The translations under genes were made by a program, and so were the position numbers. A stretch of DNA of 64,000 nucleotides from Gemmatimonadaceae bacterium (GTDB lineage Bacteria > Gemmatimonadota > Gemmatimonadetes > Gemmatimonadales > Gemmatimonadaceae), in assembly GCA_020851035.1 (NCBI GenBank), contig JADZDM010000021.1:310001-374000 (forward strand), read 5' to 3'. Positions 1 through 64,000 of this stretch are shown here, one piece after another; the stretch's first letter is position 1; each line of letters begins with the position of its first letter. The notes beneath the pieces are model-generated. The model was not told where the DNA came from. It saw nothing but the letters and a program-made list of their open reading frames with translations, and searched no databases.

Positions 1-1554
1 GTCGAAGATGCCGGGCGTGTAGTCCATCGGACCGCCGAGGAGCCGCGTGAAGAACAGCACCGACTCGTGCTCGGGGATGTTGCCGCCATCGGGGCCGCCG
101 GCGTTGTACTCACCGCCGCGCGCCCCCTCGCGGCTCACGACGTTCGGCCAGGTCCGGCGCTCGCCGGTGTCCTTGATCGGCTCATGCGCGTTCACCGTCA
201 GTCCGTACCGCGCCGCCACCTCGGCCACCTTCCGGTAGTGGCGCACCATGTACTGGCCCGTGTGCGAATGGCCCTCGGGCGTCAGGTCGTTCACGTACCC
301 CGTCTTGACGTCACGGATGCCCAGGGCGCGGTAGAGGGCGAAGGCGCTGTCGAGCTGGCGCTCGTAGTTCTCGATGCCCATCGCCGTCTCGTTGTGCATG
401 ATCAGCATCACCCCCTTCGCCTTCGCATACGCCGCCACGCCGGCCAGGTCATAGTCGGGAAAGGGCTGCGTGAACGAGAAGTTCGCGTTGCCGATCCAGT
501 CGCCGTTCCACCCCTGGTTCCACCCCTCCACCAGCACGCCACCGAGGCCGTTGGCCGCCGCGAAGTCGATGTACCGCTTCGCATTCGCCGTCGTGGCCCC
601 ATGGGTCGGTCCCTCGGGCCAGGTGTAGAGCCCCGCGTGCATCCCCCACCAGATGCCGACGTACTTCATCGGCGTGATCCAGTGCGTGTCTGCGATGCGG
701 CTGGGCTCGTTCAGGTTCAGGCCGATCACCGACGGCACCAGGCCGGCCACCCTGTCCGCGAGCTGGATCGTGCGCCACGGCGTCACGAATGGCGTGCGCC
801 CGCGCACCTTCACCCCGTCGGCCCACGGCTGCAGCCACGGGCGCAGCGTGCGCTCACCCACCCGCGCGAGGTCCATCGTCGCGTAGTCCACCAGCGCCGC
901 CTCGTGGATGGCGATGTGCAACCCGCGGTGTGTCTCCAGCACCAGCGGCGTGTGCACCGAGTCGATCATGCTCAGCGGCGAGTTGTTGTAGAGGAACTCG
1001 TAGCGGTCCATCGCCTTCCGGTTGGCCGGGATCCACCAGGTGTGCGCGTTGTCGGCGAAGGTGAACTCGGTCAGCTCCTCGCTGATCTCGAAGTCGCGCA
1101 GCGCCGGCTGCTCCGGCAGCTCGTAGCGGAAGCCGACGCCGTCGTCGAAGGCGCGGAACACCACCGCGAAGCGGCGCCCGGGCGGCCCGGACTCGGACAC
1201 CTGCACCCGCAGCTCGCGATGATGGTCGCGCACCCGCGCCACCTCGCCCCACGGCTGCGTCCAGGTCGCGTCGTGCTCGGCACGCGTGGTGTCGGTGATG
1301 CGCAGGCTGTCGCGCAACGCCGGTGCGCCGCGAAACTCGAAGCCGAGCCGCGACGGCGTGATCACCGGCACGCCGTCGCGCGCGATGGCGTAGGTCAGCG
1401 CACCACCGCCGACCGCGACGGTGACGACATTGCGGCCGTCCGGCGACGCGAGCTGGAGGGACACCTGCGACAGCGCGGCGGCTGGCATGAGGCCGCTGAT
1501 TCCAGCGACGGCGGCGATGCGGCGCGCGGCGCGCAGCGAGGCGGTGAGGGGCAC
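1..1554 (-). CDS. Glycoside hydrolase family 97 (alpha-glucosidase-like), C-terminus cut by window edge
   Basis: Reading the minus strand from a GTG at 1554 gives 518 codons without a stop, running off the left edge. The N-terminus is a basic, Ala-rich signal peptide (Arg-rich start, then GISGLMPAAALSQ). The body has the N-terminal beta-sandwich of GH97 followed by its TIM barrel: WWGMHAGLYTWPEG, then VEGWNQGWNGDW, MHNETA, NAHEPIKDTGERRTWPN and GGPMDYTPGIFD near the cut end. These motifs are diagnostic of the SusB-like GH97 family, which cleaves alpha-glucosides (inverting) or alpha-galactosides (retaining) in the periplasm. The Glu residues typical of inverting members sit in the visible part, but the final Glu and C-terminal domain (about 130-180 residues) lie outside, so the subtype is open. 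An in-frame GTG at 1587 is an alternative start. It is divergent from the CocE-type hydrolase at 1676. Confidence 0.88.
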   Translation of the reverse strand, partial: MPLTASLRAARRIAAVAGISGLMPAAALSQVSLQLASPDGRNVVTVAVGGGALTYAIARDGVPVITPSRLGFEFRGAPALRDSLRITDTTRAEHDATWTQPWGEVARVRDHHRELRVQVSESGPPGRRFAVVFRAFDDGVGFRYELPEQPALRDFEISEELTEFTFADNAHTWWIPANRKAMDRYEFLYNNSPLSMIDSVHTPLVLETHRGLHIAIHEAALVDYATMDLARVGERTLRPWLQPWADGVKVRGRTPFVTPWRTIQLADRVAGLVPSVIGLNLNEPSRIADTHWITPMKYVGIWWGMHAGLYTWPEGPTHGATTANAKRYIDFAAANGLGGVLVEGWNQGWNGDWIGNANFSFTQPFPDYDLAGVAAYAKAKGVMLIMHNETAMGIENYERQLDSAFALYRALGIRDVKTGYVNDLTPEGHSHTGQYMVRHYRKVAEVAARYGLTVNAHEPIKDTGERRTWPNVVSREGARGGEYNAGGPDGGNIPEHESVLFFTRLLGGPMDYTPGIFD

Positions 1555-1600
1555 GGGACGGAGTGTGGAAGTCGGGGCACGCGGCACGCGCTGGACTTCG

Positions 1601-1630
1601 TTCGCGCTGCCGCTAAGTCTCTGGTACGAT
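1601..1630 (+). promoter_or_regulatory. Possible promoter for the CocE-type hydrolase
   Basis: In the 121-bp divergent gap there is a -10-like TACGAT at 1625-1630, 46 bases before the ATG at 1676. The same hexamer occurs before the gene at 37041. The upstream TTCGCG (1601-1606, 18-bp spacer) is a poor -35. This is inference only. Confidence 0.22.
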
Positions 1631-1675
1631 AGCCCGCCGCGACGTCCCTGCCCACTCCGCCCCACCCCGCCGCGC

Positions 1676-3520
1676 ATGCGCCCCAGCCGCTGGTTCGCGA
1701 TCGTCACGCTCATCGTCGCGCTGCCCCTCGGCGCGCAGGACGCCCCGCCACGCTTCGACCCCGCGCAGTACACGCGCCGCGTCGAGGACATCCGGATGCG
1801 CGACGGCGTGACACTGCACACGGAGATGCTGGTCCCCGCCGGCGCCACCATGCCGCTGCCCATCCTCTTCCGGCGCACCCCCTACGGCGTCGCCGACGCC
1901 ACGCCGCAGATGCTGATGGCCGGCATGAAGGAACTGGCCGAGGAGGGGTACATCTTCGTGATGCAGGACATCCGCGGGCGGTACCGGTCGCAGGGCGGCT
2001 TCGTGATGCAACGCCCGCTGCGCGCCGCCGGGAGCACGGACATCGACGAGAGCACTGACGCCTGGGACACCATCGACTGGCTGGTGAAGCACGTCCCGAA
2101 CAACAACGGCCGGGTGGGCATGTTCGGGGTCTCGTACGACGGCTGGACCGCAGCGATGGCCATGCTCGACCCGCACCCGGCACTGCGGGCCGTCAGCGAG
2201 CAGGCGTCACCGGCCGACATGTTCCTCGGCGACGACTTCCACCACAACGGCGCGTTCCGGCTCAGCTACGGCTTCGAGTACGCGTACCTCACCGAGGCGA
2301 CCAAGGAGAACAGCGAGTACCGGTTCACCCCCGCCGACACGTACGAGTGGTACCTGAAGGTCGGTCCGCTGCGGAACATCCAGGCCAACATCCTGCGGGA
2401 CACGGTGCTCCCCACCTGGCGCGACTTCGCGCAGCACCCGAACTACGACGCGTTCTGGAAGCGGCAGTCGATGCACCGCTCGCTCACGCGCGTCACCGTC
2501 CCCACGCTGCACGTGGCCGGCTGGTGGGACCAGGAGGACTTCTACGGCCCGGTCACGATCTACCGCACGCTCGAGCAGCGGGACTCGCTGAGCCGGAACA
2601 CGCTGGTGGTGGGCCCGTGGATCCACGGCTCGTGGAGTCGCGGCACCGGGCAGGCGCTGGACTCGATCGACTTCGGCACGCCCACCGCGACGTACTTCCG
2701 GCAGGAGATCCAGGCCCCGTTCTTCGCCTGGTGGCTGAAGGACCACGGCAAGTCGCCGGTGAAGGAGGCGCTGGTGTTCGAGTCGGGGAGCAACACCTGG
2801 AAGGCATACGATGCGTGGCCCGCCCCCGGTGCGACCACCCGCTCGCTCTACTTCCAGCCCGGCGGCCGCCTGACGTTCACGCCGCCCACCGCACGCGGCA
2901 ACGCCGCCGACCGTTTCGTGAGTGATCCCGCCGACCCCGTGCCGTACCGACGCCGCCCGATCGAGGCGACCTACGCGTCCACCGGGTCCCGGTGGTACAC
3001 GTGGCTGCTGCAGGACCAGCGCTTCATCGCGGACCGCAAGGACGTGCTGCACTGGACCACCGCCCCGCTCACCGAGGACGTGGTGCTGGCGGGCGACATC
3101 ACCGCGAGGCTGTTCGTGAGCACCACCGGCCAGGATGCCGACTGGGTCGTGAAGCTGATCGACGTCTACCCCGACACGCCAGCCACTCCCGCGAAGGTGC
3201 GCGGCTACGAGCTGATGGTCGCCAACGACGTCTTCCGCAGCCGCTTCCGCGAGAGCTTCGAGGAGCCGAAGCCGCTGGTGCCCAACACCGTGACGCCGAT
3301 CACCGTGGACCTGCACACGCAGGCCTACCGCTTCCTCAGGGGCCACCGGATCATGGTGCAGGTGCAGAGCAGCTGGTTCCCCATCATCGACCGCAACCCG
3401 CAGACCTGGGTGCCGAACATCTTCGAGGCCACCGAGGCCGATTTCCGCGCGCAGACGCACGCCGTCCACCGCTCTGCCGCCGCGCCGTCGCGCATCGAGA
3501 TTCAGACGGTCAGGCCATAG
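1676..3520 (+). CDS. CocE/NonD family hydrolase (X-Pro dipeptidyl-peptidase S15-like)
   Basis: This is a 614-residue secreted serine hydrolase. An ATG at 1676 starts a clean signal peptide (RWFAIVTLIVALPLGAQ); earlier in-frame ATGs add only implausible sequence. The S15 alpha/beta-hydrolase core has RMRDGVTLHTE at the start, RRTPYG, the nucleophile elbow GMFGVSYDGW (Ser 153), GWWDQEDFYGP, and the His-bearing GPWIHGSWSRG. The C-terminal third is the jelly-roll domain of the family (QDADWVVKLIDVYPDTP, then QVQSSWFPIIDRNPQT). Family members include cocaine esterase, glutaryl-7-ACA acylase and alpha-amino-acid ester hydrolases, so the substrate could be an acyl ester, amide or X-Pro peptide. Length (about 600) is typical and all three catalytic regions are intact. 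It stands alone, convergent with the alpha/beta hydrolase at 3749. Confidence 0.9.
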   Translation: MRPSRWFAIVTLIVALPLGAQDAPPRFDPAQYTRRVEDIRMRDGVTLHTEMLVPAGATMPLPILFRRTPYGVADATPQMLMAGMKELAEEGYIFVMQDIRGRYRSQGGFVMQRPLRAAGSTDIDESTDAWDTIDWLVKHVPNNNGRVGMFGVSYDGWTAAMAMLDPHPALRAVSEQASPADMFLGDDFHHNGAFRLSYGFEYAYLTEATKENSEYRFTPADTYEWYLKVGPLRNIQANILRDTVLPTWRDFAQHPNYDAFWKRQSMHRSLTRVTVPTLHVAGWWDQEDFYGPVTIYRTLEQRDSLSRNTLVVGPWIHGSWSRGTGQALDSIDFGTPTATYFRQEIQAPFFAWWLKDHGKSPVKEALVFESGSNTWKAYDAWPAPGATTRSLYFQPGGRLTFTPPTARGNAADRFVSDPADPVPYRRRPIEATYASTGSRWYTWLLQDQRFIADRKDVLHWTTAPLTEDVVLAGDITARLFVSTTGQDADWVVKLIDVYPDTPATPAKVRGYELMVANDVFRSRFRESFEEPKPLVPNTVTPITVDLHTQAYRFLRGHRIMVQVQSSWFPIIDRNPQTWVPNIFEATEADFRAQTHAVHRSAAAPSRIEIQTVRP

Positions 3521-3523
3521 CGG

Positions 3524-3752
3524 CAACTGCAACTGCGTTGACGCAAGGGCGCAAAGGGCGCGAAGAACGCAAAGAACTGCAACAGCCTCTTGAGGGAACT
3601 GCAACAGCGGCGATGAAGGCGACGGACGCGGCTCCGCGAGCGCAGTCCCCTCAATCCGCAGAGCGCCCACGCTCACGCCGGCCGGTCTTCTGCGCAGACT
3701 TCTTTGCGTCCTTCGCACCCTTTGCGCCTGTGCGTCAGGCAGTGCAGTTCAG
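3524..3752. repeat. Nested palindromic element, class A (GCAAAGG arms)
   Basis: The outer arms are imperfect inverted repeats of about 50 bp: GCAACTGC then GACGCAAGGGCGCAAAGGGC on the left, and CCTTTGCGCC, TGCGTC, GTGCAGTTC on the right. An inner pair TGAGGGAACTGC / GCAGTCCCCTCA flanks the centre. The right end reaches into the stop codon of the minus-strand hydrolase. Further copies lie at 17494-17711 and 40767-41002, and B-armed relatives at 23567-23714 and 27164-27419. No protein is encoded; the element lies between convergent genes. Confidence 0.85.
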
Positions 3753-4510
3753 CGCGCCGCGAGCAGCAGCCGGACCAGCGCCGGGATGGCCGAGCGTTCC
3801 GGCGTGTGATCCGTGACCAGCGTGTCCACCCGGAACGCCCGCGCCGCCGCGCGTGCGGCGGAGGGTGAGAAGGAGTCGGTGGTCGCGCCCTTGTCGATCG
3901 TCAGGATGTAGTGGCCCGGGATGCGGCGCGCCGCGGGGTTGGTGAGCACGAGGGTGTCGCTCAGCGTCTTGAGCGGGTGTGGCACATCCTTCGGTGCCGG
4001 CGCGTCGGCCGGCACCCAGCCCGGCACGATCATCCCGTCGCGGGCGCTCGACGCCACCATCTGGTTGAACTCGGCCTGCGCCAGCATCGCCAGGCTCTCA
4101 CCCGAGTCGGGGAGGAAGGCGTCGACGTAGACCACGCGACGGACGCGATCCGCGGCCTGGTCGGCGGCCCCGGTGATCACCATGCCGCCGTAGCTGTGCC
4201 CGACCAGGATCACGTCGCGCAGGTTCTCGAAGCGGATGGTGTTGACGACGTCGCTGATGTGGGTCTGCAGACCGACCTGCGGCGAGGCCAGGTGGACCCG
4301 CTCGCCGAGCCCGGTGAGCGTGACGCGGTGCACGTGGTGCCCGCGCGCGGTGAGGGCCGAGTCCACGGCCTTCCAGTCCCACCCGCCGCCCCAGGCGCCG
4401 TGGACGATGACGTACTCCTTCGGCGCCGCGGCGCGGCGCGCCTGCGCGGTGAGCGCGGCGGGGGCGAGGAGCAGGGCGAGCGTGGCGAGGCTGCGGACGC
4501 GGGATGGCAT
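3749..4510 (-). CDS. Secreted alpha/beta hydrolase (methylesterase/EstC-like)
   Basis: The protein is 253 residues and starts MPSRVRSLATLALLLAPAAL, a clear signal peptide ending near TAQA. The fold is a compact alpha/beta hydrolase: oxyanion strand YVIVHGAWGGGWDW (residues 33-46), nucleophile elbow LVGHSYGGM (Ser 106), a YVDAFLPDSGES segment after strand 6, and a C-terminal TDHTPERSAIP that carries the likely catalytic His. This resembles the plant methylesterase / bacterial EstC group, which hydrolyses small esters, but the leaderless members of that group are cytoplasmic while this one should be exported. It is a single gene flanked on both sides by repeat elements, and its stop codon lies in the end of the class A palindrome. 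The substrate cannot be told from sequence. Confidence 0.85.
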   Translation of the reverse strand: MPSRVRSLATLALLLAPAALTAQARRAAAPKEYVIVHGAWGGGWDWKAVDSALTARGHHVHRVTLTGLGERVHLASPQVGLQTHISDVVNTIRFENLRDVILVGHSYGGMVITGAADQAADRVRRVVYVDAFLPDSGESLAMLAQAEFNQMVASSARDGMIVPGWVPADAPAPKDVPHPLKTLSDTLVLTNPAARRIPGHYILTIDKGATTDSFSPSAARAAARAFRVDTLVTDHTPERSAIPALVRLLLAAR

Positions 4511-4573
4511 GCGGCGGTTCCAGGGGGGCGGGGGGCGGCAGGTGTGGAGCGAAGCATCACCACCGGGTCGACC

Positions 4574-4707
4574 ATTTCAAGGGGACGGGGACCGTGAGCG
4601 GAGGGGGGCCAGCCACGCGCAGGATCCGCGTCCGCGTGCACGATCCCCGTCCCCTTGAAGCCGCTATCTCCGTCCCCTTGAACTCAAGATCTCCGTCCCC
4701 TTGAACT
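4574..4707. repeat. GTCCCCTTGAAC-type repeat cluster, class C
   Basis: One inverted copy (TTTCAAGGGGACGGGGACC, 4574-4593) is followed by three direct copies of (G)ATC(C/T)CCGTCCCCTTGAA at about 4642, 4666 and 4689. The inverted copy and the first direct copy could fold into a long hairpin. The same unit forms a seven-copy array at 52621-52789. It lies between two minus-strand genes and could act as a transcript-end structure. Confidence 0.8.
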
Positions 4708-4720
4708 TTGCGACGCCCGA

Positions 4721-5251
4721 CTACCGCCGTCCCCCCGTCACCACCACCCCCAGCTCCGGCGCCCCCCGGTCGTAGCAAACCACCCGGCGACCCGCCCCCG
4801 CCCCCAGCTGCTGGTACGTCAACGTTCCGCTGTCCCCCGCCCACGTCAGCGGGACCTCGATGATCCGGTTCTGCCAGCACGATTCCACCAGCTCCGACCG
4901 GCTCGCCACCAGCCGCCACGACACCAGCCGGAGCCACACGATCGCCGTCTCGTAGCCGGCGCCACACGCGCCCGCCCCGAACCCCTTCCGCTTCGACGGC
5001 CCGTTCACGCTCAGCAGCAGGTACTGTGCACCAGCCACCTCGCGCGCGTCGAGCACCTCGAGGGTGTCCATGTCCACCCGCACCGCCGGCGGCAGCCGCA
5101 GCGTATAGGCCACACCCTGCACCGTGATCGTGAGCTGCGACCCCGACGCCTGCGCGGCGTCCGGCCGCAGGCGCTGCGCTCCGGCACCACCGGACGCAGC
5201 CAGCAGCGAGAGAACGAGGCACGCGATGGTGCGGACGCAGCGGCGGGACAT
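4721..5251 (-). CDS. Hypothetical secreted protein
   Basis: The protein is 176 residues and is not recognised. It begins MSRRCVRTIACLVLSLLAA, a good signal peptide with cleavage after GGAGAQ, so it should be periplasmic or surface-exposed. The mature part is a small, beta-rich domain with three Cys residues (GACGAGYE, SCWQNR, VVCYDRG) that could form one or two disulphides, and a segment QLTITVQGVAYTLRLP that resembles the strands of a small barrel. Spacing to the next minus gene is 61 bases, so it may be co-transcribed with the NTF2-like gene at 5313-5783. Codon use is like its neighbours, supporting a real gene. Confidence 0.7.
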   Translation of the reverse strand: MSRRCVRTIACLVLSLLAASGGAGAQRLRPDAAQASGSQLTITVQGVAYTLRLPPAVRVDMDTLEVLDAREVAGAQYLLLSVNGPSKRKGFGAGACGAGYETAIVWLRLVSWRLVASRSELVESCWQNRIIEVPLTWAGDSGTLTYQQLGAGAGRRVVCYDRGAPELGVVVTGGRR

Positions 5252-5312
5252 GCGTGGAAGATGGTCGCGACGGCAGCCCGGCGACCAGCCGGCATCCGAC
5301 GCGCCGCGTCGA

Positions 5313-5783
5313 TCACCGCACGCCCACGAACCGCAGCCCCCCGAATCGCGTCTGCTCCGACGTCAGCCGCACCGCCAGCAGGCGCCAGCCGTCCGGGCCA
5401 CGCTTCCAGGTGTAGGTGCCGCGACGCTCGATGTTCCAGCGCACGGCGAACACCAGGAACACGCGGAGGTCGATCCGCGCGACCTGCGTGCCACTCTCCG
5501 TGACACACAACCCCTCGAGCGAGGATTCGTCGCGCCGGAAGCGGGTGTCGAAGCCCACCAGCCGCGCGAACTGCACCTGTACGTCCCGCCCGATCTCCTC
5601 CGCCGTGCGGGTGCGCCCGTCGGGATCATGCCACGTGAAGTCCGGCGCGAGGAAGGCCGAATACGCTGCCGTGTCGCACCGGCGGAAGGCGTCACGCGTG
5701 CGCGCATGCGCCGCGTCGATCTCGTGCAGCAGTGCCTGCGGCACCGCGGGATACACGGCAGTCACCGCCGGCGCGCCCGTCAT
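5313..5783 (-). CDS. NTF2-like / DUF4440-type protein
   Basis: The protein is 156 residues from the ATG at 5783; the open frame continues upstream to 5942, but that part is low-complexity and untypical. The fold pattern is that of the SnoaL/DUF4440 (nuclear transport factor 2-like) superfamily: a first helix IDAAHARTRDAFRRCDTAAYSAFLAPDFTWHDPDGRT, a second helix with IGRDVQVQFARLV, then the curved sheet ending RRGTYTWKRGPDGWRLLAVR. The tryptophan-rich final strand (DGWRLLAVR) is a family hallmark. Members are either small enzymes (isomerases, cyclases) or ligand binders; nothing here fixes a reaction. No signal peptide is seen, so it is probably cytoplasmic. Confidence 0.72.
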   Translation of the reverse strand: MTGAPAVTAVYPAVPQALLHEIDAAHARTRDAFRRCDTAAYSAFLAPDFTWHDPDGRTRTAEEIGRDVQVQFARLVGFDTRFRRDESSLEGLCVTESGTQVARIDLRVFLVFAVRWNIERRGTYTWKRGPDGWRLLAVRLTSEQTRFGGLRFVGVR

Positions 5784-5983
5784 GCCGGCGCGCCCCCACA
5801 GGGGTGACGACGGCGCGTTCCGGGGGCACCGGGTGCGCGCCGTCCCGGACGGCTGCGGTGGCGAGGACGGCGCGGTCGACGATCGGGCACGAGCGGGCGG
5901 CTGCGGGTGGGCATCGTGTGCCACCCATGACGTCGCGCGCACCGATGCGTCACGATGCCTGCCTCACAGCGACATCCCACCAG

Positions 5984-6727
5984 CTACCGTGGCACGTGGC
6001 CCACCGCTGACGACACCTCCGCCGCCGCGGCCGTCACCAGCTTCACCAGCACCTGCAGCCGCTCGTCCGTGACACGGGCACGCGGCCCACCCACCGAGAG
6101 CGCCCCGATGACCTCGCCCGTGAAGCTGCGCACCGGCGCCGCCGCCGCGTAGACGCCGTCGATCCACTCCCCCCGGCCCGTCGCATACCCCGCCGTGCGG
6201 ATGTCGGCCAGGTGCCGGGTGAGCACCGCGGGATCGGTGATCGTGGTGGATGTCTGCGCGGTGAAGAGATCGGTGAAGAGCGTGCTGCGCAGGTCGTCCG
6301 GCATGAACGCCAGCAGCACCTTGCCCCCTGCCGAGGCGTGCAACGGAACGCGTCCACCGATCTGGCCCGGCACCATCAGCGGCTGCTGGCTCGCGGCAAT
6401 GAGGACCGTCACCCCCTCGGCCCCGCCACGCACCATCAGGCTCGCCGTCTCCCGCGATTCCCCGGCCAGTGCCCGCAGCACGGGCGCCGCCGCACGCTGC
6501 AGGCTGCTCGAGCGCTGCGCCAGCGAGCCGAGCGCCGCCAGCCGGATCCCGAGGCGGTACCGGCCGCTGTCGTCGTCCTGGTCGAGCAGGCCCGAGCCCG
6601 CCATCCGCGCCAGCAGGCGATACGCCGTGCTGCGCGGCAACCGCAACGCCCGCGCGGCCGCCGCCGGCGCCCACTCCGGCTTCTCGTCGGAAAAGAGTGA
6701 CAGGATCGCGTTGAGCTTGTCGAACAA
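5984..6727 (-). CDS. IclR family transcriptional regulator (copy 1)
   Basis: The protein is 247 residues from a TTG at 6727, chosen because GGGAGG lies five bases upstream and because it lines up with the start of the neighbouring paralogue (both begin with KLNAIL). An in-frame ATG at 6763 is the alternative. It has an N-terminal winged helix-turn-helix (about residues 1-60; LRLPRSTAYRLLARMAGSGLL is the recognition part) and a C-terminal IclR effector domain with VPLHASAGGKVLLAFMP and GVYAAAAPVRSFTGEVIGALSVGG. IclR proteins bind small acids or aromatics and control catabolic genes. No obvious target operon adjoins it, and the neighbour on the 5' side is a second IclR protein. Confidence 0.88.
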   Translation of the reverse strand: MFDKLNAILSLFSDEKPEWAPAAAARALRLPRSTAYRLLARMAGSGLLDQDDDSGRYRLGIRLAALGSLAQRSSSLQRAAAPVLRALAGESRETASLMVRGGAEGVTVLIAASQQPLMVPGQIGGRVPLHASAGGKVLLAFMPDDLRSTLFTDLFTAQTSTTITDPAVLTRHLADIRTAGYATGRGEWIDGVYAAAAPVRSFTGEVIGALSVGGPRARVTDERLQVLVKLVTAAAAEVSSAVGHVPR

Positions 6728-7007
6728 GTCTGCCTCCCGGGTCGAACCCCTTGGCACGCACACACCCGGGGGTGCGGCGGTTGCGCGTGAGCGCCTCCCA
6801 GCAAGACCTGCTCGGCGGCGACGTCACCATCGCCGCTGCCCACGCGACCGAATGTCCCACTCAGCGAGACGCTGTCTCGATGAATGGCACAAAATGCGGA
6901 CGCAATCCGGTTTCCAGGATCGCATCCGCAGCGTCGCACCAACATCGGTGTCTCTGCATCAATGCGCCAGCCCGGCACCGCACCAGCGCCAGCCCCTGCC
7001 GCACGAC

Positions 7008-7793
7008 TCAGCCCGCGACCGCCCGCGCCCCCACGTCATCCGACCGCAACGTGGCTTCGAGCGCCCGGTAGGCCAGCGCCACCTCTGCAGCGGCCTGAGC
7101 CACCAGCGCGCCGAGCTCCTGCACCCGGGCGTCGGTCAGGCGCGATGCCGGACCGGCAAGCATCACGGAGGAGACGACTGAACGCCCGGGATTTCTCACC
7201 GGGGACGCGACACCGACATCGCCATCCCGCCAGGCCCCCCCGCGCATCACGGACACACCCGCCTCCCTCGCATCCAGCAGCGCGCCATCGAGCGCCGCTG
7301 GATCCGGGATCGCCGTGGCCGTGGCTGACGCCAGCGAACCGCGCAGCATCGTGCGCCGCTCCTCATCGGGCAGCGCCGAAAGGATCGCGCGACCGCCGGC
7401 CGTGGCATGCAACGGCGTCCGCTCGCCCAGCAGCGGTGACACCGGTGACCGCGGCCCATCCGCCATCGCGGACAGCACCGCGTGCGAATCGAGGCGCACC
7501 AGCAGCGCCGCCGTCTCCTGTGACTCCCACGCCAGGCGCTGCAACACCGGGTACGCCGCGCGCTGCAGGGCCGTCGAGCGCTGCGCGATCACGCCGAGCG
7601 ACGCCACGCGCAGCCCGAGCCGGTAGCGGCCGCTCGCGCGATCCGTGTCGATGAAGCCGGCCCCGCTGATCCGGGAGAGCAGGCGGTACGAGGTGCTGCG
7701 TGGGATGGACAGCGCGTTCGCCACGTCGGCCGCCGCCCACTCGGGCCGCTCCGGCGTGAACAGCGCGAGGATGGCGTTCAGTTTCTCGATCAT
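7008..7793 (-). CDS. IclR family transcriptional regulator (copy 2)
   Basis: The protein is 261 residues from the ATG at 7793 (MIEKLNAILALF); longer reading to 7820 is possible but adds untypical residues. The architecture matches copy 1: helix-turn-helix with ALSIPRSTSYRLLSRISGAG and an effector domain with TPLHATAGGRAILSALPDEE and GVASPVRNPGRSVVSSVMLAG. Identity with copy 1 is obvious by eye across the HTH and the ligand-domain core, so they look like an old tandem duplication. The two lie in the same direction 280 bases apart. A long non-coding space upstream (7794-8595) separates it from the kinase gene and may hold operators for this protein. Confidence 0.88.
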   Translation of the reverse strand: MIEKLNAILALFTPERPEWAAADVANALSIPRSTSYRLLSRISGAGFIDTDRASGRYRLGLRVASLGVIAQRSTALQRAAYPVLQRLAWESQETAALLVRLDSHAVLSAMADGPRSPVSPLLGERTPLHATAGGRAILSALPDEERRTMLRGSLASATATAIPDPAALDGALLDAREAGVSVMRGGAWRDGDVGVASPVRNPGRSVVSSVMLAGPASRLTDARVQELGALVAQAAAEVALAYRALEATLRSDDVGARAVAG

Positions 7794-7943
7794 CGTGACG
7801 GCACCAGCGCGCGGAAACACGCCGTCACCACGCCCACCGCTGCCTCACCCGGCCCGCGCGCACCAGTCGGCGCCACGCACAACTCGTACTGCGGAATGCT
7901 CGCTCTTGCGGTTGACATCAACCTCACCGGACGGTTGCACTCG

Positions 7944-7960
7944 ACAGGAATCCCCTGTCA
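7944..7960. promoter_or_regulatory. Inverted repeat, possible IclR operator
   Basis: GACAGG-AATCC-CCTGTC is a perfect 6-bp inverted repeat with a 5-bp spacer, about 150 bases upstream of the IclR copy 2 start. IclR operators are usually short palindromes of this kind. The assignment is inference. Confidence 0.25.
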
Positions 7961-8582
7961 CTGTTGCGCATGGTCGCGCACCCTAGCTGCGCGATGCTGT
8001 CGTCCGGTTGAGTGTCGCGGCATGGCGGATAAAGTATCCATGCAGCACTGATCCCAGAACGTGAGACCATCACTCGGTCAGCGACTGGAAATGTTACGAC
8101 CCAAACGGCGGACTGTGCAAGAGTGCGCGCCATGCACGGGAACGTACATGCGCAGCGTGTCGTGCGTTGCGCGTTGTGACGACGTGGTGCACTGGCCGTG
8201 TGTTGCGTGCGCGTACTCGCGCGGCCGTGCCACTGGTGCCTGTACCACCCAAGGCAGCGAGCGAATTGCAGTCCCAGATTCTGAGCCCACGAGACGACGA
8301 CGCGATGCCTGCATTGAATCTAGTGGTGTGCGCAGCCTGGCGGCGTGACGATCACCCGCGAGGACGCCGACGGCCGCACCACCGCACCACCGCAACACCG
8401 CGGCGCCGCGTCACCACGCCGTCACGAACACGCCACGCGACCGGACACCGCGCGGCCCCCGGCAGACGGCGCAAATGACGACCCGGGCATGTCCGCCGGG
8501 CCAGCCCCACGCATCTCGCGCCCGCCCGGTCTCCGCCGTCGGAGCGCGCGCGGGTGCCGTGGCTCGATCGTCGACACGCACA

Positions 8583-8588
8583 TATCCT
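8583..8588 (+). promoter_or_regulatory. Possible -10 for a leaderless kinase mRNA
   Basis: TATCCT ends seven bases before the GTG chosen as kinase start, and no Shine-Dalgarno sequence is visible. If it is a real -10, transcription would begin at or next to the start codon. Weak evidence. Confidence 0.15.
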
Positions 8589-8595
8589 TGGCACT

Positions 8596-11502
8596 GTGAC
8601 GACGCCCAATCTCCCTGGTGATCCTCCGCCGGAGAGCGCGGTCCGGCTCGCCGGGATCATCGCCGGCCGGTACGAGATCCAGCGGCAGATCGGCGAGGGG
8701 GGCATGGCCACCGTCTACCTCGCGCGCGACCTCAACCGCGACACCCTCGTCGCCCTCAAGGCCCCCCGGCCCGAGTTGGTGCTCCAGCTCGGTGGCGAAC
8801 GGTTCCTGCGCGAGATCCAGATCACCACGACGCTGCAGCACCCGCACATCGTGCCGGTGCTCGATGCCGGGAGTGACAACGGCGTCCCCTTCTACATCAT
8901 GCCGTACATCCAGGGCGAGACCCTCGAGCAGCGGCTGAAGCGCACCGGGCCGCTGCCGGTGCAGGAGGCGATCGCCCTCGCCGGTGACGTGCTCGACGGG
9001 CTCATGTACGCCCACCGTCTCGGCTTCGTGCACCGGGACGTGAAGCCGTCGAACGTCATGCTCTCCAACGGCCATGCGCAGCTCGCCGACTTCGGCATCG
9101 CCAAGGCGGTCGAGCGCACCGACAACCGGAAGCTCACCGAGTCGGGGTTCGCCCTCGGCACGGCCGAATACATGAGCCCCGAGCAGGCCGCAGGCGAGGC
9201 GCACCTCGATGGGCGCAGTGACCTCTACAGCCTGGGCTGCGTGATGTACGAGATGTGCGTCGGGGCACCGCCGTTCACCGCGCCCACCGCACGCGGCGTC
9301 ATGGCGCGGCACTTCGTGGACCCGGTGCCAAGCATCCGCACCGTGCGCGACACGGTGCCGGTGAAACTCGAGGCGGCGATCTTCACGGCGCTGGCCAAGA
9401 CGCCGGTGGACCGCTTCGCCGATGCCGAGGCGTTCAGGGCCGCACTGAAGGACCCGACGCTGCACGACGCCGTCGCCGTCACGGCCGGCCCGGCCGCGGT
9501 CCGGCGCGCACGCACCTGGAAGGCGGCCGTCATCGCCGGCACGATGGTGGCGGGCTTCTCCGCGTTCACGGTCTGGCGCACGGCCGCGTCGCCCGGCGGG
9601 TCGCTCGATGCCACCCGCGTGATGGTCTATCCCTTCGTGGCCGCCGAGGGGCTGGGCGGGGCGCGTTCGATGGGGGAAGACGTGGCGACGATCATCGGCA
9701 ACGCACTCGACGCTGCTGAGCCGCTGCGCTGGATCGACGGCTGGTCCGTCATGGACGAAGCCTCGCGCGCCGACATCCGCAGCTTCACACATGACAAGGC
9801 GCGCCGGCTGGCGCGCACGCGTCGCTGCGCAACCTTCGTGGAAGGCCGACTCACCCGGCACGGCGCCGACTCCGTGTCCGTGACGCTGTCGCTCTGGGAT
9901 GCGCGGGCCGACACGCTGCTCTCCACCGAGTCGGCCACCGGCGCAGCCGCCGACCCCTGGCGCCAGGGACTGCGCGCCGTGAGCCGCATCCTGCCGAAGC
10001 TGATCACCGGCTCCGACCCCCGGTTCGAGGCGGAGTGGAAGGATCGCCGGCCCGGTGCGGTCGCGAACTTCCTCCTCGGCGAGGCGGCCTACCGCCGTGC
10101 GCGCATGCCCGACGCGCTCGCACACTTCCGCAAGGCCGTCGGACTCGACTCCACCTTCGCACTCGCGGCGCTGCGCGGCGCGCAGGCAGCCAGCTGGGCA
10201 CACCGCAGCACCGAGGCGGCGTCGATGGTGCGCCTCGCCCTCGCGCAGCCGCTCCCGCCACGCTATCGCAACTTCGCACTCGGTGTCTCCGCCTACATCG
10301 ACGGCTGGGCCGATTCCGCCGCCACCTACCTCTCGTCGGCCATCGCGGCGGACAGCGAGATGACGGTGGCCTGGATGCAACTCGGTGAGACGTACGTCCA
10401 CCTGCTTCCGCTCCGCGGGAATCCCGACTCGCTGGCCGAGCGCGCCTTCGCCATGGCGCAACAGCGCGACTCGACGTCGGCGGCGATCCTGTTCCACCCG
10501 CTGCAGCACCGGCTCGTCACCGGCGACACGGCGGGCGCCACGCCGCTCATGGCTCGCTTCCTCGCCGCGCAACCGGACAGTGAGCTGCTGGGATCGCTGC
10601 TGATCGTGGACGCGTGCGTCCGTCGCGGCCCTGCGGGCGTGAACTGGACCGAGCGGGCACGGCGCCAGCCACTCGCGACCCTCGCCGCCGGCCGTGATCT
10701 GCTCGCCAGCGCGCGACCGGGCTGCGCGAAGGCGGCCTTCGACGCCATCCTCGCGGTGGACACGGGCAGCACGCCCGAGGCCGATCCGCGACGCTTTGCG
10801 GCCCTCATCGGCGTCCAGGCACTGGCGCTGCAGCGCAATGCACCCGACGCAGCCTCGAGCGCAATCGATGCGTTCGTCACCAGGTGGGGCGCCGGGAAGT
10901 CCATCTATCTCCTCGTCGCCCCGTACGCGCCGGCACTGCTGCCGCGCGCCGAGGCCATCGCGCAGGAAGACGAGGCGCAGTACGGCGCGGCGTATGCGCA
11001 GTACCCGTACCCGCGCCGGCTCTGGGAGCTCGGCGCGCTGGAGCTCGCGCGGGGACGGCCCGACATCGCCGCGCGCATCGCCACCGCGCTGCTGACGCGT
11101 GCGTTCCCCGAGGATTCGGCGTATGCGCGCGTGCGGGGAGCGTCACTGACCGCACTCGTGCAACTGGCCCGGGGCGACACGTCCGGAGCCGAGTCGGCGC
11201 TGAGGTCGCTGCTGGCGCGCAGCGCGCCCGCGTCGGAGCTGCAGTGGGAGGAACTCGCACCGCTCGGCGCGGAACGGCTGGCGCTGTCGCGGCTGCTTCT
11301 CGCGCGCAAGGCGTACGCGGAGGCGATCGACGTCGCGAGCGTGTTCGACTCGCGTGCGTCACTCATCTTCGCGCTCTACCTGCCGGCGAGCCTCGAGCTC
11401 CGGGCGGCGGCGGCGAAGTCGCTTGGCAATTCGATCTCCGAGTCGCATTATCGGAATCGACTGGCTGCGCTGCGCAATCCGCCGCAGGGCACCGGCTCGT
11501 AG
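8596..11502 (+). CDS. Transmembrane Ser/Thr protein kinase with extracytoplasmic TPR-like region
   Basis: The protein is about 968 residues. The GTG at 8596 is preferred because the 14 codons before it (open back to 8554) look non-coding. The cytoplasmic Hanks-type kinase has the glycine loop IGEGGMATVY (32-41), ATP Lys in VALK (about 55), HRDVKPSN (146-153), DFG (165-167) and GTAEYMSPEQA, so all catalytic residues are present. A juxtamembrane Ala/Arg segment leads to one membrane helix (about 308-328, AAVIAGTMVAGFSAF). The rest carries an adenylate-cyclase-associated-type beta/alpha sensor region, then helical TPR-like repeats (AVGLDSTFALAALRGAQAA). This layout is common in Gemmatimonadota and Acidobacteriota. 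The next three genes (basic repeat protein and two caspase-like peptidases) run in the same direction with short gaps, so they may be co-regulated or be substrates. Confidence 0.9.
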   Translation: MTTPNLPGDPPPESAVRLAGIIAGRYEIQRQIGEGGMATVYLARDLNRDTLVALKAPRPELVLQLGGERFLREIQITTTLQHPHIVPVLDAGSDNGVPFYIMPYIQGETLEQRLKRTGPLPVQEAIALAGDVLDGLMYAHRLGFVHRDVKPSNVMLSNGHAQLADFGIAKAVERTDNRKLTESGFALGTAEYMSPEQAAGEAHLDGRSDLYSLGCVMYEMCVGAPPFTAPTARGVMARHFVDPVPSIRTVRDTVPVKLEAAIFTALAKTPVDRFADAEAFRAALKDPTLHDAVAVTAGPAAVRRARTWKAAVIAGTMVAGFSAFTVWRTAASPGGSLDATRVMVYPFVAAEGLGGARSMGEDVATIIGNALDAAEPLRWIDGWSVMDEASRADIRSFTHDKARRLARTRRCATFVEGRLTRHGADSVSVTLSLWDARADTLLSTESATGAAADPWRQGLRAVSRILPKLITGSDPRFEAEWKDRRPGAVANFLLGEAAYRRARMPDALAHFRKAVGLDSTFALAALRGAQAASWAHRSTEAASMVRLALAQPLPPRYRNFALGVSAYIDGWADSAATYLSSAIAADSEMTVAWMQLGETYVHLLPLRGNPDSLAERAFAMAQQRDSTSAAILFHPLQHRLVTGDTAGATPLMARFLAAQPDSELLGSLLIVDACVRRGPAGVNWTERARRQPLATLAAGRDLLASARPGCAKAAFDAILAVDTGSTPEADPRRFAALIGVQALALQRNAPDAASSAIDAFVTRWGAGKSIYLLVAPYAPALLPRAEAIAQEDEAQYGAAYAQYPYPRRLWELGALELARGRPDIAARIATALLTRAFPEDSAYARVRGASLTALVQLARGDTSGAESALRSLLARSAPASELQWEELAPLGAERLALSRLLLARKAYAEAIDVASVFDSRASLIFALYLPASLELRAAAAKSLGNSISESHYRNRLAALRNPPQGTGS

Positions 11503-11530
11503 TTCCCTCTCCTCCCCCGAGGGTTTTCGC

Positions 11531-11959
11531 ATGGCGATCGCACGCGCAGGCGCACCAACCAGCAAGGGGCGTGGTCGGGACACCACCGCCGCACCCGCAC
11601 CGAACAAGGGGGCCGGTCGGGACACCACCGCCGCACCCGCGCCGAACAAGGGACGCGGTCGGGACACCACCGCCGCACCCGCACCGAACAAGGGACGCGG
11701 TCGGGACACCACTGCCGCACCCGCACCGAACAAGGGACGCGGTCGGGACACCACCGCCGCACCCGCGCCGAACAAGGGGCGCGGTCGGGACACCACCGCC
11801 GCACCCGCACCGAACAAGGGGGCCGGTCGGGACACCACCGCCGCACCCGCGCCGAACAAGGGGGCCGGTCGCGGCGGCGCGACGGCGCCTGCGAAGAAGG
11901 CGCCTGCCCGGAAGGCCGCCGCGAAGACGGTCCCGAAGCAGGCCGGCACTCGGAAGTAG
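11531..11959 (+). CDS. Small basic protein made of 14-residue repeats (histone H1/AlgP-like)
   Basis: The protein is 142 residues from the ATG at 11531. After MAIARAGAPTSKG come seven near-perfect copies of GRDTTAAPAPNKG(R/A), then a Lys/Ala-rich tail (KKAPARKAAAKTVPKQAG). There is no signal peptide or hydrophobic stretch. The combination of Ala, Pro, Lys, Arg and Thr in a disordered repeat is like bacterial histone H1-like and AlgP-type nucleoid proteins. The paired Thr residues in each repeat would be potential phosphorylation sites for the upstream kinase, though that is only inference. The repeats are tandem DNA duplications, so copy number may vary between strains. The gene is 28 bases after the kinase and 46 bases before the first caspase. 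Confidence 0.7.
   Translation: MAIARAGAPTSKGRGRDTTAAPAPNKGAGRDTTAAPAPNKGRGRDTTAAPAPNKGRGRDTTAAPAPNKGRGRDTTAAPAPNKGRGRDTTAAPAPNKGAGRDTTAAPAPNKGAGRGGATAPAKKAPARKAAAKTVPKQAGTRK
11577..11870 (+). repeat. Seven 42-bp tandem repeats inside the basic protein gene
   Basis: The unit starts GGGACACCACCGCCGCACCC and ends AAGGG(A/G)CGCGGTC or AAGGGGGCCGGTC. Seven units run without interruption, differing only at a few synonymous sites and at one Arg/Ala codon. Being a multiple of three, copy changes keep the frame. Confidence 0.95.
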
Positions 11960-12005
11960 CGGGAGCGCGCGACCGTCATCACCCACAACCCGGTACACGC
12001 AGACG

Positions 12006-15000
12006 ATGCCAACTGAACCATCCGGCAGCGTGCGCCGCGCGTTGCTGGTCGGGATCAACGCCTACTCGAACCGGCCCCTCGGCGGCTGCATCGCCGACGC
12101 CGAGCTGGTGGCGACCGTGCTGCAGGAGCGCTTCGCCTTCGAGCGGGCGAACGTCACGCTGCTCCGCGATCGCGAGGCCTCGCGGGAGGGCCTGCTCGCC
12201 GCCCTCGACACCCTCATCGACGCCACGCGCGACGGTGACACGGCGTTCGTCTACTACGCCGGCCACGGCGCGCTCGCCCCGAGCCCAGACCTGAGCGAGG
12301 CCAGTGGCTCGGAGAGCACGTTCTGCGTCTGCGAGGATCCGCGGGAGGACATCTACGACGACGAGTTCGGGGCACGGCTCACAGCCCTCGCCCGCCGCAC
12401 GAGGCACACCGTCGTCGTCGCCGACTGCTGTCACTCGGGCACGATCGCACGCGATGCCGGCCGCGGCACGGCCCGGAGCACCACACCCGTCCCGCCCGGA
12501 CCGCGCGCAGCGAAGGACTATGGCCGCCACGCCGCGACCGACGAGTCCGCGCGCGCCGCCGCGCGGTACGTGCTGATCGCCGGCTCGCGCGACGACGAGG
12601 AATCGAAGGAGGTGGATGTCGCGGGCGACGGCAGCATCACCCACGGCGCCCTCACCTGGGCACTCACGCGTGAACTGATGGCCTGCGCGCCGGGCACCAC
12701 CTGGCGTGACGTGTTCCAGCGCGTCGCCGCCGCCGTCACCGGGAACAACCCGGCGCAGCATCCGCAGCTCGAGGGCGATGCGGATCTGGAGATCTTCGGG
12801 GTACGCACATCCCCCGGTCTGCCGTCCGTCCCTGTGCTGGAGCGCAGCACCCGGCAGGTGCTGCTCGGCGGCGGTGCCATCCACGGGCTCACGGTCGGGT
12901 CGCAGCACCGGATCTTCCCGCAGGGCACCAGGGCCGGTGACGCGGTCGAGCCGCTCGGCACGGTCGAGGTGACGCGCGTGACCGGCATCACGGCGCGTGC
13001 CCGCATCACCGGCGAGGCAGCCGACGGCGCCATCGTGGCCGGCACCCGCGCCGCCCCGATGTCGGCCACCACCGTCGCCCAGGTGCTGGCGCTCACCAAC
13101 ACCGCCCCGGAGAGCCGGATGGCGGGCGGCGTCACACTCGAACTGCTGCGCAGCGACGACGGCAGGACCTTCACACCGGCGCGGGCCGATAGCAGGCGCG
13201 GCATGCCCGTGCTCGAGACCGGGGACAACTTCACGCTCCGGATCACCAGCACGCTGCAGGATGCCGTCTTCGTGAACCTGTTCGCGTTCAACCCCGAGGG
13301 GGGGATCGACGCGCTCACGCCAGGCGCCGCGAACCAGCTCGCCGCCGGCGGCACCTGGGACCTGTCCGAGGCGCTCGGTGGCGGCTTCGACGTGACATGG
13401 ACTGGCGACGATGCCGTGCAGTCGTTCAAGCTCTTCGCGTCGAAGGAGCAGGTGGACCTCTCGGGGCTCACGCGCCTCGACCATCCCACGCGCGGTGAGG
13501 CGTTCACGGGCCATGTCAGCGCCACTGACTGGACCACCGTCACGCTCACGACGACGCTCCGTCGCCGCATCGCGCTCGACGGCCGGGGAGCGGCCGATGT
13601 CGCGGGTGCCACGGTGACCGCACGCGGCATGACCGGCACCATCAGGGGCCTTGGCTCGGCACCGGACGTGGCCGCCATCACCGCGCCCGATTCGCCCCTG
13701 GCGCGGGCGCTGGCGACACATGGCGCCATCACGCAGCAGTCACTGGTGCTCACCGACGCCGCCGCCACGCCGGCCGCGCGCGACGGCACCGCCACGCCGC
13801 CGCAGCTCACGGTGCAGGTGCCCGACCCGGGCGAGGGCTACGCGCAAGTCGCGATGGTGACCGACGCCTCGGGCCTCGTCTCTTGGCACTTCGCGCCGGA
13901 CCGCGACGCGGCCCCGGCCACGCGCGATGGCAGCGTGCCCACGCTGCGCACCCGCACCTTCACCTTCGACGCCACGCCGTCCAGCGCGCCCGGTGACTCA
14001 CCCGCGAGTCGCGGCGTGCTGCTGGCACTCGGCCAGAAGCTGATCAACATCTACGCCTTCCCGCTCGGGAAGGCGGTCGTCGCCTACGCCGCCAGCACCG
14101 TCGGCGAGCGCATCGAGCTGGATCGCACGCCGTATCGCGTGCGCACCTTCCAGCCCACCGACTACGCGACCGGTGAGGCGCGGGAGTTCGCGACCGCCGA
14201 CTGGGAAGCCCTCGGCCGCGGCCGTGCCCTGCTGATGATCCATGGCACCAACAGCCGCACGCACACCGCGTTCGGCGGCCTGCCGCGCGAGTTCGTGGAG
14301 GCGATGCACGTGAAGTACGAGGGACGCGTGTTCGCCTTCGACCACCCCACGCTCACCCACTCGCCGCGGCAGAACGTCGAGACGCTGCTCTCGCTGATCC
14401 CCGATGGCCTGCAGCTCGACGTGGACATCATCTGCCACTCCCGCGGTGGCCTCGTCAGCCGCGTGCTGGCCGAGCGGCAGGACGCGCTCGACCTCGGCAC
14501 GCGGGGCATCCGCGTGGGCGCGATCGTGTTCGTCGGCTCGCCGAACGCCGGCACCGCGATGGCCGACGAGGCATGCATCGGCGACTTCCTCGACACCTGC
14601 ACCAACCTGCTGAACCTCGTGCCCACCAACGGCGTCACCGATGCCCTCGGGCTCGTGCTGACCGGCGTGAAGCTGGTGGCCACCGGGCTCTGGTCCGGGC
14701 TCGCGGGGCTGCGCGCCATGCAGCCGTCCGGCGACTTCGGCACCTGGCTCGCCGAGGGCACGCAGGGCCACGACACGAAGTACTACGCGCTCGCCTCCGA
14801 CTTCTCCAGCGCGCGGGGCGGTGCGCTCGGGGTGCTCGCCGAGAAACTCGCCGGTCGCGTGTTCAAGGGCGCACGCAACGACCTCGTGGTGCCCACCGAC
14901 GGCGTCTACGCTGCGAACGGCTCGCGCTTCTTCCCCATCGACGGGCAGGTCGTCTTCAGCGACGAGGATGGCGTGCCGCACACCGGGTTCTTCCAGTTCC

Positions 15001-15038
15001 CGCGCACGACGGCGCAGATCACCACCTGGCTGGCCTGA
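12006..15038 (+). CDS. Caspase-like peptidase (C14) fused to DUF4384-like and C-terminal lipase-like alpha/beta hydrolase domains
   Basis: The protein is 1010 residues from the ATG at 12006; the frame is open far upstream only because the GC-rich repeat gene has no stops in that phase. Domain 1 (about 5-275) is a caspase-like fold: ALLVGINAYSNRPLGGCIAD, catalytic His in YYAGHGA (His 87) and Cys in DCCHSGT (Cys 142). It is followed by a beta-domain (LLGGGAIHGLTVG...LGTVEVTRV) and a DUF4384-like domain (NFTLRITSTLQDAVFVNLFA). The last about 290 residues are an alpha/beta hydrolase: LLMIHGTNSRTHTAF (oxyanion hole), CHSRGGLVSR (Ser 812) and NDLVVPTDGVY. No signal peptide or membrane helix is evident. 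The paralogue at 15088 has the same first three parts but not the hydrolase. A protease-activated lipase is an attractive inference. Confidence 0.85.
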   Translation: MPTEPSGSVRRALLVGINAYSNRPLGGCIADAELVATVLQERFAFERANVTLLRDREASREGLLAALDTLIDATRDGDTAFVYYAGHGALAPSPDLSEASGSESTFCVCEDPREDIYDDEFGARLTALARRTRHTVVVADCCHSGTIARDAGRGTARSTTPVPPGPRAAKDYGRHAATDESARAAARYVLIAGSRDDEESKEVDVAGDGSITHGALTWALTRELMACAPGTTWRDVFQRVAAAVTGNNPAQHPQLEGDADLEIFGVRTSPGLPSVPVLERSTRQVLLGGGAIHGLTVGSQHRIFPQGTRAGDAVEPLGTVEVTRVTGITARARITGEAADGAIVAGTRAAPMSATTVAQVLALTNTAPESRMAGGVTLELLRSDDGRTFTPARADSRRGMPVLETGDNFTLRITSTLQDAVFVNLFAFNPEGGIDALTPGAANQLAAGGTWDLSEALGGGFDVTWTGDDAVQSFKLFASKEQVDLSGLTRLDHPTRGEAFTGHVSATDWTTVTLTTTLRRRIALDGRGAADVAGATVTARGMTGTIRGLGSAPDVAAITAPDSPLARALATHGAITQQSLVLTDAAATPAARDGTATPPQLTVQVPDPGEGYAQVAMVTDASGLVSWHFAPDRDAAPATRDGSVPTLRTRTFTFDATPSSAPGDSPASRGVLLALGQKLINIYAFPLGKAVVAYAASTVGERIELDRTPYRVRTFQPTDYATGEAREFATADWEALGRGRALLMIHGTNSRTHTAFGGLPREFVEAMHVKYEGRVFAFDHPTLTHSPRQNVETLLSLIPDGLQLDVDIICHSRGGLVSRVLAERQDALDLGTRGIRVGAIVFVGSPNAGTAMADEACIGDFLDTCTNLLNLVPTNGVTDALGLVLTGVKLVATGLWSGLAGLRAMQPSGDFGTWLAEGTQGHDTKYYALASDFSSARGGALGVLAEKLAGRVFKGARNDLVVPTDGVYAANGSRFFPIDGQVVFSDEDGVPHTGFFQFPRTTAQITTWLA

Positions 15039-15087
15039 CGGCCTCCTTCATCACGCGGCCGCCCGGTCGCCTGTCCCGCGGACGACC

Positions 15088-17028
15088 ATGCCACGCATCC
15101 ACGCGCTGCTGGTGGGCATCAACGAGTACACCGCGATCTCGCCGCTGCACGGCTGCGTGGCGGACATCGAGTCGGTCGAGGCGCTGCTGCGCTCGCGCAT
15201 CACGGCACCCGACGGGCTGGCACTGCAGGTGCTGCGCAACGCCGAGGCCACCCGCGCGGCGATCATCGCCGGCTTCACCGCGCACCTCGGCCAGGCGGGT
15301 CCGGGAGACATCGCCCTGTTCTATTTCTGTGGCCACGGCTCGGACGAGGCGAGCCCCGAGGAATGGCGCGGGCTCGCGATCGGCGGCAGGAACCAGACCA
15401 TCGTGCCGGTGGATGCACGCGTGGGTGACACGTTCGACATCGCCGACAAGGAACTCAGCGCGCTGATTCACGGGGTGGCCGCGACGGGTGCACAGGTGGT
15501 GGTCGTGCTCGACTCGTGCCACTCCGGCGACGCGACGCGCAGCGGCGGCGATGGCGCGGCGGTGGCGGTGGGCGACAACGGCGTGCCCCGGATGACGGCC
15601 GCCGCGACCGGTCGCACGCGCACGCTGGCCGACTACCACGAGGCGGCACGCACGCTCTACGATCCCGCGCTCCTCGCGTCGGGGCAGCAGCCCGCACCGG
15701 CCCACATCGCGATTGCGGCGTGCAGGGACGACCAGCTCGCGAAGGAGTTTCCCGTGAGTCCACCGCCCCGGCGGGGTGTGTTCACCATGGCGTTCGTCGA
15801 GGCGGTGACGGCGCTGGGACCGACGGCGACCTACGCCGACCTGATCACCGTGATCCGCGCGCGGGTCCGCGCGAACGCGAAGGACCAGGTGCCGAACATC
15901 ACCGTCTCCGGCACCGCCAGCGCCGCCACGCTGTTCCTGGGTGGCACCGCCGGACGCATCGAGCTCACGCTCGACCATGCGGACGGGACCTGGTGGCTGT
16001 CATCCGGCGCCATCGATGGCATCGTGGCGCCGGCGGGCGGTGCCGGTGGCACGACGATCGACATCCATCCGCGCGGCTCACTGGTGGGTGGACGGCCGAG
16101 CGTGTCGCCGCTCGCCACCGGCACGGTGACCAGCGTGGACGTGCACCGGTCCGCCATCACGGTGGGCGGCAGCGCCGCCGCACTCGACACCGGCACGCAG
16201 TACCACTGCACGATCAGCGCGATGACGCCGCCGGCGCTGCAGGTGACGGTCGCCGGTCCCGATACGGCCGGCGTCGCCGCCGTGCGCAGCGCGCTCACCG
16301 GCGCGGCGGGCCGGTCTGCGCTGGTGGAACGGGCCGATGGCCACCCGACCGCTGTGACGGTGCAGGTGGAGGGTGGAACGGCGCGCCTGCACGGCGCCGA
16401 CGGCACGCCCCTGTCGGGAGCCGAGGTCGCGGTGGATGCGACCGGGCTCGCGCGGCTCACCAACGCGTGCACACACCTCGCCCGCTGGCACGGCACGCGG
16501 GACCGCAGCGCACCCGGCTCGACATTCAACGACACCGTGCTGATCGAGGTGCTGCCGGCGCTGCCCGGCGAGACGACCCTGCGCGCCGGCCAGGCGCCGC
16601 TCGAGCCGGGCCTGGAAGGCATCGCGCTGTCCTACGCCGGCGATGCACCGCCGCGCGTGCAGTTCCGGCTGCGCAACACATCGAACGCCAGGCTGTACGT
16701 CGCGCTGTACGACCTCACGGACCGGTTCGCGTGTCGCGTGATGTTCGATGGCTGGCTGGCCGCCGGCGACATCAGGCAGGTGTACGCGAAGCCCACGACC
16801 ATCTCCATCCCCGAGGGCCGCGAGACCTGCGTCGACCTGCTCAAGCTCTTCGCCGCGAAGGACGACTTCCTGCCGCACACGCTCCTGCTGCCGGACCTCT
16901 TCGCGCCGGAGAGCAAGCCACCGAAGCCGGGCTCCACCCTCGCCACGCGCGCGCCGTTCACGCTGCGCGTGGCCACGGACACCTCCGTCTGGGGCACCAC
17001 GATGCTGCGCATGGTGACCCGCCGCTGA
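15088..17028 (+). CDS. Caspase family peptidase (C14) with DUF4384-like C-terminus
   Basis: The protein is 646 residues from the ATG at 15088, 49 bases after the caspase-lipase gene; a longer open frame upstream overlaps that gene and is not used. The N-terminal caspase-like domain has IHALLVGINEYTAISPLHGC, the His loop YFCGHGSDE (His 83) and the Cys loop LDSCHSGDA (Cys 144), so the catalytic dyad is intact. A middle beta-domain (WWLSSGAIDGI...TGTVTSVDVH) matches its neighbour in layout, and the end (VQFRLRNTSNARLYVALYDL) looks like a DUF4384 domain, which often accompanies bacterial caspases. No signal peptide is seen. The pair is most simply a duplication, after which one copy gained or lost the hydrolase domain. 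Bacterial caspase-like proteins act in controlled cell death or protein maturation; the target is unknown. Confidence 0.85.
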   Translation: MPRIHALLVGINEYTAISPLHGCVADIESVEALLRSRITAPDGLALQVLRNAEATRAAIIAGFTAHLGQAGPGDIALFYFCGHGSDEASPEEWRGLAIGGRNQTIVPVDARVGDTFDIADKELSALIHGVAATGAQVVVVLDSCHSGDATRSGGDGAAVAVGDNGVPRMTAAATGRTRTLADYHEAARTLYDPALLASGQQPAPAHIAIAACRDDQLAKEFPVSPPPRRGVFTMAFVEAVTALGPTATYADLITVIRARVRANAKDQVPNITVSGTASAATLFLGGTAGRIELTLDHADGTWWLSSGAIDGIVAPAGGAGGTTIDIHPRGSLVGGRPSVSPLATGTVTSVDVHRSAITVGGSAAALDTGTQYHCTISAMTPPALQVTVAGPDTAGVAAVRSALTGAAGRSALVERADGHPTAVTVQVEGGTARLHGADGTPLSGAEVAVDATGLARLTNACTHLARWHGTRDRSAPGSTFNDTVLIEVLPALPGETTLRAGQAPLEPGLEGIALSYAGDAPPRVQFRLRNTSNARLYVALYDLTDRFACRVMFDGWLAAGDIRQVYAKPTTISIPEGRETCVDLLKLFAAKDDFLPHTLLLPDLFAPESKPPKPGSTLATRAPFTLRVATDTSVWGTTMLRMVTRR

Positions 17029-17042
17029 CGCGCGGCGGTGGT

Positions 17043-17078
17043 CGTCAGGCCGTGATCGTCAGGCCGTGATCGTCAGGC
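17043..17078. repeat. 14-bp direct repeat at a gene end
   Basis: CGTCAGGCCGTGAT occurs twice in tandem and then partly a third time, running into the stop codon of the VOC gene. It looks like slippage duplication of the 3' end of that gene. Confidence 0.7.
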
Positions 17079-17465
17079 GGTGACCTCGACCCGGTTGCCA
17101 TCCGGGTCCAGGACCACGCTCTCGTAGTACCCATCACCGGTCCGCCGCGGCCCGTCCACCACCGGCACGCCGTCGCCGTGCATCCGCGCCGTCAGCGCAT
17201 CCACCGCCGCCTCGCTGCCCACCGAGACGGCAAGGTGCGCAATCCCCAGCCGCTGCGCCCCGGGCACCGCCGCCACCAGGTCCAGCGTCGTGGTGGTCAT
17301 GATCTCCAGCCGCGCCCCGCCATCGGTGAACACCAGGAACCGCGACGCGAACCCCTTCGCGTCGTTCCGGTACAACACACCGGCCTCGGCGCCGAAGTAC
17401 GTCACATAGAACTTCGCGCTGCGATCGAGATCTTCGGTCCAGAGTGCCACATGCTCAATGCGCAC
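17073..17465 (-). CDS. VOC (glyoxalase/bleomycin-resistance/dioxygenase) family protein
   Basis: The protein is 130 residues, the usual size for a single two-module VOC protein. It starts MRIEHVALWTEDLDRSAKFY, with the first metal ligand at His 5. The later ligands expected for glyoxalase I fold proteins are visible as Glu in ARLEIM, His in GIAHLAVSVG and Glu in the terminal DPDGNRVEV. It could be a lactoylglutathione lyase-like isomerase or a resistance-type binder. The complete set of four ligands favours a metal-dependent enzyme. No signal peptide. It is not clearly linked to a neighbour: the convergent caspase gene ends 45 bases away and a repeat element lies upstream. Confidence 0.85.
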   Translation of the reverse strand: MRIEHVALWTEDLDRSAKFYVTYFGAEAGVLYRNDAKGFASRFLVFTDGGARLEIMTTTTLDLVAAVPGAQRLGIAHLAVSVGSEAAVDALTARMHGDGVPVVDGPRRTGDGYYESVVLDPDGNRVEVTA

Positions 17466-17493
17466 ACGTCCTCGTTCGGTGATGGTTCAGTGT

Positions 17494-17711
17494 CTTGAAC
17501 TGCTTCAACGCAAAGACGCAAGGGGCGCAAAGAGTTCTGCGCGGTTCGCGCCTCTCTGCGGAGCACGGGGCGTCGAGAAGGCTGGGGGAACTGCAACTGC
17601 AACCGCAGTTCCCCTCATTTTCGATGTTCCTCGCGCGAGCGACGGTCGCCGCGCGCCAGCACCCTTTGCGTTCCTTGCGCCCTTTGCGTCTTTGCGTTGC
17701 AGCTGTTCAAG
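17494..17711. repeat. Nested palindromic element, class A
   Basis: The terminal inverted repeats start CTTGAACTGCTTCAACGC and end with the near-complement GCGTTGCAGCTGTTCAAG; the following AAAGACGCAAGGGGCGCAAAG is mirrored by CTTTGCGTCCTTGCGCC-like sequence. The inner pair is GGGGGAACTGC and CCGCAGTTCCCC. Same family as 3524-3752 and 40767-41002. Confidence 0.88.
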
Positions 17712-17729
17712 ATGCCGGTGCCACGACGA

Positions 17730-20006
17730 TCACGGAATCGGCTTCGACCCAGTCGCCCGCTCGAGCAGCGCAGCCGCCCGCGCAATGAGGTCTGACTCGC
17801 GAAGCAAGGCCGCGGCGAGTTTGGTGATCTGCTCGTCCGCCAGCTTCCAGTCCTTCTGCTCGATCGCCTCGCGCACGCCCGGCATGGTCTTCACGCCGTA
17901 GCCCGTGTAATAACCCGGCGCGTACAGCGCGTGCTGATACCACGGCCGCTTCGGCAGCCCGCCCGGGATCAGCAGCACCTGGTCGGTCTGCCGCAGCAGC
18001 GCATTCACCTGCGCCAGTGCCGCGCCGGTGGCACTGCTGGCGGGGAGCGAGCCGTAGGCGCGCTCGTAGCGCTCGGCCACGCGCGCCAGTGAGTCGGTGG
18101 CGTTCTGGATGGCGGCGAAGTTCAGGTGTGGCGCCGGTGCCTGCGCGACCGGCGCCTTCTCCGGGCGTCGCGGGTCGGCCATGATGTTGAAGAAGCCCTC
18201 CGAGATCCGCTGGTTCAGCTCCTCGATCTCCTTCGCCGTCGTCTCGCGCAGCGACGTGACCTCACCCAGGTACCGCTTGGCGGTGCCCGACAACCCGCTG
18301 AACTCCGCCGGCAGCAGGTCGGCGCTGGCCACACGCATCACCATCATGCCGGCCACCTGCGCCAGCGCGCGCCCGTACACGAACGACGTGTCGCTGAAGC
18401 GCGTGTACCAGGTGAACGTGTCGTAGATCGAGTGGTAGATGCCGCCCCCATCCTCGCCACCGAAGCCGATGTTCAGCGTCGGCACGCCGGCGAACTGCAG
18501 GAACGGCGTGAAGTCGGACCCCGACCCCAGCGCGTCGATGCGCAGGTCACGTTGCGTGCGCGCGTCGGCGTTGCCCCCCATCACCCCCGCCATCCGCTGC
18601 CGCTGCAGCACCGACACGTTCGTCTCCGGGTCGGTCACCTCGCCGGCCACCTCGGTCACGAAGCGCTCCATCGCGTGTGACCCCGCCGCGCCGAGCACCC
18701 CGCGACCGTTGCCGTCGGTGTTCAGGTAGAACACCCCCTTCGCGCGCATGTCGGCAAGGTGCTCCTCCACCCATTCGGTGGAGCCGAGCAGCGACGGTTC
18801 CTCACCGTCCCACGCCATGTAGACGATCGTCCGCTTCGGCTTCCATCCCTGCTTCACCAGCTCGCCCAGCGCCCGCGCCTCCTCCAGCTCCGCCACCATC
18901 CCCGAGATCGGGTCCTCGGCACCGTTCACCCAGCCGTCGTGGTGGTTGCCGCGCATCACCCACTCGTCGGGCAGCGTGCTCCCCTTCAGCGTGGCGATCA
19001 CGTTGTAGAGCGGCGTCTGCTTCCAGTCGAACTCCAGGCGCAGGTGCACGCGGGCGCCACCGGGGCCGAGTCGGTAGGTGATCGGCAGCGCACCGCGCCA
19101 CTCGGGTGGTGCCACCGGGCCTGTGAGTGCGGCCAGCAGCGGCTGCGCATCGGCGTACGAGATCGGCAGCACCGGGATCTTCATGATGGTGACCGCATCC
19201 TTGCGATCCAGCCGCGTCGCGCCGGGGGATGCACCCACACCCGGCGTGAGCGGGTCACCGGGATACGTGGGCATGTCCAGCACGCTGCCACGCTGCACAC
19301 CATCCTTCGGGCGGTACGGCCCGTCCGGATACGTCTCCCCCTCGGCATAGCCGTCATCGCGGGGATCGGAGTAGATCAGGCAGCCCACGGCGCCGTGCTC
19401 GTACGCCACCTTCGGCTTGATGCCGCGCCACGATCCGCCGTAGCGCGCGATGACGATGGCGCCCTTCACCGAGATGCCGCGCCGCTCCAGCAGTTCGTAG
19501 TCGGCCGGCACGCCGTAATTCACGTACACCAGCGGCGCCGTGACATCACCCTCGCCCGAATACGCATTGTAGGTCGGCAGTTGCTCGGCACGCTGGCTGG
19601 TGCTCGGGTCCTCCCGCAGCACCGGCTCCTCGAGGCGGGCGCGGAAGCGTGACGGCGCAACCATCTCCAGCACGCGCACCCGCGGTGTCGGGAAGAGCAC
19701 GTCGAACCGCTCGATGCGTGCGTCCCAGCCATACGACGCGAACTGGTCGCGCAACCACTCCGCGTTGTCCTTCCCGTACGGTGAGCCCAGGTGGTGGGGC
19801 CGGGCGGCCAGCCGCCGCATCGCCTCGCGCATGCGTGCCGGCTCGGGAATCGCCCGGAAGCGCGTCTCCCACTCGCGCTGCGTGCGCGCGCTGGCAGTGG
19901 TGAAGCCGCGGATGGGAGGATCCTCGAGCGGGCGGGCGGCTGCGAGGAGCAGCGGCAGGACCAGCGCCGGGAGCGCGGCGCGGGACAGACGTCGGGTGGC
20001 AGACAT
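17730..20006 (-). CDS. M28B family metallopeptidase (glutamate carboxypeptidase II-like)
   Basis: The protein is 758 residues from the ATG at 20006 (MSATRRLSRAALPALVLPLL), a signal peptide; the frame stays open to 20237 but that part is not protein-like. A PA domain (YVNYGVPADYELLERRG; GAIVIARYGGSWRG) is inserted ahead of the peptidase core. The two-zinc site is complete: GNHHDGWVNGAEDPISG (His, Asp), AWDGEEPSLLGSTEW (Glu-Glu), YLNTDGNGRG (Asp) and YHSIYDTF (His). The last 180 residues are the transferrin-receptor-like dimerisation domain (SLRETTAKEIEELNQRI). That order matches human PSMA/NAALADase. It should cleave acidic or other short peptides in the periplasm. It is a single gene with a palindromic repeat just past its stop. 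Confidence 0.93.
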   Translation of the reverse strand: MSATRRLSRAALPALVLPLLLAAARPLEDPPIRGFTTASARTQREWETRFRAIPEPARMREAMRRLAARPHHLGSPYGKDNAEWLRDQFASYGWDARIERFDVLFPTPRVRVLEMVAPSRFRARLEEPVLREDPSTSQRAEQLPTYNAYSGEGDVTAPLVYVNYGVPADYELLERRGISVKGAIVIARYGGSWRGIKPKVAYEHGAVGCLIYSDPRDDGYAEGETYPDGPYRPKDGVQRGSVLDMPTYPGDPLTPGVGASPGATRLDRKDAVTIMKIPVLPISYADAQPLLAALTGPVAPPEWRGALPITYRLGPGGARVHLRLEFDWKQTPLYNVIATLKGSTLPDEWVMRGNHHDGWVNGAEDPISGMVAELEEARALGELVKQGWKPKRTIVYMAWDGEEPSLLGSTEWVEEHLADMRAKGVFYLNTDGNGRGVLGAAGSHAMERFVTEVAGEVTDPETNVSVLQRQRMAGVMGGNADARTQRDLRIDALGSGSDFTPFLQFAGVPTLNIGFGGEDGGGIYHSIYDTFTWYTRFSDTSFVYGRALAQVAGMMVMRVASADLLPAEFSGLSGTAKRYLGEVTSLRETTAKEIEELNQRISEGFFNIMADPRRPEKAPVAQAPAPHLNFAAIQNATDSLARVAERYERAYGSLPASSATGAALAQVNALLRQTDQVLLIPGGLPKRPWYQHALYAPGYYTGYGVKTMPGVREAIEQKDWKLADEQITKLAAALLRESDLIARAAALLERATGSKPIP

Positions 20007-20264
20007 GAGGCCTGGCGGGGGAGCGTGGGCGGGCAGCACCTGTACGCCGGCAGCGGCGGGAGGCACGGACAATCCTCGCGCCCAGGGCAGGCAACCACAA
20101 CGCCGCGCCGCAGGCGACCTGCGGCGCGGCGGAGCCATGCACGAGCGGAGGATCAGGCGGTGCGCCGACGCCGCATCGCGAGCACGTGCGACGAACCCGG
20201 TGCCGGGGACGGCGCGGGCCGACGATTGCGGCGCCATGCGGGCCCCCCCGGGATGAACGCCGAA

Positions 20265-20296
20265 CGCCCCGCCGTGCGGGAGGGCACGGCGGGGCG
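20265..20296. terminator. Strong GC hairpin, no U tract
   Basis: CGCCCCGCCGTGC and GCACGGCGGGGCG form a perfect 13-bp stem with a 6-base loop. There is no run of T after it on either strand. It stands between divergent genes, so it may be an insulating structure or the end of an unseen small transcript. Confidence 0.5.
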
Positions 20297-20589
20297 TCTA
20301 CGGCCGACCGCGTCGCCAGCCGGTGCCGGTGGTGTCAGTCGACCCGAAGGTCGGGAGGCGCCCCAGCATGAAGAGTGACGTATCGGCGCCGGGACGATTC
20401 TCACGGAGGCGCCTTTCCACGCGAAGGCGCTACCTCATACAATTGCCGAGTTCGCTTACGGAAACTGCGCATCTCGCACGAAGCTCCCGACAAAGACGCA
20501 GAAATACCACGAAAAAGCGATGCAACCTTGAACACGACTGCAGAATCTGCAAAATTCCGGCGGCCGCGCAATTCCGTTCGGGCAAATTC

Positions 20590-20660
20590 GACTCAGAGTC
20601 ATCACCCCGGTTCGGAGCAGATTCGACTCAGAGTCACCACCCCGCATCGGACTCGGAGTC
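20590..20660 (+). promoter_or_regulatory. Three palindromes GACTC-N-GAGTC upstream of the P-II gene
   Basis: GACTCAGAGTC occurs at 20590-20600 and 20625-20635 and GACTCGGAGTC at 20650-20660, the last ending 58 bases before the P-II start. Each is a perfect 5+5 palindrome around one base, and the flanks are also similar (ATTC before, ATCACCCC or ACCACCCC after). The pattern is that of a multi-site operator. It does not match the NtrC or sigma-54 consensus, so the regulator is unknown. Confidence 0.5.
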
Positions 20661-20718
20661 AGCCCCCGGAACCCGACCGCGCAGCCGGACCCGCCTGTCA
20701 CCCCCCCGGAGCCAGCCC

Positions 20719-21111
20719 ATGAAGCTCATCACCACCATCATCCGCCCAGAACGCCTCGCCGACGTGAAGGAAGCCCTCTTCCGCGCAGGCGTGACCGGCA
20801 TCACCCTCAGCCGCGTCAGCGGGCACGGCGGGGAAACCGAGGTGGTCGAACACTTCCGCGGCACCTCGGTCGTCATCGAGTTCCACGAGAAGGTGAAGAT
20901 CGAGATGGCCTGCTCCGAGCCCTTCGTCGAACCGGCCATCGCCGCCATCGTCTCCGCCGCCCGCACCGGTGGCGTCGGGGACGGCAAGATCTTCGTCGTC
21001 CCCCTGGAGCGGGTCGTGCGCATCCGGACCGGCGAGGAGGATGTCGCGGCGCTCACCCCCGTCACCGCCGACCTGGTCCAGCGCCACGCCCTGGGCGCCG
21101 CCGCCGCCTGA
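20719..21111 (+). CDS. P-II family nitrogen regulator (GlnB/GlnK-like), T-loop Tyr absent
   Basis: The protein is 130 residues (canonical about 112) and starts MKLITTIIRPERLADVKEAL, the P-II signature N-terminus. The T-loop region reads GHGGETEVVEHFRGTSVVIE; by alignment to GlnB, the modified Tyr 51 is Val and Tyr 46 is Phe, so uridylylation at Tyr 51 is not possible. The B-loop (TGGVGDGKIFV) with its Gly-Asp-Gly-Lys is intact, which predicts ATP and 2-oxoglutarate binding. The C-terminus (IRTGEEDVAAL) is as in GlnK plus an 18-residue tail. No amtB, glnA or glnD gene is near; downstream are a gamma-glutamyl hydrolase and a GCS2-like ligase in the same direction. It may sense 2-oxoglutarate and nucleotides without covalent modification. 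Confidence 0.9.
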   Translation: MKLITTIIRPERLADVKEALFRAGVTGITLSRVSGHGGETEVVEHFRGTSVVIEFHEKVKIEMACSEPFVEPAIAAIVSAARTGGVGDGKIFVVPLERVVRIRTGEEDVAALTPVTADLVQRHALGAAAA

Positions 21112-21166
21112 AGCGACCTCGAGCGAGCGCAACCATACGGGAGGCGAATCGTCGTGCCGATACAGG

Positions 21167-21172
21167 TATATT
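21167..21172 (+). promoter_or_regulatory. Possible -10 box before the gamma-glutamyl hydrolase
   Basis: TATATT lies 42 bases before the ATG at 21215 in the 103-bp gap after the P-II gene. It is one of the few A/T-rich hexamers in the area. No clear -35 is visible. Confidence 0.28.
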
Positions 21173-21214
21173 GAACCGGCCGTCAGAGGCACGCCGTCCC
21201 TCATCCCGCTGCAC

Positions 21215-21988
21215 ATGGCCCGCTACCGCCCGCTCATCGCCGTCACGACCCAGACCCTGCAGTCCATCGACGGCATCCCTGCCGGCCTGCCGCAGTCGGT
21301 CGTCATGAACCAGCGCTACTACGTCGCCGTGTCGCTCGTGGGCGCCGTGCCCTGCCTCGTCCCCCTCCTGGACGACGACGAGGATACGCTGCGCGAACTC
21401 TACGAGCGGGTCGATGGCATCCTCGTCCCTGGCGGCGTCGACATGGACCCCAGCACCTACGGCGAGACCCCGCACCCGAAGCTCGGCAACGTCGACCCGT
21501 CCCGCGACCGCACGGAAATGCTCATGGCACAGTGGGCGGTCGCCGACAAGAAGCCCTACCTCGGCCTCTGCCGAGGCGCCCAGGTGCTCAACGTCGCGCA
21601 GGGCGGCTCTCTCTGGCAGGATCTCGACGCCCAGTACGACGGTGCCATCAAGCACGACTATTTCCCGACCAGCGGCTTCGATCGCGATCACCTCGCCCAT
21701 GAAGTCGCCATCGCGCCACGATCGCGCCTCCGTCACGCCCTCGAGGTCGACCGCTTCAGCGTCAACTCGATGCACCATCAGGGGCTGAAGACCATCGGCC
21801 GCGGCCTCGCCGCCACCGCCGTCGCCCCGGACGGGCTGGTCGAGGCCGTCGAGCTCGACGACGAGAACGCGTTCATCGTCGGCGTCCAGTGGCACCCAGA
21901 GGTCTTCGAATTGACGGACCCGCACACACGGCACCTTTTCAAGGAGTTCGTGGACGCGGCCGCCGCCTGGCGCCACGCCCAGGGGTGA
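21215..21988 (+). CDS. Gamma-glutamyl-gamma-aminobutyrate hydrolase family protein (peptidase C26, PuuD-like)
   Basis: The protein is 257 residues from the ATG at 21215 (MARYRPLIAVTTQT). It has the class I glutamine-amidotransferase fold of peptidase C26: VPGGVDMDPSTYGE, the nucleophile elbow LGLCRGAQ (Cys 119), HHQGLK, and the His-Glu pair in GVQWHPEVF. PuuD-type enzymes split gamma-glutamyl bonds, for example gamma-glutamyl-GABA, and all three triad residues are visible. The gene is 57 bases upstream of the GCS2-like ligase, which may form gamma-glutamyl bonds; the pair could build and break the same type of compound. No transporter or Puu pathway partner is present, so the natural substrate is not known. 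Cytoplasmic. Confidence 0.9.
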   Translation: MARYRPLIAVTTQTLQSIDGIPAGLPQSVVMNQRYYVAVSLVGAVPCLVPLLDDDEDTLRELYERVDGILVPGGVDMDPSTYGETPHPKLGNVDPSRDRTEMLMAQWAVADKKPYLGLCRGAQVLNVAQGGSLWQDLDAQYDGAIKHDYFPTSGFDRDHLAHEVAIAPRSRLRHALEVDRFSVNSMHHQGLKTIGRGLAATAVAPDGLVEAVELDDENAFIVGVQWHPEVFELTDPHTRHLFKEFVDAAAAWRHAQG

Positions 21989-22045
21989 CGCCGACGCGGG
22001 ACGCTCCGTGACGCGGCGCATCTTGACGCCGCGCCCGGAGCCTCG

Positions 22046-23521
22046 ATGTCGATCGCGATCACGCGGGACACCTTCAGCGACGATGACTACGCGCGCTTCG
22101 CGGCGCGCCTCGCCGAGCAGGTCGCGCATCTCGCACGCACCTGCCGGCGTCCCGGCTTCGGTGACGGCCCCGCCACCATCGGCGCCGAACTCGAGTTGCC
22201 CCTCGTCGGACCCGACTGGTGCCCGCAGCCGTGCAACCTCGCCGTCCTCGCCGAGCTCGCGGACCCGCGTGCCACGGTCGAGATCGCGCGCTTCAACCTC
22301 GAGCTGAACCTCACACCGCAACCCGCAGCCGGCACGCCGTTCACCGCACTCGGCGCGGAGATGCACACCCTCCTGCACGCACTCGGCACCGTCGCCGCAC
22401 GACACGATGCGCGCGTGCTGCCAATCGGCATCCTTCCGTCGGTGCGGCACGCCGACGTGACGCACACCGCGATGACCGACCTGCCGCGTTACCGCGCGCT
22501 CGAACGCGCCGTGACGCGCCTGCGCGGTGCCCCCGCCCACATTCGCATCGTCGGCGAGGAACCCCTCGCGATCGAGGATGACGGCGTCATGCTGGAGGGG
22601 GCCAACACCTCCTTCCAGGTGCACCTGCGCGTCCCCGCGTCAGAGTACGCCGACACCTACAACGCAGCGCAGCTCGCCACCATCATCGCCGTCGGTGTCG
22701 GCGGGAACTCGCCGGTGTTCCTCGACCACCTGCTCTGGGACGAGACGCGGATCGCCGTCTTCAAGCAGAGCGTCGATGCCCGCACGGCGGGCGATCTCGC
22801 CTGGCACCGGCCGGCGCGCGTGGCGTTCGGGCACGGCTGGGTGCGACGCAGCGCGCACGAGCTCTTCGCCGACGCCGTGCGCATGCACCCGCCGATCTTC
22901 CCCGTCTGCGACGACGAGGAGGACGCCCCCGACGCCCCGGTGCCCAGGCTGGCGGAGCTGCGCCTGCATCTCGGTACCGTCTGGCGCTGGAACCGCGCCA
23001 TCTACGACTGCACCGGGGACGGCCACCTGCGCATCGAGTTCCGCGCGCTGCCCGGTGGACCCACGGTCACCGACATGCTGGCCAGCGCCGCGTACATGCT
23101 CGGCCTCACCGTCGGCCTGCGCGACGACATCGACATGCTGGTCCACGGCATGCCGTTCGCGCTGGCCGAGACGAGCTTCTATCGCGCGGCGCGCGACGGG
23201 ATCGACGCGCGGATCCTCTGGCCTGCGGTCAGTGGCGTGTCTCCGCAGGAGTGCAACCTCCGGACCCTCGCGCTGGCCCTGCTCCCCGTGGCCGAGCGCG
23301 GGCTCACGACGCTCGGTGTCGACGCGGGCGAGCGCACCCGCCTCCTCGGCGTGATCGCCGACCGCGTCACGACCGGCCAGACCGGCGCACGCTGGCAGCG
23401 GAATGCGCTGCATGCGCTCAGGGCATACCTGCCACGCCCGGCCGCGCTCGCTGCCCTCGTTGCCGCCTACGCCGCACGCGCCGACACCGGTGCGCCGGTG
23501 CACACCTGGTCGCCGGTCTGA
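22046..23521 (+). CDS. Glutamate-cysteine ligase (GCS2)-like carboxylate-amine ligase
   Basis: The protein is 491 residues from the ATG at 22046. The GCS2 superfamily pattern is visible: an acidic strand TIGAELELPL that supplies metal-binding Glu residues, RFNLELNLTPQP, a central NTSFQVHLR and the late RIEFRALPGGPTVTDML. Family enzymes use ATP to join the gamma-carboxylate of Glu (or another acid) to an amine, as in the first step of glutathione, mycothiol or ergothioneine synthesis. No glutathione synthetase or thiol gene is in the window. Alternatively it could be one of the many carboxylate-amine ligases of unknown product in this family. It follows a gamma-glutamyl hydrolase with a 57-base gap and is probably co-transcribed. 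Confidence 0.75.
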   Translation: MSIAITRDTFSDDDYARFAARLAEQVAHLARTCRRPGFGDGPATIGAELELPLVGPDWCPQPCNLAVLAELADPRATVEIARFNLELNLTPQPAAGTPFTALGAEMHTLLHALGTVAARHDARVLPIGILPSVRHADVTHTAMTDLPRYRALERAVTRLRGAPAHIRIVGEEPLAIEDDGVMLEGANTSFQVHLRVPASEYADTYNAAQLATIIAVGVGGNSPVFLDHLLWDETRIAVFKQSVDARTAGDLAWHRPARVAFGHGWVRRSAHELFADAVRMHPPIFPVCDDEEDAPDAPVPRLAELRLHLGTVWRWNRAIYDCTGDGHLRIEFRALPGGPTVTDMLASAAYMLGLTVGLRDDIDMLVHGMPFALAETSFYRAARDGIDARILWPAVSGVSPQECNLRTLALALLPVAERGLTTLGVDAGERTRLLGVIADRVTTGQTGARWQRNALHALRAYLPRPAALAALVAAYAARADTGAPVHTWSPV

Positions 23522-23566
23522 GACTGGCTCGCGCCGACTGGACCGATGCACGAATCGGCTCCCACG

Positions 23567-23714
23567 GTTCTCACGGAGCCACGGCGCGCACGGAGGTCAC
23601 GGAGAACTGCAACAACTTCGTTGGGAACTGCTCGTGCGGACCCGCGCGCTGCCTCGCGCGAGCGGTTCCCAATGCCGTTTCTGTGCTCCGTGGCCTCCGT
23701 GGCTCTGTGGGAAC
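23567..23714. repeat. Nested palindromic element, class B (CACGGAG arms)
   Basis: Left arm GTTCTCACGGAGCCACGG continues CACGGAGGTCACGGAG; the right arm contains CTCCGTGGCCTCCGTGGCTC. The inner pair is TTGGGAACTGCTCG and CGAGCGGTTCCCAA, the same core as in class A elements. Located between convergent genes. Confidence 0.85.
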
Positions 23715-23756
23715 AACACCCGCACACGCACCAACCAACGCCCCGTGTCGCTGCCC

Positions 23757-24674
23757 TCAGCTCACCGACGCCAGCGCATCCCGGAGCACCTGCGCCGACC
23801 GTGCGAGCCCCGCCTGCTCCTCGGCCGAGAACACCGGCGGCACCACCTGGACGGCGCCACCGGCATCCAGGATCGCCGGCAGCGACAGCGCGATCCCCTC
23901 GACGCCTGCGGCACCGGACTGCACACGCGACACCGTCTCGATGCGCCGCTCGCCGCGCAACGAAGAGCGCAGCAGCGACGCGGTGACGAGCCCGATGGCA
24001 TGGTTGGTGGCCCCCTTCCGCCGCAGGATCTCGAACCCGGCCTTCCGCACCGTCTCGGCGATCACCGGCTCCCGCTCGCGCGTCCAGCCGGGCCATTCGC
24101 GCAGCGGCAGCCCGGCGATGTGCGCTGACGACCAGAGCACCACCTCGGAGTCACCATGTTCACCTACCACCTGTGCATGCACCGAGCGCGGGTCCACGCC
24201 GATCTCCTCGCTGATCGCCTGCCGCAGCCGGGCGGTGTCGAGCATCGTGCCGGTGCCGATGACCCGTTCCGGTGGCAGGCCGGAGCTGCCGCGCATCACA
24301 TACGTCAGGACGTCCACCGGATTCGTCACCATCACGATCAGGCCCTCGTAGCCGCGCAGCGCCGCCCCGATCTCGCGCACGATGCCGACGTTCCCCTGCA
24401 GCAGCTCGAGTCGTGACTGCGCCGGCGTGCCACCGCGTCCGGCGGCGATCACCACCGCATCCGTCGTGCGCATTTCGTCGAGCGACACGGCGCGCACACT
24501 CGCCGACGGGTAGAACGCGGCGCCCTGCGCCAGGTCCATCGCCTCGCCCTCCGCGAGCTCCGCACGCGCGTCGGAGAGCCGGAGTTCCGTCGCGAACCCG
24601 GCCTGCAGCACCGAGATGGCGACACTCGCGCCGACCCAGCCTGTCCCGATCACTCCCACCGTCGATCCTGCCAT
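23757..24674 (-). CDS. Lactate/malate dehydrogenase family NAD-dependent 2-hydroxyacid dehydrogenase
   Basis: The protein is 305 residues from the ATG at 24674 (MAGSTVGVIGTGWVG), the standard LDH start; the frame continues to 24719. The Rossmann motif GTGWVG is at 10-15 with Asp 35 as NAD(H) determinant. Catalytic residues are present: Arg 88, Asn 118 (VTNPVD), Asp 146 and Arg 149 (LDTARLR) and His 173 (GEHGDSEV). The residue that sets substrate choice (Gln 102 in LDH, Arg 102 in MDH) is in AAGRGGTPAQSR and aligns with Gly 82, fitting neither lactate nor malate enzymes. It may use a larger 2-oxoacid. The gene is isolated, with a class B repeat past its stop and a GMC gene in the same orientation upstream. 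Confidence 0.88.
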   Translation of the reverse strand: MAGSTVGVIGTGWVGASVAISVLQAGFATELRLSDARAELAEGEAMDLAQGAAFYPSASVRAVSLDEMRTTDAVVIAAGRGGTPAQSRLELLQGNVGIVREIGAALRGYEGLIVMVTNPVDVLTYVMRGSSGLPPERVIGTGTMLDTARLRQAISEEIGVDPRSVHAQVVGEHGDSEVVLWSSAHIAGLPLREWPGWTREREPVIAETVRKAGFEILRRKGATNHAIGLVTASLLRSSLRGERRIETVSRVQSGAAGVEGIALSLPAILDAGGAVQVVPPVFSAEEQAGLARSAQVLRDALASVS

Positions 24675-24787
24675 GATCCCCGTCTCCGTGCTGGCGCCCG
24701 CTGTCGTGCCCGGCGGCAATCACCGCCACGCCGTGCGCGCGCCTGCAGGAGTGTACTCTCCCCACCATCAGCCGCGCGCTGCCGCGA

Positions 24788-26488
24788 TCAGAGCCTCCCG
24801 CGCCGCAGCTCGCCGGCGGCATGCGCCACCGCCCGCGCGGTGAGTGCCATGTAGGTCAGCGACGGATTCTGCGATCCGCTCGACGCCATGCAGGCGCCGT
24901 CGGTGACGAACAGGTTCGGCACCTCCCATGCCTGGTTCCAGCGGTTGAGCACGGAGGTCCTGGGGTCACGACCCATCCGCGCCGTGCCCATCTCGTGGTT
25001 GGCGTTGCCGGGCGTGCTCGGGCCGTGCGTGTGCACACGGATGTCGTGCGCGCCGGCCGCCTCCAGGAGTTCCGACGCCGTCACTCCCATGTCGCGGTGG
25101 ATGGCGAGCTCGTTCGCGCTCCACGCCGCCTCGACATGCAGTGACGGGATGCCCCACCGGTCACGCAGGGTGGGATGCACCGTGGCGCGGTTGGACTCCC
25201 GCGGCAGCATCTCACCGTAGCCGTTGAACGTCATGCTCCACGGCCCGAGGCGGGTGAGCTGCTGCTTGAAGGCCGCGCCAAGTCCAGGGGCGCGGGCCGC
25301 CGCTTCCCATCCCCCGCGGCCCGCGCCACCCTGGAAACCGTAGCCGCGTGTGAAGTCGGGGTGCCGGTCCGCCACGTTGCGGAAGCGCGGGACGTAGATG
25401 CCGTTCGGCCGAGCGCCGATCACGCGCCGGTCATCGAACCCGTCCACCCGTCCCGTGGCGCCACCCCACTTGATGTGGTCCATCACGTTGCGCCCCACCT
25501 GGTCGCTGCCGTTGGCGAGTCCGTCCGGGAATTGCGGCGACGCCGAGTTGAGCAGCAGCCGGGCGCTCTCGAGGGCGGAGGCACAGAGGAACACCACCCG
25601 CGCCGTGAAGGCGTGCTCCTCGCCGGTCTCCGCGTCGATCACGTGCACCCCACGCACGCGGCGGCGCCGGCGATCGAGCACCAGCGATCGCACCACGCTG
25701 AACGGCCGGAGCGTCATCCGCCCGGTGGCCTGCGCCACGGGCAGGGTGGCATTCACGCTGCTGAAGTACGAGCGCGTGGTGCAGCCCCGCTCGCAGGGGC
25801 CGCAGTAGTGGCAGGCGCCACGGCCGTTGTGCGGCACCGTGAGCACCGCCACGCGCCCGATGGTGAGCACGCGCTCGCGGCCGTAGCGCGCCGCGATCCG
25901 GTCACGCACATGCTGCTCCACGCAGTTGAGCGACATCGGTGGCAGGAATTGCCCATCCGGAAGCTGCGCGAGCTGTTCCGCCTGCCCCGACACGCCGATG
26001 AACCGCTCCACGTGATCGTACCACGGCGCAAGGTCGGCGTAGCGGATGGGCCAGTCCACGCCGATGCCGTCGTGCAGGTTGGCCTCGAAGTCGAGGTCAC
26101 TCATGCGGTACACCTGCCGTCCCCAGACGGTCGACTTGCCACCCATCTGCCGGGCGCGGAACCAGTCGAATCGCCGCGCACCCTCGGGCGTCGAGTAGGG
26201 GTGGTCCACGTCATCCACCCAGTAGCGGCGGCTGATCTCGTCGAAGCTCACCGACCGCTGCTGCACCGGCTGCCGCTCACCGATGGCCCGCCGGTCGTTG
26301 AGCCCGCGGAACGGCATCTCGAACGGGGCCACATGCTCGCGTGCATCACGCTCCGCCACCAGTGGCCGGCCGCCCTCGAGCACCAGCGTCCGGAGGCCCA
26401 GCCGCGTGAGCTCCATCGCCGCCCAGCCACCGGTCATGCCACTGCCGATGACGATCGCGTCCCAGTCACGTGCGATCGGCGCGGTCAT
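24788..26488 (-). CDS. GMC family oxidoreductase, FAD/Fe-S dehydrogenase alpha subunit (module 1)
   Basis: The protein is 566 residues. The FAD-binding motif is AIVIGSGMTGGWAAMEL near the N-terminus. The C-terminal catalytic part has HEMGTARMGRDPRTS (His) and SSGSQNPSLTYMALT (Asn). A Cys cluster ACHYCGPCERGC puts Cys at 226, 229, 232 and 236; C-x5-C-x3-C is the spacing of the 3Fe-4S cluster ligands in bacterial FAD glucose dehydrogenase. It overlaps the upstream gamma subunit by ATGA, so the two are translationally coupled. No signal peptide; export by the Tat signal of the gamma subunit is the known scheme for this family. Substrate is a sugar or alcohol (unknown). No cytochrome c subunit is adjacent. 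Confidence 0.9.
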   Translation of the reverse strand: MTAPIARDWDAIVIGSGMTGGWAAMELTRLGLRTLVLEGGRPLVAERDAREHVAPFEMPFRGLNDRRAIGERQPVQQRSVSFDEISRRYWVDDVDHPYSTPEGARRFDWFRARQMGGKSTVWGRQVYRMSDLDFEANLHDGIGVDWPIRYADLAPWYDHVERFIGVSGQAEQLAQLPDGQFLPPMSLNCVEQHVRDRIAARYGRERVLTIGRVAVLTVPHNGRGACHYCGPCERGCTTRSYFSSVNATLPVAQATGRMTLRPFSVVRSLVLDRRRRRVRGVHVIDAETGEEHAFTARVVFLCASALESARLLLNSASPQFPDGLANGSDQVGRNVMDHIKWGGATGRVDGFDDRRVIGARPNGIYVPRFRNVADRHPDFTRGYGFQGGAGRGGWEAAARAPGLGAAFKQQLTRLGPWSMTFNGYGEMLPRESNRATVHPTLRDRWGIPSLHVEAAWSANELAIHRDMGVTASELLEAAGAHDIRVHTHGPSTPGNANHEMGTARMGRDPRTSVLNRWNQAWEVPNLFVTDGACMASSGSQNPSLTYMALTARAVAHAAGELRRGRL

Positions 26489-27051
26489 GCGCCCACCCGC
26501 GCATTGCCGTCATAGTGCATCGGCATCGGCCACGTGTGCAGCGTGTCCCGCATCCCGGGCTCCGAGGTGCAGTAGCCCCACACGGTGAGGTACTTGAGCA
26601 TCGCGAACCAACGCTGGTTCGCCGACGGATCGCGCGCCTCGCGCAGCGCCGTCACCGCGTCGTCGAAGTGCTGCAGCATGGCTACCTGGTCGGCGGCGCC
26701 CGCCGTGACGAAGTCCGGCTGCCCGCGCGCCCGCGCGCGACCATCGAGCTCCGCCACGCCGGCCAGGAACCGGTCACGGTCGTCGGCCGGATACCACTGG
26801 TCGAGCATCCGCTCGATGAACGCCGCGACGCCGGCCTCGGTGGCACCGGGCGTGTCGGTGGCCGGGATGATCAGCGCTGCGGCGACCTGCACGGTCAGGG
26901 CGGCGTGGGCATCCATCACGCGCGCCTGCGGCACCTGCGGCGCACGATGCGCGTCGGCCCCCATCGCGAGCAGTTCCGCCGCGGACCGCTGGCTGAACAC
27001 CGCCAGTCCGCCGGTCGCCATCATCCATCCGATCAGTTCACGTCGGTCCAT
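26485..27051 (-). CDS. Gluconate 2-dehydrogenase subunit 3-type gamma subunit (module 1)
   Basis: The protein is 188 residues, beginning MDRRELIGWMMATGGLAVFS, a twin-arginine (RRELIG) Tat-type leader, followed by a mature domain typical of gluconate 2-dehydrogenase subunit 3: ALIIPATDTPGATEAGVAAFIERML and the ending WPMPMHYDGN. It comes first in a two-gene operon with the GMC subunit and overlaps it by four bases. In FAD glucose dehydrogenase the gamma subunit is a chaperone that carries the alpha subunit through the Tat pore, and the same role is inferred here. It has no cofactor motif of its own. The class B palindrome lies upstream in the divergent gap with ppk1. Confidence 0.85.
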   Translation of the reverse strand: MDRRELIGWMMATGGLAVFSQRSAAELLAMGADAHRAPQVPQARVMDAHAALTVQVAAALIIPATDTPGATEAGVAAFIERMLDQWYPADDRDRFLAGVAELDGRARARGQPDFVTAGAADQVAMLQHFDDAVTALREARDPSANQRWFAMLKYLTVWGYCTSEPGMRDTLHTWPMPMHYDGNARVGA

Positions 27052-27163
27052 TCAGGCCTCGCGCTCCGGTGCATCGTGCGGTGTGCGGTGGTGCAGGCGT
27101 TCGGGACGCTGCGGGGTCCGGGATCGAAGGGAATCGTGGTTCGGGACACGCGTGTGGCTCGCT

Positions 27164-27419
27164 GGGGTGGTGTCCTGGGAGGTATCGCAGGTTCCCACGG
27201 AGCCACGGAGTTCACGGAGCGCACGGAGTAGAGCAAAAGCATTTGGGGAATGGCGGTGCAGGACGGGTATTCCGGCGCTGCACCGGCTTCTCTGGGAGTA
27301 CCGAGCAAGATCGTACGACCGCTGCCTGTCACCCGCAGTTCCTTCAGCCCTTCCTCCGTGACCTCCGTGCGCTCCGTGGCTCCGTGGGAACCGACGATCT
27401 CCCACAGCACACCCGCCCC
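27164..27419. repeat. Nested palindromic element, class B, long form
   Basis: A perfect 21-bp inverted core starts GGTTCCCACGGAGCCACGG (27190-27210) and is mirrored by CTCCGTGGCTCCGTGGG at 27371-27392. Homology of the arms continues outward to about 27164 and 27419. It lies between divergent genes, where a terminator would not be expected. Confidence 0.88.
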
Positions 27420-27464
27420 GCGAATCCGGCAGTCTCGCAACCCAGCCTGTCCCGCGAATGTCGG

Positions 27465-27492
27465 TTGTGACACTGCAGCACTCACGTACATT
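27465..27492 (+). promoter_or_regulatory. Possible promoter of ppk1
   Basis: TTGTGA (27465-27470), a 16-bp spacer and TACATT (27487-27492) resemble a sigma-70-type promoter, 70 bases ahead of the GTG start. It sits just right of the class B element. Confidence 0.35.
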
Positions 27493-27561
27493 AGCGTCCA
27501 TGCGACCAACCGGACGACGGGACATCCCGGTGCACCCCGGCCGTTCCGGACGGCGGGCGGC

Positions 27562-29634
27562 GTGAGCGCCGAGGACCCCGCGTTCCTGAGCCCCGAACTC
27601 AGCCTGCTGGCATTCCAGTGGCGTGTGCTCGCGCTGGCGCAGGATCCCCGAACCCCGCTGCTCGAGCGGCTGCGCTTCCTCGCGATCGTCACCAGCAACA
27701 TCGACGAGATCTACATGGTGCGCATGGCCGAGCTCCGCGAGGCTGCGCGCGCCGGTCACGATCCCGACACCCTGCCCGACGAGGGCGACGGCCTGACCCC
27801 GGCGGCCCGGCTGCAGGCGGTGGAGGCCGGACTCGCGGCACTCGTCGACGCACAGTCGGCATGCGCGGCCGACTGCCTGGCGGCGGCGGAGTTGCACGAT
27901 GTGCGGCTCGTGCGCTGGGACGACATCACCGACGCGGAACGTGCGGCGCTGCGCGACCGCTGCCGCGAGGAGATCCACCCCGGCCTTGCCCCGATGGCGG
28001 TGACGCGCAGCCCCGGTGTGCCGCTGCCCCACCTTCCCCATCTTGGCCTCTTCATCGGGATCGTCTACCAGACGCCGGGCGACGCGCGACCACACCTCGT
28101 CGAGCACGAGCTGCCGACCGACGTGCCGCGCCTGCTGCCGGTGCCCGGTCGCGACGGGACGCTGATTCCCGTGGAGGAGGTGCTGCGCGCCAATGCCGAG
28201 CTGCTGCTGCCCAGTGCCGACGTGGACGGCGTGTATCTCTTCCGCGTGACCCGTGGCGGCGAGCTGCCCCTGCAGGACGAGGACGCCGGCGGGCTGCTCG
28301 ACGCCGTGGCACTCGCGACACAGCGCCGGCCGTACAACCCGGCCGTGCGCGTGGAAGTGGAGGCGGGCACGCCACCGCCGGTCGCCGCGCTGATCCTCGA
28401 CAACCTCCACCGCGACGCCGCCGGTCGCGCGACGGCCGCCACCGTGACCGAGGTGCAGGTCGTGCACGGCCTGCTGGACCTGCGCTGCCTGCCGGCGCTG
28501 CCCCTGCCGCGCGGCGCCGGCACCGAGTTCCCGCCGATGGCATCCTGCGACGGGCTGAACGACGACATCTCGATGCTGGACATGATGGCGCGTGGCGACA
28601 TCCTGCTGCACCATCCCTTCGACTCGTTCGACGACAGCGTCGTGCGGTTCTTCCAGGATGCCGCCGGCGATCCCGCCGTCACCCGCATCGCGTGCACCCT
28701 CTACCGCGTCGGCTCGCCGTCACCGATCGTCGAGGCGCTGGTGGCGGCCGCGCGCGCCGGCAGGCAGGTCTTCGCGCTCGTCGAACTCCAGGCGCGCTTC
28801 GACGAGGAGCACAACGTGCAGTGGGCGCGCGCGCTCGAGAAGGCGGGCGGCCGCGTGGTGTACGGGCTGCCGGGCCTCAAGGTGCACGCCAAGCTGGCGC
28901 TGGTCGAGCGGACCGAGGGTGGCATGGCCATGCGGTATGCGCACATCGGCACCGGCAACTACAACCCGCGCTCCGGCCGGCAATACACGGACCTGAGCCT
29001 GTTCACGGCCGACCCGTCGCTCACCCGGGACGTCGCGTCGGTGCTCGACGCGCTGGCAGGCGCGGCCACGCCCGGACGGCCCCCCGCCGGCGAGGTGCTC
29101 GTCGCGCCCGAGACGCTGCTGCCCGGGGTACTCGAACGCATCGAGCGCGAGACGGCGCACGCGCAGGCCGGCCGCCCGGCACGGGTCACCATCAAGGTCA
29201 ACGGACTCGCGGACCGCGAGGTGGTGCGCGCGCTGTACCGCGCCTCGCAGGCCGGCGTGCAGGTGGACCTCGTCGTGCGTGGCATCTGCGTGCTGCGCCC
29301 CGGCGTGCCCGGCCTCTCGGAGACCATCCGCGTCCGCTCGGTGGTGGGTCGCTTCCTCGAGCACTCGCGCGTGTACCGGTTCCTCAACGGCGGCGATCCC
29401 GACTACCTCATCGGCTCCGCCGATCTCCGCCCGCGGAACCTCCGGCGCCGGGTGGAGGTGCTCGTCCCCGTGCGCGATCCGTACTACCGCGAGCTCCTCG
29501 ACACCCTCCTCGAGCGCTACCTCGACGACGGCACGGCCTGGGAGCTGGACGGCACCGGCCGCTTCACGCCCCGCCACGGGGATACCCCGTCCGCCCAGGA
29601 GCGCTACGTCGCCGACGCCTTCCCGGTGCAGTGA
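27562..29634 (+). CDS. ppk1: Polyphosphate kinase 1
   Basis: The protein is 690 residues, the usual PPK1 length. The GTG at 27562 is used because the sequence from AEDPAFLSPELSLLAFQWRV aligns with the start of other PPK1 proteins (ELSLLAFNxRV). PPK1 makes inorganic polyphosphate from ATP and can run in reverse. The N-terminal domain includes LRFLAIVTSNIDEIYMVR; the catalytic core has the autophosphorylated His in LKVHAKLALVER (His 442), IGTGNYNPRSGR, and the second conserved His in FLEHSRVYRF (His 601), followed by SADLRPRNLRRRVE. All key residues are present. No exopolyphosphatase (ppx) gene is adjacent; the downstream LuxR protein is 21 bases away and may be co-transcribed. Confidence 0.96.
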   Translation: MSAEDPAFLSPELSLLAFQWRVLALAQDPRTPLLERLRFLAIVTSNIDEIYMVRMAELREAARAGHDPDTLPDEGDGLTPAARLQAVEAGLAALVDAQSACAADCLAAAELHDVRLVRWDDITDAERAALRDRCREEIHPGLAPMAVTRSPGVPLPHLPHLGLFIGIVYQTPGDARPHLVEHELPTDVPRLLPVPGRDGTLIPVEEVLRANAELLLPSADVDGVYLFRVTRGGELPLQDEDAGGLLDAVALATQRRPYNPAVRVEVEAGTPPPVAALILDNLHRDAAGRATAATVTEVQVVHGLLDLRCLPALPLPRGAGTEFPPMASCDGLNDDISMLDMMARGDILLHHPFDSFDDSVVRFFQDAAGDPAVTRIACTLYRVGSPSPIVEALVAAARAGRQVFALVELQARFDEEHNVQWARALEKAGGRVVYGLPGLKVHAKLALVERTEGGMAMRYAHIGTGNYNPRSGRQYTDLSLFTADPSLTRDVASVLDALAGAATPGRPPAGEVLVAPETLLPGVLERIERETAHAQAGRPARVTIKVNGLADREVVRALYRASQAGVQVDLVVRGICVLRPGVPGLSETIRVRSVVGRFLEHSRVYRFLNGGDPDYLIGSADLRPRNLRRRVEVLVPVRDPYYRELLDTLLERYLDDGTAWELDGTGRFTPRHGDTPSAQERYVADAFPVQ

Positions 29635-29655
29635 GCGAAGGGGCACCTTTCCGTC

Positions 29656-30150
29656 GTGACCCCACCCGCCGCCCCGCCCTCGTCGCGATGGACCCTCGTC
29701 CGCCATGCGCTGCTCTACGGCGCCATCGGCGGCGTGCTGATCGTGCTGCTCCAGTTCGCGCGATACCGCTACCTGATCTTTGCCCACGCCTTCGAGGTCT
29801 ACGGCGTCCTGGTCGCGGTGGTCTTCGTCGCCATCGGCCTCTGGTTCGGGATGACGCTCACCGGGCGGCCGGAACGCGTCGTCGTGCAGGAGGTCCAGGT
29901 CCACGTGCCCGCCGCGCCGGTGCCGTTCACCCCGGACCCGGGCCGGCGGGAGTCACTCGGCATCACGAAGCGTGAACTCGAGATCCTCGAGCTGATGGCC
30001 GCCGGGCTCAGCAACAAGGAGATCGCCGACCGCATCTTCGTCAGCGAGAACACGGTCAAGACGCACTCCGGTCGCCTCTTCGAGAAGCTCGGCGCCCGGC
30101 GGCGCACACAGGCGGTGAAGGCAGGCCAAAGCGCCGGACTGATCCCGTAG
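29656..30150 (+). CDS. Membrane-anchored LuxR-type transcriptional regulator
   Basis: The protein is 164 residues from a GTG at 29656. Two membrane helices come first (about 14-33 and 44-66), then a Pro/Val-rich linker, then a C-terminal GerE helix-turn-helix: LTKRELEILELMAAG-type start (ITKRELEILELMAAGLSNK) and EIADRIFVSENTVKTHSGRL. There is no receiver or ligand domain, so signal sensing must be through the membrane part or a partner. This short type typically sits next to a DUF4199 protein, and that is the case here (30280). It follows ppk1 by 21 bases. A small inverted repeat past its stop may be an operator. Confidence 0.85.
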   Translation: MTPPAAPPSSRWTLVRHALLYGAIGGVLIVLLQFARYRYLIFAHAFEVYGVLVAVVFVAIGLWFGMTLTGRPERVVVQEVQVHVPAAPVPFTPDPGRRESLGITKRELEILELMAAGLSNKEIADRIFVSENTVKTHSGRLFEKLGARRRTQAVKAGQSAGLIP

Positions 30151-30175
30151 GCCCCTCTGACGGTCCCCCGAAAGG

Positions 30176-30205
30176 ATGATTTTCCCGGCGACGGCGAAAA
30201 ATCAT
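30176..30205. promoter_or_regulatory. Inverted repeat between LuxR and DUF4199 genes
   Basis: ATGATTTT (30176-30183) and AAAATCAT (30198-30205) are an 8-bp perfect inverted repeat with a 14-base loop. A/T-rich arms in a 70% GC region make it stand out. It is either an operator for the DUF4199 gene or a weak terminator for the LuxR gene. Confidence 0.4.
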
Positions 30206-30279
30206 GCCAACGGGTGACGCCGCGGGCTGACGCTGCGACCTACCGTGGCGCTCACTTCCTCTCTCTCCCGGAGCGTCCC

Positions 30280-30840
30280 ATGCGTCAGACAGTCCTCAAG
30301 TACGGCTTCATCGCCGGCGGTATCCTCTCGGCCCTGCTCACGGTGACCGTGGCGGTGCCGACCATGCTCGGCATCGAACCCAGCCTGCCGCTGGGCATGG
30401 TGATCGGCTACACGACCATGCTGGTCAGCTTCCTGTTCATCCACTTCGGGATCCGGTCATACCGTGACACGGTGCTGGATGGATCGGTGCGCTTCTGGCA
30501 GGCAGCACGGGTGGGCCTGCTGATCGCGCTCATCGGCGCGATCTGCTACGCGGCCACCTGGCAGGTGGTGTACCGCACCTTCCTCCCCGACTTCGCCGAG
30601 AAGTACGGGCAGGCCGCGGTGATCGCCGCTGAGAAGCGTGGGGCGTCGGCCGCGGAGATCGAGAAGACGCGGAGCGAAATGGCGGAGTTCGCGGTGATGT
30701 ACCGGAATCCGCTCTACAACTTCGGGATCACGCTGCTGGAGCCGGCGCCGGTGGGGATCCTGGTGGCGCTGATCAGTGCCAGGATCCTGTCGCGGCGGCG
30801 GCGGGAGCCACTGTCCACGCTGGGCACCGCACTGTCCTGA
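30280..30840 (+). CDS. DUF4199 family membrane protein
   Basis: The protein is 186 residues from the ATG at 30280 (MRQTVLKYGFIAGGILSALL). Four membrane helices are visible: about 7-28, 38-58, 77-97 and a last one near 150-170 (ITLLEPAPVGILVALISARIL). Between helices 3 and 4 is a charged amphipathic segment (FLPDFAEKYGQAAVIAAEKRG) as in DUF4199. The function of the family is not known. The usual partner, a membrane LuxR protein, is encoded just upstream, which suggests a two-protein envelope-sensing unit. The final residues RRRREP are positively charged and probably cytoplasmic. Confidence 0.85.
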   Translation: MRQTVLKYGFIAGGILSALLTVTVAVPTMLGIEPSLPLGMVIGYTTMLVSFLFIHFGIRSYRDTVLDGSVRFWQAARVGLLIALIGAICYAATWQVVYRTFLPDFAEKYGQAAVIAAEKRGASAAEIEKTRSEMAEFAVMYRNPLYNFGITLLEPAPVGILVALISARILSRRRREPLSTLGTALS

Positions 30841-30870
30841 AAACGAGAAACAGGGACGGCGCTGAATCGC

Positions 30871-30894
30871 CAACATGTTGTCCTGCAACTAGTT
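30871..30894. promoter_or_regulatory. Two short palindromes before the DUF3300 gene
   Basis: CAACATGTTG (30871-30880) and AACTAGTT (30887-30894) are perfect palindromes separated by six bases in the gap upstream of 30966. The A/T content is raised. They could be regulator sites; no match to a known operator is claimed. Confidence 0.3.
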
Positions 30895-30965
30895 AGCTGC
30901 GGGAATGGGACATGCGTCCGGAGACTTTCGACAGGGCCGTTCCTGTCTTTACCCGGAGTGGCACC

Positions 30966-32486
30966 ATGATCCGTCGACCGTTCGTCCTGTTCGCCGCCGC
31001 CTCGCTCGTGACCGTCGCCCAGGCCATCCCGGCTGTGGCGCAGGAGAGCAGGCCGCAGGTCGAGTACTCTGACGAGCTGGACCGCTACTCTGCGGACCAG
31101 CTCGACAACCTCGTCGGATCGATCGCGCTGTACCCAGACGCCCTGCTGGCGCAGGTGCTGGTGGCGGCGACGTTCCCCGACCAGGTCGAGGAGGCCGCGC
31201 GATTCGTGCGCAGCAACGGCACCTCGGACATCGACGACCAGGCGTGGGACGTGAGCGTCAAGGCGGTGGCGCACTATCCGTCCGCCCTCAACATGATGGC
31301 CGACAAGCCGGACTGGACCGCCGCGCTGGGCCGCGCCTACGCGATGCAGTCGAGCGAGGTGATGGCCGCCGTGCAGCGCCTGCGCCGGATGGCGGACGCC
31401 CAGGGCAACCTGCGCACCACCCCGCAGCAGGTGGTCACGCGCGACGAGGAAGACTACGTCATCGCGCCGGCACAGCCGCGGGTGATCTACGTGCCGGTCT
31501 ATGATCCGTACGTCGTCTACACCCGCCCGATCTTCGGCGTCAGCTACTACTCGTCGTTCTGGTCGTTCGGCATCGGTTTCCCCATCGGCGGCTGGCTGTC
31601 GTACGACTGCAACTGGCGCACGCGCAGCGTCTACTACAACGGCTGGGACACGTCGTACCACGGGTATGCCGGCGGCTGGCGCTCACGCTCGCGACCGTAC
31701 ATCCAGGTGACCAACGTCTACGTGAACCCGCGTTACCGGAACGTCTACATCAACCGTGACGTCATCCGGCGCCGCGTGGAGTACCGCAACGTCGACCGCT
31801 ATCCCGGCGTGCACCGCGACACCCGCTTCGGGCGCGACGGCGGCTCGGTCTACCGCAGCGGCAGCGACTCGCGCCGCAATGTCGCGCGCGGCAGTGACTC
31901 GCGCGGCAGTGACTCGCGCCGCAGTGACGTGCGCTACGACGATGGCCCGCGCTACGATGCCGGTCGCCGCAGCACCACGCCCGACCGGTCGCGGTCCGAC
32001 GCCGGTGACGGCCGCGGGCGGAGTGACGCCGGTCGCGGCCAGGATGCCTGGAACCGTGATCGCCAGTCGCCGCAGCAGCCGTCGCAACAGCCGCAACGCG
32101 ACGGCCGGCAGGCCGGTGCGCCGGCGACCGATCGCAGCGGCTGGGATCGCGGCGTGAACCGCGCCGGGACGTGGGGTCGTGACGACACCCGGGGCGGGCA
32201 GCCGTCGCGCAGCCAGCAACAGGCGCCGCCACAGGAGGCCCGCCAGGGCTACGGCGTGCCGGACCGGTCCCGTGACGCCGGCCGCGGCCAGGATCGCGGT
32301 CCCGCCGGGGGCGCCCGCCAGGAGCAGGATCGCCGCGAGGCGCCGATGATCAATCCCCGTCGCGCCGAGTCGCAGGGGCGGCCGCAGGGGGGCGGGCAGC
32401 CGCAGCAGGGTGGTGGCCAGCGTGGTGGCAGCCAGGGTGGCGGACGCGGTGGTGATCGCAGCGGGCGGGAACGCCCGGCGGTGTGA
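30966..32486 (+). CDS. DUF3300 domain-containing secreted protein with disordered basic C-terminus
   Basis: The protein is 506 residues from the ATG at 30966; the frame is open from 30912 but MIRRPFVLFAAASLVTVAQA is the evident signal peptide. The DUF3300 domain (about 30-260) shows LDNLVGSIALYPDALLAQVLVAAT, TWDVSVKAVAHYP-like VSVKAVAHYPSALNMMA and the Tyr-rich YVPVYDPYVVYTRP. From about 280 the protein turns into a low-complexity chain of Arg, Ser, Asp, Gly and Gln (for example GSDSRGSDSRRSDVR), which would be unstructured. DUF3300 proteins are periplasmic or outer-membrane-linked, with no known activity. The gene stands alone. Confidence 0.82.
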   Translation: MIRRPFVLFAAASLVTVAQAIPAVAQESRPQVEYSDELDRYSADQLDNLVGSIALYPDALLAQVLVAATFPDQVEEAARFVRSNGTSDIDDQAWDVSVKAVAHYPSALNMMADKPDWTAALGRAYAMQSSEVMAAVQRLRRMADAQGNLRTTPQQVVTRDEEDYVIAPAQPRVIYVPVYDPYVVYTRPIFGVSYYSSFWSFGIGFPIGGWLSYDCNWRTRSVYYNGWDTSYHGYAGGWRSRSRPYIQVTNVYVNPRYRNVYINRDVIRRRVEYRNVDRYPGVHRDTRFGRDGGSVYRSGSDSRRNVARGSDSRGSDSRRSDVRYDDGPRYDAGRRSTTPDRSRSDAGDGRGRSDAGRGQDAWNRDRQSPQQPSQQPQRDGRQAGAPATDRSGWDRGVNRAGTWGRDDTRGGQPSRSQQQAPPQEARQGYGVPDRSRDAGRGQDRGPAGGARQEQDRREAPMINPRRAESQGRPQGGGQPQQGGGQRGGSQGGGRGGDRSGRERPAV

Positions 32487-32650
32487 GCGGGCGCCATCCT
32501 GCGCACGCCGGACAGTGAGGCGGGGGGTCGCGACGCTGCGGCCTTCCGCCGTGCTGTATCACCTGCCGGAAGCACGCACAGGCGTCGGCGACGCACGAAT
32601 CGTCGCCGTGCCGATGGCGACGGAATGCGACTTTCTGCACATTGTCACGC

Positions 32651-34714
32651 GTGCGTGACAGACTCTCCCTCGCCGATGCGCGACGCCTCGCCCCGACCGG
32701 CTTCCGCCGGTGGGTGCTCGGCCTCACCGGCCTGACTGCCCTCAGCTACGCCCTCCTCGCGGTCGTGGATGCGCAGCAGTCCGGCGTGGCGCAGGCTGTG
32801 GTGGGACGGGATGCGATCATGACGGTCGTCGTCCTGGCGGCAATGCTGATCGCGGCACGACGGGACCCGCTGGCGGGTGCGGCGATCACGATTCTCGCCA
32901 GCTGGATCGAGATCGAGACGGCCTTCCTCACCGTCACCGAGTTTCCATCGCCCTCGGTGGTGGTGCTGCCGATCCTGACGATCGGCATCGGCCTGCTCTT
33001 CGGGCGGCGCATCGCGTTCTGGGCCACGATCGTGACGATCGCCACCACCGCCGTCACGCACTGGTTCTCGCCCCCGATGCAGGCCACCGGCGTGACGAGC
33101 AGCAGCATCTACTGGCTCGTCTTACATGCGGTCGCCATGCTGGTGGGCTGGAGCCTGCTCTCGCTCAGCGTCGCCAGCTTCATGCATGTCTTCAGCGCGA
33201 TGCTCGCCAACGAGAAGGACCTGGCCGACACCATCCGCTTCGCGCCCGACGGCATCCTCGTGGTGGACCCGCAGGACCGGATCGTGCTGGCGAACCCGAT
33301 GGCGGAGACGCTGTTGCGACGGGAGCGCGCGGCGCTGGTCGGTGCGCCCCTCGCCACCGTGCTGCATGGTGCCGGTCCCTCGCTCGCCCGCATCGCGTCA
33401 GGGAGCCGCGGCGACATCACGGTGCCGGTCGCGGTGCAGCTCGACGCGGCGGACGGGGCGCCAGTGCACGTCGAGGCGGCGTGGCGCACGATGGAGGGCG
33501 GCCGGCACCAGCTCCTGCTGCGCGACGTCACCGCACGGGTGCGGGCGGAGGAGCAGCGCCAGCTGATGGAGACGCAGCTCGCGCACTCGCAGCGCCTGGA
33601 TGCGGTGGGACGGCTGGCGGGCGGCCTCTCGCACGACTTCAACAACATCCTCACCGCCGTCAGCGGCTCGGCCGAGATGCTGCGCTTCGAGAAGGATCCC
33701 GCGGAACGCACGGCACTGCTCGACGAGATCATCGCCGCCCGCGACCGTGGCGCGGCGCTCACCCGCCAGCTGCTGGCCTTCGCCCGTCGGGAGGTCACGC
33801 AACCGCGCATCATCGACGTCGCGACGCACGTGCGCGGCCTCGAGCGGCTGCTGGAGCGCGTGGCGGGCGATCGCCAGCGCCTGCGCCTCGAGCTGGCGCC
33901 GGACTGTCGCGTGCGCGTGGATCCGGCACAGTTCGAGCAGGTGCTGGTGAACCTGGTGTCGAATGCACGCGATGCGATGCCGGATGGCGGCACCTGCACG
34001 ATCCGGGTCGCGCGGGTGCTCGACGCGCAGGCAACGTCGCAGATCCAGCTCACCGTGACGGATGACGGCGTGGGCATGTCGCCGGACGTGGCGGCGCGCG
34101 CGTTCGAGCCGTTCTTCACCACCAAGCCGCGTGGCCAGGGCACGGGCCTGGGCCTGGCCTCGGTGCACGGCATGGCCGAGCAGAGCGACGGCACCGCGCG
34201 GCTCCACTCCGCGCGCGGCGAGGGCACCTGCGTGACCATCGAGCTGCCGGCGGTGGACGACGCGGCCACGCTGGTGTCGGGGGCGGCGGAGCTCGTGCCC
34301 GCCACGGGAGGCGGCCGGTCGATCCTGGTGGTGGAGGACGACAGCGGGACGCGCCGCATCGTGGAGCGCATCCTGCGCCATGCCGGCTACCAGGTGCGCA
34401 CCGCCGGCGACGGGTCCGAGGCGATCGCGATCCTCGATGCCGCCACCACGCCGTTCGATCTCGTGCTCTCGGACGTGATGATGCCCGGCTGCACGGGCCC
34501 GGAAGTGGCCGAGCGCGTGCGCGACCGGTTTCCCGGCACACCGGTGCTGCTGATGACCGGGTACGCCGAGGAGCAGCTGGGCACACTGGTGGATGGCCTC
34601 GCGGGGCGCGCCGTGATCGCGAAGCCGTTCTCGGGCAGTGCTCTCACGTCGCGGCTGGCCACCCTCCTGCGCGACAGCGCGGCCATCGACTCGGACGCGC
34701 CCAGCCTCGTCTGA
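32651..34714 (+). CDS. Hybrid sensor histidine kinase / response regulator
   Basis: The protein is 687 residues from the GTG at 32651 (a TTG at 32642 in frame is also possible; neither has a clear Shine-Dalgarno sequence). Five to six membrane helices cover the first 180 residues. A PAS domain follows (TIRFAPDGILVVDPQDRIVLANP), then the HisKA box GRLAGGLSHDFNNILTAV (phospho-His about 328) and HATPase motifs NLVSNARDAMPDGG, DDGVGMS and GTGLGLASVHGM. The last 120 residues are a receiver with VVEDD and phospho-Asp in DLVLSDVMMPG (about 608) and a Lys in AVIAKPFS. It is a self-contained His-Asp relay without a neighbouring response regulator or output domain. The following gene is convergent, so this is a single-gene unit. 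Confidence 0.92.
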   Translation: MRDRLSLADARRLAPTGFRRWVLGLTGLTALSYALLAVVDAQQSGVAQAVVGRDAIMTVVVLAAMLIAARRDPLAGAAITILASWIEIETAFLTVTEFPSPSVVVLPILTIGIGLLFGRRIAFWATIVTIATTAVTHWFSPPMQATGVTSSSIYWLVLHAVAMLVGWSLLSLSVASFMHVFSAMLANEKDLADTIRFAPDGILVVDPQDRIVLANPMAETLLRRERAALVGAPLATVLHGAGPSLARIASGSRGDITVPVAVQLDAADGAPVHVEAAWRTMEGGRHQLLLRDVTARVRAEEQRQLMETQLAHSQRLDAVGRLAGGLSHDFNNILTAVSGSAEMLRFEKDPAERTALLDEIIAARDRGAALTRQLLAFARREVTQPRIIDVATHVRGLERLLERVAGDRQRLRLELAPDCRVRVDPAQFEQVLVNLVSNARDAMPDGGTCTIRVARVLDAQATSQIQLTVTDDGVGMSPDVAARAFEPFFTTKPRGQGTGLGLASVHGMAEQSDGTARLHSARGEGTCVTIELPAVDDAATLVSGAAELVPATGGGRSILVVEDDSGTRRIVERILRHAGYQVRTAGDGSEAIAILDAATTPFDLVLSDVMMPGCTGPEVAERVRDRFPGTPVLLMTGYAEEQLGTLVDGLAGRAVIAKPFSGSALTSRLATLLRDSAAIDSDAPSLV

Positions 34715-34720
34715 CGGCGG

Positions 34721-35176
34721 TCAGCGCCTGCGCACGCGCGTCAGGGCGCGATCGAGCGCGTTCGAGAACTGCTGCTTGTCCTTCGCGCCGTAGCTGGCGT
34801 GGCCGCCGGTCTCGACCCCGCTGCTCCGCAGCCCCTCCATGAAGTTGCGCACCGACAGGCGCTCGCCGATGGTCTCGGCCGTGTACTCCTCGCCACGCGG
34901 ATCGATCACGACCACGCCCTTCGGCACCAGCAGCGCGGCCAGCGGGATGTCGGCGGTGACCGCGACGTCACCCGCGATCGCATGCTCGGCGATGTAGCGG
35001 TCGGCCACGTCGGGGCCACCCTCGACGCGCACGGCGGAGAGGTGCGCGTGGCCCACCGGCAGCTGCAGGCGCATGTTGGCCACCAGGATCGTGGGCAGCG
35101 CCAGGCGCTCGGAGGCGCGGTAGCACACCTCCTTCACGTCGCGCGGGGCGGCGTCGGCGTCGAGCCACAGGGTCAT
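34721..35176 (-). CDS. YaiI/YqxD family (UPF0178, DUF188) protein
   Basis: The protein is 151 residues, matching the family length. Visible markers are MTLWLDADAAPRDVKEVCYRA at the start (the DADACP-like motif with two Asp residues), VTADIPLAALLVPKGVVVIDPRG in the middle and ERLSVRNFMEGLR near the end. The fold is a PIN/NYN-like nuclease-type domain and the conserved Asp residues would bind a metal, but no reaction is established. It is cytoplasmic. It converges on the sensor kinase gene with only six bases between stops, and lies 34 bases from the M1 peptidase gene upstream on the same strand, so it may be read from the same message. Confidence 0.9.
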   Translation of the reverse strand: MTLWLDADAAPRDVKEVCYRASERLALPTILVANMRLQLPVGHAHLSAVRVEGGPDVADRYIAEHAIAGDVAVTADIPLAALLVPKGVVVIDPRGEEYTAETIGERLSVRNFMEGLRSSGVETGGHASYGAKDKQQFSNALDRALTRVRRR

Positions 35177-35210
35177 CGACGTGCCGGGTCCGCGTGTGTC
35201 ATCACCGCGG

Positions 35211-36905
35211 TCACCGGCGACCGCGGCCGGGCGTGGCAGGCCGCGCCGGTGGCGCGCTCACGACGCCCAGGATCGACACGTCAGGATCGAACTCGACGCG
35301 CCGCGGCGGCGCGCTGAACGGGCCCGGCACGTCGAGCGTGGCAGTGGCCTGCGCCGGCACGGCCAGCCGCACGCGCCGCACCTGGCCATCCGCGTCCGTC
35401 ACGTCCACCGAGAGCGAGAGCCGGTACGGCGCGAACCGCGTTCCCTGCGCGACCGTCACCACCACCGTGCGGCGCGCCGCATCCCACGACCATCCCGGTG
35501 TGACCTCCGCGAACCCGGGTCGACGCAGCCATTGCGTGAAGAACCAGTCGAGCGGGCGTCCCGCCTCTGCCTCGAACGCCGCCTGCAGCTCGGCCGTGCT
35601 GCTGTTGGCGTGCCGGTGCGCCACGTAGTGCGCACGGATGGCCCGGAAGAACGACGAGTCACCGATCTCGCGCCGCAGCATGTGCAGCACGAAGCCGGCC
35701 TTCTGGTAGACGTTCGAGTTCAGCACGTTCCGCAGGTCACTCAGTTCCTCGTTGATCACCGGCGTGCTGGCGGTGACCGGCGCCCGCAGCACCTGCTCCC
35801 GCATGCGCGCGAGCTCGGAACGGAAGTCTGCCTGCCCGTGCGCATGTTCGGTCCAGAGCGCGGCGAAGTACGTCGCGAAGCCCTCCGACAGCCAGACGTC
35901 GGGCCACTCGCGCTCCGTGACGGCATCGCCGAACCACTGGTGCGCCGTCTCGTGGGCGATGAGCGACTCACCGGGGCTTCCTGGCCGGAAGAGCGGCGAG
36001 GCATAGAAGATGGCGCCCGCGTTCTCCATGCCACCGTACCGCGTGGACGAGGACACGTGCGCGAGCTTCTCGTACGGGAACGGCCCCGCCAGCCGCGCGA
36101 ACAGCGCCACGATCTCGCCGGCGCGTTCGAAGCTGCCGGGCACCGTGCTGCGCTGCGCCGGCGTGGTCCACACCGACTGGGCCACGCACCCCGGCAGCTC
36201 CGCCAGGCCGCAGGCCGTGGGGCCCAGCTCCAGCACGGCGAAGGGGGCCACGCCGATGACCATCACGGCGGTGTAGATCGGACGTTCGGTGCGCCAGCGC
36301 GTGCGTACCATGCGCACGCCACCGTCCGCCGCGGCGAGCGGTGTTTCCTCGAGCAGCGCCCCGTTGGCGATCACGCGATGCGTGGCCGGCGCGACGACGT
36401 CCCACGCCACCAGCGCCTTGTCCGAGGGGTGATCCACCACCGCCAGCCACTGGCGCGCCCGGTCCGGGAAGTTGTCGCCGAAGGCGGTCCAGCCGAGGGC
36501 GGGATCGCGACGGATGATCAGGCCGTCGGTGGGCGTGCCGCGATAGTGCACGGTCACCGAGATGGTGTCACCACCGGCGCCGGGCAGTGCCACGCGCACG
36601 CTGTCACCTGAACGGGTGAAGGGCACCCGTGCCACACCGAGGTGCACCGAATCCACCTGCATCGCGGCTGCGAGATCGAGCCAGAGTGCATCGATGCCCG
36701 GGGCACGCCGCGCGGTGGTGGCGGCACTGAAGCGCACCGTGTCGGGGAACCCCGTACGCGGGAATTCCACGCGGAATACGTATTGCATCACGTCGATCCC
36801 GCGGCGACTGGCCCCGGTGCGGCTGGCCGGAGGTTGCGCGACAGCGACGGACGACGCCAGGCAGCTGGCGGCGAGCAGGAATCGGATGACGAGGGCGGAT
36901 CGCAT
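35211..36905 (-). CDS. Secreted M1 family metallopeptidase (aminopeptidase N-like)
   Basis: The protein is 564 residues from the ATG at 36905 (MRSALVIRFLLAASCLAS), a clean signal peptide; a TTG at 36932 adds nine residues. The N-terminal beta-saddle (QYVFRVEFPRTGFPD) is followed by the thermolysin-like core: substrate motif GGMENAGA (about 291-298), zinc site HETAHQWFGD (His 318, Glu 319, His 322) and third ligand Glu 341 in WLSEGFATYF. A catalytic Tyr is expected in the VYQKAGFVLHML region. It should trim N-terminal residues from peptides in the periplasm. The protein is shorter than PepN (about 870), lacking the large helical C-terminal domain, as in many secreted M1 members. The divergent neighbour at 37041 is a PPC-repeat protein. 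Confidence 0.93.
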   Translation of the reverse strand: MRSALVIRFLLAASCLASSVAVAQPPASRTGASRRGIDVMQYVFRVEFPRTGFPDTVRFSAATTARRAPGIDALWLDLAAAMQVDSVHLGVARVPFTRSGDSVRVALPGAGGDTISVTVHYRGTPTDGLIIRRDPALGWTAFGDNFPDRARQWLAVVDHPSDKALVAWDVVAPATHRVIANGALLEETPLAAADGGVRMVRTRWRTERPIYTAVMVIGVAPFAVLELGPTACGLAELPGCVAQSVWTTPAQRSTVPGSFERAGEIVALFARLAGPFPYEKLAHVSSSTRYGGMENAGAIFYASPLFRPGSPGESLIAHETAHQWFGDAVTEREWPDVWLSEGFATYFAALWTEHAHGQADFRSELARMREQVLRAPVTASTPVINEELSDLRNVLNSNVYQKAGFVLHMLRREIGDSSFFRAIRAHYVAHRHANSSTAELQAAFEAEAGRPLDWFFTQWLRRPGFAEVTPGWSWDAARRTVVVTVAQGTRFAPYRLSLSVDVTDADGQVRRVRLAVPAQATATLDVPGPFSAPPRRVEFDPDVSILGVVSAPPARPATPGRGRR

Positions 36906-36982
36906 GGCGGGAAACCTGCCTGGGAGGGACAACGGCGCAATCGGGGTGTGTCAACTCCCGGGACTGCCGCTTCTCCCGGCCG

Positions 36983-37011
36983 TTGTCGCCCGGCGCACGA
37001 TCCGATACGAT
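36983..37011 (+). promoter_or_regulatory. Possible promoter of the PPC-domain protein gene
   Basis: TTGTCG (36983-36988), a 17-bp spacer and TACGAT (37006-37011) lie 29 bases before the ATG at 37041. The -10 is identical to that proposed at 1625. No Shine-Dalgarno sequence is visible. Confidence 0.38.
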
Positions 37012-37040
37012 CAGACGGTCCAATCTCCCCCTACCAAGCC

Positions 37041-38294
37041 ATGGCACATCCACAGACCCTCCGCACTCTCCTGATCGCCGGCAGCGTGGCGCTGGCCGCC
37101 GCCCCGGTCTCCGCTCAGGGCATCGACGCCCCGCCGCTCACGCTCGGGCGCACGCAGGACGGCACGCTCGCCCGCACCGACCCCACGATCAATGAGCGCG
37201 GCCGGTTCAAGGTCTTCCGCATCGACGTGAAGCCCGGCCAGCGCTACACGATCGTGATGCGCGCCGACGACTTCGACTCGTACCTCTCGGTGGCCCGGCA
37301 GGTCAACGGCCTCACCGACTACCTCGCGAGCGATGACGACGGCGCCGGCAACTCGAACGCCCGCCTGCGCTGGACCCCGAAGGATCCCGGCACCTACTAC
37401 CTCGTGGCGCAGTCGCTGAAGGTCGAGGGCGTCGGCAACTTCACCGTCCGCATGGACACGCTGCCGGCCGTGATCAACACGCCGCCGCGGAACGTCGCGC
37501 TGGCCGAGACCTACCGCGGCGACCTCACCGAGACCGACCCGTCGGTGGACGACAAGGGCGCATACTTCGACCTCTACCGGATCACCGCCCGCAAGGGGCA
37601 GCGCCTCGTGATCAACATGAAGTCCACCGAGTTCGACGCCGTGGTGGGCATCGGCCAGATGCAGGGTGACTCCCTCAACATCACCGAGACCGACGATGAC
37701 GGCGGCGGCGACAAGGATGCCCGCCTGCGCTACACCGTGCCCGAGGATGGCACGTACATCATCCGCGCCCAGGGGCTGGATGCCGGCGCCCTCGGTGCCT
37801 ACACGCTGGTCGTGACGGAGCGCGTGGTGCGCCCCTCGACCCCGGTGGCCATCACCGCCGGTGCGCCGGTGACCGGTGAGCTCACCGAGACCGACGAGGA
37901 GGCGGACGACGGCTCGTTCTTCGACCTGTACCGCATCACGGCCCGCGCCGGCGAGACGGTCACGATCACCATGCGCTCCAGCGCCGTGGACAGCTACCTC
38001 GTGCTCGGCCAGATGACCGACGGCGAGTGGTCCGAGACGGCCCACGACGACGACGGTGCCGGTGGCAACCACTCCCGGATCCAGCACACCTTCGAGGCCG
38101 CCGGCGAGTACCTGATCCGTGCCAACACGATCGGCGCCGGCAAGACCGGCAGCTACACGATCCGCCTCGAGCGGTCGGGTGGCGCACCGGCAGCCCGCCG
38201 CCGCGGCACCTCGGGCCCGAGCGAAAGCGCCCGTTCGGACGAGCCGGAAATGACGATCGTCGCCCCGCCGGCACCGCCGCGCCGAAAGCCCTGA
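37041..38294 (+). CDS. Secreted protein with three PPC (pre-peptidase C-terminal) domains
   Basis: The protein is 417 residues from the ATG at 37041 (MAHPQTLRTLLIAGSVALAA), with a signal peptide ending near VSAQG. It consists of three repeats of the bacterial pre-peptidase C-terminal fold, about residues 30-125, 145-245 and 270-370. Each repeat shows a G-L-T-E-T-D type start, a FDLYRI(D/T) strand, a G-Q-x-(Y/L)-x-I strand, a DDDGAG or DDDGGG loop and a GTY(Y/I)(L/I) strand. The Asp-rich loops suggest Ca2+ binding. There is no protease domain, so it may bind a secreted peptidase or the surface. A Pro/Arg-rich tail ends the protein. It is a single gene followed by a strong palindrome. Confidence 0.88.
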   Translation: MAHPQTLRTLLIAGSVALAAAPVSAQGIDAPPLTLGRTQDGTLARTDPTINERGRFKVFRIDVKPGQRYTIVMRADDFDSYLSVARQVNGLTDYLASDDDGAGNSNARLRWTPKDPGTYYLVAQSLKVEGVGNFTVRMDTLPAVINTPPRNVALAETYRGDLTETDPSVDDKGAYFDLYRITARKGQRLVINMKSTEFDAVVGIGQMQGDSLNITETDDDGGGDKDARLRYTVPEDGTYIIRAQGLDAGALGAYTLVVTERVVRPSTPVAITAGAPVTGELTETDEEADDGSFFDLYRITARAGETVTITMRSSAVDSYLVLGQMTDGEWSETAHDDDGAGGNHSRIQHTFEAAGEYLIRANTIGAGKTGSYTIRLERSGGAPAARRRGTSGPSESARSDEPEMTIVAPPAPPRRKP

Positions 38295-38320
38295 TCGGCA
38301 GCACCGCTCCTGCGGTCTCC

Positions 38321-38354
38321 ACCGCCAACCGGACCTCGAGGTCCGGTTGGCGGT
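38321..38354. terminator. 34-bp perfect palindrome, probable terminator
   Basis: ACCGCCAACCGGACCTC (38321-38337) is followed at once by its exact complement (38338-38354). It lies 27 bases after the stop of the PPC gene. The right side is followed by a GTTTC stretch rather than a run of T. It could also be a regulator site or a cruciform. Confidence 0.65.
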
Positions 38355-38469
38355 CTGCGTTTCGGCCAACTGCCTCGACCATATGCCGCGGGTGCTGTGC
38401 TTCGTCGCGACTCCGTGACAAGTTCCCGTCACGCCGCACACCCTCCCCCGCGCTCCCGTGCCCGCCACC

Positions 38470-40161
38470 ATGTCCCAGGGTTCCCCGACATACGATGCCA
38501 TCGTCATCGGTTCCGGCATCTCGGGCGGCTGGGCCGCGAAGGAACTCTGCGAGAGGGGACTCAAGACGCTGGTGCTCGAACGCGGCCGCCACGTGGAGCA
38601 CGTCAAGGACTACACCACCGCGCACCTCAAGCCGTGGGAGCTCCCGCACAAGGGCGCCACACCGCGCTCGCTGCTCGACCCCAACCCACTGATCTCGAAG
38701 GCCGCCGGCTACGGCGAGGACACGGCGCACTTCTTCGTGAAGGACGCCGATCACCCGTACGAGCAGGAGAAGCCCTTCGACTGGATCCGCGGCTACCAGG
38801 TCGGCGGCAAGTCGATCCTCTGGGGGCGTGCGTGTCAGCGCTGGAGCCAGCACGAGTTCGTATCGCCGGAAAAGCTGGGCTACGGCATGAACTGGCCCAT
38901 CGGCTATGACGACGTCGCCCCCTGGTACAGCCACGTCGAGCGGTTCATCGGCGTCTGCGGCACGCGCGACGGCCTCGAGGCGATGCCCGATGGCGAGTAC
39001 CTGCCGCCGTTCGACTTCAACTGTGCCGAGCAGCACCTCAAGGATGCGCTGCTGAAGCACTACGGCAACCGTCACGTGGTGCAGGGGCGCTGGGCCCACC
39101 TCTCGAAGCCCACCGCGCTGCACCTGAAGCAGGGGCGCGGCACCTGCCAGGCCCGCAACCTCTGCATGCGGGGCTGCCCCTACGGCGCGTACTTCAGCAG
39201 CAACGCCAGCACGCTGCCCTGGGCGAAGAACACCGGCAACCTCACGCTGCGCCCCGACTCGGTGGTCGAGTCCATCATCCACGACGATGCGAAGGGCAAG
39301 GTCACCGGCGTGCGGGTGATCGACGCGAACACACACGCCGTCACCGAGTACTTCGCGCGGATCATCTTCGTCAACGCCTCGGCGCTGAACTCGAACCTGA
39401 TCCTGCTGAACTCCACGTCGAAGCGCTTCCCGAATGGCCTGGGCAACGACCACGGCATCCTTGGCCACTACGTCGCGCACCACAACTACCGCGCATCGGC
39501 CAACGGCGAGCTGCCGGGATACGAGGACCAGTACGTCACCGGTCGCAACCCGACCGAGTGCATCCTGGTGAACTTCCGCAACCTGGGGAAGCAGGACACC
39601 GACTTCGTTGGCGGCTACACGACATTCACCGGCGGCTATCGCACCCGCGGCCAGTGGACCGGCGCCGCGGCGGGCGGCGAATACAAGGATGCGCAGGCGC
39701 GCCCGGGACCGTGGGGCCTCTACATGTACATGCAGGGCGAGACCATCCCCAAGCACGCCAACCATGTGCGCCTGCACCCCACGCTCAGGGACCAGTGGGG
39801 CATCCCGCGCCTGGTGACGTCGGTGGGCTATGACGACAACGACGAGAAGATGATCCGCGACTGGCGGACGCAGGCCGAGGAGATGCTGAAGGTGGCCGGC
39901 TGCGTGAAGGTCGAGACGCGGGACAACCACCAGGCGCCGGGCCTCGACATTCATGAAATGGGGGGCTGCCGCATGGGCCGCGACCCGAAGACGTCGATGC
40001 TCAACGGCTTCAACCAGCTGCACGCCGCACCGAACGTGTTCGTGACCGATGGAGCGTGCATGACCAGCACCGGCAACCAGAGTCCGTCGATCCTCTACAT
40101 GGCGCTCACCGCCCGCGCGGTGAACCATGCCGTGGACGAGCTGGCGAAACAGGCACTCTGA
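38470..40161 (+). CDS. GMC family oxidoreductase, FAD/Fe-S dehydrogenase alpha subunit (module 2)
   Basis: The protein is 563 residues from the ATG at 38470; a GTG at 38458 adds four. FAD motif AIVIGSGISGGWAAKEL; FAD-binding GYQVGGKSILWGR; C-terminal catalytic segments DIHEMGGCRMGRDPKTS (His) and STGNQSPSILYMALT (Asn). The Cys cluster TCQARNLCMRGC has Cys at 226, 232 and 236, exactly the C-x5-C-x3-C spacing of the 3Fe-4S ligands of FAD glucose dehydrogenase. The partner gamma subunit follows after 15 bases, the opposite order from modules 1 and 3. A Gfo/Idh/MocA oxidoreductase and a NagB-like protein lie further downstream in the same direction. Likely role: periplasmic oxidation of a sugar ring hydroxyl; the exact sugar is unknown. 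Confidence 0.9.
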   Translation: MSQGSPTYDAIVIGSGISGGWAAKELCERGLKTLVLERGRHVEHVKDYTTAHLKPWELPHKGATPRSLLDPNPLISKAAGYGEDTAHFFVKDADHPYEQEKPFDWIRGYQVGGKSILWGRACQRWSQHEFVSPEKLGYGMNWPIGYDDVAPWYSHVERFIGVCGTRDGLEAMPDGEYLPPFDFNCAEQHLKDALLKHYGNRHVVQGRWAHLSKPTALHLKQGRGTCQARNLCMRGCPYGAYFSSNASTLPWAKNTGNLTLRPDSVVESIIHDDAKGKVTGVRVIDANTHAVTEYFARIIFVNASALNSNLILLNSTSKRFPNGLGNDHGILGHYVAHHNYRASANGELPGYEDQYVTGRNPTECILVNFRNLGKQDTDFVGGYTTFTGGYRTRGQWTGAAAGGEYKDAQARPGPWGLYMYMQGETIPKHANHVRLHPTLRDQWGIPRLVTSVGYDDNDEKMIRDWRTQAEEMLKVAGCVKVETRDNHQAPGLDIHEMGGCRMGRDPKTSMLNGFNQLHAAPNVFVTDGACMTSTGNQSPSILYMALTARAVNHAVDELAKQAL

Positions 40162-40176
40162 GGTGAGGTCACGCGC

Positions 40177-40743
40177 ATGGCTGCCATGAACCGACGGGAG
40201 GCCGTGAAGGCCGCCGGCACCCTGCTCGGCGGTGTGGTGGTGCTCGGCGCGCTCCCCGGCTGCGGCCCGCGCCAGCCCGCCGCGACGCCGGACAGCAGCA
40301 AGGTGGTCATCAGCGGCTGCTGCTCGCTGGCGGGCGCCGACGAGGACCTGCTGGTCGCCTTTGCCGACACGCTCCTCCCCGACACGCCCGCCTCGCCCGG
40401 CGCCCGCACGGCGGGCTGCGGCCCGATCATGAACATGCTGCTGAGCGAGTGCTACGACGCCGCGTCGCACAAGGCGGTCATGGAGGGCATCGTCGCCCTG
40501 CGCACCCGCGCGTACACCTTCGAGACGATGGCGCGGCCCGACCGCGAACGACTGCTGACGGAGGTCCACGGCGAGGCGGAGCGCGCAGGCAAGACGCACT
40601 GGTTCCATGCCCTGCGAGACCTGGCGCAACGCGCCTACTTCGCGAGCGAGACCGGCACCACCAAGGCCCTCCGCTACGTCATGGAGCCCGGTGGCTTCAA
40701 GGGCTGTGTCACGCTCGCTCCCGGACAGCCGGCGTGGGCCTGA
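40177..40743 (+). CDS. Tat lipoprotein, gluconate 2-dehydrogenase subunit 3-type gamma subunit (module 2)
   Basis: The protein is 188 residues from the ATG at 40177, supported by GAGG eight bases upstream (ATG 40186 is the alternative). The leader has the Tat motif NRREAVKAAG and a lipobox GALPGCG, so it is predicted to be exported folded and then lipidated at Cys. The mature part has the family signature ADTLLPDTPASPGARTAG and ends with VMEPGGFKGCV. Two extra Cys pairs (SGCCSL and others) are unusual for the family. It follows the alpha subunit by 15 bases. Being a lipoprotein, it could also anchor the complex to a membrane, which modules 1 and 3 may not do. Confidence 0.83.
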   Translation: MAAMNRREAVKAAGTLLGGVVVLGALPGCGPRQPAATPDSSKVVISGCCSLAGADEDLLVAFADTLLPDTPASPGARTAGCGPIMNMLLSECYDAASHKAVMEGIVALRTRAYTFETMARPDRERLLTEVHGEAERAGKTHWFHALRDLAQRAYFASETGTTKALRYVMEPGGFKGCVTLAPGQPAWA

Positions 40744-40766
40744 GCATCTCTGCAATGCTGGCATCG

Positions 40767-41002
40767 CTGAACAGCTTTGACGCAAAGGCGCAAAGGACGC
40801 AAAGGACGCAAGGAGCTCTGCGCCTGCTGCTACACCCTGCGCCGGACGACCATCGATTTCCTTGGGAACTGCGCGCGCGGCACCGCTGTCGTTGTTCCCT
40901 TCAATATCTTTGCTGCGCACGACCACGGACGCAGCCTCGCGCTTCGAACCCTTTGCGTCCTTCGCGTTCCTTTGCGCCTTTGCGTCAAAGCAGTTGAAAA
41001 GC
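40767..41002. repeat. Nested palindromic element, class A
   Basis: Left arm CTGAACAGCTTTGACGCAAA, then GGCGCAAAGGACGC; right arm GCGCCTTTGCGTCAAAGCAG then TTGAAAAGC. The inner pair GGGAACTGC / GTTGTTCCC is less perfect than in the other copies. It separates the two genes of one direction (module 2 and the Gfo/NagB-like operon). Confidence 0.86.
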
Positions 41003-41054
41003 TTCCACGGAAACGACGGCACGAACGACTACACGGTAGAATGGAGATGAGCAC

Positions 41055-42170
41055 GTGTCCAAGGTGAAGATCGGCATCATCGGCTCTCGCTTCCAGGCCG
41101 ATTGCATCGCCCACTCGGTGAAGATGATGCCCGAGGAGGCCGAGGTCGTGGCGGTGGCGTCGCCGACGCCGGGGAATGCGAAGGCGTTCGCCGAGCGGCA
41201 CGGCATCGCGGGGCACTACACCGACTACCGCGAGATGCTGCGCGACCCGGCCATCGAGATGGTGTCGATCACCGCGCCCAACCGCCTCCATGCCGGGATG
41301 ACCATTGCCGCGGCGGCCGCCGGCAAGCATGTCGTCTGCGAGAAGCCGCTCTGCGTCACGCTCGAGGAGGCCGACGCCATGCTCGCCGCCTGCCAGCAGG
41401 CCGGCGTGCTGCTGATGTACGCCGAGGAGCTGTTCTTCACGCCGAAGTACGTGAAGGCGAAGCAGATGGCCGACGAGGGGGCGTTCGGACGCGTGCACCT
41501 CGTGAAGCAGGGCGAGAAGCACAACGGCCCGCACAGCGACTGGTTCTGGGACGTGAACCAGTCCGGCGGCGGCGCGCTGATGGACCTGGGCTGCCACGGC
41601 ATCGCCTTCTGCTGGTGGTTCCTCGGCAAGCCGAAGGTGAAGAGCGTCTACGCGCACCTCAGCACGCAGGTGAACGGCCACCGCACGCAGGGCGAGGACG
41701 AGGCGCTCTGCATCATCGAGTTCGAGGGCGGCGCCACCGGGGTGGTCGAGAACTCGTGGAGCAAGCCCGGTGGCATGGACGACACCATCGAGATCTACGG
41801 CGAGAAGGGCCAGTGCTACGCCGACCTGCTGATGGGCAATGCGATGCCGACGTACTCCGAGACCGGCTTCGGCTACTCCGTGGAGAAGGCCGGTGCCACC
41901 ACCGGCTGGACCTGGCCGGTGTTCGAGGAGCACTGGAACTACGGCTTCCCGCAGGAGATGCGGCACTTCGCGCGCTGCGTGCGCGGCACGGAGACGCCCA
42001 TCGCTGACGGCGAGACGGGCCGCGTGGTGCAGGAGGTGCTCTACGCCGCCTATGCCTCGGCCGGGCTCGGCCGGAAGGTCGAGCTGCCGTTCCGGCCCAT
42101 GGGCATCACCAAGCCGATCGACCTCTGGAAGAACCCGCAGCTCGCGCAGGCCGCGCTCACGCGCGGGTGA
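41055..42170 (+). CDS. Gfo/Idh/MocA family NAD(P)-dependent oxidoreductase
   Basis: The protein is 371 residues from a GTG at 41055 (starting SKVKIGIIGSRFQADCIAHS). The N-terminal Rossmann domain is recognisable although the glycine motif is unusual (GIIGSRFQADC instead of GxGxxG). The catalytic Lys motif is VVCEKPLCVT and the conserved His region is MDLGCHGIAFCWWF, in the C-terminal alpha/beta domain. Family members oxidise or reduce a sugar carbon, often acting on 3-keto-glycosides. It overlaps the NagB-like gene by GTGA and belongs to an operon with it and the esterase at 42960. There is no signal peptide, so it acts in the cytoplasm, possibly on a product of the upstream GMC enzyme. Confidence 0.92.
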   Translation: MSKVKIGIIGSRFQADCIAHSVKMMPEEAEVVAVASPTPGNAKAFAERHGIAGHYTDYREMLRDPAIEMVSITAPNRLHAGMTIAAAAAGKHVVCEKPLCVTLEEADAMLAACQQAGVLLMYAEELFFTPKYVKAKQMADEGAFGRVHLVKQGEKHNGPHSDWFWDVNQSGGGALMDLGCHGIAFCWWFLGKPKVKSVYAHLSTQVNGHRTQGEDEALCIIEFEGGATGVVENSWSKPGGMDDTIEIYGEKGQCYADLLMGNAMPTYSETGFGYSVEKAGATTGWTWPVFEEHWNYGFPQEMRHFARCVRGTETPIADGETGRVVQEVLYAAYASAGLGRKVELPFRPMGITKPIDLWKNPQLAQAALTRG

Positions 42171-42955
42171 GCGAGACCCCGTTTCGCGTCCTCGACACGC
42201 CACAGCAGATCGGCACGCTGGTGGCGGGGCGCATCCTGGCCGGCATCGCCGAGGCGGCCCGCGAGGGACGCCGCTACCTCCTCGGCCTGCCCACCGGGCG
42301 CACACCGCGGCCCGTGTACGCGGCCATGGCGGCACAGCTCGCGCGCACGCCGCAGTCGCTCGCACACGTCACCCTCGTCATGATGGACGAGTACCTGGTG
42401 GAGGAGGACGGTGGCTACGCCTACGCCCTCGAGCCGGGTGCGCCATCCTGCCACGAGTTCACCCGCACCGAGATCGTGGACCAGCTCAACGCCGCGCTGC
42501 CGGGCGCCGGCGCGCACCTGCGCGAGGCCTCGGTGTGGTACCCCGATCCGCGCGACCCCGCCGACTACGACGCGCAGATCGAGGCAGCCGGCGGCATCGA
42601 CTTCTTCCTCCTCGCGTCGGGGGCGAGCGACGGCCATGTCGCCTTCAATCCGCCCGGCAGCGCGCGCGACAGCCGCTCCCGCGTGGTCGAACTCTCGGAG
42701 GAGACCCGCCGCGACAACCTGCTGACCTTCCCCGCGCTCGGCACGCTCGCAGACGTGCCGCGATATGGCGTCACGGTCGGCATCGCCACCATCGCCGACG
42801 CACGGGAGGCGGTGATGGTGGCATGGGGCAAGGGGAAGCAGGAGACCGTGCAGTGGATGCGCGCCACCTCCACGTACGAGCCCGGCTGGCCGGCCACCGT
42901 GATCCACGAGTGCCGACGCGCCGGGCTGCTCGTGGACCGCGCCGCGGCGTCGTGA
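42167..42955 (+). CDS. NagB-like (glucosamine-6-phosphate deaminase/isomerase) protein with a catalytic Glu replaced by Pro
   Basis: The protein is 262 residues from a GTG at 42167 that overlaps the Gfo gene by four bases. The NagB fold is clear: LLGLPTGRTPRPVYAAM (phosphate-binding type loop), LVMMDEYLVEE (Asp 74, the Asp 72 equivalent) and SGASDGHVAFNPPGS. In NagB, Asp 141, His 143 and Glu 148 act together; here Asp 155 and His 157 are kept but the Glu position is Pro 162. The 6-phosphogluconolactonase form of this motif is also not matched. So the activity is likely altered: another sugar phosphate, another ring-opening or lactonase step, or none. Its position between a Gfo oxidoreductase and an esterase implies a sugar catabolic role. 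Confidence 0.82.
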   Translation: MSETPFRVLDTPQQIGTLVAGRILAGIAEAAREGRRYLLGLPTGRTPRPVYAAMAAQLARTPQSLAHVTLVMMDEYLVEEDGGYAYALEPGAPSCHEFTRTEIVDQLNAALPGAGAHLREASVWYPDPRDPADYDAQIEAAGGIDFFLLASGASDGHVAFNPPGSARDSRSRVVELSEETRRDNLLTFPALGTLADVPRYGVTVGIATIADAREAVMVAWGKGKQETVQWMRATSTYEPGWPATVIHECRRAGLLVDRAAAS

Positions 42956-42959
42956 TGCC

Positions 42960-44108
42960 ATGACCGGTGAGGTGCTCTGGCCGGAGTCGCTGACCACCCG
43001 CGAACGCGTGGAGGGCCGCCTCGCGCGCCTGCTCGCCGGCTTGCCCGGGAGCTGGCTGTTGCGCCTGATCGGTGAGGCGCCGGCGGTGGTGGAGGGATCC
43101 ACGCTCGACCCGCACGTGCAGTTCCTGCTCGCCGCGCGCCGCCGGCGCCCGCCACAACTGCTGGTGGAACCGACGCCGGAGGCGGCACGCCGCCGCTATC
43201 GCCGCGAGATCCAGGCGATTGCCGAGAGTTCCGGCGCGCGCCCCACCCGCGTGCGCTCCGTGCGGAACCTCCAGGTGCCCGGCGGCGACGGGATGCTCGA
43301 CGCACGGCTGTACCTGCCGCCGCTGGTCGACACCGACACACCCGTGCCGTTGCTGCTCTTCCTGCACGGCGGCGGTTTCGTGCTGGGCGACCTCGACACG
43401 CACGACGAACCGTGCCGCATCCTCTGCACTGAAGCCGGCATCCAGGTGCTCAACATCGCGTTCCGCCTCGCGCCCGAGCACCCCTTCCCGGCGCCGCTCG
43501 CCGACGCCTGCGCCGCGATGCGCTGGGCGCAGGACCACGCGGCGAGCCTCGGCGCCGACCCGGGGAGCGTGTGCATCGGCGGTGACAGCGGTGGCGGCAA
43601 CCTCGCCATCGGAGCCTCGCTCGCGCTCGCACGCGAACAGCGCACGCCGGCGGCGATGTTGCTGGTCTATCCGGCCACCGACTTCACGGCAGACCTCCCG
43701 TCGCGACACACCTTCGGCGAGGGGTTCCTCCTCACGGCGGCCGACATGGATGCGTTCGCGACCATCTATGTCGCGGGCGACACCACACGCTGGCTCGACC
43801 CGCGTGCCAGTCCGGTCCGGGATCCCGACCTCCACCTGCTCCCCCCCACGCTCGTCGCCACGGCGGAGTTCGATCCGCTGCGTGACGAGGCGGTGGCGTT
43901 CACCGAGCGGCTCTGCGCCGCAGGCGTGGACGTTCGCACGCGACGCGCGCGCGGGCTCCCGCATGCCTTCATGCACCTGACCACGATCGCGCCTGCCGCG
44001 CGTGTGGCGGCGGTGGAGACGGCTCACGCCTTCCGGGCCATGCTGCGCGAGACTGCGGTGCGACGCCACCGGAACGTGGCGACGACGGAGGCACGCGGCC
44101 GGACCTAG
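42960..44108 (+). CDS. Alpha/beta hydrolase of the hormone-sensitive-lipase family
   Basis: The protein is 382 residues from the ATG at 42960, four bases after the NagB-like gene. It has the HSL oxyanion motif FLHGGGFVLGD (HGGG 136-139), nucleophile GGDSGGGN (Ser 210), the acid in AEFDPLRDE and the His in GLPHAFMH, so the triad is complete. An N-terminal extension of about 80 residues (an HSL cap) precedes the core. Such enzymes hydrolyse short-chain acyl esters; in this operon it may remove acetyl or other acyl groups from a sugar. No signal peptide. Its stop codon and that of the convergent gene on the other strand share the sequence CTAG. Confidence 0.9.
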   Translation: MTGEVLWPESLTTRERVEGRLARLLAGLPGSWLLRLIGEAPAVVEGSTLDPHVQFLLAARRRRPPQLLVEPTPEAARRRYRREIQAIAESSGARPTRVRSVRNLQVPGGDGMLDARLYLPPLVDTDTPVPLLLFLHGGGFVLGDLDTHDEPCRILCTEAGIQVLNIAFRLAPEHPFPAPLADACAAMRWAQDHAASLGADPGSVCIGGDSGGGNLAIGASLALAREQRTPAAMLLVYPATDFTADLPSRHTFGEGFLLTAADMDAFATIYVAGDTTRWLDPRASPVRDPDLHLLPPTLVATAEFDPLRDEAVAFTERLCAAGVDVRTRRARGLPHAFMHLTTIAPAARVAAVETAHAFRAMLRETAVRRHRNVATTEARGRT

Positions 44109-45232
44109 CGCGACGGATCGCCGGTGCGCCGTCGCTGCAACCGCTCGAGCGAAGCCGCCACTGCCGGCGGCACGAGCAGCGTGTCCGCGATCCCCGCGAT
44201 CTCCTCCGCCTCGCGCCACGCCGTCAGCAACGGTGCCAGCTCGCCGGACAGCGCCACCCGTTCGCTCGCGTCGTGCAACGCCATCTCCAGCGCCAGCCGC
44301 AGCGGGGGCGCCAGGCGCGAGAGGCCCGCCGGGTTCGCGGTCTCGTCGAACTTCCCGGCCGTGAACGCGTTGCGATCCATCGCACGGTTCCACTCGCGCT
44401 TCCGCTCGGCGAAGTCGGCGGCGAGCGTGGTGGAGTACGCGGCGTGTTCCGCGAGGAACGCTGCCAGCGACGGCGACTCCACGAGGCGGCGCACGGCACT
44501 GGACACCATGTGACCAGCTGCACCGGCACCGTTCGCGCGCGCCAGCAGCCGCGCCGTCATGCGCGCGGCGTCGTCGCCCGACAGCTCGAGGTGACCGTAC
44601 GAGTGCCTGAGGTACAGGCCCCAGCCGGCACCATCCGTACCCGCAACCAGGTGCGTCTGTCGGAGGTCGGCCGCGTAGACCACCAGCCTCTTGCCCCGAT
44701 GCGTGAGTTCCACTGCCCGCGCGCTGTCGATCGCGGAGTACAGCGCGAATCCCCCCAGGGCGGTGACATGGATCACCGGCGTCACGCCCATCGCGAGCAG
44801 CCCGAACCACGCCCCGGCCACACCGGTGCCGACGGCCAGCGCCCCACCCGCCGCCGCGACGCCCGCCGCCGTGAGCCCCACCGCGATCGCCTTCCTTCGT
44901 CGCGCGGAGTACTCGCGACCGTAGCGCCACGCCGACAGCTCCGGCAGCAGCGGCGCGCCGATTCGCACCAGCTCCAGGCCCTCCCGCACTCGCACCAGCC
45001 CGATCTCATCGGTCGAGGCGCGCAGGCGTGCATCACGAAAGGTGCGTTCGCACCGCTCGATCGCCTCCCATCGCTCCTCGATCGGCACCAGGCACCAGCG
45101 CTGGCACGACGGACACACCACCCACAGGCGCCCCTTCGCCCCGTCGAACGCCAGCCGGCGCCCGATCGGGAACTCCTCGATCACGGCGTTCGTGCCGAGG
45201 GCGTGCGAGCAATAGAGACAGGCCGTGTACAT
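44105..45232 (-). CDS. Hypothetical membrane protein with N-terminal zinc-ribbon-like Cys pairs
   Basis: The protein is 375 residues and not recognised as a named family. It opens MYTACLYCSHALG and then VVCPSCQRWCLV, two CxxC pairs (Cys 5, 8 and about 40, 43) that could hold one zinc ion. A charged helical part follows, then two hydrophobic segments rich in Gly and Ala (about 115-165: IAVGLTAAGVAAAGGALAVG and WFGLLAMGVTPVIHVTALG). The rest is a soluble alpha-rich domain (ELSGDDAARMTARLLARANG; LAAFLAEHAAYSTTLAADFA). Codon use is normal. It is a single gene, convergent with the esterase, sharing CTAG. Function unknown; a membrane-linked regulator or assembly factor is possible. Confidence 0.7.
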   Translation of the reverse strand: MYTACLYCSHALGTNAVIEEFPIGRRLAFDGAKGRLWVVCPSCQRWCLVPIEERWEAIERCERTFRDARLRASTDEIGLVRVREGLELVRIGAPLLPELSAWRYGREYSARRRKAIAVGLTAAGVAAAGGALAVGTGVAGAWFGLLAMGVTPVIHVTALGGFALYSAIDSARAVELTHRGKRLVVYAADLRQTHLVAGTDGAGWGLYLRHSYGHLELSGDDAARMTARLLARANGAGAAGHMVSSAVRRLVESPSLAAFLAEHAAYSTTLAADFAERKREWNRAMDRNAFTAGKFDETANPAGLSRLAPPLRLALEMALHDASERVALSGELAPLLTAWREAEEIAGIADTLLVPPAVAASLERLQRRRTGDPSR

Positions 45233-45274
45233 AGGCGGTCGGACGCTCCCTGGTTCCGCGGGGAAGACCCGTCG

Positions 45275-46663
45275 CTACCGCAGTGTCCCCGGCATCTCGC
45301 CCAGCGCATAGGCCAGCACCGCCATCGCCGCGATGCTGCGACGGAGGTCGGCCTCGTTCACCGCCGCGAGCATGTCGGCGGCGGTGTGGTGGTACCAGAA
45401 GTACCGCGAGGCATCGACGTCGAGCGCGAAGCCGGGCACGCCGAGTTCGAGGATCGGCCCCACGTCGGCCTCACCCTCGCCCGGCGCCACCGTCGGGGCA
45501 CCCGCGATCCGCGTCAGCGGCGCGAGCAGCGCGGCACGTCGCGCCGCAGCCGCCGTGCCCTGGAAGCGGAATCCCTTCGGCGCGAAGATGCCGTTGTCGG
45601 TCTCGATGGCAGCGAAGTGCTGCGCCAGCTCGCTCCGATGGGCGTCGCGGTAGCCGGCACCACCGCGCCCGCCGTTCTCCTCGTTCGTCCAGAGCACCAC
45701 GCGGATCGTGCGGCGCGGCTGCAGGCCGAGCCGCTTCAGCAGCTTCACCGCCTCCCAGGCCGCCACGCACCCGGCGCCATCGTCCATCGCCCCCTGCCCC
45801 ACGTCCCACGAATCGATGTGGCCGCCGATCACCACCACCTCCTCGGGACGCTCCCGCCCACGCAGCTCCGCTACCACGTTGCGAGACGGCGCATCCGGCA
45901 GCATCTCGGCCTGCATCACCAGCTTCACCGTCACCGTCTCCCCGCGCGCCTGCATGCGGTCCAACATCTCGGCATCCTCCACGCTGAGCGCTGCCGCCGG
46001 GATGCGCTTCGTGGTGGCGTCATAGCGCATGCCGCCGGTGTGCGGTGTCTGCATCGAGAAGGTCGCCACCGAACGGATCAGCGACGCGACCGCGCCGGCC
46101 TTCGCTGCCGCCGTTGCCCCGGACCCGCGATACTGCACCGCCACGCCGTAGCCTGCGAACGGCGCCGAGTCGGCCGGGAACGGCACGTTGAACAGCACGA
46201 TCTTCCCGGCCGCCTCCGCCTTGCGGCGTTCGAGCTCGTCGAACGAGTGCACCACCAGCACCTGGGCGGTCACGCCGTCCGGCCCGGTGCCCACACTGCC
46301 GCCGAGTCCCAGCATGTGCAGCGGCACCTCGCGTGGCGTCACCAACGACGCGGACTCGTTGCCACGCACCCAGTGCGGCACCATCACCGGCTCGCCCCGC
46401 ACGTTTTCCAGGCCATCGCGCTGCATCTCGGCCAGGATCCAGTCGATCGCGCGCTCGAGTGCGGCGGAGCCGCTGAGCCGGTGCCCGAATCCATCCACCA
46501 GCGCACCCAGCCGCTTGTACGGCACCGAATCCGCGAGGGCCGCCGCGGTGATGCGTCGCGCCGCCGGCGCGAGTCGCATCATGTCGGCACGGGTCTGCGC
46601 GTGCGCTGCGGTGGCAGTGACGAGGGCGAGCAATGCGGCGGCGCAGCGGATTCTGACGCGCAT
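45275..46663 (-). CDS. M28 family metallopeptidase (secreted aminopeptidase/carboxypeptidase)
   Basis: The protein is 462 residues from the ATG at 46663 (MRVRIRCAAALLALVTATAA); the frame stays open to 47014 but that part overlaps the divergent gene and is not protein-like. A signal peptide ends at AHAQT. A PA-like segment (KIVLFNVPFPAD) is inserted, then the two-zinc core: IGGHIDSWDVGQGAMDDGAG (His, Asp), WTNEENGGRGG (Glu-Glu), IETDNG (Asp) and YFWYHHTAADM (His). The set is complete. The order is like the M28 plasma glutamate carboxypeptidase group. Periplasmic peptide breakdown is the likely role. It is different from the M28B protein at 17730, lacking the dimerisation domain. Confidence 0.93.
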   Translation of the reverse strand: MRVRIRCAAALLALVTATAAHAQTRADMMRLAPAARRITAAALADSVPYKRLGALVDGFGHRLSGSAALERAIDWILAEMQRDGLENVRGEPVMVPHWVRGNESASLVTPREVPLHMLGLGGSVGTGPDGVTAQVLVVHSFDELERRKAEAAGKIVLFNVPFPADSAPFAGYGVAVQYRGSGATAAAKAGAVASLIRSVATFSMQTPHTGGMRYDATTKRIPAAALSVEDAEMLDRMQARGETVTVKLVMQAEMLPDAPSRNVVAELRGRERPEEVVVIGGHIDSWDVGQGAMDDGAGCVAAWEAVKLLKRLGLQPRRTIRVVLWTNEENGGRGGAGYRDAHRSELAQHFAAIETDNGIFAPKGFRFQGTAAAARRAALLAPLTRIAGAPTVAPGEGEADVGPILELGVPGFALDVDASRYFWYHHTAADMLAAVNEADLRRSIAAMAVLAYALGEMPGTLR

Positions 46664-46858
46664 GAAGGGCACCGGGTGGCAAGGTGATGTGCGGACGGCG
46701 GAGCAGGCACCTGAGCGGGCCCGACAGCGGATCGTGATGCCAAGAAAGCTGCCATGACAATCCGCAGTGCGCCTCCCGTCGCCTGCACTTGCGGAGATGG
46801 CTACGTTGAAAAAGTAGCCTATCGCGAGTGGCGTGCTCCCTTCACCGCGGGGATGGAC

Positions 46859-47449
46859 ATGAACGACTGGGAGCAGGCTCCGCCGCCGGTCTCGCGGCGC
46901 GAGTTCGTTGGACTCGCGGCACTCGGCGCCGCCTGGCTGGCCGCCGGAACCGCCTGCGCGCGCAGCGACGGAACGCCGGCTTCCGCCCCGCTGGTGCATC
47001 TCACCGCCGCGCAAGCCGCGCAGGTCGATGCCATCACCGCGCGCATCCTGCCCACCGACGACACGCCTGGCGCACGCGAGGCCGGCGTGGTGAGCTTCAT
47101 CGACCAGTCACTGAAGGGCTTCGCGAAGCAGCAGGCGCCGCTCTTTGCCGAGGGGCTCGCGGCGCTGGGTGAGGCTGTCGCCAGGCAGCACGGCAGCACC
47201 GCAACCTTCGCGTCGCTCACCGCCGCGCAGCAGGATGCCATGCTCCGCGGCATCGAGAAGACACCGTTCTTCCAGGCGATCCGCTTCGCGACACTCGCAG
47301 GCTTCCTCTCGCTGCCGAAGTACGGTGGGAACCGTGACTACGTCGGGTGGGACTTCATCGGGCAGGAACGTGCCATGCAGCACAGCGCACCGTTCGGCTG
47401 GTATGACCGCCCCGAAAACCAGCAGGCACTGCTCGGCCGGGTGCTCTGA
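46859..47449 (+). CDS. Gluconate 2-dehydrogenase subunit 3-type gamma subunit (module 3)
   Basis: The protein is 196 residues from the ATG at 46859, which has GGGGA nearby upstream; the ATG at 46853 would leave that sequence touching the codon. The leader SRREFVGLAALGAAWLAAG is a textbook Tat signal. The mature part has ARILPTDDTPGAREAGVVSF and ends with KYGGNRDYVGWDFIG, both hallmarks of the family. The stop TGA is followed directly by the ATG of the GMC subunit, giving zero spacing and likely translational coupling. The role inferred is Tat carrier and partner of the alpha subunit. It lies divergent from the M28 gene at 46663. Confidence 0.88.
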   Translation: MNDWEQAPPPVSRREFVGLAALGAAWLAAGTACARSDGTPASAPLVHLTAAQAAQVDAITARILPTDDTPGAREAGVVSFIDQSLKGFAKQQAPLFAEGLAALGEAVARQHGSTATFASLTAAQQDAMLRGIEKTPFFQAIRFATLAGFLSLPKYGGNRDYVGWDFIGQERAMQHSAPFGWYDRPENQQALLGRVL

Positions 47450-49147
47450 ATGCAGGCGCCGATGTCGATGCCAGGCGCCGCCGCGGCGCCACAGGTGCGG
47501 CAGCCGTCCTACCCGACCACCGACGCGGTGGACTTCGTCGTCATCGGCTCCGGCATCGCCGGTGGGTCGGTGGCCCGCGAGCTCACGCGCAGCGGGTATG
47601 CCGTCGTGCTGCTCGAGCAGGGACGCTCGGTGGGTGTGGAGGACATGGAGCACGACGAACTCGGGGCGTTCGCGTGGCCGCGCTGGACGAACGATCCCGC
47701 CGTCTCGCCGCAGACGTATCGCAAGTCGGCCGCCGACACGGCGAAGCTCCACAACTTCGCGGCCTACGCGCGCGCCGTGGGCGGCACCACGCTGCACTTC
47801 ACGGGCAACTTCTGGCGCTTCCGCCCCATCGACTTCCGCGAGCGGTCGGCGCGCGGCGGGGTGCCCGGCGCCGCGCTGGATGACTGGCCGATCACGTACG
47901 AGGAACTCGAGCCGTACTACACGGCGGTGGAATATGCCGTCGGCGTGTCGGGTGAGGTCGGCGACGACCCGCGCGAGCCGATGCGCTCGAAGCCGTTCCC
48001 GTTGCCGCCGCTGAACGCCACCGGCCCCGGCGTGCTGCTGGAGGTCGGCGCGAAGAAGCTCGGCTGGGCGTCGAAGGCCGCACCGATGGCCATCCTCTCG
48101 CGCGAGTACAAGGGTCGCCAGCCCTGTCACAACTGCGGCTTCTGCCTGGGCTTTCCCTGCGAGTGGGGCGCCAAGTCGGGAGCCAACTGGACCATGGTGC
48201 CGGAGGCGCTGGCCACCGGCCGGTGTGAACTGCGACCGCACAGCTACGTGCGGAAGATCGACACCGACGACGCCGGACGCGTCACCGGTGTCGTCTACTT
48301 CGACAAGGACCGGCGCGAGATCGTCCAGCAGGCGAAGGCCGTGGTGCTCTGTGCGAACGGCGCCGAGACACCGCGCCTGCTGCTCAACTCCATCTCGAAC
48401 CGCTTCCCGGACGGGCTGGCCAACGGCAGCGGCATGGTCGGCCGGCACCTGATGACGAACGGGAATGTCTCGTCCACCGCCGAGTTCGAGCACGAGGTGT
48501 CCGCGCACAAGGGTCCGGTCGTGACGCGGATCACGCAGGAGCCGTATGAGCTGGACGAGACGCTCGGCCTGATCGGCGGCGGCGGCTACGACTTCCGCAT
48601 GTCGGTGCCGGCGCTGATGTGGACGCTCGGCATGCCGGAGGACACCGGCCCGATGTGGGGCAGCGCCTTCAAGCAGCGGATGCGTCCCTGGTTCCGCAAC
48701 TCGATCGAGTGCCTTGGCCACACCACCCAGCTCCCGCAGGCGACCAACAGGGTGGAACTCGATCCCGACCTGAAGGATGCGTGGGGCGTGCCGGCGATGC
48801 GGATCACCTTCCGCGAGCACGAGCATGACATGCGGCTCTTCGCGCACTTCCGGACGCTGGGGCGTGACCTGCTCACGGCCGCCGGCGCGAAGGCGGTGCA
48901 CTCGGGGCCCATCCCCGATTCGCCGGGCAACGCGGTGCACCTGCTCGGCACCGCGCGCATGGGCAACGATCCCGCGACCTCGGTGGTGGACCGGTACCAT
49001 CGCGCCCACGAGGTGCGGAACCTGTTCATCGTGGACGGCAGCAGCTTCGTCACCAGCGGCCGTGGCCAGCCGACGATGACCATCCAGGCACTGGCGTTCC
49101 GCGCGGCGGACCACATCGCGGACTTCGCCCGCAAGGGCGAGATCTGA
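47450..49147 (+). CDS. GMC family oxidoreductase, FAD/Fe-S dehydrogenase alpha subunit (module 3)
   Basis: The protein is 565 residues, starting immediately after the stop of its gamma subunit. FAD motif FVVIGSGIAGGSVARELT; ARAVGGTTLHFTGNFWRF; C-terminal NAVHLLGTARMGNDPATS (His) and TSGRGQPTMTIQALAFR, where the usual Asn-Pro of the active site reads Gln-Pro. The Cys cluster PCHNCGFCLGFPCEWG has Cys at 226, 229, 232 and 237, so the last gap is one residue longer than in modules 1 and 2. It may hold the same Fe-S cluster or a variant. It resembles the sorbosone/gluconate type rather than the other two, so a different sugar or polyol is likely. No cytochrome partner is adjacent. Confidence 0.9.
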   Translation: MQAPMSMPGAAAAPQVRQPSYPTTDAVDFVVIGSGIAGGSVARELTRSGYAVVLLEQGRSVGVEDMEHDELGAFAWPRWTNDPAVSPQTYRKSAADTAKLHNFAAYARAVGGTTLHFTGNFWRFRPIDFRERSARGGVPGAALDDWPITYEELEPYYTAVEYAVGVSGEVGDDPREPMRSKPFPLPPLNATGPGVLLEVGAKKLGWASKAAPMAILSREYKGRQPCHNCGFCLGFPCEWGAKSGANWTMVPEALATGRCELRPHSYVRKIDTDDAGRVTGVVYFDKDRREIVQQAKAVVLCANGAETPRLLLNSISNRFPDGLANGSGMVGRHLMTNGNVSSTAEFEHEVSAHKGPVVTRITQEPYELDETLGLIGGGGYDFRMSVPALMWTLGMPEDTGPMWGSAFKQRMRPWFRNSIECLGHTTQLPQATNRVELDPDLKDAWGVPAMRITFREHEHDMRLFAHFRTLGRDLLTAAGAKAVHSGPIPDSPGNAVHLLGTARMGNDPATSVVDRYHRAHEVRNLFIVDGSSFVTSGRGQPTMTIQALAFRAADHIADFARKGEI

Positions 49148-49197
49148 GACGTCGGCGTGCGTGTGCCGGCGTCGCGCCGCGCACGCACGCGTGCCGC

Positions 49198-49932
49198 TCA
49201 GGCGCCGCGGCTCATCTCCAGCACGATCGCCCACTCGTCCGCCGTCACCGGCACGACCGACAGGCGACCCACCTTGATCAGCGCCATCTCCTTCAGCCGT
49301 TCACTGGCCTTGATCTCCGGCAGCGTGACCGGGCGTGGCAGCGCCTCCACCGCACGCACGTCCACCATGAACCAGGTCGGCGTCTCCGCCACCGACTCGG
49401 CATCGTGGTAGGGGTGCGTGGGATCCAGCGCCGTGTGGTCGGGATACCCCTCGCGCACCACCTCGCAGATGCCGACGATCGCCGACGGCTCGGCGTTGGA
49501 GTGGTAGTAGAAGGCCAGGTCACCGCACTTCATGCCGTCGCGGAGGAAGTTGCGCGCCCCCGTGTTCCGCACGCTGTCCCAGCAGGTCGTCTGCTTCGGT
49601 GCCGCCTGCAGGTCGCTGAACGAGAAGACGTCCGGCTCCGACTTGAGCAGCCAGTACCGCGTCTCGCCGGGCGCACGCGGGGCGAAGACGTGCGCCCACT
49701 TCCCCTGCTCGTACGGTGCCGATTGTGGTGCCTTCTTCGCGACGGAGGCGGCCGCGGGGCGCGACGCCGCGCCGGCCCTCGGGCGGGCGGCAGCGCCGCT
49801 CGCCGGAGCGACCTTCCCTCCCGCGCGCGGCTTCGCCGAGCCCTTCGTCGCCTGGCCCGTGCCGGCGGCGCCCTTGCGCGCCGGTGCCGTCGCCGCCGTC
49901 CGCCGTGTCACCGCTGCCTTCTTCACCGCCAT
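49198..49932 (-). CDS. EVE domain protein with a basic histone-like N-terminal tail
   Basis: The protein is 244 residues. Residues 1-75 are Ala, Lys, Arg, Gly and Pro only (MAVKKAAVTRRTAATAPARK and similar), like histone H1 or AlgP tails. From about 90 comes a full EVE domain: TRYWLLKSEPDVFSFSDL at the start, CWDSVRNTGARNFLRDGMK, GDLAFYYHSNAEPSAIVGI and WFMVDVRAVEALPRPVTL. EVE domains are PUA-like and bind modified bases in DNA or RNA; the bacterial form is usually about 150 residues with no tail. The tail would add unspecific nucleic-acid binding. It is a single gene between a GMC gene and a truncated haemoglobin. The ATG at 49932 is the only reasonable start. Confidence 0.9.
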   Translation of the reverse strand: MAVKKAAVTRRTAATAPARKGAAGTGQATKGSAKPRAGGKVAPASGAAARPRAGAASRPAAASVAKKAPQSAPYEQGKWAHVFAPRAPGETRYWLLKSEPDVFSFSDLQAAPKQTTCWDSVRNTGARNFLRDGMKCGDLAFYYHSNAEPSAIVGICEVVREGYPDHTALDPTHPYHDAESVAETPTWFMVDVRAVEALPRPVTLPEIKASERLKEMALIKVGRLSVVPVTADEWAIVLEMSRGA

Positions 49933-50048
49933 CGTCCGCTGCTCTCCGCAGAAGTCCGCCTGCGCCGCCGCTCCCGGCTACAGAATAGCTGTCGCGGCTG
50001 GCGCCCGCAGCATGCCGCCGGGCACACCTCACCGCGTATCATTCCGGA

Positions 50049-50438
50049 ATGGACACTGCACCAACGCACTACGAGGACCTGGGCGGAGAAGCCGGCATCC
50101 GTGCGCTGGTGGACCGGTTCTACGACCTGATGGACAGCGCGCCGGAGGCCGTGCACGTCCGCGCGCTCCACGCGACGAGCCTCAAGGCCTCGCGAGAGAA
50201 GCTGCGCCTCTTCCTCACCGGCTGGACCGGCGGGCCGCAGCTCTACGTCGAGCAGTACGGCCACCCCATGCTTCGCCGCCGCCACTTTCCGTTCGCCATC
50301 GGCACGGTCGAGCGCGACGAGTGGCTCTGGTGCATGAATCGCGCGCTGGACGATCATGAGATGGACCCTGCGCTCCGCGCCTTCCTGCAGCAGCGGATGC
50401 AGGCGCTCGCCGACCAAATGCGGAACACCGACGGCTGA
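50049..50438 (+). CDS. Group II truncated haemoglobin
   Basis: The protein is 129 residues. The 2-on-2 globin features are in place: YEDLGGEAGIRALVDRFYDLM (helices A and B with the B10 Tyr region), LFLTGWTGGPQLYVE, the proximal His 79 in RRRHFPFAIG and the conserved Trp of helix G in DEWLWCMNRAL. This pattern matches the trHbO type, which binds O2 and NO and protects against oxidative or nitrosative stress. It is soluble and haem-binding. It is divergent from the EVE gene with a 116-base gap and stands alone, convergent with the hypothetical gene at 50461. Confidence 0.93.
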   Translation: MDTAPTHYEDLGGEAGIRALVDRFYDLMDSAPEAVHVRALHATSLKASREKLRLFLTGWTGGPQLYVEQYGHPMLRRRHFPFAIGTVERDEWLWCMNRALDDHEMDPALRAFLQQRMQALADQMRNTDG

Positions 50439-50460
50439 GCCGCACCGTCGTGCACCACGG

Positions 50461-51624
50461 TCAGCGACGCACGTAGCTGTCCCCGTCCAGCCAGATCACG
50501 CTCTTCGGGTCGGTGGGATCGGTGACCAGGATCCGGCGTTCCTCGCTGCCGTCGTCGTAGCGGATGTTCAGCGTGATCCCATCGATCGTGTAGCGCCCCC
50601 GCTGCGCCGGCGATGCGCCGCTGGTCGCGACGCTGATGTCACCGGCGCTGGCGGTGGACCCGGTGCTGCCGTCCCGCACCACGCGCCCGTCGGGGGCGAA
50701 CAGGTATTGCGACACCACCGTCACCGATGCCGTGCCGCCGATGGCGATGTTGCCGGTCCCGGCCGACCGCCGGAAGCGACCGTTCAGCCGGAAGTCACGC
50801 GGCAGGGTGCCGTACGTGCGCTGGAACTCGAGCTTGTCCCACTTGCCGTCCTTCAGCAACTGCACCTCGCCGCCTGCTCGGCGCCAGCGCGTCCAGTCAC
50901 CGGCATCGGCGCGGCGGTGCGCGTCGATCCCGCCGGGAAAGCCAAGCCCTGCCACATCGGTCAGCGCGGTGCCGTCGCGGAACAGCACCACGGGATAGAC
51001 CTTGATCCCGATCCAGCCGCCCATGCCCATCTCGGGGCGGGTGTCGAAGCCGAAGGACTCGATGCGCTGGACGAGCGCCGACGTCGCGGCGCGCGCGGCG
51101 GGGTCGGCGGGCCGCGGCGGGGCGGCGGGGGGCGACGACGACGGGGTGCTGCGGGGAGATTCCGTCCCGGCGCCCGCGTTCCGGCCCCCTGCTGCCACAG
51201 TGGCTCCGCTGCGAGCCCGCAGCGCGCGCAGCATCTCCGGTGAGTTCGCCGCGAACTGGGCCTGCCGCTCCCCAACCAGCGAGACCGCGGCGGCGCAGGC
51301 TGCGCGATCCTCGTAGCTCGCGAACTGCTTCTCGAACCCGGCGCGCAACTGCTCGAACCGGGCATGCAGCGCCTCGTCACGCTCGAGCTCGGCCACCCGC
51401 GCCCGGACCAGCGCCACCTCGTTCACGCGTTGCCACGTGCTCACCTTCTCCTGCTCGGCCGGCGTGAAGGCGTTTTGCGCCGTGCACCGGGCCGCGAACA
51501 TGTCGTAGCCCATGACCGCCACGGCCGACACGAGGAAGGTCCGGTCATTCACGTCGAGTGTCTGCGCCGGTGCAGCCGTCGCCAGCACGGCGCCGAGCAT
51601 CAGGCCAAGCCATCCCTGCCGCAT
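50461..51624 (-). CDS. Hypothetical secreted protein
   Basis: The protein is 387 residues and not recognised. It starts MRQGWLGLMLGAVLATAAPAQ, a signal peptide. Part one (to about 140) is helical with two Cys residues (ARCTAQNAF and DRAACAAAV), which could pair. A Pro/Ser/Ala-rich linker (about 140-175) leads to part two, a beta-rich domain (WIGIKVYPVVLFRDGTALTD; LPRDFRLNGRFRRSAGTGN) that ends in ERRILVTDPTDPKSVIWLDG. The second half resembles lipocalin-like or response domains of unknown function seen in secreted proteins, but no family is certain. Single gene, convergent with the globin. Confidence 0.7.
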   Translation of the reverse strand: MRQGWLGLMLGAVLATAAPAQTLDVNDRTFLVSAVAVMGYDMFAARCTAQNAFTPAEQEKVSTWQRVNEVALVRARVAELERDEALHARFEQLRAGFEKQFASYEDRAACAAAVSLVGERQAQFAANSPEMLRALRARSGATVAAGGRNAGAGTESPRSTPSSSPPAAPPRPADPAARAATSALVQRIESFGFDTRPEMGMGGWIGIKVYPVVLFRDGTALTDVAGLGFPGGIDAHRRADAGDWTRWRRAGGEVQLLKDGKWDKLEFQRTYGTLPRDFRLNGRFRRSAGTGNIAIGGTASVTVVSQYLFAPDGRVVRDGSTGSTASAGDISVATSGASPAQRGRYTIDGITLNIRYDDGSEERRILVTDPTDPKSVIWLDGDSYVRR

Positions 51625-51785
51625 CCCACCTCCGCGTGACCGCCGTCATGCCGCACCCGTTCCGCGCGACGCCCGGCGCGCAGCGTTGCAAGTTGCATGC
51701 GGATGTGCCGGCCCGTGCGTGGCGAGACGTCAGCGGGGCGTACGGCCGAAGCCGCACGCCCCGCAGGTGTCCCGCGTCGCCTGGT

Positions 51786-52394
51786 TCAGCGCGCGGTGGT
51801 CGTCAGCGTCGCGGTGCAGGTCTCGTGCGGCGGCAGCGTCTGCAGGTAGATGTAGTCGATCACGCCGTTCTGCTGGTAGTTCGTCGCCGTGAAGGTGAAG
51901 GTGTACGTGCCCGGCTGCACGCCGCGGCCCAGGTTCGTGATCGTGTAGCCGACCGTGCTCAGGCCCTGCGTCCCGCCGAAGCTCATCGCCGTCACGCCCT
52001 GCGCATCGTCGGCGATGCGGAAGGTCTCGTAGCCGCCCAGCGAGGTCTGCGGGAAGAGGCTGGGGAACACCGCCGGCCCGGTCGGCGCCGCGGCTGCCGT
52101 GCCCACGATGACGGCCTCGATCCGGTTGTCGCGGCCACTGCGGAGTGACACCGTCATGCTGGAGCCGGCCGTGCAGGTGGCTGCGGCCGAGACACGGTCG
52201 ATCACCGCATAGACCGGCACGACCGGCGCCGGCGTGCCGCCGCCCTTCCCGCCACCGCCACCACCACCACCACCGCCACCCGATCCGCCCTTCAGCGAGA
52301 CCGGCTCGAGCGGCGATGACGAGGAGTCGGTGCAGGCGGTGGCGGTGCTCGCGAGGACGAGGAGGGCGAGGGCGGCGCGGACGGAGAGCTTCAT
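51786..52394 (-). CDS. Secreted protein or lipoprotein with a polyglycine linker
   Basis: The protein is 202 residues from the ATG at 52394 (MKLSVRAALALLVLASTATA), a signal sequence followed by a Cys that could be lipidated although the lipobox (TATAC) is poor. After SSSSPLEPVSLKGGS come about 11 Gly residues in a row, then KGGGTPAP and a beta-rich domain of about 150 residues with two further Cys residues (AATCTAGSS and HETCTATL) likely forming a disulphide. The Gly tract is coded by a CCA/CCG triplet run on the plus strand. No known family is recognised. It is a single gene with the class C repeat array in its upstream space. Confidence 0.68.
   Translation of the reverse strand: MKLSVRAALALLVLASTATACTDSSSSPLEPVSLKGGSGGGGGGGGGGGKGGGTPAPVVPVYAVIDRVSAAATCTAGSSMTVSLRSGRDNRIEAVIVGTAAAAPTGPAVFPSLFPQTSLGGYETFRIADDAQGVTAMSFGGTQGLSTVGYTITNLGRGVQPGTYTFTFTATNYQQNGVIDYIYLQTLPPHETCTATLTTTAR
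52251..52280. repeat. CCA/CCG triplet run coding polyglycine
   Basis: A run of about ten CCN triplets (GGN on the coding strand) inside the lipoprotein gene. Length changes by triplets would alter the Gly linker without a frameshift. Confidence 0.75.
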
Positions 52395-52614
52395 GGTGAC
52401 TCCAGAGTGGGATCGGTTCGGCGCACCGGTCGGCACGCCACGCCCCCCACCTGAGCACGAACGGTTCCCACCGGCACGGATCACACAAGTGCTTGCCGGA
52501 CAATGACTTGGACAACTCCGTTCACCACCGGAGCCGGGCCGGGCTGTAACGTGCCGATACAGCGCGTATCGCGGCGGTATGCGGTGGCGATCGTGGAGCG
52601 AGGGGCTGCACGGC

Positions 52615-52789
52615 GTTCAAGATCCCCGTCCCCTCGAACTCGAGATCCCCGTCCCCTTGAACGCGAGATCCCCGGCCCGTTGAACTCAAGATCCCCGTCC
52701 CCTTGAACTCGAGATCCCCGTCCCCTTGAACTCAAGATCCCCGTCCCCTTGAACCGCTTTCCGTTCAAGATCCCCGTCCCCTTGAACGG
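52615..52789. repeat. Seven-copy 23-bp GATCCCCGTCCCCTTGAAC array, class C
   Basis: Unit starts are at 52621, 52644, 52667, 52690, 52713, 52736 and 52769, giving a period of 23 except for a 33-base last step. Copies differ at few positions (CTTGAACTCGA, CTTGAACTCAA). The array fills the space between two minus-strand genes, ending 11 bases from the stop of the ligase. Related copies lie at 4574-4707 and, more degenerate, at 62076-62128. Confidence 0.92.
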
Positions 52790-52799
52790 CCGGTGCGAC

Positions 52800-54719
52800 T
52801 CAGCCGCCGCTCGGTGAGATCGGGCCGGCCGCCCGCGCCCGGGTCGCCACCGCAGCGGCGATCTCGTCCAGCGCCGCGGGGTCGTCGATCGTCGGCGGCA
52901 TCGTCCACGCCTCGCCATCCGCGATGGCCCGCATCGTCTTGCGCAGCACCTTCCCCGACCGGGTCTTCGGCAGCCGCGACACCACCAGCGCCTGCCGGAA
53001 GTTCGCCACCGGCCCCACCTGCGAGCGCACCAGCTGCACCAGCTCGTCCACGATCGCGGCATGCGGGCGGCTCACCCCCGACTTCAACACCACGAAGCCC
53101 AGCGGCAGTTGCGTCTTGAGCGGGTCCTTCACCCCCACCACCGCACATTCGGCCACGTCGGGGTGGCTGGCCAGCGCCTGCTCCATCGACCCCGTGGAGA
53201 GGTTGTGCCCCGCCACGATGATGATGTCGTCCACCCGCCCCATGATGAACAGGTAGCCGTCCTCGTCGGTGTAGCCGCCGTCACCGGTGAGGTAGTAGCC
53301 GGGATACTTCGCCAGGTACGTCTCGATGTAGCGCGCATCGTTGCGCCACAGCGTCGGCAGCGTGCCGGGGGGCAGCGGCAGGCGGATCGCGACCGCGCCC
53401 TCCTTGTTGGCGGGGAGCTGCGCGCCGTCCTCGTCGAGGATCTCCACCACGTACCCCGGCACCGGCATGGTCGGCGAGCCGGGCTTCACCGGGAACATGC
53501 CGAGCCCGATGCAGTTGGCGGCTACCGCCCAGCCGGTCTCCGTCTGCCACCAGTGATCGATCACCGGGCGCTGGAGCAGGGCCCGGGCCCAGTGGTACGT
53601 GTCGGGATCGAGGCGTTCGCCAGCGAGGAACAAGGCGCGGAAGCGCGAGAGATCGTACTTCCCGTGCAGCGCCCCGGTCGGATCCTCGCGTTTGATCGCG
53701 CGGAACGCCGTCGGGGCCGTGAACAGCACCCGCACGTCGTGCTCCTCGATCACACGCCAGAACTCGCCGGCATCCGGCGTGCCGACCGGCTTGCCCTCGT
53801 GCACCACCGTGGTGCAGCCGGCCAGCAGCGGCGCGTACACGATGTACGAGTGGCCCACCGCCCAGCCGAAGTCACTGGCCGACCAGAACACCTCGCCCGG
53901 TTCCACGCCATACACGTGCTTCATGGACCAGAGCAGCGCGACGGCGTGACCGCCGTTGTCGCGGACCACGCCCTTGGGACTGCCGGTCGTCCCCGAGGTG
54001 TACAGGATGTAGAGCGGATCGGTGGCCTGCACCGGCACGCAGGGCACCGGTGCTGCGGCGGCCTCCGCCTCGCGCCAGTCCAGGTCACGCCCAGGCGTCA
54101 GCGTGCACGGGTGCACCGAGCGCTGCAGCACCACGCAGGCGGCCGGGACATGGGTGGCGAGGGTGAGCGCCTCGTCCAGCAGCGGCTTGTACGGCACGAC
54201 GCGCTGCACCTCGATGCCGCAGCTGGCGGTGAGCACCACCTTCGGCTGCGCGTCATCGATGCGCACCGCCAGCTCCTGCGGCGCGAAGCCGCCGAACACC
54301 ACGGAGTGCACCGCCCCGATGCGCGCGCAGGCGTACATGCCGATCAGCGTCTCCGGCACCATCGGCATGTAGATCACCACCCGGTCGCCCCGGGCCACGC
54401 CCAGCGACTGCAGCACGCCGGCGAACCGCGCCACCTCGTCGCGCAGCTCGCGATAGCTGATCGTGCGCTGCTGCTGCGTGACGGGGCTGTCCCAGATCAC
54501 GGCCGCCTGCGCGCCGCGACCGTCGTTCACGTGCCGGTCGATGGCGTTGAAGCAGGTGTTCAGTTCCCCGCCGCGGAACCAGCGGTACAGCGGGGCGGCG
54601 CTGTCGTCCAGCACGCGATCCCAGGGGCGGTCCCAGTGCAGCGCAGATGCGGCCTCGGCCCAGAATCCCTCGGGATCGCTGATGGACCTGGCATAGGCGC
54701 TGACGTACGGAGTGGTCAC
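52800..54719 (-). CDS. Propionyl-CoA/acetyl-CoA synthetase-type acyl-CoA ligase (PrpE-like)
   Basis: The protein is 639 residues from a GTG at 54719; the frame is open to 54833 but the added residues are not typical. It is an AMP-forming acyl-CoA ligase: LYILYTSGTTGSPKGVV (P-loop), DFGWAVGHSYIVYAPLL, HWWQTETGW, LTGDGGYTDEDGY and PKTRSGKVLRKTMR near the end, where the Lys is the acetylation-controlled catalytic residue. The sequence HEGKPVGTPD and LFTAPTAFRAIKREDP favours the PrpE/ACSS3 (propionate-activating) group over acetate Acs. It would make propionyl-CoA or a similar short-chain CoA. No methylcitrate gene is nearby. Its terminator region is the class C array. Confidence 0.9.
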   Translation of the reverse strand: MTTPYVSAYARSISDPEGFWAEAASALHWDRPWDRVLDDSAAPLYRWFRGGELNTCFNAIDRHVNDGRGAQAAVIWDSPVTQQQRTISYRELRDEVARFAGVLQSLGVARGDRVVIYMPMVPETLIGMYACARIGAVHSVVFGGFAPQELAVRIDDAQPKVVLTASCGIEVQRVVPYKPLLDEALTLATHVPAACVVLQRSVHPCTLTPGRDLDWREAEAAAAPVPCVPVQATDPLYILYTSGTTGSPKGVVRDNGGHAVALLWSMKHVYGVEPGEVFWSASDFGWAVGHSYIVYAPLLAGCTTVVHEGKPVGTPDAGEFWRVIEEHDVRVLFTAPTAFRAIKREDPTGALHGKYDLSRFRALFLAGERLDPDTYHWARALLQRPVIDHWWQTETGWAVAANCIGLGMFPVKPGSPTMPVPGYVVEILDEDGAQLPANKEGAVAIRLPLPPGTLPTLWRNDARYIETYLAKYPGYYLTGDGGYTDEDGYLFIMGRVDDIIIVAGHNLSTGSMEQALASHPDVAECAVVGVKDPLKTQLPLGFVVLKSGVSRPHAAIVDELVQLVRSQVGPVANFRQALVVSRLPKTRSGKVLRKTMRAIADGEAWTMPPTIDDPAALDEIAAAVATRARAAGPISPSGG

Positions 54720-54914
54720 GGGCAGCGGGCGAGATGTGGACACGCAGCCGGGCGCGGCGGCCCGTCGTGTGCATGCGCCAACTTCGCGTCCGCGGCAGAC
54801 GCTGTCGAGGGTGGCGGAACATGTGGGCGGCACCGTGCTGTAGAAGTTGGTTCACCGCCCGCACGTCCGCGGCACATCGCAGCACATCCGCAGCACACCG
54901 GCACCAGAGAGCCC

Positions 54915-56102
54915 ATGCGCATCCAGTCCGTGCTCGTCGCCGGTGTCACGCTCGTGTCTGGTCTCGCCGCGTGCGGACCGGCTGGATCGCTTCGCGGGTT
55001 GCGGTCCGAGCCGCGCAGCGCGCACGAGCGGTACGCGCGGTCGCTGCGCGACGCGGGACTGGACTCCACTGCGATGGGACGCGAGTGGCTGGCGGCCGGC
55101 GACAGTGCGCTGCGTTCGCCGTACCAGGTCACGCTGCCGAGGCGTGAGATCGGGGTCTATTCGCGTGACGAGGCGCGTGCGGTGGCCTACAGCTTTCCGC
55201 TGCGGGCCGGCGAACGGCTGCGCGTCGAGTTGCGGGCGGAGGGAGAGGCGTCGCGGCTCTACCTCGACCTGTTCGAGGTCGGCACGGACTCGCTCCGCCC
55301 CTTCGACCATCTCGCGTCGGCGGGGCCGGCCACACCCGCCGACAGCGCGGCGCCGGCCCTCACGCTCGACGTCGAGGCGCCGCGCACCGGCATGTTCGCG
55401 CTCCGGCTGCAGCCGGAACTGCTGCGCCGCGGCCGCTTCGAGCTCTCCTTCCGCGTGGAGCCGACGCTGGCCTTTCCCGTCTCGGGGCGCTCGAACGCTG
55501 CCATCCAGAGCCTGTTCGGGGTGGACCGCGACGGCGGCCGCCGCGCGCACCACGGCATCGACATCTTTGCGCCGCGCGGCACGCCGGCGCTGGCGGGCGC
55601 GGACGGCGTCGTGCGCAGCATCGACCCGAATCCGCTCGGCGGCAACGTGGTCTGGCTGGCTGACGAACGCCGGAGCCAGGTGCTGTACTACGCCCATCTC
55701 GACCGGCACAACGTGGTTGCGGGCCAACGGGTGCGCCGCGGCGACACCGTCGGATTCGTGGGCAACACCGGGAACGCGCGAACCACCCCGCCGCACCTGC
55801 ACTTCGGCATCTACCGCCGCCCGGAGGGTCCGATCGACCCGCTCCCGTTCGTCTGGGAAGTGCGCGATGCGGCGCTGGCCGTCACCGCCGATACGGCCCT
55901 GCTCGGACGACGGGCGACGCTGCGCCGCGGCGCGCCGTCGCGGTTCGCGCTGACCCCCGGCGGCGGGACCGCCGCCACCGGCGCACTCCGGCCCGCCGAC
56001 AGCCTCCGGGTCATGGGCGCGGCGGCCGGCACCTACCGCGTGCAGCTCGACGACGGGCGCTCCGGGTACCTGCCGGCCGGGAGTGTGCGCGCGGCGCAGT
56101 GA
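54915..56102 (+). CDS. M23 family metallopeptidase lipoprotein
   Basis: The protein is 395 residues from the ATG at 54915 (MRIQSVLVAGVTLVSGLAAC), a perfect lipobox LAAC, so it is a lipoprotein in the cell envelope. A beta-domain of about 150 residues precedes the LytM core at about 200-310: RRAHHGIDIFAPRGTPALA (His, Asp ligands), YYAHLDRHNVV, and TTPPHLHFGIYR (His-x-His). These complete the zinc site of a Gly-Gly or DD-endopeptidase-type peptidoglycan hydrolase. A C-terminal SH3-like part (LRPADSLRVMGAAAGTYRVQ) may bind the wall. It is divergent from the acyl-CoA ligase gene. Confidence 0.93.
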   Translation: MRIQSVLVAGVTLVSGLAACGPAGSLRGLRSEPRSAHERYARSLRDAGLDSTAMGREWLAAGDSALRSPYQVTLPRREIGVYSRDEARAVAYSFPLRAGERLRVELRAEGEASRLYLDLFEVGTDSLRPFDHLASAGPATPADSAAPALTLDVEAPRTGMFALRLQPELLRRGRFELSFRVEPTLAFPVSGRSNAAIQSLFGVDRDGGRRAHHGIDIFAPRGTPALAGADGVVRSIDPNPLGGNVVWLADERRSQVLYYAHLDRHNVVAGQRVRRGDTVGFVGNTGNARTTPPHLHFGIYRRPEGPIDPLPFVWEVRDAALAVTADTALLGRRATLRRGAPSRFALTPGGGTAATGALRPADSLRVMGAAAGTYRVQLDDGRSGYLPAGSVRAAQ

Positions 56103-56217
56103 CGCACGGCCGGCAACGCTGCCCGCGCCGCGGGCGTAGGTGGAGGAGAGCCATCGAGGCCGGAACGCACGCCGGTAAGTTCAGGTGACGGCTACGTGAC
56201 ACCCTTCACCACGATTC

Positions 56218-57726
56218 ATGCGGCGTCCCGCCCTCCCGACTCCCGCTCTTTTCCGTGCGACGGTGCTCATTGCCGTCGCACTTGCTGCCTCTGGATGCGC
56301 CACGGCCCCACCGGCGACGGTCGGCGGCGTGGCGGCGACCAGCCCGTCGCCGGCCCGTGCGTGGGCCCCGGCACCCCGGGCCGGCGAACGGCTCAGCGCC
56401 GGCGAAGTCGCCCTCTCGACCCACGGTGCGCCACCATCGACGCCGTCCGGCCCCGGCGACCTGACCCTGGCCGACGCGGTGGACCTGGCCCTCGGCAACA
56501 GCCCCGCGACCAGGCTCACCTGGGCGCAGGCCCGGGCCGCCGCGGCCGCATACGGCTCCGCCAACGGCCGGTTCTTCCCCACCATCACGGCTGACGTCAC
56601 CGGCGGCCCCGCACGCGCCATCTCGGCCAACCCGGCCCGCTTGCCCGCCGATCGCCGCACGCTCGTGCCGTCCGTCTCGCTGCAATACCTGCTCTTCGAC
56701 TTCGGCGGGCGCACCGGCACCTCGCGCGCGGCACGCGAGGCCCTCTTCGCCGCCGACTTCGCGCACAATGCCAACCTGCAGGCCGTCATGCTGCAGACAC
56801 AGCAGGCGTACTTCGCACACCAGGCGGCCACCGGCGTGCTGGCGGCCGCACAGGCCACGGTCACCACCGCGCGCCGCAACCTCGAGGCGGCAGACCGTCG
56901 GCACGAGGTGGGCCTGGCGACCATCGCCGACGTCCTCCAGGCGCGCACCGCACTGGCACAGGCGGAGCTCACCGCACAGGGTGCCGACGGCGCACTGCAG
57001 GCCGCCCGCGCCACCCTCGCGCTGGCGATGGGCATCGAGGCCAACCGGCCGTTCACGGTGCGCGCCGACAGCACCGAGCTCCCCATCCGCCCGCTGGCGG
57101 AGAGCGTGGACTCGCTCATCGCGCGCGCAGAACGGGATCGTCCCGACCTCGCGGCCGCGCGTGCCCTGGTGCGCCAGGGTGAGGCGCAGGTGACGGTGGC
57201 CCGCTCGGCGCTGCGGCCGACGCTCACGATGGGCAGCACGGCGGGCCGCAACTTCGCCAACGTCGCCACCCTCGAGGGCCAGACCTACGCCCTCACGCTC
57301 GGCCTGCAGATCCCGATCTTCAGCGGCAACGCCCGACAGTACGACGTGGTCACTGCACGCGAGAACGCCGCCGCCGCCGCCGCGCGCGCCGAGTTGTCGC
57401 GGGTCCTGGCGGCGGCGCAGGTCTACACCGCGTACCACGCGCTGCGAACGGCTGCGCTGCGCGTGACCACGTCGCAGGCGCTGCTGGCCACGGCCACGCA
57501 ATCCGAGCAGGTGGCGCGCGGGCGCTACGCCGAGGGGGTCGGCAACATCCTCGACGTGCTGCTGGCGCAGAATGCGCTCGCCGATGCGCGGGCGCAGGCC
57601 GTGACCGCGCGCTGGACCTGGTTCTCCGCTCTCGCGCAACTGGCGCGCGACGCCGGTGCGCTCACTCCCGCCGGCCCCGCCGGCTTCCGATTTTCGCAGG
57701 ACTCCACCGGTGGGACGCCCCGATGA
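56218..57726 (+). CDS. TolC family outer membrane efflux protein
   Basis: The protein is 502 residues from the ATG at 56218. The leader ends in ALAASGCATAPP, a lipobox, so the protein is a lipidated outer membrane factor as in OprM/CusC. It has the two internal repeats of the TolC family, each with long helices: LADAVDLALGNSPATRLTWA and QARTALAQAELTAQGADGAL, followed by RDRPDLAAARALVRQGEAQV and the second set ending RYAEGVGNILDVLLAQNAL. Its stop overlaps the start of the adaptor gene by four bases (ATGA). It is the first gene of a three-gene RND operon and the channel of that pump. Confidence 0.93.
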   Translation: MRRPALPTPALFRATVLIAVALAASGCATAPPATVGGVAATSPSPARAWAPAPRAGERLSAGEVALSTHGAPPSTPSGPGDLTLADAVDLALGNSPATRLTWAQARAAAAAYGSANGRFFPTITADVTGGPARAISANPARLPADRRTLVPSVSLQYLLFDFGGRTGTSRAAREALFAADFAHNANLQAVMLQTQQAYFAHQAATGVLAAAQATVTTARRNLEAADRRHEVGLATIADVLQARTALAQAELTAQGADGALQAARATLALAMGIEANRPFTVRADSTELPIRPLAESVDSLIARAERDRPDLAAARALVRQGEAQVTVARSALRPTLTMGSTAGRNFANVATLEGQTYALTLGLQIPIFSGNARQYDVVTARENAAAAAARAELSRVLAAAQVYTAYHALRTAALRVTTSQALLATATQSEQVARGRYAEGVGNILDVLLAQNALADARAQAVTARWTWFSALAQLARDAGALTPAGPAGFRFSQDSTGGTPR

Positions 57727-58907
57727 GACCGTACGTGCACCCGACTCTGCCGCTCGCCACGCTCGCGGCGGCGGCATTCACCGTCGCTGGCTGCGCCAAG
57801 CCGGCGGCCCCGGTGAAGCCACCCGTGGCGGTGACGATGGGAGTCGCCGAGCGGGGAGAGGCCCCGTACGTGGTGGCCGCGAACGGGGTGGTGGAACCGA
57901 TGCAGTCGGTGGCCGTCCAGAGCCAGGTGGGGGGCCAGCTCACGCGGGTGCACTTCCGCGAGGGCGACGAGGTCACCGAGGGACAGGTGCTTTTTTCGAT
58001 CGATGCGCGGCCCTACGCGGCGGCGCTGGCGCAGTCGCGCGCCCTGCTCGCGCGGGACATCGCCCAGGCCGAGAATGCGAAGCGCGATGCCGAGCGCTTC
58101 GCGGCGCTGGTGGCACGGGACTACGTGACCAAGTCGCAGGCCGACCAGGCTGCGGCGAACGCGGCCGCCCTCGCCGCCGTGGTCGAGGCGGACCGGGCGA
58201 CGGTCGAGACGCAACGCTTCAACCTCGACAACGCCACTATCCGCGCGCCCATCAGCGGCAAGACCGGCAGCCTGCTGGTGCGCGCGGGCAACCTCGTGCG
58301 TCCCGGTGCCGCGCCGCCGCTGGTGGTGATCAACCAGATCCGGCCCATCCTGGTGCGCTTCGCGGTGCCGGATCGCGAGTTCCCGGCGGTGCAGCGGTAT
58401 GCCCGGGGGAAGGCGCTGGCGGCGCGTGCCATCCACAGCAACGGCGATGGGTCCGCCGCAGTGGGGTCGTTGAGTTTCGTCGACAACGGTGTCGACAGCA
58501 CCACCGGCACCGTGGTGCTCAAGGCGCGCTTCGACAACGGCGACCGCCAGCTCTGGCCGGGCCAGTTCGTGCGCGTGGAGCTGGAGCTCTACAGTGACAC
58601 TGACGCCGTGATGGTGCCGACGACCGCCGTGCAGACCAGCCAGAGCGGCACGTTCGTGTTCACGCTCGACGGCCAGGGCAAGGCCGTGGTGCGCCCGGTG
58701 ACCGCCGGCCGGCAGGTGGGGGAGCGCACGGTGATCGAGAAGGGGATCGCGGTGGGTGAGCGGGTGGTGACCGATGGCCAGGGCAAGCTGGCGCCGGGCT
58801 CGAAGGTGGCGGTCAAGGACGCGCCCGCCCCGGTGCGCGGCGATGCCCCGGTCCGTGACGGCGCGACGGCCCGGCCGGTGGAAACCCGGGGAGGAAGCAC
58901 GCCGTGA
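57723..58907 (+). CDS. RND efflux periplasmic adaptor (MFP) subunit
   Basis: The protein is 394 residues. The signal ends in FTVAGCAKPA (lipobox), so it is anchored in the inner membrane by lipid. Order of domains: membrane-proximal strands, barrel-sandwich hybrid QSQVGGQLTRVHFREGDEVT, an alpha-hairpin with LAQSRALLARDIAQAENAKR, the second half of the hybrid (FNLDNATIRAPISGKTGSLL), a beta-barrel and a final membrane-proximal part with VVTDGQGKLAPGSKV. It links the TolC-type channel to the inner membrane pump. The GTGA overlap with the next gene shows tight coupling. The best match in type is MdtA/AcrA. Confidence 0.93.
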   Translation: MRPYVHPTLPLATLAAAAFTVAGCAKPAAPVKPPVAVTMGVAERGEAPYVVAANGVVEPMQSVAVQSQVGGQLTRVHFREGDEVTEGQVLFSIDARPYAAALAQSRALLARDIAQAENAKRDAERFAALVARDYVTKSQADQAAANAAALAAVVEADRATVETQRFNLDNATIRAPISGKTGSLLVRAGNLVRPGAAPPLVVINQIRPILVRFAVPDREFPAVQRYARGKALAARAIHSNGDGSAAVGSLSFVDNGVDSTTGTVVLKARFDNGDRQLWPGQFVRVELELYSDTDAVMVPTTAVQTSQSGTFVFTLDGQGKAVVRPVTAGRQVGERTVIEKGIAVGERVVTDGQGKLAPGSKVAVKDAPAPVRGDAPVRDGATARPVETRGGSTP

Positions 58908-61900
58908 ACTTCACAGCCCTGTTCATCAAGCGGCCGGTCATGACCACGCTGGTGATGCTGGCGATCCTCGCCTTCGGCACGATGTCGTACCGGCAGCTCG
59001 CGGTGAGCGACCTGCCGAACGTGGACTACCCGACGCTGACGGTGGCGGCGTCGCTGCCCGGCGCCAGTCCGGAGACGATGGCCGCCGCCGTGGCCACGCC
59101 GCTCGAGAAGCAGTTCACGACCATCGCCGGCATCGACAACATGGTGAGCAGCAGCTCGCTCGGTGCCACCAGCATCACCCTGCAGTTCACGCTCGACCGC
59201 AGCATCGATGCCGCCGCGCAGGACGTGCAGGCCGCGATCTCGAAGACGATGCGCGAGCTGCCGCCCGGCATCGTGCCGCCGTCGCTGACCAAGACCAACC
59301 CGGCCGACGAGCCGTTCCTGTACCTCAACCTGCGCTCGCGGACGCTGCCACTCTCGGCGCTCGACGAGTACGGGCAGACGGTGCTCGGCCAGCGCATCAG
59401 CACCATCAGCGGCGTGGCGCAGGTTACGATCTTCGGCAGCCAGAAGTACGCCGCGCGCATCCAGGTGGACCCGCGCGCGCTGGCGGCGCGTGGCATCGGC
59501 ATCGACGAGGTGGCGACGGCGGCGGCCCAGGGCAACGTCAACCTTCCCACCGGCGTGCTCTGGGGGGCCGACAAGGCCTACACGCTCAAGGCCGACGGGC
59601 AGCTCGAGAACGCGGCCCAGTTCGGCGAGCTGATCATCGCCTACCGCAACGGGAATCCCGTGCGGCTGCGCGACGTGGGCCGCGTGAAGGACGACGTGCA
59701 GAGCAACCGCGTGGCCGCCTGGTTCAACGACACCCGCTCGATCACGCTGGCGGTGCAGAAGCAGCCGGGCACCAACACCGTCGAGGTGGCCGAGGCGGTG
59801 AACGCGCTGCTGCCGGTGCTGCGGGCGCAGATGCCGGCCTCGGTGCAGATCGAGACCTTCTTCGACCGCTCCGAGGGCATCCGCGAGTCGGTGGCCGACG
59901 TGAAGTTCACGCTCGTCCTCACGCTCTGCCTCGTGGTGCTGGTGATCTTCCTGTTCCTGCGCAACGTGCAGGCCACGATCATCCCGAGCCTCGCCCTGCC
60001 GATGTCGCTGGTGGGGACGTTCAGCGTGATGTGGGCGCTGGACTACAGCCTCGACAACCTGTCGCTGATGGCGCTCACGCTGGCCGTGGGCTTCGTGGTG
60101 GACGACGCGATCGTGATGCTCGAGAACATCGTGCGCCACATCGAAATGGGAAAGACGCCGCTGCAGGCCTCGCTGGATGGCGCGAAGGAGATCGGCTTCA
60201 CGATCCTCTCGATGACCGTCTCGCTGACGGCGGTGTTCATCCCGCTGCTGTTCATGGGCGGCATCGTGGGGCGGCTCTTCCACGAGTTCGCGGTCACGAT
60301 CGCGGCGGCGATCCTGGTGTCGGGCTTCGTCTCGCTGACGCTGATCCCCATGCTCTGCGCGCGCTTCCTGCGCGGCGGGTCGCATGGCGAGCAGGAGATC
60401 CACAACCGGCTGTTCGACCTCTTCGAGCGCGGCTACGAGGCGGTGCTCCGCTTCTACGAGCGCACCCTGCGTTGGGCGATGGGGCACCGTCGCAGCGTGA
60501 TGGTGTTCTCCGCTGTGACGCTGGCGGGCACGTTCGTCCTCTACGCGATGGTGCCGAAGGGCTTCATCCCCAGCGAGGACACGGGGCGCGTGCGGTCCAG
60601 CACCGAGACGGCGCAGGGGACCTCGTTCGAGGCGATGGTGCAGCACCAGCAGCGGGCCGCCGAGCGCGTGCGGCAGAACCCATACGTCGATGCGGTGCTG
60701 TCGAACATCGGCACCGGCTCCGGCAACTCCACCGGGCTGCCGAACCAGGGTCGCCTCACGGTGCGCCTCAAGCCGCGCGACCAGCGCCCGCCGGCCGACG
60801 AGATGGTGCGCATGCTGTCGCGGGAGACGAGTGACATCCCCGGCATGTCGGTGTACTGGCAGAACACGCCGATCATCCAGCTCGGCGGCCGCTCGGCGAA
60901 GGCGCTCTACCAGTACACGCTGCAGGGTGCCGACCTCGACGCGCTCTACCCGGCCGCGCAGGCGCTCGAGACCCGGATGAAGTCACTCAGCGGCCTGACC
61001 GACGTCTCCACCGACCTGCAGATCCGCAATCCGCAGGCCTCCCTCACCATCGACCGCGACCACGCGGCGCGCCTTGGCGTCACCGCCGAGCAGATCGAGC
61101 AGGCACTCTACAACGCCTACGGCTCGCGCCAGGTGAGCACGATCTACACACCGAACAACCAGTACTGGGTGATCATGGAGCTGCTGCCGGAGTTCCAGAC
61201 CGACCTCTCAGCGCTGGACCTGCTGTACGTGCGGTCGCGCAGCGGCACGCTGGTGCCGCTGAGCAGCGTCACGACCACGAGGACCACCATCGGTCCGCAG
61301 CTCGTGAACCACACCGGCCAGATCCCGTCGGTCACGCTGTCGTTCAACCTGCGCGAGGGGGTGGCGCTGGGCGAGGCCGTGGAGCAGGTCGAGGGCGCCG
61401 CGCGCGAGGTGCTGCCCGATGGCATCACCACCGGCTTCGCCGGCGCCGCACAGGCCTTCCAGGACACGCAGCGCGGCCTGGGCGTGCTCTTCATCGTCGC
61501 GATCTTCGTGATCTACATCGTGCTCGGCATCCTCTACGAGAGCTTCATCCACCCCATCACCATCCTCAGCGGCATCCCGTTCGCGGCCTTCGGCGCGTTC
61601 CTCGCACTGATCCTCACGAAGACGGAGCTCAGCGTCTACGCCTGGGTGGGCGTGATCCTGCTGGTGGGGCTGGTGAAGAAGAACGCGATCATGATGATCG
61701 ACTTCGCGCAGGAGGCGGAGAAGCGGGAGGGCACGAGTGCCTTCGACGCCATCTTCGAGGCCTGCATGGTGCGGTTCCGCCCGATCAGCATGACGACGAT
61801 GGCGGCGCTGGTGGGCACGCTGCCGATCGCCCTCGGGGCCGGCGCCGGCGCCGAGTCGCGCCGGCCGCTGGGCATCGCGGTGGTGGGCGGGCTGGCTTTC

Positions 61901-62074
61901 TCGCAGCTGGTGACGCTGTACGTGACGCCGGTGGTGTACACCTACTTCGATGGCGTCAGCCGCCGCGTCCGGCGCCGCAGCGCAGCGCGCGATGCGGCGG
62001 CGACCGCGGCACGCGTGCCCGCGCCGGCCGGCCAACCGGCCACGGCATCGGTCGTCGCGCCGACACCCAGCTGA
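58904..62074 (+). CDS. RND transporter, HAE1/MdtB-type inner membrane pump
   Basis: The protein is 1056 residues from a GTG that overlaps the adaptor gene (start MNFTALFIKRPVMTTLVML). Twelve membrane helices and two large periplasmic loops are seen. The proton-relay Asp pair is in VGFVVDDAIVMLENIVRH of helix 4 and the Lys-bearing helix 10 is LLVGLVKKNAIMMIDFAQEA. Typical family text includes FIPLLFMGGIVGRLFHEFAV and ILSGIPFAAFGAFLAL. It drives drug, dye or metabolite export by proton motive force. No regulator gene (TetR or two-component) lies next to it. The repeat-like sequence just past the stop may serve as terminator. Confidence 0.95.
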   Translation: MNFTALFIKRPVMTTLVMLAILAFGTMSYRQLAVSDLPNVDYPTLTVAASLPGASPETMAAAVATPLEKQFTTIAGIDNMVSSSSLGATSITLQFTLDRSIDAAAQDVQAAISKTMRELPPGIVPPSLTKTNPADEPFLYLNLRSRTLPLSALDEYGQTVLGQRISTISGVAQVTIFGSQKYAARIQVDPRALAARGIGIDEVATAAAQGNVNLPTGVLWGADKAYTLKADGQLENAAQFGELIIAYRNGNPVRLRDVGRVKDDVQSNRVAAWFNDTRSITLAVQKQPGTNTVEVAEAVNALLPVLRAQMPASVQIETFFDRSEGIRESVADVKFTLVLTLCLVVLVIFLFLRNVQATIIPSLALPMSLVGTFSVMWALDYSLDNLSLMALTLAVGFVVDDAIVMLENIVRHIEMGKTPLQASLDGAKEIGFTILSMTVSLTAVFIPLLFMGGIVGRLFHEFAVTIAAAILVSGFVSLTLIPMLCARFLRGGSHGEQEIHNRLFDLFERGYEAVLRFYERTLRWAMGHRRSVMVFSAVTLAGTFVLYAMVPKGFIPSEDTGRVRSSTETAQGTSFEAMVQHQQRAAERVRQNPYVDAVLSNIGTGSGNSTGLPNQGRLTVRLKPRDQRPPADEMVRMLSRETSDIPGMSVYWQNTPIIQLGGRSAKALYQYTLQGADLDALYPAAQALETRMKSLSGLTDVSTDLQIRNPQASLTIDRDHAARLGVTAEQIEQALYNAYGSRQVSTIYTPNNQYWVIMELLPEFQTDLSALDLLYVRSRSGTLVPLSSVTTTRTTIGPQLVNHTGQIPSVTLSFNLREGVALGEAVEQVEGAAREVLPDGITTGFAGAAQAFQDTQRGLGVLFIVAIFVIYIVLGILYESFIHPITILSGIPFAAFGAFLALILTKTELSVYAWVGVILLVGLVKKNAIMMIDFAQEAEKREGTSAFDAIFEACMVRFRPISMTTMAALVGTLPIALGAGAGAESRRPLGIAVVGGLAFSQLVTLYVTPVVYTYFDGVSRRVRRRSAARDAAATAARVPAPAGQPATASVVAPTPS

Positions 62075-62075
62075 C

Positions 62076-62128
62076 CGGTCACGGGGACCGGGACTTCATC
62101 CCCGCGGTCACGGGGACGGGGATCGTGA
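62076..62128. repeat. Degenerate class C repeat past the RND operon
   Basis: CGGTCACGGGGAC occurs at 62076-62088 and 62105-62117, the second copy continuing GGGGATCGTGAAC, which is the reverse of the class C unit. CCGGT-CACGGGG-ACCGG is a small hairpin. It lies between convergent genes and could serve as a bidirectional transcript end. Confidence 0.6.
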
Positions 62129-62144
62129 ACACGCTCACCAGCGG

Positions 62145-62633
62145 TCAGTCGCAGGATTGCCGCAGCGCGTGGAACCGGCCCACCACCCGCACCCGCGAGC
62201 GGACCGTGTCCATGGCGCCCGTCACCACGGGGTGGCCCACCGTCCAGTCGATGTGGCCATCCACCGCCACGCTGTCGGCACGCGTGATGGTGGTCGTGCC
62301 ACGCACGAGCGGAAAACTCGAGCCGATCCCGGAGACATTCAGGTAGCCGCGCGTGGAGAACCGCACCCGCGGCAGCGTGTAGGTGCCCACGGCCCAGCCG
62401 GAGAACGGCGTCTGGATCACCAGCACACCGAGCCCGCTCGCATCACGGAAGTTGACGCCGATCGGCTGCACGCACGCCTGGCGGTCCAGGCGGATCGCGA
62501 TCTCGCGACGCATGCTGTCCACCGTGATGTGCCCGCTCGCGTGCACGGATGCCGCACCCACCTGCACCGGCGCCGCGTCCTGGCAGCCGACGCAGAACAG
62601 GCTACCGACGAGTGCGATCCGTCGCCACGTCAT
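62145..62633 (-). CDS. Hypothetical lipoprotein
   Basis: The protein is 162 residues from the ATG at 62633 (MTWRRIALVGSLFCVGCQDA), with a lipobox FCVGC. The ATGA overlap with the upstream gene shows that the two are read together. The mature part is beta-rich (VHASGHITVDSMRREIAIRL; RFSTRGYLNVSGIGSSFPLV) and contains two Cys residues (QACVQ and QSCD at the end) that may form a disulphide. No family is recognised. Co-expression with a PagL-like lipid A deacylase suggests an outer membrane role, but nothing shows the function. Confidence 0.7.
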   Translation of the reverse strand: MTWRRIALVGSLFCVGCQDAAPVQVGAASVHASGHITVDSMRREIAIRLDRQACVQPIGVNFRDASGLGVLVIQTPFSGWAVGTYTLPRVRFSTRGYLNVSGIGSSFPLVRGTTTITRADSVAVDGHIDWTVGHPVVTGAMDTVRSRVRVVGRFHALRQSCD

Positions 62634-63310
62634 CGCGGCAGGCGCGCTGTCCACTGGTATCCCGCGTACACGAGGTTGCCGTCCAGCCCCGGATTCGCGA
62701 ATGCCGTGCCGGCGTTGGAGAGGTGGTGGTACTTGTAGCCGAGTTGCGTCCACTGGTCACGACCGGTGCGGATGCGCACGCCGCCGCCCGCCTCGAGCGT
62801 GAAGTTCGTGCGACGCCCGGTCACGTCGGGGAACGCACGGGAGAAGATCAAGCCGCCGCCCGCCGAGGTGAGGAAGGCGCTCACCCGCCGCCCCGCCGGC
62901 GTGGAGAGTTCGAGCCCGAACGGGGCCACGCCGAACGCATACGCCCGCCGAGGCAGGCGCGGGAGCCCTGCCTCATCGAGGTCGGCGTCGAACCGGGCGG
63001 CCTGGCGGTCGCTCACCACCACCAGCGGCAGCAGCTGGGCGATGTAGTTGATCGACACACGACCCATCCGCAGCACGGTCGTTCCCGCCTGCAGGCCCAG
63101 CATGACGTGGTCGCGCGCCGGCATCGTCCCCAGCACGCCGTTGCCCGGTGAGCTGCGTGCCGCGCCGAGGTAGGCACCGACCTGCCACGTCGCGCGCGCC
63201 GTGCTGCCGCCCACCGCCTGCGCCTCCGCTGCCGCGGTGCACACCGGCAGCACCAGCAGCAGGCTGGCGCGGACCACGGCGGCGATGTGTGCGAAGCGCA
63301 GTGTCGTCAC
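62630..63310 (-). CDS. PagL-like acyloxyacyl hydrolase (lipid A 3-O-deacylase family)
   Basis: The protein is 226 residues from a GTG at 63310; the frame is open further upstream but that sequence is not leader-like. The leader RFAHIAAVVRASLLLVLPV is a signal peptide. The rest is an eight-stranded barrel-type protein: RATWQVGAYLGAARSS at the start, alternating hydrophobic strands (INYIAQLLPLVVVSD), and the signature YKYHHLSNAGTAFANPGLDG, where the catalytic His-Ser pair of PagL sits (HHLSNA). PagL removes the 3-O-acyl chain from lipid A in the outer membrane. The length is a little above PagL (about 185). It is the first gene of a two-gene unit. Confidence 0.8.
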   Translation of the reverse strand: MTTLRFAHIAAVVRASLLLVLPVCTAAAEAQAVGGSTARATWQVGAYLGAARSSPGNGVLGTMPARDHVMLGLQAGTTVLRMGRVSINYIAQLLPLVVVSDRQAARFDADLDEAGLPRLPRRAYAFGVAPFGLELSTPAGRRVSAFLTSAGGGLIFSRAFPDVTGRRTNFTLEAGGGVRIRTGRDQWTQLGYKYHHLSNAGTAFANPGLDGNLVYAGYQWTARLPR

Positions 63311-63550
63311 GGCGGGCGCGGGCGATTCGGGGGAGGAACGGCGGCGGTGCCACGCCGCACACCGCGCGTGGACCGGTCCCCCATCACGACGGGCCGGCGC
63401 GAGGGGAGCGGGAAGAATCAGCCCGGGCGCAGCGTCAGCGTCAATGTCGCGCGTGCACGACAGTCGCCACGCCGCCATGCCACCCCGGTGCCGCCCCCGC
63501 CTGCGCAACGACCGTGCGCGCCGGGGACGTTCGGGCGTCCCACCACGCGG

Positions 63551-64000
63551 TCACTCGCCGAACAGGGCGTCGCGAAGTGCCACCCGGTAGTCGCCGGTAG
63601 CGGGATCGAAGAAGCCGAAGCCGGCCGCGAACTCCCAGTACGCCCACGTCATGCCACGCGATTCCATCGCGGTGCGGAACGCACGCGTGTATGCCACGCG
63701 TGATGCGTACGGCCCCCTGTCGTACGAGCCGAACTCGCCGATCCACACGGGGCGTCCCGACGCCTCGCGCCAGCGCTGCGCGCGGTCCAGCGGCGCCTCG
63801 AGCTGGGCCAGCTGCGGCAGGCTGCAGCAGGTCACCCCCACCTGGTCCTGCAGCCCCACCCAGCCGGCGCCCTGGTGCGTGAAGGTGAACGGCTCGTAGT
63901 TGTGGATGGTCACGAGCAGGCGCTGGTCCACCGACGGCAGCGCGAGGTTGTCGAGCTGCGAGGCGTTGTTCCACCCTACGGGACCGATCACGACGTACCG
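63551..64000 (-). CDS. GH5-like (cellulase family) glycosidase, N-terminus cut by window edge
   Basis: About 150 C-terminal residues are in the window and the frame stays open to the right edge. The piece matches the second half of a GH5 catalytic barrel: VVIGPVGWNNASQL, LVTIHNYEPFTFTHQGAGW (His and Tyr near the active site), the nucleophile Glu in GRPVWIGEFGSYDRG and the final WAYWEFAAGFGFFD. GH5 enzymes are retaining endo-glucanases, mannanases or related enzymes. The acid/base Glu should lie beyond the edge. The C-terminus is complete with no extra domain. Secretion cannot be judged. Confidence 0.85.
   Translation of the reverse strand, partial: RYVVIGPVGWNNASQLDNLALPSVDQRLLVTIHNYEPFTFTHQGAGWVGLQDQVGVTCCSLPQLAQLEAPLDRAQRWREASGRPVWIGEFGSYDRGPYASRVAYTRAFRTAMESRGMTWAYWEFAAGFGFFDPATGDYRVALRDALFGE

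Follow-up and report, generated by a model that had tools for sequence, protein, structure and literature searches.

A putative kinase–repeat protein–metacaspase signalling module co-inherited in Gemmatimonadota

Comparison across the phylum indicates that a block of four genes in a Gemmatimonadaceae genome is a genuine, co-inherited signalling module of Gemmatimonadota, in which a transmembrane Ser/Thr kinase, a small tandem-repeat protein, and a metacaspase-type protease are encoded in that order. The block lies in a window of 64,000 nucleotides (contig 21, 310001-374000, of a 5-Mb genome), to which the window coordinates below refer. An initial annotation, made from the sequence alone, had noted four genes in one direction with gaps of 28, 46, and 49 nt and had recognised no described system in their order; the gaps and the shared direction (all on the + strand) were reproduced, and no earlier description of the kinase > repeat protein > caspase arrangement was found among open-licence papers.

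Gene order and co-inheritance across the phylum

The searches covered 148 family genomes and 395 genomes from the phylum, many of them draft assemblies, and gene neighbourhoods were read with a simple home-made gene caller. The order kinase, small tandem-repeat ORF, metacaspase-type protease was present in the window's genome (G000) and in eight more genomes from two families, specifically G003 (same genus), G100, G054, G137, G052, G072, and G395, together with G175 from the other family. For G003 and G072 we infer the order, because their contigs break within the repeats: the kinase contigs of both end there, and the caspase contig of G003 starts there. The module kinases share 43-56% identity with the window kinase and are similar over their whole length. 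When the kinase clade was located independently of the caspase, the caspase clade was found in 7/8 kinase-clade genomes versus 3/140 other genomes (p=3.5e-9), and the nine kinases and their nine caspases gave congruent trees (Mantel r=0.68, p=5e-5). Order, co-occurrence, and tree agreement thus lend strong comparative support to the single-operon idea; the annotated block holds together as a unit in that kinase, repeat protein, and caspase share order, direction, and co-inheritance across genera, and independent scattering of the genes, which would have made the block a coincidence, was not borne out. P0003 used alone as a query against the genome contigs recovered no relative.

Several genomes carry only part of the set. 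The kinase clade and small ORF are present and the caspase absent in G091; G031 and G398 have the caspase and neither of the other two. In G380 the kinase domain has been lost, and the caspase is accompanied by a small protein that has no repeats and a single GTGRDPGRPPPAPQ copy; kinase activity is therefore not indispensable. CHAT and nSTAND1 have been added in some module loci within the phylum.

The kinase, the caspases, and related systems

The kinase gene (8596..11502, + strand; alternative in-frame GTG at 8554) encodes 968 aa. As annotated, it combines a Ser/Thr kinase with a membrane span: the predicted cytoplasmic catalytic domain (residues 26-239; 8671..9312, + strand) matches Pfam Pkinase (E=2e-45), with K55, HRD D148, and DFG D166 invariant in the alignment, and is followed by a single hydrophobic segment, predicted from hydropathy to be transmembrane and aligned in orthologues (residues 309-327; 9520..9576, + strand). 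The predicted extracytoplasmic region (9583..11499, + strand) was modelled by AlphaFold as a TolB-N-like alpha/beta domain followed by a TPR solenoid (mean pLDDT 84), and its PDB matches were TPR proteins, among them the CadC periplasmic sensor (PDB 3ly8, E=1e-4), so that the proposal of the kinase as sensor is plausible. In both proteins one transmembrane segment separates an outer alpha/beta domain and TPR from the inner part, which is a DNA-binding domain in CadC and a kinase in the window protein. No NCBIfam cut-off was reached by the window kinase, and many PD-T4-6 models in PADLOC match it over the kinase domain only, as they would any Ser/Thr kinase.

Caspase 1 (12006..15038, + strand, 1010 aa) joins a metacaspase-like domain (12033..12773, + strand) to an alpha/beta hydrolase. 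Both caspases match Peptidase_C14 in Pfam (E=6e-23 and 5e-21), and the intact His-Cys dyads reported for them were confirmed: H87/C142 of caspase 1 is invariant in alignments of relatives, and caspase 2 (15088..17028, + strand, 646 aa) carries the same GHG and SCHSG motifs. The latter is restricted to the window’s genus, with an orthologue in G003 that is 50% identical, and genomes outside the genus have one caspase. The lipase-like domain of the initial annotation corresponds to DUF7379 in caspase 1 (14229..14744, + strand; Pfam E=6e-50), with Ser812 in HSRGG and Asp959 and His992 just past the Pfam match; this triad is conserved except in the caspase-hydrolase of G094 (L051), where the nucleophile Ser is replaced by Gly and the copy is probably inactive as a hydrolase. 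A stand-alone DUF7379 hydrolase gene adjoins a TCAD7-CHAT gene at L055:15886-19878, which suggests that DUF7379 repeatedly pairs with CHAT/caspase proteases. Just 3′ of the block, the window also contains an inverted repeat (17493-17712; two 41-nt arms with 90% complementarity and 138 nt between them) that may be a small mobile or REP-like element, and a 23-nt repeat, AGATCCCCGTCCCCTTGAACTCG, occurs in nine copies at two distant intergenic sites (4641-4709 and 52620-52790; 0 expected).

The top Foldseek matches of caspase 1 were metacaspases, and fold and sequence matches also included MALT1. Metacaspases and MALT1 cut after Arg/Lys. Invariant C28, D31, and D140 of caspase 1 occupy S1-pocket positions, corresponding to Cys92, Asp95, and Asp211 in the S1 pocket of T. 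brucei MCA2 (PMC4357240) and lining up with GCVND and DxCHSG in metacaspases of solved structure. Because these pocket residues match, Arg/Lys specificity, as described for orthocaspases (PMC6426788), is expected. Caspase 1 has the His-Cys dyad in a caspase p20 fold and the acidic S1 pocket for a basic P1 of the C14B metacaspases/orthocaspases, likenesses shared with the MALT1 paracaspase; it differs from both in its fusion to a beta-rich middle region and a lipase-like hydrolase, and in its genomic partners, the kinase and the repeat protein. Outside Gemmatimonadota, the caspase clade was found in Acidobacteria, Chloroflexi, cyanobacteria, Rhodothermaceae, and others; no repeat peptide or window-like kinase was found directly upstream at these loci, the low-GC ones being poorly gene-called, and several have CHAT instead. 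A group of secreted caspases in Gemmatimonadota, scoring below about 210 bits, was treated as a separate family and left out.

Among described systems, the EACC1-caspase two-gene conflict systems (Kaur et al., 2020, PMC7159879) similarly place a membrane component upstream of a protein with an N-terminal caspase, behind which the fused effector domains vary. However, the 5′ gene of the window block encodes a Hanks-type kinase rather than EACC1 and a small repeat protein is added; no EACC1 transmembrane protein is present at the 5′ end of the block, where the genes encode the kinase and a repeat protein without a family match, and the window caspases score 52 and 45 bits against the NCBIfam model caspase_w_EACC1, far below its cut-off of 140. 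The CapK/CapS kinase-substrate pair, found upstream of immune operons, likewise puts genes for a kinase and a small protein ahead of effectors, but there the kinase is anti-sigma-factor-like and CapS is a DNA-binding repressor of the STAS type (PMC13373217), whereas the window has a Hanks-type transmembrane kinase, and its low-complexity small protein matches nothing in Pfam or NCBIfam. Finally, sister loci include CHAT, nSTAND1, TCAD7, and alpha/beta hydrolases as partners, a likeness to the CHAT-caspase-STAND and ternary-complex (VMAP/TCAD) conflict loci; the kinase and repeat protein prefix, in contrast, was found in Gemmatimonadota only, within the sampling, and no MoxR AAA+ or vWA domain was found in the four block proteins, the ten neighbours being covered by the PADLOC scan only, with no match. 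The domains of these sister loci make a defence role possible, and the surroundings of the window give it no support: the defence-island context that the initial annotation had raised did not appear, with no PADLOC match among the ten proteins scanned around the block.

The small repeat protein and its Pro-tailed counterparts

The second gene of the block (11531..11959, + strand) encodes a protein of 142 aa and pI 12, and orthologous small ORFs occupy the same place in other module loci. Its array (11563..11871, + strand) comprises 7.4 copies of a 42-nt unit at 94% identity. Described initially as seven identical repeats, the copies are identical in all seven DTTAAPAPNK cores and vary in the residues before the core, which read GRGR or GAGR. 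The unit is unlike in every genome: GRGRDTTAAPAPNK in the window, KGRGGDAAPQAV in G003, GRGGDTPPPPAPP in G100, KRGDGDTPPPAPPP in G054, GGREGATAPPPA in G175, GGDRDPGAKPTS in G052, AEDRDPVAKPVI in G395, IDRDPLPKPVEA in G137, and GRGGDIAAPPGP in G072; the unit of G094, a genome that retains only part of the kinase, is 27 aa long. Differences between copies concentrate at codon position 3 (119/160, p=4e-26), so the repeat ORFs are coding, and ribosome-binding-like sequence precedes the repeat ORF in several loci. The protein is short, disordered-looking, under amino-acid-level selection, and fast-changing. The window ORF was missed by the gene caller used, and no family match was found in Pfam or NCBIfam for the small proteins tested. 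All ten repeat units contain Arg-x(0-2)-Asp/Glu and then Pro (joint shuffle probability 4e-6, for a motif picked post hoc); in many units the Arg is followed by Asp/Glu or Gly, and such sites may be poorly cut.

Small ORFs also come after related kinases that lack a caspase neighbour. These kinases, mostly from the sister family, are followed by an ORF of 60-150 aa, which usually has a C-terminal tail such as GGTPPPPPKWPPA, LPPPPKPPFH, or PPPPPPDWE. A Pro-rich small ORF lay ≤130 nt from 22/33 family kinases versus 33/289 other genes (p=1e-11), a comparison in which many of the background ORFs look like chance frames and some of the kinase loci do not represent independent species. Phylum-wide, TolB/TPR-type membrane kinases at L159-L169, L172, L174, and L182-L197 are paired with a small ORF bearing a PPPPPxW/F-like tail, independent of caspases. 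Tandem repeats, counted by hand, were present at 9/10 caspase-linked versus 2/20 unlinked loci (p=4e-5). A likely history is that a pair of kinase and Pro-tailed small protein came first and that, in one clade, a caspase joined later and the small protein was repeat-expanded; because the Arg-acid motif is mostly absent from the Pro-tailed proteins of unlinked kinases, their common origin with the repeat proteins is argued from position and composition. At several caspase-free kinase loci (L109:10481-10990, L182:2400-3692, L185:450-875, and L188:1-1509) the adjoining ORF looks secreted or lipoprotein-like and contains the motif C-x-x-C-[IT]-D-G-[EQ]; its product may be a further partner of the kinases.

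Proposed mechanism and alternatives

The mechanism favoured over the rival readings is one that we infer throughout and hold tentatively, at somewhat less than an even chance: a CadC-like extracytoplasmic sensor kinase would act on Arg-specific caspases by way of a small multivalent adaptor or pseudosubstrate, the Arg motifs serving as active-site ligands. The TPR region of the kinase would sense an envelope signal. The small protein would be the dedicated adaptor of the kinase, as a small Pro-tailed protein usually accompanies related kinases that lack a caspase, and would have turned multivalent in the caspase-linked clade. Its many Arg motifs may sit in caspase active sites or bring them together, whether the protein acts as pseudosubstrate, as substrate, or as a scaffold for activation, and would hold the proteases off until the kinase signals; freed caspase and hydrolase would then damage proteins and lipids of their own cell, in regulated death or a stress response. 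Counting against this reading are the loci that have only part of the set (G380, G091, G031, and G398), the many units that may be poorly cut, the scarcity of the Arg-acid motif in the Pro-tailed proteins of unlinked kinases, and the lack of a defence island around the window. A broader proposal is possible, if rather doubtful, namely that a phylum-wide, undescribed family of small, fast-evolving adaptors serves TPR-type sensor kinases, with the Arg-motif array of one clade directly holding or triggering metacaspases; this would be a bacterial relay from a kinase to a death protease, with the repeat number perhaps setting its threshold.

The multivalency, disorder-like composition, and Pro-rich tails of the small proteins would equally suit a proline/arginine adaptor that clusters kinase and proteases by induced proximity and is never seen by the caspase active site, as would the change of partners from locus to locus (CHAT, nSTAND1, DUF7379); such a pure scaffold would, however, leave the conserved Arg-acid placement and the Arg/Lys-type caspase pocket unrelated, and we consider it unlikely. 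Still less probable is that the small protein is a subunit or regulator of the kinase only, with the caspase co-transcribed merely so that both are made together. Small ORFs do follow related caspase-free kinases, and strong hairpins of 12-17 bp (fold z about -2 to -5), absent from the window, lie between the small ORF and the caspase in G100, G054, G052, and G380 (L050, L054, L059, and L081), so that caspase output may be set apart; at these loci more of the small protein than of the caspase may be made, and the hairpins could attenuate caspase expression. Against this role for the small protein, repeat expansion is found mainly in caspase-linked loci.

The roles originally suggested for the repeat protein, a phospho-Thr substrate or nucleic-acid-bound partner of the kinase, fared poorly. 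Phosphorylation of paired Thr residues on a cationic, possibly nucleic-acid-bound protein that then switches the caspases would fit the window, where the protein has seven TT pairs and its pI of 12 and the kinase is intact, but no other array has TT in its repeat unit, the unit of the same-genus orthologue in G003 has no Ser/Thr, and the whole G395 protein contains 0 Thr and 1 Ser. The pI spans 4.3-12 across orthologues, on which ground a conserved cationic DNA-binding role was rejected, and G380 lacks the kinase domain altogether. With paired Thr, Ser/Thr content, and charge all varying between orthologues, the repeat protein is unlikely to serve generally as a kinase substrate or to bind nucleic acids, and the phospho-Thr switch as a whole is improbable. 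That the genes are chance neighbours or the array non-coding, as might be argued from frames that stay open because 42 is a multiple of 3 and from the missed repeat ORF, is scarcely credible and, unless the loci are misassembled, already refuted by the codon-position bias, for which a non-coding repeat was rejected, and by the congruent kinase and caspase trees, with the ribosome-binding-like sequences and the same position in nine genomes also against it.

The small proteins point to a kinase-coupled family without a Pfam or NCBIfam model, whose ORFs ordinary gene callers would miss. How, and by what signal, bacterial caspases switch on is, to our knowledge, known for very few systems. The module joins a membrane sensor, a candidate linker, and a protease in one putative operon, and its natural variants, in which the kinase domain is lost, the repeats are lost, or the hydrolase is inactive, make the wiring testable.

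Follow-up and report, generated by a model that had tools for sequence, protein, structure and literature searches.

The window analysed here is a 64,000-nucleotide stretch of a Gemmatimonadaceae genome (assembly GCA_020851035.1, contig JADZDM010000021.1, positions 310,001 to 374,000). On its plus strand, at 42167..42955, lies a gene with a GTG start that encodes a 262-residue NagB-fold protein of a proline type, referred to below as NagB-P, which was recognised by a match to PF01182 and an AlphaFold2 model. The start of this gene overlaps by 4 bases (GTGA) the 3' end of a Gfo/Idh/MocA oxidoreductase gene (41055..42170, +), assigned by profile match, structure-sequence search and neighbourhood comparison. 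Further upstream on the same strand, profile matches and neighbourhood comparison identified a GMC oxidoreductase of the FAD dehydrogenase large-subunit type (38458..40161) and its partner, which resembles gluconate 2-dehydrogenase subunit 3 (40177..40743). Directly 3' of NagB-P, an alpha/beta hydrolase (Abhydrolase_3; 42960..44108, +) was found by profile match; since a relative of it lies near NagB-P only in locus L071, the closest relative, its membership in the operon is doubtful. We regarded an antisense frame (42050-43102) and the further frames that overlap here as shadow ORFs of GC-rich DNA. At 46754-49147 (+) the window also holds a second Gluconate_2-dh3 gene (46754-47449) paired with a second GMC oxidoreductase gene (47450-49147); this GMC protein is about 28% identical to the first one, and locus L071 carries two further GMC matches at the corresponding place.

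The active-site motif of NagB-P reads DGHVAFNPPG (42629..42658, +). As an earlier note on this DNA had claimed, D155 and H157 are kept and P162 (codon CCG, 42650-42652) stands in place of Glu148 of NagB, which translation and alignment with E. coli NagB confirmed. The alignment further places an extra residue at Ala153-Ser154 (42623..42628), just 5' of DGH, and Arg45 (42299..42301), within the loop GRTP that we take to be the phosphate loop, at the position of NagB Gly43. Asp74 (42386..42388) corresponds to Asp72 of NagB, presumably the catalytic base, and Lys224 (42836..42838) to Lys208, to which we ascribe a phosphate role; all of these lie on the plus strand.

In profile searches NagB-P scored 48.1 bits against the PF01182 Glucosamine_iso superfamily, above the cut-off of 27, and none of the NCBIfam models reached its cut-off. 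The best NCBIfam score was to NagB-LmbE (NF002557, 119 bits, cut-off 384), the C-terminal extension of which is absent, as NagB-P ends at 262 residues. The NagB equivalog TIGR00502 gave 107.7 bits (cut-off 236.9) and the 6-phosphogluconolactonase (6PGL) model TIGR01198 gave 36.3 bits (cut-off 124.45). The window copy thus stays below the curated thresholds for NagB as well as for 6PGL, although databases name the subgroup 6-phosphogluconolactonase. The AlphaFold2 model (mean pLDDT 93.3, pTM 0.91) found its nearest solved fold in 2bkv, which we take to be the NagB of Bacillus subtilis (Z 32.8, rmsd 1.5 over 233 residues), followed by E. coli NagB 1dea (Z 31.8, rmsd 1.7 over 238 residues). The entry 6nbg ranked behind the other NagB entries (Z 27.4, rmsd 2.6 over 234 residues, 21% identity), and the best 6PGL gave Z 25.1 with an rmsd of 2.3 over 222 residues. 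Foldseek returned the same order, namely NagB entries, then 6nbg, then 6PGL. The predicted structure is therefore closest to NagB and less close to 6-phosphogluconolactonase.

We compared active-site residues in an alignment of 27 non-redundant NagB-P relatives, including the window copy, with 18 comparison sequences (ten NagB-LmbE proteins, four NagB proteins of other loci, E. coli NagB, AgaI and YieK, and the genome's own 6PGL). Exact duplicates were merged, and two copies were kept outside the 27: a 161-residue fragment (L043), which has NPP, and a broken frame (L052). The Glu148 column contains Pro in 24 relatives, Gln in two (L011 and L013), Ser in one (L012) and Glu in none, as opposed to Glu in 16 of the comparison sequences, the other two having Leu (YieK) and Phe (the own 6PGL). 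Every clade member is also longer by one residue in the stretch from the glycine turn to DGH, a feature found in none of the 18 comparison sequences, NagB and 6PGL included, which suggests a reshaped pocket. The Gly43 position is Arg in 27/27, as it is in the genome's own 6PGL. Arg172 of NagB, presumably placed at the phosphate in the E. coli enzyme, is missing in all 27 and replaced by Leu, Gln, Ala or Lys, a loss for which Arg45 might or might not make up. The position of Lys160 is Val or Ile. The equivalents of Asp72, Asp141, His143 and Lys208 are invariant throughout the clade, and the motif that follows Asp72 is DEY in 26 members and DDY in one, versus DER in the own 6PGL. Since the replaced position is common to a clade spanning two phyla, Pro162 is, judged from the alignment, not a matter of chance, and a degenerate single copy was ruled out on the same ground. 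NagB-P looks like a coherent, distinct enzyme subgroup and not a broken copy, as the earlier note had proposed: proline is conserved, glutamate is absent, and other active-site changes run through the whole clade. The outcome that the note had named as refuting, Glu in orthologues with Pro in this copy alone, was thus not seen.

PMC4008608 describes Glu148 of E. coli NagB in a salt link with Lys160 in the T state and in contact with the catalytic His143 in the R state, and PMC4281351 includes both Glu148 and Lys160 among the activator-binding residues. Because both residues are replaced in NagB-P, the allosteric pair is lost together. Glu148 is a partner of His143 and also an allosteric-site residue; therefore its loss alone is no proof of lost deamination, and it is likewise absent from the other fold members YieK and the own 6PGL. 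We found no account of a NagB Glu148 mutant in the open literature. While the subgroup part of the earlier interpretation stood, its second part, a new reaction, is a plausible hypothesis.

In a maximum-likelihood tree the 27 NagB-P sequences fell on one side of a branch with support 96/82; support was 100/98 for the group versus the NagB-LmbE rows and 100/100 for the proteobacterial subclade. Owing to long branches the tree does not settle how the clade relates to NagB, AgaI, YieK and 6PGL. The relatives come from Gemmatimonadaceae and Alphaproteobacteria. Of 395 Gemmatimonadota genomes, 12 have NagB-P (matches at 57-100% identity), and each of these belongs to the Gemmatimonadaceae. NagB-P also occurs in contigs of Alsobacter, Mesorhizobium and Inquilinus, found in a search that used one query and exact patterns and may miss other phyla. 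It is carried on plasmids of Ensifer, Sinorhizobium, Shinella and Gemmatirosa kalamazoonensis. Within the order of the Mesorhizobium locus it was present in 4/397 genomes, the centre genome included, and within the class in 1/385, the centre genome itself. This sparse and patchy distribution would fit horizontal transfer or repeated loss. A betaproteobacterial lineage was rejected: the Roseateles sp. XES5 plasmid is flagged UNVERIFIED_ORG, its operon almost matches the Shinella one, and it was not counted as independent. In that plasmid (L052 12171-12773) NagB-P matches in two pieces, of which the C-terminal one alone is annotated, and the split is likely a frameshift or a sequencing error. 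No description of the subgroup was recognised in the open-licence literature, covered mostly by titles and abstract openings.

Gene neighbourhoods were counted in 15 distinct Gemmatimonadota loci (L008, a duplicate of L036, was not counted) and 13 proteobacterial ones. The control comprised 23 loci with ordinary NagB or NagB-LmbE, where 19 of the 23 have flanks that reach about 1.5 kb at most, which limits the view to immediate neighbours. The most constant partner in Gemmatimonadota is the Gfo/Idh/MocA oxidoreductase, which lies 5' of NagB-P on the same strand in 14/15 loci and is 79-87% identical to that of the window. In the same 15 loci, several of them on contigs cut short, a ROK kinase precedes NagB-P in seven, a GMC gene lies upstream in six and CutC lies 3' in five; eight lack a linked ROK, three of them with a contig end no more than about 1.3 kb from one side of NagB-P. 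Of the 13 proteobacterial loci, 10 have a ROK kinase immediately 3' of NagB-P; the three without it are all Inquilinus loci, in which every partner searched for is absent. In L035 and L066 the ROK gene is about 2.9 kb from NagB-P. Among the control loci, mostly with short flanks, a ROK match was nearby in 1/23. In six proteobacterial loci an IolE-like TIM barrel lies immediately 5' of NagB-P and a Gfo/Idh/MocA oxidoreductase downstream, with profile scores taken on the Shinella copy; these oxidoreductases differ in subfamily from those of Gemmatimonadota. The annotated Shinella operon is a complete sugar operon with an ABC transporter and comprises a substrate-binding protein, a sugar phosphate isomerase/epimerase, a "6-phosphogluconolactonase" (NagB-P), ROK, an ATP-binding protein, two permeases, Gfo/Idh/MocA, TetR and a cupin. 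The oxidoreductase of the window is most like 6nor (164.6 bits) and 6jw6 (158.5 bits), which we take to be 3''-dehydrogenases of aminoglycoside sugars that oxidise C3'', and its GMC protein is most like subunits of fructose and glucose dehydrogenases.

The CutC gene (PF03932, 230 bits) lies directly 3' of NagB-P at L034 8789-9454, and likewise in L032, L036, L037 and L070; such linkage to sugar-phosphate genes fits poorly with the copper-homeostasis label. In L061, a hexuronate-like cluster with KduI-, KduD-, fructuronate reductase- and mannonate dehydratase-like genes (2765-7381, +; identified by eye) is convergent to the NagB-P/ROK pair, and KduI/KduD-like genes were also seen by eye near NagB-P in three Inquilinus loci.

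The linked ROK kinases form two groups that are separate on the tree, about 25% identical, and located on opposite sides of the NagB-P gene. Both keep the catalytic Asp. The Asn preceding it, found in E. coli NanK, NagK and Mak and in the genome's own ROK, is Val in 6/6 members of one group and Ser in 10/10 of the other; of the E. coli kinases in the comparison, four in all, allose kinase alone departs there, with Arg. The ExGH motif reads DxGH in 6/6 of the first group and is lost in 10/10 of the second, with HxGH in NanK and ExGH in the other four control kinases. The zinc motif is absent from the proteobacterial linked group. Presumably the altered residues contact the sugar. Since two different kinases on opposite sides of the gene are both altered at the sugar site, we infer that this suggests a common non-standard sugar. 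At L049 12771-13715, and in its relatives, the ROK has neither the ExGH sugar motif nor the zinc-binding cysteines, and its catalytic Asp is present.

The genome of the window is 95.7% complete. It has a canonical 6PGL elsewhere (161.8 bits, cut-off 124.45), so that identity of NagB-P with the housekeeping 6PGL was ruled out, and it also carries, apart from NagB-P, a NagB-LmbE-type NagB homologue with an open frame of 624 residues. The window operon indeed lacks nagA and an amino-sugar transporter, as had been noted earlier, and a genome-wide profile search gave no NagA above the cut-off (best 30.7 of 225.65 bits). The one full-length ROK, located elsewhere in the genome, is of the canonical type; a ROK of the linked type was not found in this genome and the window operon has no kinase, which counts against a strict kinase-isomerase pair there.

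From the fold, the clade, the residue changes and the gene linkage we infer a substrate, a reaction and an order of steps. Our tentative preference, held at somewhat below even confidence, is that NagB-P may be an aldose-ketose isomerase whose substrate is the 6-phosphate of a hexose without an amino group; this hexose would probably carry a change at C3, through an allo configuration or an origin from a 3-keto sugar. Isomerisation would be the simplest reaction because the equivalents of Asp72, Asp141 and His143 are kept while Glu148 and the allosteric pair are gone, and a hexose altered at C3 is proposed because the relatives of the oxidoreductase and GMC proteins and the ROK changes point there. 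Ring opening would fall to the equivalents of His143 and Asp141, and proton transfer from one to the other of C1 and C2 to that of Asp72, in an enzyme that has dispensed with Glu148 as a partner and with much of the allosteric set for amino sugars. Phosphorylation at C6 would, in most relatives, be the task of the linked ROK kinase. The 3-keto group would be introduced or taken away by the Gfo/Idh/MocA oxidoreductase and, in part of the Gemmatimonadaceae, by the GMC flavin dehydrogenase as well, and epimerisation of the product may be due to a TIM-barrel protein, either IolE-like or CutC. Further points in favour are the nearness of fold and profile to NagB, the frequency of ROK linkage relative to the control loci, the Shinella operon and the lack of a NagA above the cut-off. 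Against the reading count the missing kinase in the window operon, the Gemmatimonadota loci with no ROK linked, the Inquilinus loci devoid of partners, the difference in oxidoreductase subfamily from phylum to phylum and the loss of Arg172.

A lactonase is possible, though rather unlikely. Here the Gfo/Idh/MocA protein would oxidise C1 of a sugar or sugar phosphate to a lactone, which NagB-P would hydrolyse in the manner of 6PGL with His157 as the base. The own 6PGL, with Phe for Glu148 and Arg at the same place of the phosphate loop, is consistent with this, as are the Shinella annotations and the existence of C1 oxidisers, e.g., glucose-fructose oxidoreductase, among Gfo/Idh/MocA relatives. 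However, structure comparison and profile scores both put NagB-P nearer to NagB than to 6PGL, DEY follows Asp72 as in NagB, the genome already has its canonical 6PGL, and 6nor and 6jw6, the best solved relatives of the window oxidoreductase, are presumably not C1 oxidisers. Unlikely, too, is deamination of glucosamine 6-phosphate or of a less common amino sugar phosphate, in which the role of Glu148 would fall to a different residue or to water. NagB is the nearest fold, its Asp72, Asp141 and His143 are kept, and a relative (L011/L067) adjoins a gene seen by eye to resemble YdjC/ChbG deacetylase and cut by the contig end. Against this, 16/16 of the NagB, AgaI and NagB-LmbE sequences used for comparison retain Glu148, neither nagA nor an amino-sugar transporter is linked, NagA above the cut-off is lacking genome-wide, and a NagB-LmbE-type homologue is present in the same genome. 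Other chemistry on a 3-keto sugar 6-phosphate, such as hydrolytic C-C cleavage or a 3-keto/2-keto shift, would agree with the linkage to likely 3-keto-sugar oxidoreductases and with the extra loop residue, but we know of no precedent in the NagB fold and consider it improbable. A degenerate or non-catalytic, e.g., regulatory, protein is very improbable: structure comparison shows the same fold as the effector domain of SorC/DeoR/CggR regulators, but the whole 262 residues of NagB-P are NagB fold, the catalytic Asp, His and lysine are invariant in 27/27 members from two phyla, and the gene sits within sugar operons.

We regard it as nearly an even call that NagB-P forms a separate family with a reaction new to this fold, acting on a C3-modified hexose 6-phosphate. 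With the altered ROK and the oxidoreductase it would then make up a catabolic route not described before, which either originated in Gemmatimonadota and Alphaproteobacteria or was transferred from one to the other. If true, this would be an uncharted sugar pathway in which kinase and isomerase have both departed from canonical sugar sites, and NagB-P would be a natural test of the role of Glu148 in NagB.

Among known systems, NagB (E. coli 1dea, B. subtilis 2bkv) shares with NagB-P the whole fold, DEY with Asp72, DGH, F-N, T-R and Lys208. In contrast, NagB-P has Pro for Glu148, the residue added before DGH and Arg for Gly43, has lost Arg172 and Lys160, is about 29% identical to E. coli NagB, and has no NagA partner. 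6-Phosphogluconolactonase (DevB/Pgl) has the fold and DGH in common with NagB-P, lacks Glu148 and, in the own Pgl, has the phosphate-loop Arg, but it carries DER where NagB-P has DEY, and NagB-P scores much more weakly against the pgl profile. E. coli YieK and K. pneumoniae KP1_5497 (6nbg) are NagB homologues; YieK, also without Glu148, has a long branch and joins the tree outside the NagB-P clade. E. coli YieK (L074 2672-3394, -) is labelled a putative glucosamine-6-phosphate deaminase, and because of the Leu in its Glu148 column this label may be wrong too. Unlike NagB-P, the NagB-LmbE fusion (PRK02122 type) keeps Glu148, has a long frame (624 residues here) and forms a separate clade. Finally, the allose operon of E. 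coli (alsK, alsE, rpiB) follows a similar plan of ABC transporter, ROK kinase, isomerase and epimerase; however, its isomerase is RpiB, which has a non-NagB fold, whereas NagB-P operons add a Gfo/Idh/MocA oxidoreductase.
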